36,563 bases of DNA. Origin: Deltaproteobacteria bacterium HGW-Deltaproteobacteria-22 (GTDB taxonomy: Bacteria > Myxococcota_A > Polyangia > HGW-17). The notes beneath the pieces were generated by a model. That model was not told where the DNA came from. It saw only the letters and a list, made by a program, of their open reading frames with translations, and made no database searches. Below, piece after piece: positions 1 to 36,563 of this stretch. Position numbers and translations under genes: made by a program. Each line of letters opens with the position of its first letter. Positions within the stretch are counted from its first letter, which is position 1. The DNA is taken from NCBI GenBank assembly GCA_002841825.1, contig PHAZ01000005.1, positions 1 to 36,563 on the forward strand. The letters run 5' to 3'.

Positions 1-289
1 CCGTCACCAGGAAACGGCATACATGGCGGTTGGGGACATGGAACACCGGATCCACGCGGTCACGGATCCACTCGAAGCGGGCCCCGTCGGCCCCGGCGTG
101 CAGCCACCGCACGCGGGTCACCGGCTGCGGACACTTCCGGGCGCCGAAGTACAGGGGCAGGCCCGACACCGGATGGGGACCCGTGGGGTCTTCGTCCAGG
201 CCGCTTCGTGCCCATTCGATGTCGGGAAAGCGTTCGTCGGTCCGGATCCGGTCCAGCAGCAGCAGGGCACACTCGAAGAGGGAGATCAT
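1..289 (-). CDS. Unknown protein, truncated by the window edge
   Basis: An open frame on the minus strand begins with ATG at 289 and runs off the window at position 1 without a stop, giving about 96 residues starting MISLFECALLLLDRIRTD. Its ATG overlaps the stop of the upstream coiled-coil gene in an ATGA arrangement (286-289), which implies translational coupling and the same operon. The visible part is a soluble-looking mix with many Arg, Asp and Trp residues, no signal peptide and no membrane segment. I do not recognise the family. The overlap and the continuous frame support it being real; function is unknown. Confidence 0.6.
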   Translation of the reverse strand, partial: MISLFECALLLLDRIRTDERFPDIEWARSGLDEDPTGPHPVSGLPLYFGARKCPQPVTRVRWLHAGADGARFEWIRDRVDPVFHVPNRHVCRFLVT

Positions 290-1350
290 GCGGGGTCGGC
301 GTTCTGTTCCTGTTCGGCCTTCTCGAGGATCCGCTGCAGTTGCTGCTGCCGGATTTCCTTTTCGGTGGCCAGGTTCTTCTCCACGAGCTCTTCCACGTGC
401 CGGTCGTACACGGTCATGTTGGCGACGATCTGCTCGACGTTCCGGGTCAAAAACAACGAGGTCTCGGAGGTGATGATCGCGACCTTGTTCATGCTCTCCT
501 TGAGGCTCTCCATGCTGGCGGTGACCTGCAGGGACAACTGCCCGGCTTCCGCGAGGGTGGCCAGGCGCGAGGCGTGCTGACGCAACTCGTCGAGGACCAG
601 CTCGGCGGCCTCATGGATCAGGGTCATGTTCGAGTGCAGGTTCTTGGAAATCTCGGTGAAGTGCAGGTTCATCTTCATGATCGAGTCGAGGTGGTGCAGC
701 GCGTGATCGAACAACTGCATCTTCTGGCCGTGCTCCCAGATCAGGCGGTCGGTCTCGACCAACTGTCCCTCGGTCTGCCGGAATTCCTCGGAGCTGGCGT
801 CGGTCATGGCCGCCAGGCGCGCCTGCAGTTCCTCGTGCAGGGACTTCAACTCGAGGACCAGCCCGACGTACTGTTTCTTGCCCCTGGCGGCTTCCACCTT
901 CTTGGCCTGCAGGGACTTCTGGTCGTCATGCAGCCCCGAGATGGTGCGCTCGACCTTCTTGAGGTACTCGGCGATGTGTTTGACGTGGGCGTCGGCGATG
1001 TCGACCTTGGCCGAGAGCAGATCCGCCAGGGGGCGCCGCCGGAAGGGCCTGCCCAGCACCGGGATGCGGCCGAGCACCCCGCGGAAGCCGCGACCCACGC
1101 CGCCCTGCTTGCCCGAGGTCATGGTCTTGATCTCGTCGAGCAGCGAGCGCTGATCGGCGATCTCCTTGTTCATGTCCTTGGCGAGCTGGTCGTGCTCCTC
1201 CTGCAGCCGCTTGAGCTCCTGCAGGTTGTCCTGGTTGCGGGACCTGTACTGGTCGTCGACCTGTCCGGTGGCCTCGCGGCTCCACTTGCTGCCGTCGAAC
1301 TCAACCTGCTTTTTCAGGATCTCCTCCGCGTTCAGTTGATTTTCCGTCAT
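286..1350 (-). CDS. Coiled-coil protein of unknown function
   Basis: The predicted product has 354 residues and is almost entirely helical and charged. I chose ATG 1350 (MTENQLNAEE) because GGAAAGAG lies just upstream; the frame stays open further upstream but only over promoter-like DNA. Heptad-like stretches cover roughly residues 35-75, 110-170 and 180-350. A short basic Gly/Pro/Arg segment (about 80-105) breaks the helices. There is no signal peptide or membrane segment, so it is probably cytoplasmic. Spacing and size loosely recall TelA-type (toxic anion resistance) coiled-coil proteins, but I see no decisive motif. It is followed by the truncated gene with a 4-nt overlap and has its own promoter, divergent from the NuoE-like operon. 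Confidence 0.75.
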   Translation of the reverse strand: MTENQLNAEEILKKQVEFDGSKWSREATGQVDDQYRSRNQDNLQELKRLQEEHDQLAKDMNKEIADQRSLLDEIKTMTSGKQGGVGRGFRGVLGRIPVLGRPFRRRPLADLLSAKVDIADAHVKHIAEYLKKVERTISGLHDDQKSLQAKKVEAARGKKQYVGLVLELKSLHEELQARLAAMTDASSEEFRQTEGQLVETDRLIWEHGQKMQLFDHALHHLDSIMKMNLHFTEISKNLHSNMTLIHEAAELVLDELRQHASRLATLAEAGQLSLQVTASMESLKESMNKVAIITSETSLFLTRNVEQIVANMTVYDRHVEELVEKNLATEKEIRQQQLQRILEKAEQEQNADPA

Positions 1351-1369
1351 CTCTTTCCTTTTTCCTTTC

Positions 1370-1386
1370 GCGCGCCCCGGGCGCGC
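1370..1386. repeat. GC-rich hairpin in the leader of the coiled-coil gene
   Basis: A perfect 7-bp inverted repeat (GCGCGCC / GGCGCGC) with a 3-nt loop lies between the predicted promoter and the ribosome binding site of the minus-strand gene starting at 1350. It would form a stable hairpin in the 5' leader. A regulatory role is only a guess. Confidence 0.4.
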
Positions 1387-1398
1387 CCGCGTTGCAGC

Positions 1399-1427
1399 AT
1401 TGTAGTGAAAACCGGAATAGAACACAA
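1399..1427 (-). promoter_or_regulatory. Sigma-70-like promoter of the coiled-coil gene
   Basis: On the minus strand TTGTGT (1427-1422) and TACAAT (1404-1399) are separated by exactly 17 nt. Transcription would start near 1392, about 42 nt before the ATG at 1350. It is divergent from the promoter at 1446-1474. Confidence 0.5.
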
Positions 1428-1445
1428 CCACCCAGGAAAATGCCC

Positions 1446-1474
1446 TTGACGACCCGATCCAGAGGGGGTATTTT
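1446..1474 (+). promoter_or_regulatory. Sigma-70-like promoter of the NuoE/F/G-like operon
   Basis: TTGACG (1446-1451) and TATTTT (1469-1474) are separated by 17 nt. Transcription would start near 1481, leaving a leader of about 73 nt before the ATG at 1554. Position and fit to consensus support it. Confidence 0.55.
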
Positions 1475-1553
1475 CCCGCGCATGGAAAGCCTTGTGCGAT
1501 GCGGCTTTTTCAGTGTTGATCGGTTCGTGTTTGAACAAAAGCGGAGATTCCTC

Positions 1554-2036
1554 ATGTCAATGGATGTATCTGTGATCGACGAAATCCTGAAGGAGAAGGG
1601 AACCGGGGCCGAGCAGGCCATTCCCATCCTGCAGGGCATACAGGCGCGTTTCCGGTATCTTCCCATCGAGGCGCTGGAATACGTGTGTTCACACACGGAG
1701 ATCACACCGAGCCAGCTCTTCGGTGTGGCCACGTTCTACTCCCAGTTCCGGCTCAAGCCCGTGGGGGAGACCATCATCAAGGTCTGCCACGGCACCGCCT
1801 GCCATGTGGGTGGCGCCGACACGCTCACCGAGACACTGGAGAACCAGCTGGGCATTCCCGACAAGCACACCACACCGGACATGCGCTACACGCTGGAGTC
1901 CGTGGCCTGCGTCGGCTGTTGCAGCCTCGCGCCCGTGGTGGTGCTCGGTCATGACACGCTGGGCAAGGTGACACCCCGGAAGATCTCGGACGCGCTGGCC
2001 GCCCACATGGCAGCGGACAAGGGGGACCAGGCATGA
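1554..2036 (+). CDS. NuoE-like [2Fe-2S] subunit of an NADH-linked flavoprotein complex
   Basis: The product has 160 residues and is a thioredoxin-fold [2Fe-2S] protein of the NuoE/HydC/HoxE family. Cluster ligands are Cys78 and Cys83 (CHGTAC) and Cys119 and Cys123 (CVGCC), the classical C-x4-C...C-x3-C pattern. An N-terminal helical part (1-70) carries the family motif VATFYSQF. In this family the subunit sits beside the FMN/NADH subunit and holds an off-path or gating cluster. ATG 1554 was chosen because GGAG lies 7 nt upstream and the family normally starts here; the frame is open further upstream but without family similarity. It overlaps the next gene by 4 nt (ATGA), so the two are translationally coupled. 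Confidence 0.92.
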   Translation: MSMDVSVIDEILKEKGTGAEQAIPILQGIQARFRYLPIEALEYVCSHTEITPSQLFGVATFYSQFRLKPVGETIIKVCHGTACHVGGADTLTETLENQLGIPDKHTTPDMRYTLESVACVGCCSLAPVVVLGHDTLGKVTPRKISDALAAHMAADKGDQA

Positions 2037-3841
2037 CGAGCCCGACCGCAACCGACAACAAGAAAAGACCCCGCCTGGTGGTGGGACTGGGATCCTGTGG
2101 TATCGCCGCGGGTGCGCGCGACGTGTACCGGCACATCCAGGCCCGGCTCGAGGCCGAGCCCGCCTGGGATGTGGAGTTGGCGATCACCGGCTGCAACGGC
2201 ATGTGTCACCGGGAACCCCTGGTGGAGCTGCACGACACCGACGGAAAGGTGTTCCTGTACGGCGACATGACGCCCAAGAAGATGGACCAGGTGTTCGAAA
2301 GGCACCTGCGCGGCGGCGAGCCCGTGGAGCGCTTCCGCCTGCGGGAGGACAACCCCGCGAGCCCGGCGGGCGCCTTTTTGGCCAAGCAGCGACGGATCGT
2401 GCTGCGCAACTGCGGCGTGATCGATCCCGACAGCCTCGACGCCTACCGCGCCGTGGGCGGCTGGGAGGCCCTGCGGATCGCGCTGGAACGCGGACCGGAC
2501 TGGGTCCTCGCGGAGATGAAGAAGTCCGGGCTGCGCGGTCGTGGCGGCGCCGGCTTTCCCACCGGCCTGAAGTGGGAGTTCACACGCAAGGCCCCCGGGG
2601 ATCACAAGGTCGTCGTGTGCAACGCCGACGAGGGTGATCCGGGTGCGTTCATGGACCGCTCCGTGCTCGAGAGCGATCCCCACGCCGTGCTCGAGGGCAT
2701 GACGATCGCGGCGGCCACCATTGGCGCGGACCGCGGCTACATCTATTGTCGCGCCGAATATCCCCTGGCCGTTGAGCGGCTGATCCGGGCCATCGAACAG
2801 GCGCGGGCCGCCGGGCTGCTGGGAAAGAACATCTACGGCACGGAGTTTTCCTTCGACATCAAGGTCAAGGAGGGCGCCGGCGCCTTCGTGTGCGGGGAGG
2901 AGACCGCGCTGATGGCCTCCATCGAGGGTCGTCGCGGCATGCCACGCCCGAGGCCGCCGTTCCCGGCCCAGAAGGGGCTGTGGGACATGCCCACCAACAT
3001 CAACAACGTCGAGACCTTCGCCAACGTGCCGTGGATCATCCACAACGGCGGCGACGCGTTCGCGTCGGTTGGAACCGAGAAGAGCCGCGGCTCGAAGGTG
3101 TTCGCGCTGGCGGGCAAGATCCAGCGCGGAGGACTCGCGGAGGTGCCCATGGGAATCACCATCCGCGAGATCGTCGAGGACGTGGCGGGTGGATCGTCCA
3201 CGGGCCGTCCGATCAAGGCTGTCCAGATGGGTGGTCCCTCCGGCGGCTGCATTCCGGTGGCGTTGTTCGACACGCGCATCGACTACGACGAGGTCAATCG
3301 CACCGGCGCGATCATGGGCTCGGGCGGTCTGGTCGTGATGGATGAGACCACGTGCATGGTCGACGTGGCCCGGTTCTTCCTGCACTTTACCAAGGACGAG
3401 AGCTGCGGCAAGTGCACCTTCTGCCGCATCGGCACCACGCGCATGCTCGAGCTGCTCGAAAAGATCTGCGCCGGAGAGGGAGACGAATCCTCGGTGAAGA
3501 TGCTCGAGGAGCTGGCTCTCCAGGTGAAGAACACGAGCCTGTGCGGGCTGGGCCAGTCGGCGCCCAACCCGGTGCTCACCACCATCAAGTATTTCCGGCA
3601 CGAGTACGACGCGCACATCCTGGAGAAGCGCTGTCCTGCCGGTGTGTGCAAGGCCCTGACGACCTTCGAGATCACGCCGGACAAGTGCACCGGCTGCGAC
3701 GCCTGCCTGCAGAACTGCCCCGTGCAGGCCATCTCCGGCCAGCGGGGATCGAAGGGCACCTATGTCATCGACCAGGACCGCTGCAGCAAGTGCGGCGTAT
3801 GCCGGGACGTGTGCAAGTTCGGAGCTGTGAAGACCCATTGA
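2033..3841 (+). CDS. NuoF/HydB-like NADH-binding FMN and Fe-S subunit
   Basis: The product has 602 residues and the architecture of HydB/BfuB-type subunits: an N-terminal thioredoxin-like domain (about 12-95; Cys22, Cys54, Cys58), the NuoF FMN/NADH core (about 120-440; GRGGAGFPTG at 169-178 and the CGEE segment near 287), an SLBB-like part, a [4Fe-4S] site (Cys458, Cys461, Cys464, Cys504), and a C-terminal two-cluster ferredoxin (Cys552/555/558/562 and Cys584/587/590/594). Complex I NuoF lacks both the N-terminal domain and the ferredoxin tail, so this belongs to the bifurcating or soluble NAD-linked group. It would oxidise or reduce NAD(H) at FMN and pass electrons through its clusters. It overlaps the NuoE-like gene by 4 nt. 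Confidence 0.93.
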   Translation: MTSPTATDNKKRPRLVVGLGSCGIAAGARDVYRHIQARLEAEPAWDVELAITGCNGMCHREPLVELHDTDGKVFLYGDMTPKKMDQVFERHLRGGEPVERFRLREDNPASPAGAFLAKQRRIVLRNCGVIDPDSLDAYRAVGGWEALRIALERGPDWVLAEMKKSGLRGRGGAGFPTGLKWEFTRKAPGDHKVVVCNADEGDPGAFMDRSVLESDPHAVLEGMTIAAATIGADRGYIYCRAEYPLAVERLIRAIEQARAAGLLGKNIYGTEFSFDIKVKEGAGAFVCGEETALMASIEGRRGMPRPRPPFPAQKGLWDMPTNINNVETFANVPWIIHNGGDAFASVGTEKSRGSKVFALAGKIQRGGLAEVPMGITIREIVEDVAGGSSTGRPIKAVQMGGPSGGCIPVALFDTRIDYDEVNRTGAIMGSGGLVVMDETTCMVDVARFFLHFTKDESCGKCTFCRIGTTRMLELLEKICAGEGDESSVKMLEELALQVKNTSLCGLGQSAPNPVLTTIKYFRHEYDAHILEKRCPAGVCKALTTFEITPDKCTGCDACLQNCPVQAISGQRGSKGTYVIDQDRCSKCGVCRDVCKFGAVKTH

Positions 3842-3878
3842 TCGATGCGGCCCAAGCGGCCGTGTGTCGGAGGCATTC

Positions 3879-5972
3879 GTGGACGCAAACGTTACGCTCA
3901 CCATCGATGGTCAGACCGTCACGGTGCCGGCTGCCAGCACCGTGCTGGACGCCGCCCGGAAGCTGGGAATCGAGATCCCCACCTTCTGTTTCATGGAAAA
4001 CCACAAGCCCTTCGCCTCGTGCTTCATGTGCGTGGTGAAGATCGAGGGCGGCCGGGGAAACCTCGTGCCTTCGTGCTCGACGCCGGTGTCGGCGGGCATG
4101 GTGGTCCGCACGCAGTCCGAGGAGATCTCGACGGCGCGGAAGACCGCCCTGGAGTTGATGTTCTCCGATCACCTCGGCGACTGCTTCGGTCCCTGCCATG
4201 AAAAGTGTCCCACAGGCGTGGACATCCCCGGTTTCATCTCGGCGCTCAAGAACGACGAACCGGCCCGCTCGCTCTCGATCATCAAGGACTCGCTGTCGCT
4301 TCCCGGCTGCCTGGGACGCGTGTGTCCGGCCCCCTGCGAGCAGGACTGCCGTCGCAACAAGGTCGACGAGGCCATCTCGATCATGCGCCTGAAGCGGGCG
4401 GCTGCCGACTCGGATCTGATGCTCGAAACGCCTTACGTGCCCGCGGCCAAGCTGCCTCCCTCCGGGAAGAAGGTGGCCGTCGTCGGAGCGGGCCCCGGAG
4501 GCGTCAATGCGGCGTTCTTCCTGTCGCTGCTGGGTCATGAGGTGGATGTTTACGACGCCCATCCGGCGCCCGGTGGCATGCTGCGCTACGGCATCCCTTC
4601 GTTCCGCCTGCCCCATGCGGTGATCGACGCGGAGGTGGCCGTGGTCGAGAAGACCGGCGTGCGCTTCCACTACGGAAGCACGATGGGCCGGGACTTCACG
4701 CTGGCCCAGTTGCAGCAGTCACATCAGGCGGTCTTCCTGGCCATGGGTGCCCAGGACAGTTCGGCGATGCAGGTGCAGGGCGAGGATCTGCCCGGCGTCG
4801 TGTCGGCGGTGGACTTCCTGGGCGCGGTCGCGCGGGGGGAGAAGGTGAACCCCGGTGCCAGTGTGATGGTCGTGGGTGGCGGCAACTCGGCCGTGGACGC
4901 GGCGCGCACAGCCGTGAGGCTCGGCGCCTCCGTGGAGTTGTTCTACCGGCGCACCCGCGCGGAGATGCCGGCCTGGGAGCATGAGATCGCCGATATGGAG
5001 CATGACGGCGTGAAGTTGCGCCTGCTCGTGGCCCCGGTGCGCGTGGAGCCTGCCGCAGCCGGCAAGCTCAGCGTCATCTGCCTGCGCATGGAGCTCGGTG
5101 AGCCCGACGCGGGCGGCCGGCGGCGACCCGTGCCGGTGGAGGGCAGCGAGTTCTCCGTCGAGGTGGACACGGTGATCGCGGCCATCGGCCAGAAGGTCTC
5201 CGGCCTGGGCATCGAGGACACCGGCCTGACCCGCACGCGGTGGGGCACGATCGTGATCAACGAAGTCACGATGGCCACCTCGGTGCCGGGCGTGTTCGCA
5301 GGCGGTGACGTGGTGCTCGGTCCCGACATCGCGGTGCGTGCCGCCGGCATGGGCAAGATGGCCGCGGTCTCGATTCACCAGTACCTGACAGGCCAGCCGG
5401 TCACCGGCTACCGCAAGTTGTTCTCCGTGAACATCGGAACGCTGGGGGACATCCCTGCGGTCCTGTACGAGAAGTACGAGCACCAGGCGCGGGTGCCGGT
5501 GGTGCACGAAAAACCCGAGATCGCCGTGAAGTCCTTTCTCGAGGTGGCCCCGGGCATGACGCCTGCGGAGATCCTCAGCGAGAGCACCCGGTGCATGGAG
5601 TGCGGCTGCCGCGGCGCGGATCTGTGCAAACTGCGGGCGGCCGCCGACGTCTACGGGCCCGACAGTCATCATTATTCCCTGGGCGCGGTCCGCGAACGGT
5701 TTACCGACACCTCCCATCCGGCGCTCCGCTTCGAGTCCGAGAAATGCATCACCTGCGGCAACTGCGTGCGTATCTGCGAGGACGAAAAGAAGTGCTATGC
5801 GCTGGCCTTCGAGAACCGCGGCTTCTCCACGGTGATCCGTCCGCCACTGCTGAAGACGCTGGCCCAGACAGCCTGCGACGGCTGTCTCAAGTGCGTGGTG
5901 GCCTGTCCCACCGGCGCCCTCACCGCCAGCGATGCGGTCGTGGCGACCGAGATCATCCGCCAACTCCCCTGA
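3879..5972 (+). CDS. NuoG N-terminal/GltD-type flavoprotein fusion with Fe-S clusters
   Basis: The product has 697 residues. It starts with a NuoG-like [2Fe-2S] domain (Cys37, Cys48, Cys51, Cys66), then a His/Cys region (His98, Cys102, Cys106, Cys110) and GltD-type cluster cysteines (144, 149, 153, 157). A GltD-like FAD/NAD(P) domain follows, with GAGPGG at 203-208, GGGNSAVDAAR at 333-343, YRR near 356 and a second FAD motif about 467-495. The tail has further Cys sets (572/575/577/583, 623/626/629/633, 666/669/672/676). The GltD part suggests NADP(H) chemistry, which with the NADH-binding NuoF-like subunit resembles Stn/Nfn-type bifurcating transhydrogenases (inference). GTG 3879 has GGAGG 5 nt upstream; GTG 3864 is possible but has a poorer site. 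An inverted-repeat element follows the stop. Confidence 0.9.
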   Translation: MDANVTLTIDGQTVTVPAASTVLDAARKLGIEIPTFCFMENHKPFASCFMCVVKIEGGRGNLVPSCSTPVSAGMVVRTQSEEISTARKTALELMFSDHLGDCFGPCHEKCPTGVDIPGFISALKNDEPARSLSIIKDSLSLPGCLGRVCPAPCEQDCRRNKVDEAISIMRLKRAAADSDLMLETPYVPAAKLPPSGKKVAVVGAGPGGVNAAFFLSLLGHEVDVYDAHPAPGGMLRYGIPSFRLPHAVIDAEVAVVEKTGVRFHYGSTMGRDFTLAQLQQSHQAVFLAMGAQDSSAMQVQGEDLPGVVSAVDFLGAVARGEKVNPGASVMVVGGGNSAVDAARTAVRLGASVELFYRRTRAEMPAWEHEIADMEHDGVKLRLLVAPVRVEPAAAGKLSVICLRMELGEPDAGGRRRPVPVEGSEFSVEVDTVIAAIGQKVSGLGIEDTGLTRTRWGTIVINEVTMATSVPGVFAGGDVVLGPDIAVRAAGMGKMAAVSIHQYLTGQPVTGYRKLFSVNIGTLGDIPAVLYEKYEHQARVPVVHEKPEIAVKSFLEVAPGMTPAEILSESTRCMECGCRGADLCKLRAAADVYGPDSHHYSLGAVRERFTDTSHPALRFESEKCITCGNCVRICEDEKKCYALAFENRGFSTVIRPPLLKTLAQTACDGCLKCVVACPTGALTASDAVVATEIIRQLP

Positions 5973-5977
5973 GATTG

Positions 5978-6090
5978 AAGAGACTACGGAAAAGACAGAG
6001 CATGAAACAATAACAGGGATGATCTCTCTCCAAAAATATAATAGACGTTTCCGTCTTCTCGAACCCCCTCCGTCTTTTCCGTAGTCTCTT
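5978..6090. repeat. Dispersed long inverted-repeat element, copy 1
   Basis: A 19-nt arm (AAGAGACTACGGAAAAGAC, 5978-5996) is repeated inverted at 6072-6090; extending to 23 nt leaves one mismatch. Inside is a small nested hairpin (AGACG/CGTCT, 6043-6056). It fills the gap between two convergent genes. The identical 19-nt arms occur again at 29300-29458, also between convergent genes. The right-hand parts of the copies (about 6048-6090 and 29416-29458) are similar beyond the arms, so they share descent. It may act as a bidirectional terminator or be a small non-autonomous repeat. Confidence 0.85.
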
Positions 6091-6106
6091 CTTGTTTTCG
6101 CTCTTC

Positions 6107-7534
6107 TCAATGAAGGCGTTCGAGGATGGCCACCACGGAAGGCGGGCTCGAGACAGCCAGCGCCCGGAGCTTCTCCGACTCGAAGACGGCGATCAGGCTG
6201 GTCTCGGCGGCGTGATACTCGCCTTCGATGGCGATCTCGTGGAGGGCGTCTCGCATGCCGACGAAGGAGTCCACGCCGAAGGAGACGGGCTCCCCCGAGA
6301 GCGGCTGCCACTCGACGCGGCCCTTGATGACCAGGAACACGAACTCGGGCACTTCCTCGTTCTCGATCAGCATACGGCCAGGCTCGACGGTGTCGACGGT
6401 GTACAGGCAGTCCAGCATGGCGTCACGGACCGTCACATCGAGGAACTGAAGCGTCTCGTGCATGGAGAAGAAGGAGTCCAGTTGGTGGATCTCCTTGGCC
6501 GTCCGGATGCGGATCTCCAACTCCGGATAGCGGGTCATGAGGGTGATCAGGTTCTGGCCCTCCCATCTCCAGATGCGTGTGGGCTCCCGTGCGGCGCGCA
6601 GGCTGGCGGTCGTGGGCACAGTGCCGGGCGGGTGCAGCACGGCGTTCTCCCCGAGGAACTCACCCGGGAAGCAGGAACGCACGGTGCGGGGCTGCTCGAA
6701 GCCCTCGAGCACGACATCGAGGGTGCCGCTGCGGATGATCAGGCAGCGCGTGGCGGGCTCGCCCTCGGAGATGACGACCTCGCCCTTGGCCAGGGACACA
6801 TCCTCGGCTTCGAACTCCATCTCGGTGAGCAGCCCGAACGGCAGCCCCTTGAAGATCGACACGTCCGACAGCGCCTTGATCGCGCGCAGTTTTTCCTGCG
6901 TGCGGTGATAGGTGCGCGTCACCTCGTGGGTCTCCATCGCCTCGGACCCGACGATCTTCGTCAAACGTTCCACCACCCGCTCGATCAGTTCGATCTGCGC
7001 GAGGTTGGCGTATTCCTTGACGGCGTCGATGAACAGGTTCTCCGCCGCGGACGTGTTCTTCAGGGCGAGCTCCAGCAGCGCCATCTCGTGCAGCACCGCG
7101 CCGCGCGTGTCGGGGTTGGCCAGCAGCAGCGGGTACAGGTTGCGTGCCTCTGCCAGCGCCGAGGCCGTGCCGGCCTGGAGCAACTGATCCAGGCGCTCGC
7201 GGGCCTGGTACGGCGTGAGATCCTCCGAGGTCGTGGCCTCGTCGTCGAAGTCGAGGAAGAAATCCTCCATCGGCTCGGCGCTCTTCTCCGAGAAGGCGTC
7301 CCGAATGCATTCGATCACGCGATCCCGCCCGAACACCTCGATCAACTCGCCGGTCATCGACAGTTCCATCAGACCCACGATGAAGCGCTGCTCTGCCACG
7401 GTGATGTAGATCTTGGCGCCGAGTCTGCGACCCCCGGAGCGACGCAGGACACCGATTTCACCGAGCTCCAGGAAGGCCCCATACAGTTTCTGCAGTTCCT
7501 TCTGGAAAAACGGCGCGGCATCGGAGAATTTCAT
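6107..7534 (-). CDS. Cyclic-nucleotide-binding-like domain protein
   Basis: The product has 475 residues. After an N-terminal helical region (1-110) comes a TPR-like helical segment (about 110-200) and then two cAMP-receptor-type beta-roll domains, about 226-345 and 360-470. The first keeps the roll pattern (KGEVVISEGEPATRCLIIRSG) and a phosphate-cassette-like segment at about 290-312, but the usual arginine before the final Ala/Thr is replaced (PTTAS), so nucleotide binding is doubtful. The second is more degenerate. There is no DNA-binding helix-turn-helix at the C-terminus, so it is probably not a CRP-type transcription factor. Its ATG overlaps the stop of the DUF192 gene by 4 nt, making it the last gene of the kinase operon. 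Confidence 0.82.
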   Translation of the reverse strand: MKFSDAAPFFQKELQKLYGAFLELGEIGVLRRSGGRRLGAKIYITVAEQRFIVGLMELSMTGELIEVFGRDRVIECIRDAFSEKSAEPMEDFFLDFDDEATTSEDLTPYQARERLDQLLQAGTASALAEARNLYPLLLANPDTRGAVLHEMALLELALKNTSAAENLFIDAVKEYANLAQIELIERVVERLTKIVGSEAMETHEVTRTYHRTQEKLRAIKALSDVSIFKGLPFGLLTEMEFEAEDVSLAKGEVVISEGEPATRCLIIRSGTLDVVLEGFEQPRTVRSCFPGEFLGENAVLHPPGTVPTTASLRAAREPTRIWRWEGQNLITLMTRYPELEIRIRTAKEIHQLDSFFSMHETLQFLDVTVRDAMLDCLYTVDTVEPGRMLIENEEVPEFVFLVIKGRVEWQPLSGEPVSFGVDSFVGMRDALHEIAIEGEYHAAETSLIAVFESEKLRALAVSSPPSVVAILERLH

Positions 7535-8109
7535 GGTGCACCTTTTCCTGAATCCCAGGCGAGCCGGGTTCCCACGGCGATGTCGTGCCGGTCGGTGAAG
7601 CCACCGTTGACCTCCAGCACGTATTGCGAAGGTTTGCCGATGGTCAGCACGGTCGGATCCATCGGCTTTGCGCGCTTCATGATGCCGATGACGACCTTGT
7701 CACGGTTCATGAAGATCATGTCCAGCGAGATGTAGCAGTTGGCCATGTAGAAGCCCAGCTCCTCCTCGTGATCGTAGGGGAAGAGCATTCCCTCGGACTC
7801 AGGCAGGGAGGAACGGTACATCAGGCCCTTGGCCTTCTCGGGTTCCGAGGAGGCGATCTGGGCGATGAGGGTCATTTGCCGCCCGTCCGGCGTGGTCAGC
7901 GTGACGCTGGTTCTGGCCAGGTTCATCTGCGGCTGCATGTCCGATTCCTCCGGTGCGGCCGGTGCGGCCTTCTCAGTCTCGGCGGGGAGGACCGCCGGGC
8001 GGGTGGTTTTATGATTGCACGAAGCCAATGCAAGGGTGCACAACAGCCAGCCGGCGGTCCGGAGCCAAAGGTGGGCCCAGGCGAGGGAGGGCGGAGAATC
8101 AGGTTTCAT
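7531..8109 (-). CDS. DUF192 family lipoprotein
   Basis: The product has 192 residues. The N-terminus has a long hydrophobic stretch ending in a lipobox (LASC, Cys31), followed by a Pro/Ala/Glu-rich linker (about 35-60) and a DUF192 domain (about 65-185) with the family signatures KGLMYRSSLPESEGMLF and LDMIFMNRDKVVIGI and a C-terminal YVLEVNGG. DUF192 proteins are small secreted or envelope domains of unclear biochemical role. The gene lies between the TPR protein (22-nt gap) and the cyclic-nucleotide-binding-like protein (4-nt overlap). Just before the ATG a 5-bp inverted repeat (ATCCG/CGGAT) holds the Shine-Dalgarno GAAGGA in its loop, which might tune translation. Confidence 0.88.
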   Translation of the reverse strand: MKPDSPPSLAWAHLWLRTAGWLLCTLALASCNHKTTRPAVLPAETEKAAPAAPEESDMQPQMNLARTSVTLTTPDGRQMTLIAQIASSEPEKAKGLMYRSSLPESEGMLFPYDHEEELGFYMANCYISLDMIFMNRDKVVIGIMKRAKPMDPTVLTIGKPSQYVLEVNGGFTDRHDIAVGTRLAWDSGKGAP

Positions 8110-8131
8110 ATCCGTCCTTCCGGATGAAAAA

Positions 8132-9229
8132 TTACCAGGAGGTCTGAAGAACGAAGCCCGCGGTGTCGGGTCCCAGGTTGGGCATCAACTGCCAGGACGT
8201 CGTCTTGGCCGGCTCGGGTGTGACGGAGCCGGACACGAGGACCCGGTTGGACCCGCCGACGAAGTACAGCGTGGCGCCCGCGGAGAGCACGATGCCGGTC
8301 ACCACGCCCAACGCGATGGTCACGCCGTTGATCGTGTTGATGGAGTCGTACAGGGACTTGCTCTTGGAGGTCGACCACAGAACAAGCTCGTCGTCCTTCC
8401 ACTTGTTCTTGTCATCGTAGGTGGTGTCCGTGAACTTGCCCTGCTCAAGATAGGAATAAATACCGGCGCCCGCGGTGGCCACACCCAGGATCAATCCACC
8501 GGCGACCAGCCCGATGCCGATCTTGCGCAGCCGGGTGGACACTTCCTTGTACTGTGGCTTCGGGGGACCGGTCCTGCTGAAGCGTTCCTCGAGCTCCTGC
8601 AGGCGCAGGAGCCGGCGCTCCATTTCCTTTATCTTTTCGGCTTCCTTGCGCTTGAACTCGTCGACCAGGGCCTTGCGCTGGGCGTCGAGATTGCCTGTTC
8701 CCGCCATTTCAAGCTCCTTGAGGCGGCGCTCCAGCTCCTTCTTCTCATTATCACGCTCGAGTTCGAGCTGTTTCACCCGCTCTTGCTGCTTCTTCAGTTC
8801 GGCGGCAGCGACAGAGTCGACTTCCTCGTCATCGTCCTTGGGCAGCGGCTTGTCGGAAAGACCCTTGATCTGGGTCAGCCGGGCGCGGATGTCGGGCTTG
8901 TAGGCGTCGGCGTCCCCGGAGACGTCGTTGAGGATCAGTTCATACTGCTCGCGGGCTCGGGTGTATTGGGACAGCGAATCGAGCGCCTTGGCGAACTGGA
9001 TGCGGGCGGCCATGCTGTAGGGCACGAGCTTGAGTACGCACTCGTAGCTCTCGGCGCTCTTGCGGTGGTCGCCCTTTTCCGAATAGGTCTTCCCCATCTG
9101 GAAGTACCGCCTGGCAATCTTGCGGTTCTCTTCGTCGTCGTTTCCTGCCGCCGGACAATGAAGCTTGGCGGCCAACGCGGAGTGGGTCGTCAGAAGGATC
9201 GTGAAGAAAAGCAGGGTCTTCAGTTTCAT
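8132..9229 (-). CDS. Secreted TPR and coiled-coil membrane protein
   Basis: The product has 365 residues. A signal peptide (MKLKTLLFFTILLTTHSALA, cleavage near residue 20) is followed by a TPR-like region (about 34-105), an acidic linker, a long charged coiled coil (about 140-218), and two hydrophobic segments (about 237-258 and 299-325) separated by a Lys/Asp/Trp-rich loop. The C-terminal 40 residues are polar. This topology suggests an envelope protein whose TPR and coiled coil lie outside the cytoplasm. It starts 9 nt after the kinase stop, and its AGGA ribosome site overlaps the kinase TAG, so the two are surely co-transcribed. The specific function is unknown; a scaffold or effector partner of the kinase is possible. 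Confidence 0.82.
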   Translation of the reverse strand: MKLKTLLFFTILLTTHSALAAKLHCPAAGNDDEENRKIARRYFQMGKTYSEKGDHRKSAESYECVLKLVPYSMAARIQFAKALDSLSQYTRAREQYELILNDVSGDADAYKPDIRARLTQIKGLSDKPLPKDDDEEVDSVAAAELKKQQERVKQLELERDNEKKELERRLKELEMAGTGNLDAQRKALVDEFKRKEAEKIKEMERRLLRLQELEERFSRTGPPKPQYKEVSTRLRKIGIGLVAGGLILGVATAGAGIYSYLEQGKFTDTTYDDKNKWKDDELVLWSTSKSKSLYDSINTINGVTIALGVVTGIVLSAGATLYFVGGSNRVLVSGSVTPEPAKTTSWQLMPNLGPDTAGFVLQTSW

Positions 9230-9238
9230 GTTGTTTTC

Positions 9239-10846
9239 CTAGAAGTCGGGGCGGTTGACATCGACCGGCATGGAGGAAGGCATGTCCATGGGTGTAACCA
9301 TGGGAGTATCCATGGGAGTATCCATGGGCTTTTCCATCGGATTGTCGACAGGCGGTTTCATGGAATTGACGGTGACCTTCTGGATGCGGTTCGCGTCGAA
9401 CACCAGGTGCACGTCAGCCCTGTACTCGATGTTCTTGACGAAGGGCTCGTACCCCGCGGCCGTGATCACCAGACTATGCTGTCCACGCGCGCCGGGGAGC
9501 TTGATCGGCAATGTGGTCTTCTTGCCGTCGAGGAGGATGGAGGCCCCCTTGGGCACGTTGACGACGTTGATGGCGATCTCGGCAGGAAGCGGCGCCTCCA
9601 TGACCACGGGCATGTCGGGTTCCATGACCGCTTCCATGACCACGGGCATGTCGGGCTCCATGACCGGCTCCATGCCGGCGTTCACCACGGGAACCTCGGG
9701 GTTCTGCGCTGTCGGGGTGCCCGCTTTCATCTCGCCTTCTGACTTGAACATGAAGTAGGCGCCCACACCGCCGCCGATGACCAGCAGCACCAGGATCGCG
9801 GCGATCATGCCCTTCTTGGAATCGGTCTCCAGGCTCTGCCCCACCGCAGCCGTGGTGACGCGCGGAGAACCGTAGGTCTGCGCCGCAGCCATGAGCTTGG
9901 GATCAGTCAACTGCGGCGTGGGTGTCTTCAGCGGCACCGAGCGCGTCTCGATGGTGGCATCGCCCAGCGACGAGAAGATCTCGGCCGGATCGTACAGGAT
10001 CCAGAACTGCTGCAACTCCGCCATGAACGCGTGGCAGTCCGGATAGCGCTCTTCGATGTTTTTGGACATGGCGCGATGCACGATGGCCACCAGCTCGGGC
10101 GGCAGGTCCGGCCGGATCTGATCGATGGGCGGGAAGTCGCCGGTCACGATCTGGAGCAGCACGCGGTTGTAGTTGGAATCACAGAAGGGCAGGCGCGCGG
10201 TGAGCAACTGGTACAGCATGACGCCCACCGAGTAGATGTCGGATCGACCGTCGACCTTCTGTCCCATGGCCTGTTCGACGCTCATGTAATACGGGGTCCC
10301 CATGACCGTCCCCGTGCGCGTGAGCGACATGTTCTGCTGATCCATGCTCTGGAACTTGGAGATGCCGAAGTCGAGGATCTTGACCTGGGGCACGTTGGAG
10401 GCGTGGGCCTGATTGAGGAAGACATTCTCCGGCTTCATGTCGCGGTGGACGACGCCCTTGAGGTGCGCGGCCTGCAGCGTGTCGAGGATCGAACAGATCA
10501 CATAGGAGGCCAGCGGAATCGGCATGGGGCCGATCTTCTCGAGGAGACCGTCGAGGCTCTCGCCCTTGAGCAGCTCCATCGCGATGAACGGAACGCCGTT
10601 GGCGTCGGTCCCGGAGTCGACGATCTCGACGATGTTGGGATGTCCGATCAGGGCGGCGGCCTTGGCCTCGCGCCGGATGCGGGCGAGAATCTCGTGGTTG
10701 CCCGCGAATGAGTCGTGCAGCAGTTTGAGCGCGACCATGCGGTCGGTCAGCACGTGCTGTGCGAGATATACGGCGCCCATGCCGCCTTCGCCAAGCAACC
10801 TGTGGAGTGTAAATTTCTCGATGATTTCGCCACTGCGGTCCGTCAT
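9239..10846 (-). CDS. Membrane-anchored Ser/Thr protein kinase with PEGA-like domain
   Basis: The product has 535 residues. The kinase domain (about 10-285) has the glycine loop GEGGMGAVY (19-27), Lys41, Glu60, the catalytic loop HRDMKPEN with Asp136, and DFG at 159-161; these key residues are intact, so activity is expected. The APE region reads SVE instead of SPE. A linker leads to one membrane segment (about 347-367). Outside are a Met/Pro/Glu-rich repeat (about 385-415), a PEGA-like beta domain (about 420-490) and a Met/Pro-rich tail (497-535). This is the PknB-like layout common in myxobacteria. ATG 10846 has AGGTG upstream. It is the first of four co-directional genes, so the operon is likely a signalling unit. 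Confidence 0.93.
   Translation of the reverse strand: MTDRSGEIIEKFTLHRLLGEGGMGAVYLAQHVLTDRMVALKLLHDSFAGNHEILARIRREAKAAALIGHPNIVEIVDSGTDANGVPFIAMELLKGESLDGLLEKIGPMPIPLASYVICSILDTLQAAHLKGVVHRDMKPENVFLNQAHASNVPQVKILDFGISKFQSMDQQNMSLTRTGTVMGTPYYMSVEQAMGQKVDGRSDIYSVGVMLYQLLTARLPFCDSNYNRVLLQIVTGDFPPIDQIRPDLPPELVAIVHRAMSKNIEERYPDCHAFMAELQQFWILYDPAEIFSSLGDATIETRSVPLKTPTPQLTDPKLMAAAQTYGSPRVTTAAVGQSLETDSKKGMIAAILVLLVIGGGVGAYFMFKSEGEMKAGTPTAQNPEVPVVNAGMEPVMEPDMPVVMEAVMEPDMPVVMEAPLPAEIAINVVNVPKGASILLDGKKTTLPIKLPGARGQHSLVITAAGYEPFVKNIEYRADVHLVFDANRIQKVTVNSMKPPVDNPMEKPMDTPMDTPMVTPMDMPSSMPVDVNRPDF
9287..9334 (-). repeat. Four 12-bp tandem units in the kinase tail
   Basis: Four consecutive 12-nt units, each starting CATGGG on the plus strand (two are identical), encode the repeating Met-Asp-Thr-Pro-like tail of the kinase. 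Exact units suggest slippage-driven length variation. Confidence 0.8.
9599..9670 (-). repeat. 36-bp tandem duplication in the kinase linker
   Basis: Positions 9599-9634 and 9635-9670 are near-identical 36-nt copies (about 3 mismatches). They encode two 12-residue Met/Pro/Glu/Val repeats just outside the membrane segment. The frame is kept, as expected for a recent in-frame duplication. Confidence 0.85.
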
Positions 10847-10941
10847 GTCACACCTGCTTTTCCGACCTCGGGAGCTGTATCATACGACCGGTCGTTCCAA
10901 TTCCCTCTCAGGAAAGCCCCATCCGGAAAACAGCTGCTTAT

Positions 10942-10970
10942 AATATATTCGAATTATGTAGCATATGCAA
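10942..10970 (-). promoter_or_regulatory. Sigma-70-like promoter of the kinase operon
   Basis: On the minus strand TTGCAT (10970-10965) and TATATT (10947-10942) are separated by 17 nt in an AT-rich island of this otherwise GC-rich region. Transcription would start near 10935, about 90 nt before the kinase ATG. A TATAAT on the plus strand at 10939-10944 lacks a good -35. Confidence 0.4.
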
Positions 10971-10976
10971 GCTGAC

Positions 10977-11012
10977 GCACTTTTTTCTGGGGTTTTCCTG
11001 GTGAAAAAGTGC
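10977..11012. repeat. Inverted repeat upstream of asnA
   Basis: GCACTTTTT (10977-10985) is repeated inverted as AAAAAGTGC (11004-11012) across an 18-nt spacer in the divergent kinase/asnA intergenic region. It could be an operator or a hairpin; the sequence alone does not decide. Confidence 0.4.
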
Positions 11013-11073
11013 ACTGGAATTACCCATCGCGGCGTGCTAGAACATCCGGTCCGTCGGACGAGGTATTTTAATC

Positions 11074-12156
11074 ATGGATATCATCATGGAAGCAACTGAG
11101 CAAAAAATAGTGGAAAAATCCTGGAATCTGACCCTTCCTGCGTCCTACCGGCCGCTGCTGGGACTGCGGGAGACAGAGAACGCCATCAAGGAGATCAAGG
11201 ATTTTTTCGAGGCTCACCTGGCCAGCGCCCTGCACCTGGTGCGGGTGTCGGCTCCCTTGTTTGTGCGGGCCGGCACAGGACTCAATGACGACCTCAACGG
11301 CGTCGAGAAGCCTGTGACCTTCCCTGTGGCGGCCCTCGACGGCGAGTCCATCGAGGTGGTGCAGTCGCTGGCGAAGTGGAAGCGCTACATGCTCGGAGAG
11401 CTCGGGTTTCCCGAAGGCGAGGGGCTCTACACCGATATGAATGCAATTCGTCCGGATGAAACCATGGACAATCTGCATTCCATATATGTGGATCAATGGG
11501 ACTGGGAAAAGGTGATCCCGGTCGGTGCCCGCAACGTGGAGACGCTCTGCGGCGTCGTGCGCGAGATCTACGACGTCATCTGCCGCACGGAGTTCCATCT
11601 CGCGTCACACACCCGCGGCCTGCGTCCGGTGCTGCCCGAACACATCACTTTTCTCACTTCGCAGGAGCTGGTCGACCGCTACCCCGGAAGGACGCCGCTG
11701 GAGCGCGAGAGCGCCGCGGCCCGCGAATTCGGGGCCATCTTCATCATCGGCATTGGTGGATTGCTCTCCGACGGCACGATCCATGACGGTCGCGCCCCGG
11801 ACTATGATGACTGGAGCACCCCCCGCGAGGATGGCGGCCTCGGCCTCAATGGTGATCTGATTGTCTGGCATCCGGTCCTCGGAAGGGCGTTTGAATTGTC
11901 CTCCATGGGGATTCGCGTGTCTCCGGAGGTGCTGCTTAGACAATTGAATATACGGCAGGTGCCGGAATGGGCGAATAAAAATTATCACAAAAAACTGCTG
12001 GCCGGCGGGTTGCCCTGTACCATCGGTGGCGGCATTGGTCAGAGCCGGCTGTGTATGTTCTTTTTACGCACCGCCCATATCGGGGAGGTCTCGGTGGGTG
12101 TGTGGCCCGAGGGCATGATCGAGTCCTGCCGGAGTCACGGCATCCCTCTCCTGTAA
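11074..12156 (+). CDS. asnA: Aspartate-ammonia ligase (asparagine synthetase A)
   Basis: The product has 360 residues, a little longer than the usual 330. AsnA makes asparagine from aspartate, ammonia and ATP and has a class II aminoacyl-tRNA-synthetase-like fold. Unmistakable family segments run through the protein: GLNDDLNGVEKPV, VVQSLAKWKR, GLYTDMNAIRPDE, SIYVDQWDWEKVI, RAPDYDDW, GLNGDLIVWHPVLGRAFELS and TIGGGIGQSRLCMFFLRTAH near the C-terminus, covering the active site. The ATG at 11074 has GAGG about 10 nt upstream; a second ATG at 11089 is also possible. It stands alone on the plus strand, divergent from the kinase operon, and the following genes have their own promoter. Confidence 0.97.
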   Translation: MDIIMEATEQKIVEKSWNLTLPASYRPLLGLRETENAIKEIKDFFEAHLASALHLVRVSAPLFVRAGTGLNDDLNGVEKPVTFPVAALDGESIEVVQSLAKWKRYMLGELGFPEGEGLYTDMNAIRPDETMDNLHSIYVDQWDWEKVIPVGARNVETLCGVVREIYDVICRTEFHLASHTRGLRPVLPEHITFLTSQELVDRYPGRTPLERESAAAREFGAIFIIGIGGLLSDGTIHDGRAPDYDDWSTPREDGGLGLNGDLIVWHPVLGRAFELSSMGIRVSPEVLLRQLNIRQVPEWANKNYHKKLLAGGLPCTIGGGIGQSRLCMFFLRTAHIGEVSVGVWPEGMIESCRSHGIPLL

Positions 12157-12178
12157 GAGAATGTCGTCGGAATTGCCC

Positions 12179-12206
12179 TTGACTTTTTGTCCGCGTTCAC
12201 TAATCT
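12179..12206 (+). promoter_or_regulatory. Sigma-70-like promoter of the yceD-rpmF-rib gene run
   Basis: TTGACT (12179-12184) and TAATCT (12201-12206) are separated by 16 nt just after asnA. Transcription would start near 12213, with the purine-rich ribosome site at 12220-12228. Confidence 0.5.
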
Positions 12207-12240
12207 TCAGCTCCGGCGCGGAGGAAGGCGCCATTTTATC

Positions 12241-12789
12241 ATGTCAGATCTCGTTTTTTTCATCAAGCAGGTCATGGATGCCCCCCTGGAGTTGACTTTT
12301 GAACTGGATCCGGACCAGGCGGCCGATCGCGTCGGAGATCTGCTCTGGGCAGATCCACCGGCCCGGATCGGGGGCCAACTCCAGATCGAAAAGATCCAGG
12401 GATCGATTCTTGTGGAAGGCACCGTGCAGGGTTACTTATATACAACCTGCTCTCGTTGTCTGGAAAAAGCTAAAATAATTATTGATAGTTCTGTTCGCCT
12501 GATCCTGATGCCGACGCCCCAGTTTTCCCACGGGGAACTGGAACTGGGACAGGATGATTTGGACACGGTTTACTACACTGGTGAGCAAGTTGATCTGGCG
12601 CCTCACCTCTGGGATCAGATTATTGTATCTATTCCACAGGCGCCCACATGTTCGCAGGACTGCAAAGGTCTTGCGGTTCAGTTGCCCCATGTTTCAGTAG
12701 GGGATTCATCTTGCGAATCCCGTTTTGCTGTGCTAAAAACCCTTTCCCTGAAGCAGCCGGAGGATGGAACTCCGGCCGCGAAGCCTTGA
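12241..12789 (+). CDS. yceD: YceD/DUF177 family protein, cysteine-poor C-terminus
   Basis: The product has 182 residues. YceD (DUF177) is a small protein nearly always encoded directly before rpmF and tied to 23S rRNA or ribosome maturation. The first cysteine pair (Cys70, Cys73 in CSRC) and the following CSQDCKGL (Cys137, Cys141) are present, as is the ending SRFAVLKTL, but the usual second CPxCG-type pair after CKGL is missing; only Cys158 follows. Reading the other frames there does not restore a normal motif, so a simple frameshift is unlikely. ATG 12241 lies 12 nt after GGAGGAAGG. The middle of the gene is noticeably more AT-rich than its neighbours. rpmF follows after 59 nt. Confidence 0.85.
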   Translation: MSDLVFFIKQVMDAPLELTFELDPDQAADRVGDLLWADPPARIGGQLQIEKIQGSILVEGTVQGYLYTTCSRCLEKAKIIIDSSVRLILMPTPQFSHGELELGQDDLDTVYYTGEQVDLAPHLWDQIIVSIPQAPTCSQDCKGLAVQLPHVSVGDSSCESRFAVLKTLSLKQPEDGTPAAKP

Positions 12790-12807
12790 GGTTTCAATAT
12801 TTCAGAA

Positions 12808-12825
12808 GGACCGGCCAGCCGGTCC
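12808..12825. repeat. Palindromic hairpin between yceD and rpmF
   Basis: A perfect 18-nt inverted repeat (GGACCGGC, CA, GCCGGTCC) sits in the yceD-rpmF spacer. It would form a strong GC hairpin but has no T-run after it, so it is more likely an RNA-processing or stability element than a terminator. Confidence 0.5.
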
Positions 12826-12848
12826 CGACAGTGTAAAAGAGGTGTGTG

Positions 12849-13055
12849 ATGGCCGTACCCAAGCAAAGACAATCCAAGATGCGCCGTGATTCCCGGCGTG
12901 CCCAGCACGACAAGATCGAAGCCCCCAACCTGGGTCGCTGCCCGAGTTGCTCCGAGCCCCGCCTGCCGCATCACGCGTGCCCGGCGTGCGGCTACTACGG
13001 CGGCAACAAGAACCGCGAAGGCGTCGTCTACGAATCCCTGGTGGTCGGCAAATAA
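12849..13055 (+). CDS. rpmF: 50S ribosomal protein L32
   Basis: The product has 68 residues and is a zinc-ribbon type (C+) L32: it opens with the family signature MAVPKQRQSKMRRDSRRAQH and has Cys31, Cys34, Cys44 and Cys47 arranged as a zinc ribbon. L32 is a component of the large ribosomal subunit. ATG 12849 is preferred over the adjoining GTG at 12846 because the conserved protein begins MAVPK and GAGGTG lies 4 nt before it. It follows yceD in the usual order, but the usual downstream plsX/fabH genes are absent; rpiB follows instead. Confidence 0.97.
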   Translation: MAVPKQRQSKMRRDSRRAQHDKIEAPNLGRCPSCSEPRLPHHACPACGYYGGNKNREGVVYESLVVGK

Positions 13056-13096
13056 CGGAAGGGCCGTACCTTAGGCCCGGACGGTGAGAGTCAATC

Positions 13097-13555
13097 ATGC
13101 GAACCCTGTTTCTCGGTTCGGACCATGGCGGTTTCGGATTGAAGCAGGAGCTGGTCCAGATCCTGACTGCAGCCGGTTTTGCCGTGGAAGACTGCGGCGT
13201 CTCGGATCCGGCTTCGGTCGACTACCCCGACATCGCCAAGATCGTCTGTGAAAAGGTGCTCGACCGGCCCGACAGTCTGGGGATCCTGTTCTGCGGAACC
13301 GGCATCGGCATGTCCATCGCAGCCAACAAGATCAACGGCATCCGCGCAGCGTTGTGTTCGGAAACCTACAGCGCCCGGATGGCCCGGCTCCACAACGACG
13401 CCAATATCCTGTGTCTGGGTGCCCGCGTGATCGGCAGCGAGCTGGCGCGCGAGGTCGCGCTTGCCTTCCTCTCGGTCTCCTTCGAGGGTGGCCGGCATGC
13501 CCGGCGCGTTGAAAAGATCACCCTGCTGGAAACCACCGACTGGCGATGCCGCTGA
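13097..13555 (+). CDS. rpiB: Ribose-5-phosphate isomerase B
   Basis: The product has 152 residues, the usual RpiB length. It interconverts ribose 5-phosphate and ribulose 5-phosphate. Family signatures are GSDHGGFGLK (7-16), DYPDIA (42-47), the catalytic loop GILFCGTGIGMSIAANK with Cys66, HNDANILCLGARVIG, and FEGGRHARRVEKI near the end. The protein is cytoplasmic. It lies between rpmF (41-nt gap) and ribD (39-nt gap). Ribulose 5-phosphate is the substrate of the dihydroxybutanone-phosphate synthase encoded three genes on, so the placement makes metabolic sense. Confidence 0.96.
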   Translation: MRTLFLGSDHGGFGLKQELVQILTAAGFAVEDCGVSDPASVDYPDIAKIVCEKVLDRPDSLGILFCGTGIGMSIAANKINGIRAALCSETYSARMARLHNDANILCLGARVIGSELAREVALAFLSVSFEGGRHARRVEKITLLETTDWRCR

Positions 13556-13594
13556 GGCGCGCCGACACGCTTCTGCCTGCTCGGAGAACATCCG

Positions 13595-14731
13595 ATGGCT
13601 CCCCTCCCTCACGATGAATTCTGGATGAAACGCGCCTTGAAGCTGGCTGCCCGCGGGGCCGGTCGGACCGCGCCCAACCCGCCGGTGGGTGCCGTCGTGG
13701 TCAAGGGCGGGCGGGTCCTCGGCGAGGGCTTTCACCCGAAGGCCGGGGCGCCGCACGCCGAGGTGTTCGCACTGGCGGCGGCCGGGCCGGCGGCGCGAGG
13801 TGCGACGCTGTATGTCACCCTCGAGCCGTGCGCACATACCGGCCGGACACCGCCCTGCACGCTGGCGATCCTGCAGGCGGGTCTTGCGCGGGTGGTATAC
13901 TGCGTGTCCGATCCCAATCCGCTGGCCGCCGGAGGGGCCGCCATGCTCGCCGGTGCGGGCGTGGAGGTGATCGGAGGGGTGCTCGCGCCGCAGGGTCGCG
14001 AACTGCTGGCCCCGTTTCTCAGCGCTGTCCTGCGCCGGCGTCCGTTCGTGGAACTGAAGATGGCCGGCTCGCTGGACGGTCGTGCAGCGGACCGGTTCGG
14101 CGCGAGCCGGTACATCACCTCCGAGGCCTCCCTGCGCAGGGTGCACCGGATGCGCGACCGCGCCGATGCGGTGCTCGTCGGTGGCCGCACGCTGGAGCTC
14201 GACGATCCGCAACTGACCTGTCGCCGCGTGCGCGGCGGACGGGATCCTGTGCGGGTGATCCTGGACCCGATGCTGCACCACGCCAGGCCGCAGCAGCAGA
14301 TCTTTTCCACGGGAACCTCACGGGTGATCCTGTGCGTGTGCGACCAACTGCCGTTGCAGGCCCGCGAGGGTTTCAGCGGTACCAACGCTCTCTTTTTACC
14401 CCTTCCCTGCGATGCCGCCGGGCGCATCAGGTCGACGGATCTGCTCGAGGAACTCTTCCGCCTCGAGATCCATCACCTGCTGCTCGAGGGTGGCCCCCAT
14501 ACCGCGGCCGCTTTCCTGGAAGACGGGGTTGTGGATCGCGTCCACTTTGTCTATGCTCCCCGCCTGATGCTGGACCGGGATGCCGTCCCGGTGCTCGCTT
14601 CGGATCGGCCCCGCCGCATGGAGGAGCCCTTCGCGCTGTCGAACCTGCGTGTGCGGCATGTGGGTCCTGACCTGTGGATCGAGGGGGTGCCCATGCGATC
14701 TGAAGACCCTCTGCCGGTCCGTGAAAGGTAG
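13595..14731 (+). CDS. ribD: Bifunctional riboflavin deaminase/reductase RibD
   Basis: The product has 378 residues. RibD carries out the second and third steps of riboflavin synthesis after GTP cyclohydrolase II. The deaminase domain (1-145) has the zinc site His54-Ala-Glu56 with Cys79 and Cys88 in PCAHTGRTPPC. The reductase domain (about 148-370) shows VELKMAGSLDGRAA, SRYITSEASLRRVHRMRDRADAVLVGG and LLLEGGPHTAAAFL. All key residues are present, so both activities are expected. ATG 13595 has GGAG about 9 nt upstream. ribE starts 6 nt after the stop. No FMN riboswitch is evident upstream. Confidence 0.96.
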   Translation: MAPLPHDEFWMKRALKLAARGAGRTAPNPPVGAVVVKGGRVLGEGFHPKAGAPHAEVFALAAAGPAARGATLYVTLEPCAHTGRTPPCTLAILQAGLARVVYCVSDPNPLAAGGAAMLAGAGVEVIGGVLAPQGRELLAPFLSAVLRRRPFVELKMAGSLDGRAADRFGASRYITSEASLRRVHRMRDRADAVLVGGRTLELDDPQLTCRRVRGGRDPVRVILDPMLHHARPQQQIFSTGTSRVILCVCDQLPLQAREGFSGTNALFLPLPCDAAGRIRSTDLLEELFRLEIHHLLLEGGPHTAAAFLEDGVVDRVHFVYAPRLMLDRDAVPVLASDRPRRMEEPFALSNLRVRHVGPDLWIEGVPMRSEDPLPVRER

Positions 14732-14737
14732 GCGTGC

Positions 14738-15346
14738 ATGTTCACCGGCCTCGTCGAACAAACGGGTCAACTGCTCCGGATCGACCCCCAGAACACGGGA
14801 CGGCGTCTCGCGATCCGGACCTCCCTGGCCGACGATCCGACCGGCATCGCCATCGGTGATTCGCTGGCGGTCAACGGCATCTGCCTGACGGTGGTTGCCT
14901 TGGGCGGTGGGATCGTGGAGGTCGAGGCCGGTCCGGAGACCCTCTCCCGTACGACGATGGGCGAGTGGCACAAGGGTCGCCTGCTCAACCTCGAACGTGC
15001 CATGCGCGCCGACGGTCGCTGGGGCGGACACTTCGTTTCTGGCCACATCGACGGCATGGGCCGCATCAGCGCGCTGACCGCCGGTGGACTGCAGACCACG
15101 CTGGGCGTGGTGCTGCCGGAGTCACTCCTGTGTTGCGTGGTCGATAAGGGTTCCATCGCCCTGGACGGGGTCAGCCTGACCGTTTCCGCCATCCGCGGAT
15201 CCACCGTGGAGGTGGCCATGATTCCGCACACGCGTGAAAACACCGTCTTCCGGGTGCTTCGCGTCGGGGAGCGCGTCAACGTCGAGACCGACATGCTCGG
15301 AAAGTACATCGTACAGTATCTCTCCCATCGAAAGGGGTTGTCATGA
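14738..15346 (+). CDS. ribE: Riboflavin synthase alpha subunit
   Basis: The product has 202 residues, a normal length. It catalyses the dismutation of two 6,7-dimethyl-8-ribityllumazine molecules to riboflavin. The two lumazine-binding barrels are visible: repeat 1 starts [12 protein letters not shown] and contains [13 protein letters not shown] (about 40-52); repeat 2 contains HFVSGHIDG (about 98-106) and [23 protein letters not shown] lies near the C-terminus. The gene starts 6 nt after ribD and its stop overlaps the start of ribBX by 4 nt, so the genes are translationally coupled. Confidence 0.97.
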
Positions 15347-16503
15347 CGAAGGTAGCAGAGGGCGTCGTCCGTGCGGCGGCGGCAATCGAGGAAATCCGGC
15401 AGGGCCGCATGGTGGTGCTCACCGACCACGAGGATCGCGAGAACGAGGGTGATCTGGCCATGGCGGCCGAGCGGGTCCGTCCCGAGGACATCAACTTCAT
15501 GGCGACCCACGGCCGCGGCCTGATCTGCCTGACGATGATGCCCGACAAGGTGAAGCAACTGGGCCTGCGCATGATGGTCACCGACAACGAGAGCCCTTAC
15601 AACACAGCCTTCACGGTGTCCATCGAGGCCCGTGAGGGAGTGAGCACCGGCATCTCGGCCGCGGACCGGTCCCACACGATTCGCACCGCGATCGATCCTG
15701 CCTCGGACGCACGTCACGTCATCTCCCCCGGGCACGTCTTCCCGCTGCGCGCGCAGACCGGCGGCGTGCTGGTGCGGGCCGGACAGACCGAGGGTTCGGT
15801 CGACCTGGCGCGGCTGGCCGGGATGCTGCCTGCGGGCGTGATCTGCGAGATCATGAACGAGGACGGCTCGATGGCGCGCCACGACGACCTGCGCCGCTTC
15901 TGCGAGAAGCACAAGCTGGTGCAGTGCTCGATCTCGGATCTGGTGCAGTACCGCCTGCATCACGAGCCGCTGGTCAGCCTGTCGGCATCTTCACGGATCG
16001 AGATGACCTTCGAGGGCCAGACCCGCATGGCCGAGTTCTTCGTGTTCTCGACGCCGATCTCGCAGTTGGAGTTCCTGGCGATCCGGCTGGGCACCGTGAC
16101 CCCGGAAAAATCCGTCCTCGTGCGCATGCACCAGGGCTGCATGATCTCGGATCTGTTCAACCTGGGCGGCCCCAGCGGCAAACTGCAACTGGACCAGTCC
16201 CTGCGCCGGATCTTCTCGGAGGGCTGCGGTGTGCTCGTGTACATGCAGAACCAGAACGACTCGCTTGGAACCTGCTTCTCCCAGACGTTCGCCTCTTCCG
16301 GTAAGGAAGCGCCTTCGGGTGATTCGTCGGACGCGGCAGGTGGTGCTTCCGCCGCCCACCGCGACACCAACTATGGCCTGGGCGCACAGGTGTTGAAGTA
16401 CCTCAACGTCGGCCAGATGCGGCTGATGACCAACTCCGATCAGCGCTTTCACGGCATCCGGGCCTACGGGCTCGAGGTCGTGGAGCGGGTGCCTCTGGGA
16501 TGA
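15343..16503 (+). CDS. ribBX: Dihydroxybutanone-phosphate synthase with degenerate GTP cyclohydrolase II domain (RibBX-type)
   Basis: The product has 386 residues. The N-terminal RibB domain (1-205) is intact: [10 protein letters not shown] (29-38), HGRGLICL (56-63), [11 protein letters not shown] and [19 protein letters not shown]; it converts ribulose 5-phosphate to dihydroxybutanone phosphate. The C-terminal RibA-like domain (210-386) keeps the ends of the family ([20 protein letters not shown] and [11 protein letters not shown]) but the zinc site has changed: Cys266 remains, while the two cysteines expected about 11-13 residues later read Gly-Pro-Ser (276-278). The QEGRGIGL segment has become QNDSLGT (304-310) and a low-complexity Ser/Gly/Ala insertion follows. 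GTP cyclohydrolase activity is therefore unlikely, as in known RibBX variants. It overlaps ribE and the next gene by 4 nt each. Confidence 0.93.
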
Positions 16504-18317
16504 CCCAACTGAACCAGCGCCGCAAGGAGATCGTCGCCCGTACGGTCACCGTGGCCGAAGCGCTCTCCGCCATTCCCGCCGGTTCCACCGTGTTCGTCGG
16601 GACCGGGGCCGGGGAACCGCAGGGGCTGGTCGACTCCCTCGCGGACCTGGCGGTGAAAAAGAGCCTGCGGTTGCTGTTCGGTTTCTCCCTGCGCCGTCCC
16701 CCGAAGTTATCCTCGCCCGTGCCGATTTGCTCGTATCTTCATGTGGGGTACCGACAGTCCCGCGCCATGGAGGAGGGCAGCATCGACTGGCTTCCGGTGG
16801 AGTTTTCCAGCGTGCCGGCCCTGTTCGCCCGGCGGCGCATTCCCATCGATGTCGCGCTGGTCTCCGTAAGTCCCGGAGACGTCCATGGGCAGTTCAGCCT
16901 GGGCACCTCCGTGGACATCACCCGTGCGGCCGTGGAAGCCGCCTCGATGGTGATCGCCCAGATCAATCCGTTCGTGCCGCGCACCCATGGCCAGTCGTTC
17001 CTGGACTACCGGAAGATCCGGTTCTTCACACAGAAGGAGGAGCCCCTGCCGGAGGTCTTCGAGAAGAAGGACGACACCGAGGTCGAGGAGCAGATCGCCC
17101 GCAACGTGATCCGCGTGATCCCGGACGGGGCGACGCTCCAGCTCGGCTTTCCGCGCGTGCCGCGGCACCTGCTCTCCCGCATGTCCGAAAGGCACGACCT
17201 GGGAGTGCACAGCCTGCTGATCTCGGACTGGGTGATGGAGCTCGTCGAGAACGGCTCGGTCACCAACGCGCGCAAATCGTTCTCCCCTGGCAAGGTCGTG
17301 GCCGCCTGCGCGCTGGGCTCGCGCCGTTTCTACGACTATCTCAACGACTCCCCGGTGTTCGACTTCCAGACCGCCGACGTGGTGGCCGACCCGCAGGTGA
17401 TCGGAAAGAACCCGGGCTTCGTCAGCGTGCTCGACGCCGAATCCATGGACCTCCACGGGAGGGCCTGCTTCAGCAACAGCCCGTATTCCCGCCGGCTCAG
17501 CGCGTTTCTGGGCGCCGGCGGAAGCCAGCATGCCAACGGACAGACCGTGCTCGTGCTGTCCTCGCGGAACGCCTCCGGCGCCCCTGCGATCCGCCTTCAA
17601 CTCGAATCCGGCGAGATCGCCGTCCATGGCAGCGTGGCTGCCGACACCGTCGTGACCGAGCACGGCGTGGCGTTTCTGCGGGGGCGGACGATGCAGCAGC
17701 GCGCGCAGCAGCTCATCCCCCTGATGCACCCCGACGATCGCAGCGAGCTATGGTCTGTGGCGGTGGCACGCTCCTGGTTCTGTCCGGGCCTGGCGCGCCG
17801 GATGCCGGACCCCGTCTGGACGGTGCAGGGGCCGGAGGTCCCGCTGGATTCCTTTTCGGTCCGCACGGCCCACATCCAGGACTTCGAGGCGGCGCGCCGC
17901 TTTCATTACTCGCTGCCGCAGACGGATCTGAACCTGCGCTTCTTTGATCACGAGATGGACCTGGATAAATATTTACTGGATGCCCTTTCCCACACCGGAG
18001 CCCAGATGTTTTTTGCCCACAGGTTCGAGGCCGACGAGGAGACCATCCTCGGGGTCGCCGAGTGCCATGTCGATCCGGCCACGGGCGAAGGAGAGATCTC
18101 CCTGATCGCTCATCCGCTGTACCGCCGGCAAGGGGTGGGCCGGGGGCTTGTGTCGGCGATGACCGCCTGGGCGGCCTCCCATGGCGTCAAATGTCTGGGC
18201 GCCGAGGTACTGGTCTCCAATGTCCCCATGCTTCAACTGATGCGGCGCTGCGGCTGGACCCGGACGCCCCGGGACGGCAGCGAACTCTTCGAACTGGTGC
18301 TGCCTTTGGCGAAATGA
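16500..18317 (+). CDS. Acetyl-CoA hydrolase/CoA-transferase domain fused to a GNAT acetyltransferase
   Basis: The product has 605 residues. Residues 1-440 match the acetyl-CoA hydrolase/4-hydroxybutyrate CoA-transferase family (GTGAGEPQGLVDSLAD, HGQFSLGTSVDITRAA, FSPGKVVAACALGSRRFYDYL, VVTEHGVAFLRGRT). The motif that normally reads His-Thr-Glu-Met, with the catalytic glutamate, reads His-Ser-Leu-Leu here (237-240), so ordinary CoA transfer through a glutamyl thioester is doubtful. Residues 450-605 are a GNAT domain with motif A (HPLYRRQGVGRGL, 538-550). This fusion exists as a recognised family; the real substrate is unknown. Its ATG overlaps the ribBX stop by 4 nt, so it is translated with the riboflavin genes. 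Confidence 0.88.
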   Translation: MTQLNQRRKEIVARTVTVAEALSAIPAGSTVFVGTGAGEPQGLVDSLADLAVKKSLRLLFGFSLRRPPKLSSPVPICSYLHVGYRQSRAMEEGSIDWLPVEFSSVPALFARRRIPIDVALVSVSPGDVHGQFSLGTSVDITRAAVEAASMVIAQINPFVPRTHGQSFLDYRKIRFFTQKEEPLPEVFEKKDDTEVEEQIARNVIRVIPDGATLQLGFPRVPRHLLSRMSERHDLGVHSLLISDWVMELVENGSVTNARKSFSPGKVVAACALGSRRFYDYLNDSPVFDFQTADVVADPQVIGKNPGFVSVLDAESMDLHGRACFSNSPYSRRLSAFLGAGGSQHANGQTVLVLSSRNASGAPAIRLQLESGEIAVHGSVAADTVVTEHGVAFLRGRTMQQRAQQLIPLMHPDDRSELWSVAVARSWFCPGLARRMPDPVWTVQGPEVPLDSFSVRTAHIQDFEAARRFHYSLPQTDLNLRFFDHEMDLDKYLLDALSHTGAQMFFAHRFEADEETILGVAECHVDPATGEGEISLIAHPLYRRQGVGRGLVSAMTAWAASHGVKCLGAEVLVSNVPMLQLMRRCGWTRTPRDGSELFELVLPLAK

Positions 18318-18374
18318 TCCTTGCACGGAACCGGTTGAGCCGGTAAGAATCACTGGGAGGAATAAAAAACGGAA

Positions 18375-19304
18375 GTGAACGGGCTTTCAACTTCTCTGCG
18401 ATTTTCAAGGAAAAAGCGACAGGACCGCTGGGTCGGCTGGTCGATTTTCCTGTTGCTGGCCCTTGTTGTGCACGCCGCGGTGCTGATCACCCTGGCGTTT
18501 TTGCCCGACCGGCCCGATCCCGAGAAGAAGAAGAAGTCCCCGTCGGCCAGGCAGCATGTCGTGAAGTTGCAACGGCCGCCCGCGAAGAATCTGGAGAAGC
18601 CCAAGCCCGGCGAACTTGTCTCCACGGAGGATCGCCGGGCCGAGAAGAACATGGTGAAGCCGGAGCCCCACACGAAGCCGGTCCCGTCGCGGCCGCGCCA
18701 TCAGCCACGACCGAGGCAGGTGACCCCCATCGTTCCGCCGGTTCCGCCGCCGGTTCCCATGGCCGAGACACCCGACAAGCCAGCCCTGGCCGTGGAGAAG
18801 CCCGCACCCATGGAGGCCGAGTCCGCGCCGACGCCGGTGAAACTGTTTCCGACGGCCGAGGAGGCCGAGCGCATCCTGGGCATCACGCCGGCGGCGCCCC
18901 CTCCGGACGTCTCCTCGGGTCGCGAGAACTCCATCAACTCCCACAAATGGATGGGCGCGAGCTTCTTCCTGCGGGTGCGCGAAGCGGTGGCCCAGGCGTG
19001 GGATCCGGAGAAACCCTACCGGGCCAACGATCCCGACGGCACCGTCTACGGCTACAAAAACTGGTTCACCGTGCTCTCGATCACGCTCGACGCCAACGGC
19101 CGCCTCATCGAGCCGATCATCATCTCGCAGCCTTCGGGTCTGCGCTTTCTCGATCTCGAGGCCATGCGCGCGGTACGGGCAGCGGCGCCTTTCACCAATC
19201 CCCCCAAGGAGATCGTGGACCCGGCCACCGGCCGCATCAAGTTCCGCTTCGGCTTCCTCGTCGAGGTCAACGCCGGCCTGAACTTCAGGATGTTCAGGTT
19301 CTGA
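18375..19304 (+). CDS. TonB-like inner-membrane protein
   Basis: The product has 309 residues. A basic N-terminus precedes one membrane segment (about 21-43), then a Pro/Lys/Glu-rich periplasmic linker (about 47-170) and a TonB-type C-terminal domain (about 195-309). This layout is typical of TonB-family and gliding or energy-transduction proteins of Myxococcota. No ExbB/ExbD genes are next to it. The start is GTG 18375, since a stop lies in frame 12 nt upstream; GGGAGG is 13 nt away, a long spacing. The gene follows the fusion protein after 57 nt and may be in the same transcript. Confidence 0.82.
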   Translation: MNGLSTSLRFSRKKRQDRWVGWSIFLLLALVVHAAVLITLAFLPDRPDPEKKKKSPSARQHVVKLQRPPAKNLEKPKPGELVSTEDRRAEKNMVKPEPHTKPVPSRPRHQPRPRQVTPIVPPVPPPVPMAETPDKPALAVEKPAPMEAESAPTPVKLFPTAEEAERILGITPAAPPPDVSSGRENSINSHKWMGASFFLRVREAVAQAWDPEKPYRANDPDGTVYGYKNWFTVLSITLDANGRLIEPIIISQPSGLRFLDLEAMRAVRAAAPFTNPPKEIVDPATGRIKFRFGFLVEVNAGLNFRMFRF

Positions 19305-19356
19305 TTGCAAAAAAAGAAGAAAGAGAACCACGGAACACGTGGACGTGTGTTTCCAC

Positions 19357-19384
19357 TTGAAGCACGCTTCGGGGACGTGATACT
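19357..19384 (+). promoter_or_regulatory. Possible promoter of the POT transporter gene
   Basis: TTGAAG (19357-19362) and GATACT (19379-19384) are separated by 16 nt, with a predicted start near 19391 and a leader of about 45 nt. The surrounding 130-nt gap also holds short inverted repeats such as GAAGC/GCTTC (19359-19370). Confidence 0.3.
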
Positions 19385-19435
19385 TTTCACGCGACATTTC
19401 GTACGTGGCCACCCACTTTCCCAAGCGAGGTCCGC

Positions 19436-20776
19436 ATGTCGTTTACCGTTTCGTCGTTCAAGGAATTTCCGAAGGTCTTCTGGACCGCCAACCTGACCGA
19501 GTTGTTCGAGCGGGCAGCCTATTATGCCATGGCCTCGTTTCTGGTGCTTTACCTGCAGCAGATCGGGCTGGGCAATTACTGGCCGAGCACTCTCAACGGC
19601 CTGTTGTGGTTTCTGGTGTACTTCCTTCCGATCCTGTCGGGCTCGCTGGCGGATCACTTCGGTTTCCGCCGCGCGCTGGTGCTGGCGTTTGTCCTGCTCA
19701 CCATCGGATACGCCTTCGCAGGCGCTCCGGTTTGGACCGGTCTTGCGGAGCTCAATCCCGGAATTGCCAAGGACGCGCCGCTGACGGCCGGGCCGGGCGT
19801 GGTTTTCCTGGCGGCCTGCGCGCTGTTCTTTATCGGCCTGGGCGGTTCCATCATCAAGCCGTGCATCTCCGGCACGGTGCAGAAGGCCAGTCCGGTCAAG
19901 CTCGTCACCCTGGGCTTCGGCCTGTTTTACATGGTCATCAACATCGGCAGCCTGTTCGGCCGCGGTGTGAGCTACTACGTCCGCATCAACTCGAACCTCT
20001 CCTACATCTTTGCGGTCTCCGGCGCGATGGCCTTGCTGGCGATGTTCGCGGTGCTGTTCACCTACGAGGAGCCGCCCGTGCATGCGGACGCCCCGAAGAA
20101 GGACATCAAGAAGACCCTGCTGAACATGTTCCTGGTGCTGCGACAGACGCGCTTCGTGGTGTTTCTGGCGCTGATGACGGGCTTCGCCTTCCTGTACCAC
20201 CAGGTCTACAACATCATTCCGCTGTACCTGAGCAAGTTCGTCGAGGACAGGCCCCCGGTGGAACTGTACACCATGGCCAATCCGGTCGTGATCGTGCTCT
20301 TCCAGTTGATGATCACACGCTTCTTCGGCCATATGAGACCGATCCGGTCGATCATCATAGGTACCCTGATCATCTCCGGGGCCATGCTCATCAACATCAT
20401 TCCGCTGGCCCTGTCCATGGACCTGCGCACGGCCGTCTTCGCCTCCCTGCCGCTGGGCGGGCTCATAGCGATCGCGACCGTGGCCATGATCGCGTTCGGC
20501 GAACTGTTCGAGGCGTCGCGGCTGTTCGAGTTCATCGGCCGGCTCGCGCCCAAGGGGCAGGAAGGGCTGTACATGGGCTACGCCAACCTGCCGATGGCGC
20601 TGGGCAGCCTCATCGGTGGTCCGGTGGGCGCCTACATCTTCAATGACGTGATGGTCCGGCAGGGCCGTCAGGAGTTGGGCTGGATCATGCTCGCCTGCAT
20701 CGGCGTCGTCGCGGCCGCAGGCATCTGGATCTACGCGCTCTGGCTTGACCGCATGGAAGCCCGCGAAGCCGTCTGA
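19436..20776 (+). CDS. POT-family (PTR2) proton-coupled transporter
   Basis: The product has 446 residues, a little short for the family, with about 12 hydrophobic segments. The first helix has a variant of the POT ExxERxxYY signature (TELFERAAYY, Glu22, Glu25, Arg26, Tyr29), and the second signature FYMVINIGSLFG lies in the fifth helix, so it belongs to the proton-dependent oligopeptide transporter branch of the major facilitator superfamily. It would bring di- or tripeptides or related solutes into the cell using the proton gradient; the exact substrate cannot be read from the sequence. ATG 19436 begins right at the family start. It ends 8 nt before a convergent gene, with no obvious terminator between. 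Confidence 0.87.
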   Translation: MSFTVSSFKEFPKVFWTANLTELFERAAYYAMASFLVLYLQQIGLGNYWPSTLNGLLWFLVYFLPILSGSLADHFGFRRALVLAFVLLTIGYAFAGAPVWTGLAELNPGIAKDAPLTAGPGVVFLAACALFFIGLGGSIIKPCISGTVQKASPVKLVTLGFGLFYMVINIGSLFGRGVSYYVRINSNLSYIFAVSGAMALLAMFAVLFTYEEPPVHADAPKKDIKKTLLNMFLVLRQTRFVVFLALMTGFAFLYHQVYNIIPLYLSKFVEDRPPVELYTMANPVVIVLFQLMITRFFGHMRPIRSIIIGTLIISGAMLINIIPLALSMDLRTAVFASLPLGGLIAIATVAMIAFGELFEASRLFEFIGRLAPKGQEGLYMGYANLPMALGSLIGGPVGAYIFNDVMVRQGRQELGWIMLACIGVVAAAGIWIYALWLDRMEAREAV

Positions 20777-20784
20777 GCTGCCCT

Positions 20785-21363
20785 CTAGAACATGTAATGG
20801 AAAATGAAGTGCATGCCGACGGGGAAGTAGATCTCGAGGCCGCTCTCTGAGCCGATGGAGGGACCGAAGCCCGCGAAGACGCCCACCCCCAGACGGAAAC
20901 TGTCGAACTCGTACATCAGGGAGGCCTTGCCCATGATGCCGCCCATGATCGCGAGATCATCATCGTTGACGTCGTTGTCGTCCCAATACCAGTTCTCCCA
21001 GTAGGAGACGCCAGCGAAGAAGCCGCCGGTGACCGAGGCGAACAACTTGCGGTCCGCCGAGATCGGGAAGTCCAGCTGGATGCCGCCGAAGCCGTACACG
21101 GCCCACTGATCATCGCAGTAGCGGGCGTCGTTGTGGCGCTGGCAGTAGTCATCGCCGGAGACGAAGTTGAGCTCGTAGGCCCAGCGACGGGAGTCCTGGC
21201 GCTGCGTGAGCATGCCGACGCCCAGGCGCACCCCGTCGACGGTGTGGGAGGCGCCACCCTGCCAGCCCAGGTCGAGGGTCAGATCAGTGCCGGCCTCGAA
21301 GGGATTGGGCTTGGGTGCGGTGGTCATCTGGAGGGATAGAAGGAAAGCGAGCAACGTGGACAT
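20785..21363 (-). CDS. Small outer-membrane beta-barrel candidate
   Basis: The product has 192 residues. A short signal-like hydrophobic N-terminus (about 1-16) is followed by a protein rich in Gly, Tyr, Trp and Asp with alternating hydrophobic and polar strands, and it ends in Phe, as many outer-membrane barrels do. Two cysteines sit close together (Cys74, Cys82). I do not recognise a named family. ATG 21363 has AGGAG six nt upstream. It lies 81 nt after the large lipoprotein gene on the same strand, so it may be co-transcribed with it. Confidence 0.7.
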   Translation of the reverse strand: MSTLLAFLLSLQMTTAPKPNPFEAGTDLTLDLGWQGGASHTVDGVRLGVGMLTQRQDSRRWAYELNFVSGDDYCQRHNDARYCDDQWAVYGFGGIQLDFPISADRKLFASVTGGFFAGVSYWENWYWDDNDVNDDDLAIMGGIMGKASLMYEFDSFRLGVGVFAGFGPSIGSESGLEIYFPVGMHFIFHYMF

Positions 21364-21444
21364 GGGAACTCCTAGCTCCTGCCCGGCTCAGGCCGGCCAG
21401 TTGAGGCGCCCGCAAAAGGGTGCCGGATAGAATAAGATAATTAT

Positions 21445-24400
21445 TTACTTTCCGACGATACCGGTCGGGATCGAGAAGATCTCGACATAATAACGCAGCG
21501 CGGGGTTGCCCAGGATGTCGGGCACGGCGTGGAGGTTCACGCCGTAGGTGGAGATGTAGATCTTGGAGCCTTCGATCTTCATGTCGATATAGAAGCCCAC
21601 GGAACCCTCGTAGGGCTCCTCGTTGCCGCGCAGCACGCGGATGTCCCAGTCGGTCGTGCTGACCGCGCGGTCCAGGATGCCCAGGTACATCTCCTGGGAG
21701 GTCGCGTCCTGCCAGGCCAGGAAGATCTTGGACGAGGCGATGGCGATGCGGGCATCGGGGCCGAAGTAGTGCTGCACCGGCATGGGCAGGCCGTCGTTGT
21801 TGATGCCGTCCTCGGGACGGAAGCCGTCGTCGAGCAGCGTCTGGGCGACCTCGGAGGTCGTCAGGTTCAGGACGCTGTACCACAGGGAGCGCTGCAGGGA
21901 ATCCTGGTACACGAAGTGGATCAGGTTCTCGTCGGTGGGATCGACGGCCATGGTGCAGAACAGGCCCAGCGGCAGCTCGCCCTCGACGCCGCCGGCGACG
22001 ATCTGTGCCGGAGCGAAGGCGCCGCCGGCTTCGGCCTGATAGGAGAACTTCAGCGCGCCGGCGTACTGATCGAACCAGGCGACCGCGGCGCGTCCGTCAA
22101 CGAAACGGTCCAGCGCGATGAAATGTCCTGTGCCGTCGGGCCAGTCGGGCAGCGGGGCGTCGATGGCCGGCAGCGGATATTCCACGGTGTCGACGGTGAG
22201 GATGTCCCAGTCGGAGGCGGCCGTGGGGACCGGCACGCGGGCCTGGGCGAACCGCACCTCGGAGGCGAGGTTGGAGTTCACCGGCAGGTTGTTGACCGCA
22301 TAGGCCACGCCCGGGGCGCCGTCGGTGGTGCGGACGTCGAGCTTGTTGAAAAGGCCCGCGTTGCCGAGATCGCCGGACTCGGGATCTCCGGCATTGTCGA
22401 GGTCGTAGTGGTTCCAGGTGATCGTGTCCAGGCCCGTGGCGTCGAGGGTGTAGGAGATGCGCACGGAGCCGGTGGTGCGGTTGTGGTGCGCGATGATCGG
22501 GGTTCCGGTGCTCAGTTTCGCGACCGAGGTGTAGGCGCCCACATCGGTGCCCCTGGCGTTGATGCCGCCGCGGACCTCGGAGGAGGGGAGCACCACCGGA
22601 CCGTCGGGCACGCCGTCGACGAAGAACCAGTCCTCGGGGCGGATGCGCGCAGGCTCGTTCTCGGACGGGATGATCGTGGTGACCATCAGGTCGCCGTAGG
22701 TCGTGTTGTAGGAGCCCACCCAGGCGAGCTGGCCGATGACCGCGAAGGAGGCGTACGGGCCGGGGATGCCCCAGGGGATGTCGTTGACGCACTCGCACTG
22801 GCCGCCCATGCACAGCGGAATCTCGTTGTCGGGGCAGGACACGCCGGCGCAGTCATCGTCCCAGAAGCAGGTGGGCGTGTCGTTCTTCTTGTTGCCGCTA
22901 CCGTCGGCGCAGCCGATCAGGCCCATGGACACGACCGCGGCCAGCACCATCGCGGCCAGCGGAAAAAAACGGGGGCGGAACCTCCGCATGCGCGCGCCCA
23001 GGAGCACCGCACCCAGCAGCAGGAACAACGGCCAGGTGGAGCCCTTGCCGCGGGTGCCCGCGGAGGTGGCGCACATGAAGAATCCACCGGAACTGTCCTT
23101 CTCCACGGGAACGGCCAGGATCTGGTTGAGGTCCACAGCGGTCTCGGAGACGTTGCCGGCCTCGTCACGGAGGCGGACGATGAGCTCGCCGTCCCCGGCG
23201 TAGGCGCGGGCGGCCGACAGGGAGATGCTCTCCACGGCGGCCCAGGTGGTGAAGGAGCCCGAGCCCTTGCCGAAGGAGACCTCGATGGCTTCACGGCCGG
23301 AGACGAAGTCCACCGCGCCCGGGAAGAAGCGCTGGCCGGCCACGTAGGGGATCGCCTTCGGAGGCAGCGTGTCGAGGATGGCGGTCAGGATGACCGGCTC
23401 CAGGTTCAGGCTCTCGGGGGAGCCGGCGCGGCGTCCGCGGATCTTCACGATGTGTTTGCCCTGCAGGAACAACTGCAGATCGCCGATGACGAGCTGGTTG
23501 GTGCGGGCGAACGGCGTGTAGGCGCCGCCGTCGAGGCTGTACTGGTACTCGGCGGCTCCGGCGCCGTCGGTGGGAGTCAGGTCGATCACGAGCTCGGGGC
23601 GGGCGTCGTCGCGGCCCTGCAGCGTGGCGCGCAGGCGCTCGGGGGCGTAGGTGCGGGCAGTCTTCAGGGAGGCCTCGAAGGTGTGCGGGAGCACGGCGCT
23701 CTTCTGGCCGGGCAGCACGGACACGATCTTGGCGATGATCAGGGCCGCGTCGGCGGTGACCGTGGGTTTGAACTCCAGGTGCGAGAGACGGACCACGCGC
23801 CACACCAGGTAGTCACCGTTCTGGTTCATCTTGGTGATGTCGTAGGTGGGCATCGGGATCGGCTGCAGGGCACCACTCATCATCGGCATGATCATGCCCA
23901 GGATGCTCGGGAAGATCGCGGCTACGTCCTCGGGGTTCTCGCGGATCAGGTCGGCGTTGGTGACGCGGGCGGTGATCTGGGAGGCGTCCACCGGACGCAG
24001 CACCGGCATCACCGTCACGTTGTTGGTGAGCGGATCGACGCCTTCCTCGAGGTCGATCTGGAGGTGCATGTCCAATGCCATGGTGAGGGCGCGGGCATAG
24101 CGGCCGTTGACGAACGGATACACATCGATCTGGAAGTCGCGCATGAACACGTCGATGAGCGGGGTCTCGGTGCCAGTGCCCTGGCCAATGGTGAACTCCA
24201 GCGCGGTCTGGGGCCGGATGACCAGTTGCAGCGGGGCGTCACCCACGGTCGGATCGATCAGTTCGGCCAGCGACGGGATCATCACCGAGAAGGCGCCGAC
24301 TTTCAGCAGAGGGCTCTGCTCGGTGCCCACGGTCAGGCACAGCGTGCCGCTGTTGACCAGGTGGAAGCCCAGCAGGTTCAGGAAGTCCTTGGTCAGGGCG

Positions 24401-25620
24401 ATGCCCACGTCCGCGGGCGTGTTGTCGCCGAACTTCAGGTAGGCCTGGTCGAAGGAGCCGGAGAACTCCTGGATGATCTGGCGCGTGAAGGTCTTCAGGC
24501 GGTCGGCGGAGGCGCCGGAGACGCCGGGAACGAGGGACAGGCCCTGCTGATTGAAATCAAAGGTCGCGATGGGGGGCACGCACCGGGCGCCCTGGGTGTG
24601 CTCGGCGACGTTGAACTCGTTCTTGCTCTCGGCGCGGGTGAGCACGTCGGAGTCGGAGTTGAAGCCGGTGATGATGCCCGCCGTGATGCCGCGGTTCTTG
24701 ATGTCGACGAAGCCGCCGGAGACCATCTTCAGTTCCAGCATGGAGTCGACGCCCATGAAGCCGGCGTCGGCCATGAAGGCGCCGACGTTCATCTGGCCCT
24801 CGAGGCCCATCGGATCCGGGAAGAGTTTGTCGATGGTGGGCTGCAGCAGCGGGATGACGACCTCGTTGGCGATGAATTCGACGATGGCGTTGCCCACGAA
24901 GGCCTGGACCATCTCGATGTACTGACCGATGTTCTCCAGGATCAAGGCGTTGAGGAAGTCCTCCAAGATCGGGATGCAGTTCTCCAGGGAGATGCCCAGG
25001 CCGCCCAGATCGATGTCGGTGATGGAGTTGATGTCCATGCGCATCTGGCCGTCGGAGGGACGGGTGCGCAGTCCCAGGGCGATGGTGCCCTCGAAGGCCT
25101 GGTTGTAGAAGCCGACGGCCACCTGACACTGATTCGTGATGTTGTTCCCCATGAAGAACACATCGATGTCGAAGCCGAGGTAGATGTTGGCCTCCAGATC
25201 CACCCAGATTTCATCGCAGGCGGACTCGGCGAAGATGCCCTCGCGGCACTGGTCGATGTTGTTGCTGTTCTGGGTCACGTCCACGACGTCGAAGTCGAGA
25301 TCGACGCGGGAGATGTCCACGCCGCAGCCGAGGCTGCAGAACGCGATGCCGTACTGGCGGTCCGAGGAGCCGACCCAGAACTCGGGGATGAACGACAGGT
25401 GGCCGAACTCGCCCTCTACGAACTGGGGCAGGATCGTCTTGATGGTCTCGAACCCGTCCTCGGTGATGCGGATCTGCAGACCGTTCTCAACCACCTGGGA
25501 AGGCGGGATCGTGGCCGGCGGCGGTTCGATCTGGGAGCAGCCACCCCCTCCTGTGCAGGCTGGAAGAGCGGAGAATAAAAAAAGCAGGGAAAAGGCAATG
25601 GAAGTAGAGAACCGGTTCAT
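21445..25620 (-). CDS. Large lipoprotein, apparent in-frame fusion of two secreted proteins
   Basis: The product has 1391 residues from ATG 25620 (AGGAGG 10 nt upstream; a good promoter just before). The N-terminus is a lipoprotein signal with lipobox LPAC (Cys22). Residues 23-845 are a mixed alpha/beta extracellular region with no family I can name, ending in beta-sandwich-like sequence. At about 845-880 comes Gly-Gly, a Cys, a hydrophobic helix and an Arg cluster, a GlyGly/MYXO-CTERM-like sorting tail. Directly in frame, residues 878-904 form a second lipoprotein signal (lipobox LIGC, Cys904), followed by a short Cys-rich segment and a beta-propeller-like domain to 1391. Either this is a natural fusion, or a stop was lost, or the sequence contains an error. 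Confidence 0.78.
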   Translation of the reverse strand: MNRFSTSIAFSLLFLFSALPACTGGGGCSQIEPPPATIPPSQVVENGLQIRITEDGFETIKTILPQFVEGEFGHLSFIPEFWVGSSDRQYGIAFCSLGCGVDISRVDLDFDVVDVTQNSNNIDQCREGIFAESACDEIWVDLEANIYLGFDIDVFFMGNNITNQCQVAVGFYNQAFEGTIALGLRTRPSDGQMRMDINSITDIDLGGLGISLENCIPILEDFLNALILENIGQYIEMVQAFVGNAIVEFIANEVVIPLLQPTIDKLFPDPMGLEGQMNVGAFMADAGFMGVDSMLELKMVSGGFVDIKNRGITAGIITGFNSDSDVLTRAESKNEFNVAEHTQGARCVPPIATFDFNQQGLSLVPGVSGASADRLKTFTRQIIQEFSGSFDQAYLKFGDNTPADVGIALTKDFLNLLGFHLVNSGTLCLTVGTEQSPLLKVGAFSVMIPSLAELIDPTVGDAPLQLVIRPQTALEFTIGQGTGTETPLIDVFMRDFQIDVYPFVNGRYARALTMALDMHLQIDLEEGVDPLTNNVTVMPVLRPVDASQITARVTNADLIRENPEDVAAIFPSILGMIMPMMSGALQPIPMPTYDITKMNQNGDYLVWRVVRLSHLEFKPTVTADAALIIAKIVSVLPGQKSAVLPHTFEASLKTARTYAPERLRATLQGRDDARPELVIDLTPTDGAGAAEYQYSLDGGAYTPFARTNQLVIGDLQLFLQGKHIVKIRGRRAGSPESLNLEPVILTAILDTLPPKAIPYVAGQRFFPGAVDFVSGREAIEVSFGKGSGSFTTWAAVESISLSAARAYAGDGELIVRLRDEAGNVSETAVDLNQILAVPVEKDSSGGFFMCATSAGTRGKGSTWPLFLLLGAVLLGARMRRFRPRFFPLAAMVLAAVVSMGLIGCADGSGNKKNDTPTCFWDDDCAGVSCPDNEIPLCMGGQCECVNDIPWGIPGPYASFAVIGQLAWVGSYNTTYGDLMVTTIIPSENEPARIRPEDWFFVDGVPDGPVVLPSSEVRGGINARGTDVGAYTSVAKLSTGTPIIAHHNRTTGSVRISYTLDATGLDTITWNHYDLDNAGDPESGDLGNAGLFNKLDVRTTDGAPGVAYAVNNLPVNSNLASEVRFAQARVPVPTAASDWDILTVDTVEYPLPAIDAPLPDWPDGTGHFIALDRFVDGRAAVAWFDQYAGALKFSYQAEAGGAFAPAQIVAGGVEGELPLGLFCTMAVDPTDENLIHFVYQDSLQRSLWYSVLNLTTSEVAQTLLDDGFRPEDGINNDGLPMPVQHYFGPDARIAIASSKIFLAWQDATSQEMYLGILDRAVSTTDWDIRVLRGNEEPYEGSVGFYIDMKIEGSKIYISTYGVNLHAVPDILGNPALRYYVEIFSIPTGIVGK

Positions 25621-25650
25621 GGGAAGGTCGCCTCCTGAAAAAGCAAGCTG

Positions 25651-25679
25651 ATCATAGTGTAGCAGGCCTTTTTCGTCAA
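25651..25679 (-). promoter_or_regulatory. Strong sigma-70 promoter of the large lipoprotein gene
   Basis: On the minus strand TTGACG (25679-25674) and TATGAT (25656-25651) have a 17-nt spacer, a near-consensus match. Transcription would start near 25644, giving a 24-nt leader with AGGAGG before ATG 25620. Confidence 0.7.
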
Positions 25680-25703
25680 GGTATCCTCCCTGTGATTTTT
25701 TTC

Positions 25704-25732
25704 TGGAAAACCGCCATTCCATCCCGTATACA
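25704..25732 (+). promoter_or_regulatory. Possible promoter for a leaderless transcript
   Basis: TATACA (25727-25732) lies only 9 nt before the ATG at 25742, with a poor -35 (TGGAAA, 25704-25709). No Shine-Dalgarno is visible before the ATG. Both facts fit a leaderless or nearly leaderless mRNA. Confidence 0.35.
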
Positions 25733-25741
25733 CTTGCGCCT

Positions 25742-28700
25742 ATGACTCTGAAATCTTCTCGCCCCGTTCCGTTGTCGCTGATTTCCATCCTGCTTTTCTT
25801 CTCCGGTGCCGCCGGTCTGGTGTATGAGGTCATCTGGACCCGCATCCTGCACTACACCTTCGGCAACACCGAGATGGCCGCCGCCACGGTGCTGGCGACC
25901 TTCATGGGCGGCATGGCCCTGGGCGGTGCCCTGGGCGGCAAGTTCGCCCCGCGGATCAAGCATCCGGTGCTGGCCTACGGTATCCTCGAGGCTGTCATTG
26001 CTGTGTATGGCCTGCTGTTCACACCCTTGCTGTACAAGATGGATTTCATTTACCTGCTGACGGGTCCTGACCCCGGACCGACGCTCATGATGTTCATCCG
26101 CTTTGTCGTCGGTGGCCTGCTGATCCTGGTTCCGACCGTGGCCATGGGTGCCACGCTCCCGATCCTGGTACATGGCGCCGTGGAGAAGGAACACCCTGGC
26201 AAGAGCCTCGGCGTTCTGTACTTCATCAACACGCTGGGCGCGGTGGCCGGCACCATGCTGTCGGGCTTCATCCTGATTCCAATGGTCGGCCTGGATGTGG
26301 CCGTGTACCTGGCCGTCATGATGGGGCTGTTCGTCTTCCTCGGGGCCGTGTTCATCGAGTACCGCCTGCGCCCGGTTCCCGGGGAGGAGTTGATGGAGCA
26401 GAAGGTCGAGCCCACCGATGATGCCCCGGCCCCGCCCGCGTTCGAGGAGAACTTCTCCCCCTTCGCGCTGAAATGGGGCGCCTCCGCGGCCGTGGCCTTC
26501 GCCTTCGTCTGCGGCTTCATCAGCCTGTCCAACGAGATCCTGTGGTTCCGCCTGCTGGGCATCCTCATGGACGGCACCATCTATGGATTTTCCGCCCTGC
26601 TTTCGGCCTACCTCGCGGGTCTGGCCTTCGGTTCCCTGCTGATCTCCCGGAGGCTCGACAAGTCGCGTGATTTATGGGCATTATTTACAAAATTACAAAT
26701 CGGCGCGGCCGTCGGCGCGATCCTGACGATCCTGATCCTGCCGCTGATGCCGTTTTTAATCTCTGGCTACATCGCCTCGGAGCAGAAGTCGCCCGGCTCG
26801 GTGTTCGCGCTGAAGTTGTTCCTGGTGTTCCTGTCCATCGCGACCCCCACGTTCTTCTACGGCGCATCCTTCCCGGTGCTCGCGCGGCTTGCGTCGGTTC
26901 GCCGCTCCCTGAGCACGGCGGTGGGCAACACGTACGCGATGAACACCGTGGGCTGCATCCTCGGTGCGGGCCTGACCGGCCTGATCCTGATCCCGACGGT
27001 GAAGAACCTCAACGCCCTACTTCAGTTCATGATTTTCTTCTCGATTCTGGTGGCCCTGGTATCGGCCATGTTCGCCCGCGTGGAGCCCGACGCCGAGGGA
27101 GGCTTCTCCTGGCTGTCGAAGTTCCGCACCGACGGGCGGCTGCGGCTTCTGACAGGCGCCACCCTGGTGTTCCTGGGCATGGTGATCATCGATCCGAACG
27201 TCAACGTCATCCGGCTGGTCAACTCCCGGTACTCGGTCGAGGATTACTCCAACACCATCGGCTCCCGTGTGAAGTCGCTGTACGGTGATCCCAACGACCT
27301 GAAGAACCTGCTGTTCCAGGCCGAGGGCGCCGTGACCGTCGTCACCGTGCACAAGACCAAGGAGGGCGGTCTCCGCCTGCGCAACAACGGCCTCAACGAG
27401 GCCTTCCATGCCGCAACGGATCCGCACTACGCCGAGGAGATCCTGTACCTGGGCATGCTCCCGTACTTCCTGCATCCCAACCCCGAGAAGGTGCTGCTGA
27501 TCGGTCTGGGCGGCGGCGGCACGCTGGACATGCTCTCCCACGGCAACTTCAAGCAGATCGAGGTCGCCGAGCTCGAGCCCGAGGTGGTCAAGGCCTCGCG
27601 TTTCATGTTCGGCAACCGGCCGCATCCGCTGGACAATCCCAACGTGCGCCTGAGGCTGGACGACGGCCGCAACGCTCTGGCGAGGCACGCCCGCGCCAAC
27701 CCGCACACCTACGACATCGTGGTGTCGCAGCCGTCGCATCCGTGGCTCTCCGGTGCCTCGAACCTGTACACCCTGGAGCACTTCAGGATTGTCCGCAAGA
27801 ACCTGAAGCCCGGCGGCATGCTGTGCCAGTGGGTGAACCTGTTCCGCATGAACGAGGTGGGCTTCCGCAGCCTGATGGCAGCCTTCGTGGGCGTCTTCCC
27901 GGACGGGCACGTGTTCCAGGTCGACGAGAATTCGGTCTTCCTGATCGGCGTCAACGGCGAGTTCAAGGTGGACCCGGACATCATCAAGAAGCACCTGAAG
28001 GAAGAGAACGTCAAACCGATCGTGAAATCCTACGGCATCACGCTCAACCGCATCCTGCGCATGTACCTGTTCCCGATGGACGTCGCCCGCATGCTCGGCA
28101 GGGGCTCGGTGGTCAACTCCGACCGTCATCCGGTCATCGAGACGGTGCTGCCGTGGGTCGGCCACAACACCATGTTCCGCGTGCAGGACGTGCTCAATCG
28201 TCACAAGCAGGAGTTCGGACTGTCCTACCTTTCCATGAAGCAGGGGTCGGCCTCGGTCACCCTGCTGCGGGAGTTCGCCGATTACCTGATCTCCCGGATC
28301 GACCTGAGCACCCAGGAGATCACGAAGGTCAAGCAGCGCGCCGACGAGATCCTGAAACTGACCCGGCACAACGAGGTCCGGCTGCTGGATGAACGGCACC
28401 GGATCGACGCGAGCCTGTATGAGAAGCTCGGGCACCTCGAGAAGGCCGTCGAGGCCATGGGCCGCATCGAGACCCCCTCGCTCTCGGATCACATGAAGAC
28501 AGCCGGCTGGCTGCTCCAGATGGAGAAGCCGGCCCTGGCCCTGCCGCGGCTTCTGGCGATGCTCCTGGTGATGGAGCGCCCGCTGCACACGGGCACCGCA
28601 GTCCTGGCCGCCCGCTGGCTCCCCGGTGTGGAGGCGGACATGAAGATGCAGCCAGGCACGATCAAGTCAGGCGTCGTTCACCAGCTCGGCCGTGCGCTCT

Positions 28701-29290
28701 GGAAACTGGACCTGCGCGCTCCGGCAAAGCTGCTGGTCCGCTGGCTGGCACCCCAGACAGACCTGTACGAGCAGCTTGATGTGACCATGTGGCACCTGCT
28801 TGCCACCGTCGGTCTCGAGTCGGGCGTCCCGGTGCGCGAGCATTTCGACGCCTATGTGAACCTCGGCGGCAACGATCAGGCGCTGCTGAAGAAGTTGCTG
28901 ATGTACTACGCCAAGGCCGGCGTAGAGGAAAAGGTGGACTACATCGTCAGCGTGCTCAAGTCGCTGCCGAACCTGGACTATCAGGCGCTGGAGCTCGCCA
29001 GGAAATGCGAGAAGCTCGAGGCGCCCGAGTCGGGCATCCGCATCCTCGAGAACCTGGAGCGGCAGACCCGCCATCTCGAGGTGGAACGTCAGGACATCCT
29101 GAAGGAACTGATTCGGATGAAGACTGTGGCCAAGAAATGGGAGGGCCTTGGTCTTCTGGTTGTTAAGTATAAAGAAATGGCTGATGAAAAAGAATTTGAG
29201 ACCTGGACGAAGGAGACCTTCAAGGATCTCGAAGCGCCCGTCCGCGACGGCCTGATCATGGGCGTCGATCCCATCCCCTCCGAAAAGTAA
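25742..29290 (+). CDS. Multi-pass membrane protein with spermidine-synthase-like domain
   Basis: The product has 1182 residues. Residues 1-480 contain many membrane segments arranged like the MFS-like part of fused MFS/spermidine-synthase proteins (LLFFSGAAGLVYEVIWTRIL at the first helix; a repeat of this pattern near 265). Residues about 500-770 are a Rossmann-fold spermidine-synthase-like domain, with the nucleotide loop LIGLGGGGTLDML near 584 and DIVVSQPSHPWLSG in place of the typical catalytic region. The last 400 residues are helical and TPR-like. Such proteins are widespread in deltaproteobacteria; the true substrate is unknown. No Shine-Dalgarno precedes ATG 25742. A dispersed inverted repeat follows the stop. 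Confidence 0.85.
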   Translation: MTLKSSRPVPLSLISILLFFSGAAGLVYEVIWTRILHYTFGNTEMAAATVLATFMGGMALGGALGGKFAPRIKHPVLAYGILEAVIAVYGLLFTPLLYKMDFIYLLTGPDPGPTLMMFIRFVVGGLLILVPTVAMGATLPILVHGAVEKEHPGKSLGVLYFINTLGAVAGTMLSGFILIPMVGLDVAVYLAVMMGLFVFLGAVFIEYRLRPVPGEELMEQKVEPTDDAPAPPAFEENFSPFALKWGASAAVAFAFVCGFISLSNEILWFRLLGILMDGTIYGFSALLSAYLAGLAFGSLLISRRLDKSRDLWALFTKLQIGAAVGAILTILILPLMPFLISGYIASEQKSPGSVFALKLFLVFLSIATPTFFYGASFPVLARLASVRRSLSTAVGNTYAMNTVGCILGAGLTGLILIPTVKNLNALLQFMIFFSILVALVSAMFARVEPDAEGGFSWLSKFRTDGRLRLLTGATLVFLGMVIIDPNVNVIRLVNSRYSVEDYSNTIGSRVKSLYGDPNDLKNLLFQAEGAVTVVTVHKTKEGGLRLRNNGLNEAFHAATDPHYAEEILYLGMLPYFLHPNPEKVLLIGLGGGGTLDMLSHGNFKQIEVAELEPEVVKASRFMFGNRPHPLDNPNVRLRLDDGRNALARHARANPHTYDIVVSQPSHPWLSGASNLYTLEHFRIVRKNLKPGGMLCQWVNLFRMNEVGFRSLMAAFVGVFPDGHVFQVDENSVFLIGVNGEFKVDPDIIKKHLKEENVKPIVKSYGITLNRILRMYLFPMDVARMLGRGSVVNSDRHPVIETVLPWVGHNTMFRVQDVLNRHKQEFGLSYLSMKQGSASVTLLREFADYLISRIDLSTQEITKVKQRADEILKLTRHNEVRLLDERHRIDASLYEKLGHLEKAVEAMGRIETPSLSDHMKTAGWLLQMEKPALALPRLLAMLLVMERPLHTGTAVLAARWLPGVEADMKMQPGTIKSGVVHQLGRALWKLDLRAPAKLLVRWLAPQTDLYEQLDVTMWHLLATVGLESGVPVREHFDAYVNLGGNDQALLKKLLMYYAKAGVEEKVDYIVSVLKSLPNLDYQALELARKCEKLEAPESGIRILENLERQTRHLEVERQDILKELIRMKTVAKKWEGLGLLVVKYKEMADEKEFETWTKETFKDLEAPVRDGLIMGVDPIPSEK

Positions 29291-29299
29291 CGGAAAAAT

Positions 29300-29458
29300 A
29301 AGAGACTACGGAAAAGACTGAAAGAAAGAACGAAAGAGACGGAGACGTCAAGGGGGTTGTTGGTTGAACGCTTTTTCGCGTTCGACTGGCGTTGGGGCAT
29401 CGGAAATGCAATGATTTTCGTCTTTTCGGTTCCCCCTCTGTCTTTTCCGTAGTCTCTT
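29300..29458. repeat. Dispersed long inverted-repeat element, copy 2
   Basis: The same 19-nt arm as at 5978 lies at 29300-29318 and inverted at 29440-29458. The interior is longer (121 nt) and holds a nested hairpin (GAACGC/GCGTTC, 29366-29383). Like copy 1 it separates two convergent genes; copy 1 spans 113 bp, this one 159 bp. Confidence 0.85.
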
Positions 29459-29467
29459 TACGTGGGT

Positions 29468-30085
29468 CTATTTGAAGAAGAAAGCGCCGAGGTAGCGCTG
29501 TTCATACGGGAACATCTTGTGCAGCTTCTTGTCGATCTGATCCAGGGTGCGGTTGATCTCGAGCTTGAGCGAATCCTGCTTCTCGAGCATGCCGTCCTTC
29601 TTCAGGAGGAGGGCGTCGAGGGAGGTCGCGAGCTTGATCACGTTATCGCTGACCTTCAGGATCTGCTTGAGCTTGCCCTTGATGTTGGCGGGCAGCTTTT
29701 CCCCGGTCAACACTTGCTGGAACACCGGCTGGGCGAACTGGACCTGGTTGACGTAGTCGGCTCCGCGGTTGCCGCGCGGATACACGCCCAGAACGGCTTC
29801 CTGGACATCCACGATCTCGGCGTAGTCGAACGTGTTGAATTCCTTGAGAAGCTGGTTGAACTGAAGTTTCCACTCCTGCCGGGCGGCCAGCAGTTTGCCC
29901 TTGGCGGAGACCACGGAGTCGGACCACTCGTTCTCCATGTCGATCAGGGCATTGACCTTCGGAATCATCGGCAGGATGGTTTCCGTCAGGGGCTTCGTTT
30001 CCTGGTTGAATTCCAGCGACGCCCTGGCATAGAGAAGGGCGCTGCGATAGGCGTTGATCGAGCGTTTGCGCGGAACTTTGGCCAT
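29468..30085 (-). CDS. Small helical protein of unknown function
   Basis: The product has 205 residues, basic at the start (MAKVPRKRSINAYRSALLYA) and mostly alpha-helical, with two long amphipathic helical stretches (about 15-95 and 125-195). It has no cysteine, no signal peptide and no membrane segment. It does not match a family I can name. ATG 30085 has a perfect AGGAGG 5 nt upstream and the gene has its own good promoter. It sits between a convergent copy of the inverted-repeat element and the seven-blade lipoprotein gene on the same strand. Confidence 0.8.
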   Translation of the reverse strand: MAKVPRKRSINAYRSALLYARASLEFNQETKPLTETILPMIPKVNALIDMENEWSDSVVSAKGKLLAARQEWKLQFNQLLKEFNTFDYAEIVDVQEAVLGVYPRGNRGADYVNQVQFAQPVFQQVLTGEKLPANIKGKLKQILKVSDNVIKLATSLDALLLKKDGMLEKQDSLKLEINRTLDQIDKKLHKMFPYEQRYLGAFFFK

Positions 30086-30128
30086 GGTACCTCCTGTCGC
30101 CCAGGGTGAATCTGGGGCAGTGATTGAC

Positions 30129-30157
30129 TATATATCCTAATTTTCCTGCTGAATCAA
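30129..30157 (-). promoter_or_regulatory. Sigma-70-like promoter of the small helical protein gene
   Basis: On the minus strand TTGATT (30157-30152) and TATATA (30134-30129) are separated by 17 nt. Transcription would start near 30122, about 37 nt before ATG 30085. Confidence 0.55.
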
Positions 30158-30177
30158 TCGGTTGTTTGAAGTTTTTT

Positions 30178-32553
30178 TCAAGGATTGACGCACCAAACGC
30201 CGAGGTCCCCGTTTCCGAGACTCGGGTCACCCATAAAAGAACCGGTAATTGAACCAGTCATGCAGACAGTTCCCGAAGGGTCTTTGCCCAAACCGAAAAT
30301 CATGTCGTACCCTGTCGAACCGAACTGACGCACGGACTCCATGGCCCCTGTATCCACACGCAGTTTGAAGAGAAAGGCGTCGTTTCCGCCGGCGCTGGTG
30401 TTGCCGGGGAACGTCCCGGAGGTGGAGCCTCCCACAAACAGACTGTTGCCGCCGGCCCAGAGGATCCGGAAGGCCTCGTCGGACCCGGAGGTGCCGAACT
30501 GCTGTGTCCAGGTGCGGGTGAGGTTGGACGGGTCGAGCTTGGCCACGAACAGGTCCTTGTTGCCTAAACCCGGCGTGCCCGTGAGGGCCCCCTCGGTCAC
30601 GCCCGTGACGTAGAGGTGGGTCGTGTCGAAGACGAGGCTGTATCCCTGGTCGACCGCCGTGGTGCCGAACTGTTGGGAGGCCTCCCGCGTGCCGGTGAGG
30701 GAACAGCGCACGACAAAAATATCAAACGATCCGGCCGAGGTTCCGTTGCCTGCCAGGGAACCGTTGGTGCTGCCGACGATGAACAGTTTGTTCGAGGTGG
30801 CAAACAACTGCATGTCCGTCGCATAGTCCTGGTTCGCGGTGCCGAACATCGTGCCCCACGAATAGGTTCCCGTCGGGGTGAACCGGGAGAGGAAGACGTC
30901 GTTTTGTCCCAGGTTGACCAGTTCCATGCCTCCGCTGCTGCCGGAGGGGATGGTACCCTCGGTATAGCCGGTGACGTAGATGTTGCCGGAGCCGTCCCTG
31001 GCCAGGGCACGTCCCTCCTCGTTGAAGGCGCTGCCGAACTGCCTGTGCCAGATCAGGGCGCCGTTGGAGGCGTTGAGCTTGATCAGCGCGATGTCGGAGC
31101 CGCCCAGGGCCGTCTCGCCCGACAGTTGTCCGGTGACATAGCCGGTGACGTAGACCGCGCCGCTCGGATCCACGAGGATTCCGCGTCCGACGTCGTTGCC
31201 GGAGGTGCCCAGTTGGGCGACCCATTGACGGACACCGTCGACGTTCCACTTCACGACGACGATGTCGGAGCCACCGTAGGAGATTGCCCCCATCGTGCCG
31301 CTGGTGACGCCCACCGCATACACGTTGCCGCTGGCGTCGATGGCCATGTCCCGGGCGTATTCCGCAGCGTCGGTGCCTTCCAGGCGCGAGGGGTCGCAGG
31401 CGTCGGTGTCGAAGAGGCAGGCGTCCGAGCAGGCCAGGGTTCCCCCGAAGAAACCGCGTGCCCGGCAACGGGATCCCGCAAGTTCGGTGGCGTCGCACTC
31501 CTCACCGAAGGCGCCCTGGATGACCAGGTCACCGCAGCGCCCCGCGGCGGCGCACGGCCCATGGTCGAACTCGCAGGCGGCGGTGCAGGCAAGGGTCCCG
31601 CCGTAGTAGCCCAGCGTCTCGCAGGTGCGGCCCGCCAGCTCGATGCCGTCGCACTCCTCACCCTCGGTGTCCTGGATGGAAGCATCACCGCACCGCCCCG
31701 ATTCAGCGCACGGTTCGAGGTTCAGCAGGCAATCACCATCGCAGGCGAGGGTCCCGCCGTAGTAACCCAGCGACAGGCAGGTCTGTCCGTCAAGGCTGGC
31801 ACCGTCGCACTCCTCACCGCGGGACTCCTGGATCGCGTCGTCGCCGCAGAGGCCCTCGAGCAGGCAGGGCGCGAGGTCGAGGGTGCAGGAGGCGGTGCAG
31901 GCGAGGTCTCCGCCATAGTAGCCCAGCAGCTCGCAGGTCTGTCCGTCGAGGCTTGCGCCGTCACAGATCTCGCCGCGGTCTTTCTGAAGCACGCCGTCGC
32001 CGCAGCGGCCCGTGGTCATGCAGTCTTCGATGTCCAGGGTGCAGTCGCCGTTGCAGGCGAGGGTTCCACCGTAATAACCGATCGAGGCGCAGGTCTGGCC
32101 ATCGAGGTTTTCACCGTCGCAGGCCTCGGCCAGATCGACCGTGCCGTTGCCGCAGGCCTGCCCGGAGCAGTCGGAGGTGTCGAGGGTGCAGTCGCCGTTG
32201 CAGGCCAGCGTGCCGCCGGAGAAGCCGATCGACGTGCAGGTCTGTCCGTCGAGATCGGCCCCGTCGCAGAGTTCGGGGCTCTCGATGGTGCCGTTGCCGC
32301 AGTCGGCGACGCCGCCAGAGCACTGGCTGCGGTCGAACCGGCAGGAGTCCGAGCAGGCGAGGGTGCCCGACTCGTAGCCCAGCAGTTCGCAGGTCTGTCC
32401 GGTCAGGTCCTCCCCGTCGCAGTCCTCTCCGGTTTCCAGTTGGCCGTTGCCACAGGACGTCTGGGTCGCTTTCAGGCCTGTGGTGTCGAAGTTGCAGTGG
32501 GTCAGGAACAGTGTGACCAAAAGAAGAATTGAATAACAGGACATTTTCCGCAT
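30178..32553 (-). CDS. Lipoprotein with seven six-cysteine repeats and a seven-blade SBBP propeller
   Basis: The product has 791 residues. The N-terminus is lipoprotein-like but the lipobox is LTHC (Cys20), with an unusual His before the Cys. Residues 34-386 are seven tandem repeats of about 50 residues, each with six cysteines and the consensus CGNG...CDG..LDGQTC...GYYGGTLAC...C...C; their first cysteines are at 34, 85, 134, 184, 236, 288 and 340. Residues 391-791 are seven SBBP-type repeats (FGTSG...DxSGNVYVTG...GG.D..L.K), which would close a seven-bladed beta-propeller. It is probably anchored to the outer membrane, facing outward. ATG 32553 has GAGGTG 7 nt upstream; an ATG at 32544 would shorten it by three residues. 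Confidence 0.88.
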   Translation of the reverse strand: MRKMSCYSILLLVTLFLTHCNFDTTGLKATQTSCGNGQLETGEDCDGEDLTGQTCELLGYESGTLACSDSCRFDRSQCSGGVADCGNGTIESPELCDGADLDGQTCTSIGFSGGTLACNGDCTLDTSDCSGQACGNGTVDLAEACDGENLDGQTCASIGYYGGTLACNGDCTLDIEDCMTTGRCGDGVLQKDRGEICDGASLDGQTCELLGYYGGDLACTASCTLDLAPCLLEGLCGDDAIQESRGEECDGASLDGQTCLSLGYYGGTLACDGDCLLNLEPCAESGRCGDASIQDTEGEECDGIELAGRTCETLGYYGGTLACTAACEFDHGPCAAAGRCGDLVIQGAFGEECDATELAGSRCRARGFFGGTLACSDACLFDTDACDPSRLEGTDAAEYARDMAIDASGNVYAVGVTSGTMGAISYGGSDIVVVKWNVDGVRQWVAQLGTSGNDVGRGILVDPSGAVYVTGYVTGQLSGETALGGSDIALIKLNASNGALIWHRQFGSAFNEEGRALARDGSGNIYVTGYTEGTIPSGSSGGMELVNLGQNDVFLSRFTPTGTYSWGTMFGTANQDYATDMQLFATSNKLFIVGSTNGSLAGNGTSAGSFDIFVVRCSLTGTREASQQFGTTAVDQGYSLVFDTTHLYVTGVTEGALTGTPGLGNKDLFVAKLDPSNLTRTWTQQFGTSGSDEAFRILWAGGNSLFVGGSTSGTFPGNTSAGGNDAFLFKLRVDTGAMESVRQFGSTGYDMIFGLGKDPSGTVCMTGSITGSFMGDPSLGNGDLGVWCVNP

Positions 32554-32603
32554 GTTTACACCTCAGGAACCGGGTTGCATTTCCATCCGGGGATGACTGC
32601 ACG

Positions 32604-32632
32604 CATATAGCAGAAAACGGTTGGCTTGTCCA
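32604..32632 (-). promoter_or_regulatory. Promoter of the propeller lipoprotein gene
   Basis: On the minus strand TGGACA (32632-32627) and TATATG (32609-32604) are separated by 17 nt; predicted start near 32597 and a 44-nt leader. The -35 lies inside the GGAC/GTCC inverted repeat at 32627-32641. Confidence 0.4.
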
Positions 32633-32664
32633 ATCCGGACAGCTGGACGATGCAGCGCCGTCCA
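32627..32664. promoter_or_regulatory. Operator-like pair of inverted repeats between divergent promoters
   Basis: Two perfect inverted repeats lie side by side: TGTCC-N5-GGACA (32627-32641) and TGGACG-N9-CGTCCA (32644-32664). All four half-sites share GGAC/GTCC and cover the -35 regions of both divergent promoters, as a shared regulator site would. Confidence 0.4.
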
Positions 32665-32673
32665 TGATATAAG
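32644..32673 (+). promoter_or_regulatory. Promoter of the molybdenum hydroxylase genes
   Basis: TGGACG (32644-32649) and TATAAG (32668-32673) are separated by 18 nt. The -35 is one arm of the TGGACG/CGTCCA repeat; the predicted start is near 32680, about 55 nt before ATG 32735. Confidence 0.4.
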
Positions 32674-32734
32674 TGGCGTTCCCAAGTTCCGGACTCCCTG
32701 GAAGACCGTGGGATCCGCATTCCCTGGAGGCGTC

Positions 32735-33565
32735 ATGATCAATGTAGAGAAATTCATCCGTCCCGCAACCGTCGCCGCGGCCGTCTCCCACCTGAAGACG
32801 CCGGACAGTCTCATTCTGGCCGGGGGAACCGGCGTGACCCTGTCGCGCGACCCGAACGTGCGGACCGTCATCGACCTGTCCGATCTGCAGGAACTGAAGT
32901 CCATCGACCTCACCGACAACCGGATCCGGCTGGGCGCCATGGTGACCATGACGCAACTGCGGCACGCTCCTGGGTTGCCCGCGGCCCTGGTCGCCGCCGC
33001 GCGCGCGATCGGCTCCACGCCGCTGCGCAACGTGATCACGGTGGGCGGAGAGCTGGCCCGCGGTGTCTACTGGAATGATCTTCCCGTGGCGTTGCTCGCC
33101 ATGGATGCGGTCGTGGAGATCGCGTCCGAGGCTGGCGTCGAGAAACTCCCGATCGCCGCGTTCCTGGCCGAGCACCCGAAGAAGACGCTGGCCGGAGGAA
33201 AGCTCATCACGGCCGTGGAAATCGAGAGGCGCTTCACCCAAGTCGGGTATGTCAAATTTGCCCGCACCGAGGTGGATTATGCGATCTGCAACCTGGCCTG
33301 CGGCCTGCGCGTCGAGGACGGCGTCATCCGCGAGGCCCGCGTGGCCATGGGCGCGATCGTGCCGCTGGCCCGCCGGATCCCTGAAGCCGAACAGTCGCTC
33401 GTGGGCGCTGCGCCCGGAGAGGAAGCGTTTGTCCGGGCCGCGAAGGCGTTGGTGGAGGCCGTCGAGCCCCGCCCTGACTTCCGCGTCTCCCGGGAGTACC
33501 AGCGCCAACTTCTGGAGAGCCTCACACGGCGCGTGCTGGAGTCGGCCAGTCAATCAGAGCAATAA
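32735..33565 (+). CDS. FAD-binding subunit of a molybdenum hydroxylase
   Basis: The product has 276 residues, the usual length for the medium (CoxM/XdhB-type) subunit. It binds FAD and passes electrons from the Fe-S subunit to an acceptor. The family signatures are LAGGTGVTL (about 28-36) and the second FAD motif STPLRNVITVGGELA. ATG 32735 is chosen because GGAGG lies 4 nt before it and the family starts there; the frame is open further upstream without similarity. The Fe-S and Mo subunits follow after 21 nt and by overlap. Electron acceptor and substrate cannot be read from the sequence. Confidence 0.93.
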   Translation: MINVEKFIRPATVAAAVSHLKTPDSLILAGGTGVTLSRDPNVRTVIDLSDLQELKSIDLTDNRIRLGAMVTMTQLRHAPGLPAALVAAARAIGSTPLRNVITVGGELARGVYWNDLPVALLAMDAVVEIASEAGVEKLPIAAFLAEHPKKTLAGGKLITAVEIERRFTQVGYVKFARTEVDYAICNLACGLRVEDGVIREARVAMGAIVPLARRIPEAEQSLVGAAPGEEAFVRAAKALVEAVEPRPDFRVSREYQRQLLESLTRRVLESASQSEQ

Positions 33566-33586
33566 TACAATATATGGAGTGATACA

Positions 33587-34063
33587 ATGATTCCCATTGA
33601 ACTGGACATCAACGGACAGACGATTGAAATGGAAGTGGTCCCGGATCTGACGCTGCTGGACCTGCTGCGTGCCGTGGGCGTGGTCTCCGTGAAGAAGGGC
33701 TGCGGTGAGGGCGACTGCGGTGCCTGCGGTGTGCTCCTCGACGGCGTGTATGTGAAGAGCTGCCTGATCCTGGCCGCCCAGGCCTCCGGCCATAGCGTGG
33801 AGACGGTCGAGAGCCTGGGCAACGTGGAGCATCCCCACCCGCTTCAGACGGCCTTCGTGGACGCCGGAGCGGTCCAGTGCGGTTTCTGCATCCCCTCGAT
33901 GCTGCTGGCCGCCAAGAGCCTTATCGAGGACCATCCGGAACCCACCGTGGAGCAGATCCGCGAGGGGCTCGACGGCAACCTCTGCCGCTGCACCGGGTAC
34001 GTCAAACAGATCGAAGCCGTGCAGACGGCCGCCGCCGTCATGAAGGAGGAGGACCATGACTAA
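33587..34063 (+). CDS. [2Fe-2S] subunit of a molybdenum hydroxylase
   Basis: The product has 158 residues, the normal CoxS/XdhC size. The plant-type [2Fe-2S] site is Cys39, Cys44, Cys47 and Cys59, and the second cluster site is Cys98, Cys101, Cys133 and Cys135 (QCGFC and LCRC). All eight ligands are present. The usual CGFCTPG turn reads CGFCIPS here. It carries electrons from the molybdenum cofactor to FAD. Its end overlaps the start of the Mo subunit by 8 nt, so translation is coupled. Confidence 0.95.
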   Translation: MIPIELDINGQTIEMEVVPDLTLLDLLRAVGVVSVKKGCGEGDCGACGVLLDGVYVKSCLILAAQASGHSVETVESLGNVEHPHPLQTAFVDAGAVQCGFCIPSMLLAAKSLIEDHPEPTVEQIREGLDGNLCRCTGYVKQIEAVQTAAAVMKEEDHD

Positions 34064-36362
34064 CACGTTCTCGCAAGTCGGAACCAACGTCCGCAAGGTG
34101 GACGGGATGGCGCTGGCGACCGGCGGCTCCCTGTTCGTGGCCGATCTGGCGCCTGAAAACGCCCTGTGCGGCATGATCCTCACGTCCCCGCATGCCCATG
34201 CCCGAATCGTTCGCATGGACATCTCCAAGGCCGAGGCGCTCGACGGCGTGTTCGCGGTGCTGTACCACGGCAACGTGCCCCGGATCCTGCACACCACCGC
34301 CGGTCAGGGCTTTCCGGAGCCCAGCCCGTATGACACGGCTATGTTCGACAACAAGGTACGCTATGTGGGAGACCGCGTGGCGGCAGTGGCGGCCGAGACG
34401 CCCGAGATCGCCGCCCGGGCCCTGTCTTTGATCGAGGTGGAGTATGAGATCCTCGAGCCGGTCTTCGATCCTGTGAAGGCCCTGCAGCCCGGCGCCCCGA
34501 TCATCCATGACGAGCCCGACGCCCACGTGGTCATCCCGGTGCCTTATGACAAGGACCGGAACCTGGCCGCTTTCGTCGAGACGAGCGTGGGTGACGTCGA
34601 TGGGACGCTGGCCAGGTGTGATATCGTGGTCTCCGGGACCTATACCACGCAGTATGCCCAGCACTGCCCCATCGAGCCCCACATCACCCTGTGCGAGCTC
34701 GACCCGTACGGCCGCGTGCGCATCACCTCTTCGACACAGGTGCCCTGGCACGTGCGCCGCATCGTCGCCCAGTGCTGTGAGATTCCGGTGCGCAGGATCC
34801 GCGTGGTCAAGCCGCGCATCGGCGGCGGCTTCGGCGCCAAGCAGGAGGTGCTCATCGAGGATGTGTGCACCATGCTGTGCCTGCGCTCGGGCCAGCCGGT
34901 GCTGATGGAATACTCCCGCAAGGACGAGTTCGTCTCCTCGCGCACACGCCATCCGTCGGTGTGCACGACCACGCTGGGCTTCTCCAAGGATGGCAAGATC
35001 CAGGCCATCCGCATGCACATGGTGCTGAACACCGGGGCGTACGGCTCCCATGCCCTGACCGTGGGCTCCAACTGCGGCTCCAAGGTGCTGCCGATGTACC
35101 CGTGCGAGCACATCGAGTTCAAGATGGAGGGTGCCTACACCAACCTGCCCGTGGGCGGAGCCTACCGCGGCTATGGCGCGACGCAGGCGGTGTTCTCTGT
35201 GGAGTGCCTGATCGACGAGGTCGCCGCCAAACTCGGCCGCGATCCGCTGGAGCTGCGCGTGCAGAACCACATCCGATCGGGCATGGGAAGCCCGATCTTC
35301 AAGGCCCTCGGAGAGGGCACCGAGGGCGTCGAGATGACCATCGGTTCCTGCGGCCTGCCCGAGTGCATCTCCCTGGGTGCCGAGGCCATCGAGTGGAAGA
35401 AGCCCCGCACCAGTTCCGGCCGCAAGGCCCGCGGCGTGGGCATGGCGATCCTGATGCAGGGCAGCTCCATCCCGCACGTCGACATGGGTGCGGCGACGAT
35501 CAAGCTCAACGAGGACGGCTCCTTCAACCTGCTGATGGGGGCCACCGACCTGGGAACCGGCTCGGACACGGTGCTCTCGCAGATCGCGGCCGAGGAGATC
35601 GGCGTGGACACTGCGATGATGATCCCGCTGTCCTCGGACACCGACGTGACGCCGTTCGATGTGGGCGCCTACGCCTCGTCCACGACCTACCTCTCCGGTG
35701 GCGCCGTGAAGAAGGCCGCGCTGCTGATCCGTCACCAGATCCTCGAGGTCGCAGCCGAGATGCTGCGCTGCGAGCAGGACAAGTTGTCGATCGAGGACGG
35801 CCGCATCCTCGGCGGGGCGAAGGTCATCACCATTTCGGATGTGGCGCTGCACAGCCTGTACTCCCACAACCAGAAGCAGATCATGGCCTCGGCCTCGCAC
35901 ATCACCGAGAAAAGCCCGCCGCCTTTTGCGGCGCACTTCGTCGACGTCGAGGTGGATCTGGACACCGGTTTTGTGAAGCTCCTGAAATACGTGTCCGCGG
36001 TCGACTGCGGTACCACGATTCATCCGAAGCTCGCCGAGGGCCAGACCGAGGGCGCCACGATGAACGGCATCTCCTTCGCGCTCACGGAGGAATACCTGTT
36101 CAACGAGAAGGGTCGCATGCTCAATCCATCCTTCGGACACTACAAGATCTTCACGACCGCCGACATGCCCGAGATGGTGACGATCATGGTGCCGACCTAC
36201 GAGACGACCGGCCCCTATGGTGCCAAGAGCGTGTCCGAGATCTCGATCAACGGGGCGCTTCCTGCCATCTCCAACGCGATCTTCAACGCCTGTGGCGTGC
36301 GCATGATGCATGGTCCGTTCACCCCCGAACGAGTGGCTCGCGCCCTGCGTGAAAAATCCTGA
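34056..36362 (+). CDS. Molybdopterin-binding subunit of a xanthine-dehydrogenase-family hydroxylase
   Basis: The product has 768 residues, normal for XdhA/CoxL-type subunits that hydroxylate a carbon centre using water. Motifs are GGGFGAKQE near 256, AYRGYGATQ near 370 (the form seen in xanthine and aldehyde oxidases rather than the CSFR loop of CO dehydrogenase), GATDLGTGSDTVLSQIAAEEIGV around 490, and the catalytic segment GAKSVSEISIN with Glu728; the usual GxGE before this glutamate reads SVSE. Together with the FAD and Fe-S genes it forms an M-S-L set. The substrate is not predictable; a purine, aldehyde or heterocycle is most likely. The gene ends 44 nt before the truncated lipoprotein gene. 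Confidence 0.93.
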   Translation: MTNTFSQVGTNVRKVDGMALATGGSLFVADLAPENALCGMILTSPHAHARIVRMDISKAEALDGVFAVLYHGNVPRILHTTAGQGFPEPSPYDTAMFDNKVRYVGDRVAAVAAETPEIAARALSLIEVEYEILEPVFDPVKALQPGAPIIHDEPDAHVVIPVPYDKDRNLAAFVETSVGDVDGTLARCDIVVSGTYTTQYAQHCPIEPHITLCELDPYGRVRITSSTQVPWHVRRIVAQCCEIPVRRIRVVKPRIGGGFGAKQEVLIEDVCTMLCLRSGQPVLMEYSRKDEFVSSRTRHPSVCTTTLGFSKDGKIQAIRMHMVLNTGAYGSHALTVGSNCGSKVLPMYPCEHIEFKMEGAYTNLPVGGAYRGYGATQAVFSVECLIDEVAAKLGRDPLELRVQNHIRSGMGSPIFKALGEGTEGVEMTIGSCGLPECISLGAEAIEWKKPRTSSGRKARGVGMAILMQGSSIPHVDMGAATIKLNEDGSFNLLMGATDLGTGSDTVLSQIAAEEIGVDTAMMIPLSSDTDVTPFDVGAYASSTTYLSGGAVKKAALLIRHQILEVAAEMLRCEQDKLSIEDGRILGGAKVITISDVALHSLYSHNQKQIMASASHITEKSPPPFAAHFVDVEVDLDTGFVKLLKYVSAVDCGTTIHPKLAEGQTEGATMNGISFALTEEYLFNEKGRMLNPSFGHYKIFTTADMPEMVTIMVPTYETTGPYGAKSVSEISINGALPAISNAIFNACGVRMMHGPFTPERVARALREKS

Positions 36363-36406
36363 TCACCTTGGTGGACTTCATTATTCCAGTGCTCAGGAGG
36401 CGCCCC

Positions 36407-36563
36407 ATGAAGCATGTTCTCATCATCCTGATGCTCTTCAGTCTTTCCTGCGAGAAGCCCAAACTCCGCAAGGACAACCCCATCAAGGGTCAGGCTCCCG
36501 AGCCGGTTTCCGAGGTGGTCATGACGCCGGTGCCGCCCCCGGCCGAACCGCCCAAACCCATCA
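36407..36563 (+). CDS. Lipoprotein-like protein, truncated by the window end
   Basis: An ATG at 36407 with a perfect AGGAGG 6 nt upstream opens a frame of 52 codons that runs past the window end. The visible part is a short signal-like stretch (MKHVLIILMLFSLSC) with Cys15 in an imperfect lipobox, then a Lys/Arg-rich piece and a Pro-rich linker. A real gene is likely; its family is unknown. It lies 44 nt after the molybdenum subunit and may be co-transcribed. Confidence 0.75.
   Translation, partial: MKHVLIILMLFSLSCEKPKLRKDNPIKGQAPEPVSEVVMTPVPPPAEPPKPI

Follow-up and report, generated by a model that had tools for sequence, protein, structure and literature searches.

A conserved reading frame of Myxococcota that runs a MYXO-CTERM-like tag into a second lipoprotein signal, a likely precursor of two lipoproteins

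The window considered here, the whole 36,563-nucleotide stretch of contig PHAZ01000005.1, contains a long open reading frame with two export signals set back to back in its interior. According to the preliminary description, a C-terminal sorting tail leads in frame, with no stop codon in between, into the signal peptide of a second lipoprotein, and a recent gene fusion, a readthrough arrangement or an error in the sequence was offered as the explanation. The arrangement itself is plain in the translation. The question is whether the locus encodes one protein, two proteins made from one chain, or two genes merged by a fault.

The open frame lies on the minus strand at 21445-25845 and has 1466 amino acids. 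Its likely start is Met76 of the frame, at window position 25620, because the same-genus orthologues align from this Met (MKRFSTS...), they and the family orthologues begin here with a clean lipoprotein signal, and no conserved N-terminus is found further upstream. Given this start, the number assigned earlier to the second lipobox cysteine, Cys904, is exact. The gene and its parts are as follows.

21445..25620, minus strand: whole precursor ORF, 1391 residues from the likely start Met (25618-25620) plus the stop codon; the frame is open upstream to 25845.
25555..25620, minus strand: signal peptide 1 with lipobox Cys22 (MNRFSTSIAFSLLFLFSALPA-C); a lipobox-like N-terminal signal occurs in all 78 of the 78 members tested.
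23632..25551, minus strand: predicted BPI-like double-TULIP region, residues 24 to ~663, from the AlphaFold2 model, PDB matches and weak Pfam TULIP hits.
23107..23631, minus strand: predicted Ig/FN3-like β domains, residues ~664-838, from the strand pattern of the model, weak PKD/Big hits and FN3-type matches; boundaries approximate.
22969..23088, minus strand: internal MYXO-CTERM-like tag, with GG845-846, Cys850 (23071-23073), a helix at residues 863-876 and an Arg cluster at residues 877-884.
22909..22992, minus strand: second lipoprotein signal, with n-region RMRRFRPR (common to the Arg cluster of the tag), h-region and lipobox LIG-Cys904 (22909-22911).
22963..22969, minus strand: run of seven T (A on the plus strand) inside signal 2, identical in two same-genus genomes (G001 and G002).
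21448..22908, minus strand: C-terminal product, residues 905-1391, a Cys-rich segment and then a predicted β-propeller, from the AlphaFold2 model and PDB matches.

Nearly the whole length of the gene is also covered on the opposite strand by a 1349-residue open frame (21529-25578, plus strand), which is probably a by-product of high G+C.

A survey of the class, covering 318 genomes in 152 genera, found the family in 202 genomes and 104 genera, and a survey of the phylum Myxococcota found it in 210 of the 379 genomes sampled. The contigs were searched for relatives with a five-sequence alignment; those that have a name belong to Myxococcota, under labels such as Deltaproteobacteria, Polyangiaceae, Kofleriaceae and Nannocystineae. 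In 80 single-ORF members fetched from the class, the junction has the order Cys, helix, Arg cluster, helix and lipobox Cys; 79 of these members were parsed automatically, the remaining one being clipped by the extraction window. Among 20 loci from outside the class, 18 have the joined junction, one is split and one is ended by the end of its contig. The single ORF is also kept in 18 aligned relatives, with identity down to 25%. One further locus (L073, on contig C50 of G057) appears joined at the junction, and a little beyond the second lipobox its reading frame changes, through either a frameshift or an assembly error.

Read from the likely start Met, the order of elements across the junction is SSGG-FFM-C850-ATSAGTRGKGST-WPLFLLLGAVLLGA-RMRRFRPR-FFPLAAMVLAAVVSMGLIG-C904, with no stop codon. 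Its first part resembles the tripartite Cys, helix and Arg tag of the MYXO-CTERM/myxosortase system (TIGR03901). The short motif with an invariant Cys is represented in the window by Cys850 after GGFFM, and in the relatives mostly by GC or GCGC (GC.C in 55 of 79, with canonical GCGC common). A transmembrane helix and an Arg-rich cluster follow (WPLFLLLGAVLLGA-RMRRFRPR). The difference lies in the position of the tag: a canonical MYXO-CTERM ends its protein within a few residues, whereas here ~507 residues come after it. The tail of the window scores 16.3 bits against the MYXO-CTERM model, under the cut-off of 20; six of the 18 aligned relatives match at E<=1, the best at 1.6e-6, and many orthologues are below the cut-off. 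The tail had been likened to either GlyGly-CTERM or MYXO-CTERM, and only the second likeness holds. The GlyGly-CTERM (rhombosortase) identity was ruled out because the window has no NCBIfam match to it; the sole match at E<=1 is to invert_tail (NF058595), at 19-22 bits against a cut-off of 37, and weak matches of this kind also occur in unrelated control genomes.

The second part of the junction follows the lipoprotein pattern, with the basic n-region RMRRFRPR, the h-region FFPLAAMVLAAVVSMG and the lipobox LIG-C904. The residue preceding the second lipobox Cys is Gly, Ala or Ser in 76 of 79 members, and position -3 is relaxed, often without Leu. In the 18-sequence alignment, which extends down to 25% identity, Cys904 is invariant and Cys850 is at least 90% conserved. 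The complete motif of Cys, hydrophobic stretch, Arg, hydrophobic stretch and [GAS]Cys is found at the junction in 76 of the 79 parsed members and elsewhere in five of the 79, which is more than chance. A plain hydropathy scan for helices confined to the junction was unclean, as other helices in the ORF were called in 58 of 79 members. Nonsynonymous change in signal 2 equals or exceeds the synonymous rate (the changes are few and the result is indicative only), and both mature parts are strongly constrained (dN/dS <0.1). Free evolution of the signal next to constrained mature parts fits the pattern of a discarded signal peptide.

The halves of the protein also exist as separate neighboring genes, in four genomes. 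The stop and start codons of the two genes overlap in three of these, as GTGATGA in G024, ATGA in G049 and GTGA in G230, and the genes are 20 nt apart in G484. In all four, the first gene ends after the Arg cluster and the next begins with the second signal peptide. Stand-alone N-terminal halves (L065, L066, L067 and L152) carry the tag and stop directly after its Arg cluster, and stand-alone C-terminal halves (L075, L169, L193, L199 and others) begin with a lipoprotein signal of their own. Thus the covalent link is dispensable for both halves, and either signal can function by itself. Six of the stand-alone propeller relatives (L193, L204, L199, L203, L196 and L197), each with its own lipoprotein signal, have a longer Cys-rich N-terminal region, and no BPI-like partner was seen just upstream of them.

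In a tree of class members, for which the midpoint root is an assumption, the split forms are nested within the joined forms or are sister to them, and the joined form is the commonest. One tip labelled joined (L144) was ended by the end of its contig and may be either joined or split. Distribution and position in the tree together indicate that the joined form is old, and on these sequence comparisons the arrangement is regarded as ancient across Myxococcota.

Whole-protein searches of Pfam, PHROGs and PDB sequences gave nothing useful, and the nature of the two halves is suggested by predicted structures. The AlphaFold2 model of the N-terminal half is of moderate confidence (pLDDT 77). The five PDB structures that it matches best are of BPI, LBP and CETP, with E-values from 8e-18 to 1e-14 and by-target TM-scores of 0.40-0.57. 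The Pfam TULIP families give weak sequence-profile hits, none of the Pfam TULIP models, DUF4403 included, being significant, and sequence similarity between the two presumed TULIP units is undetectable. The half is predicted to consist of a BPI-like double TULIP and, after it, Ig-like domains, and may represent a new bacterial TULIP family that is widespread in Myxococcota. Bacterial TULIP proteins are known, and BPI-like DUF4403 is among them (PMC6791001). The N-terminal half would share the predicted two-barrel BPI fold with BPI, LBP, CETP and the DUF4403 proteins, but differs from them in that it is a predicted lipoprotein and has predicted Ig-like domains as well as a sorting tag. The C-terminal half is modelled with higher scores (pLDDT 90, pTM 0.88) as a β-propeller, and its best PDB matches are bacterial propeller lectins (PHL/PLL), glycoside hydrolases and sialidases. 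A role of the BPI-like part in lipid binding or transfer is a further step, taken from the fold only. It is a reasonable guess that a putative lipid carrier is paired with a putative glycan-binding propeller at the cell surface.

The genome that contains the window (G000) has at least 30 MYXO-CTERM loci over the model cut-off, and in each of the 30 that were fetched the protein ends no more than 17 residues after the tag; this organism thus makes use of the tag. The genome also encodes a CPBP protease of the myxosortase family (Mrt_core 92 bits, just under the cut-off of 100), about four or five Lgt homologs (contigs C142, C204, C140, C99 and C287) and two LspA homologs (C104 and C25). Cleavage of a MYXO-CTERM substrate by MrtX has been demonstrated in E. 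coli (PMC11980579). We know of no MYXO-CTERM acyltransferase identified so far; the extra copies of Lgt could be candidates for this function.

The likely explanation of the locus is an ancient polyprotein that carries two lipoproteins and is cut by myxosortase and signal peptidase II. The topology, both cleavages, the lipidation and the surface location that we infer would be as follows. The ribosome would make one chain of 1391 residues, the export of which would be started by signal peptide 1, with Lgt and LspA lipidating and cutting it at Cys22. The N-terminal part, comprising the BPI-like double TULIP and the Ig-like domains, would fold on the outer side of the inner membrane. At the MYXO-CTERM helix in the interior of the chain, transfer would then stop and leave the Arg cluster in the cytoplasm, where the cluster would double as the n-region of signal 2, so that the chain would re-enter the translocon and the propeller part would be exported to the same side. 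A protease of the myxosortase family would cut after Cys850, Lgt and LspA would process Cys904, and the hairpin of residues 851-903 would be discarded. Two separately anchored proteins, of ~90 kDa (BPI-like) and ~52 kDa (β-propeller), would be released in a 1:1 ratio, their destination being probably the outer membrane or the cell surface. In its full form, the proposal that a single cytoplasmic Arg loop serves, phylum-wide, both as the end of a myxosortase tag and as the start of a lipoprotein signal, and that cleavage by myxosortase and LspA yields, in exactly 1:1 ratio, a BPI-like lipid carrier that is doubly anchored and a propeller lipoprotein, has a little better than an even chance of being correct. 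The tag below its cut-off, the relaxed lipoboxes and the myxosortase candidate just under the Mrt_core cut-off were counted against a cut precursor.

The main rival to a cut polyprotein is a protein that is never cut, in which two helices form a permanent membrane hairpin, an anchor of the 'lipo-invert' type, that ties the BPI-like domain to the propeller, both lying on one side of the membrane. The topology is consistent with this, and the junction resembles the 'lipo-invert' C-terminal anchoring domain (invert_tail) in having a helix, an Arg-rich loop, a second helix and a lipobox Cys in one chain, although invert_tail sits at the C-terminus of its proteins and only a short tail comes after its Cys. 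The only 'lipo-invert' member examined, the above-cut-off L226 (ORF from base 433), has a helix, a KRRSLRR loop, a helix, a lipobox Cys and a short tail. It has no Gly-Cys tag before helix 1. A literature search for 'lipo-invert' found no paper. The phylum-wide retention of the joined form also speaks for the uncut hairpin: such long retention could mean that the link itself matters, which would count against a cut precursor. Furthermore, the two-gene forms could be explained by simple assembly of the halves and are no proof that the joined form is cut. Nevertheless, a permanent hairpin leaves unexplained the joint conservation of the lipobox Cys and of the Gly-Cys motif ahead of helix 1, as well as the natural splits exactly at the junction and the existence of stand-alone halves, and the relaxed selection on helix 2 is at odds with it. 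An uncut protein is considered rather unlikely.

Distinctly less likely is the use of one signal only, for example cleavage by LspA at Cys904, which would give two proteins, the first of them keeping the MYXO-CTERM helix as its anchor, or the reverse. The sub-cut-off MYXO-CTERM match of the window agrees with such a scheme, as does the finding that M. xanthus without myxosortase still exports some TraA (PMC11980579), but both cysteines are conserved throughout the family.

Internal initiation at Met878, the codon of which is the ATG at window position 22989, would give two proteins from the long ORF. The preliminary description had proposed this ATG as the start of a second lipoprotein, and a plausible signal peptide does begin there; moreover, the overlapping start codons of the two-gene relatives are at the same place. 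The start codon itself is not conserved, however: in the stretch from the Arg cluster to signal 2, ATG is absent from 45 of 79 members and all of ATG, GTG and TTG are absent from 12 of 79, the same-genus genome G001 has a Leu codon, CTG, in place of Met878, and no Shine-Dalgarno-like purine run precedes the ATG in the window. Internal initiation is thus a very improbable explanation of the locus, and an internal start was rejected as a general mechanism for its poor conservation. Initiation at Met878 is unlikely to be a general route; one translated precursor is the simplest account.

A sequencing error or frameshift at the homopolymer of seven T within the junction, the readthrough of a stop codon, or a private gene fusion of recent date can practically be dismissed, because the run and the reading frame are identical in both same-genus genomes (at 97% and 95% identity), the frame is also preserved in orthologues that lack the run, none of the ~98 single-ORF members across the phylum has a stop codon at the junction that could be read through, and the split forms are nested in the joined ones or sister to them. 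The preliminary description had named orthologues that share a single ORF and a conserved junction as decisive against an error or readthrough, and such orthologues do exist. Its idea of a fusion survives, but not the recent date, which the phylum-wide distribution of the joined form and its prevalence in the tree rule out; two separate genes, which it had suggested looking for, exist in the four genomes with split halves.

The closest published parallel is MXAN_5598 of Myxococcus xanthus. According to Guo, Haft and Wall (2025, PMC11980579), ORFs with an internal MYXO-CTERM are rare, and MXAN_5598 is proposed to be a fusion, with its N-terminal part reaching the surface through processing. The tag is in the middle of the ORF in both cases, but the second part of MXAN_5598 is an outer-membrane β-barrel with an OmpA domain, whereas here a signal peptide of its own marks it as a lipoprotein. 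Furthermore, MXAN_5598 is an atypical, rare case, and the present arrangement is conserved over a phylum. The split forms have a counterpart in the traA-traB operon of M. xanthus, where the end of a MYXO-CTERM gene overlaps the next gene, also for an envelope protein, by 4 bases (PMC3325183). The products are unlike those described here, being a PA14/Cys-rich receptor and an OmpA protein encoded by two separate ORFs.

New features of the locus are the back-to-back signals, their conservation throughout the phylum, the natural split controls and the pair of domains, with MXAN_5598 and the 'lipo-invert' hairpin as precedents. To our knowledge, bacterial polyproteins cut at back-to-back export signals have rarely been described. 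The FbcH-type cytochrome b/c1 precursor of Bradyrhizobium is a bacterial precursor that is divided into two products at a signal sequence within the chain, but the cut is of the signal peptidase I type, the respiratory complex is unrelated, and neither lipidation nor a sorting tag is involved. A phylum-wide case with natural split controls offers a ready test of the relation that MYXO-CTERM lipidation and myxosortase cleavage have to the Lgt/LspA pathway. A predicted BPI-like lipid-binding half anchored in the envelope of a sterol-producing phylum would be of interest for outer-membrane lipid traffic.

Two other genes of the window may be mentioned. A fusion of an acetyl-CoA hydrolase/transferase with a GNAT acetyltransferase domain is encoded at 16500-18314 on the plus strand, and a 791-residue protein with SBBP β-propeller repeats at 30181-32553 on the minus strand.
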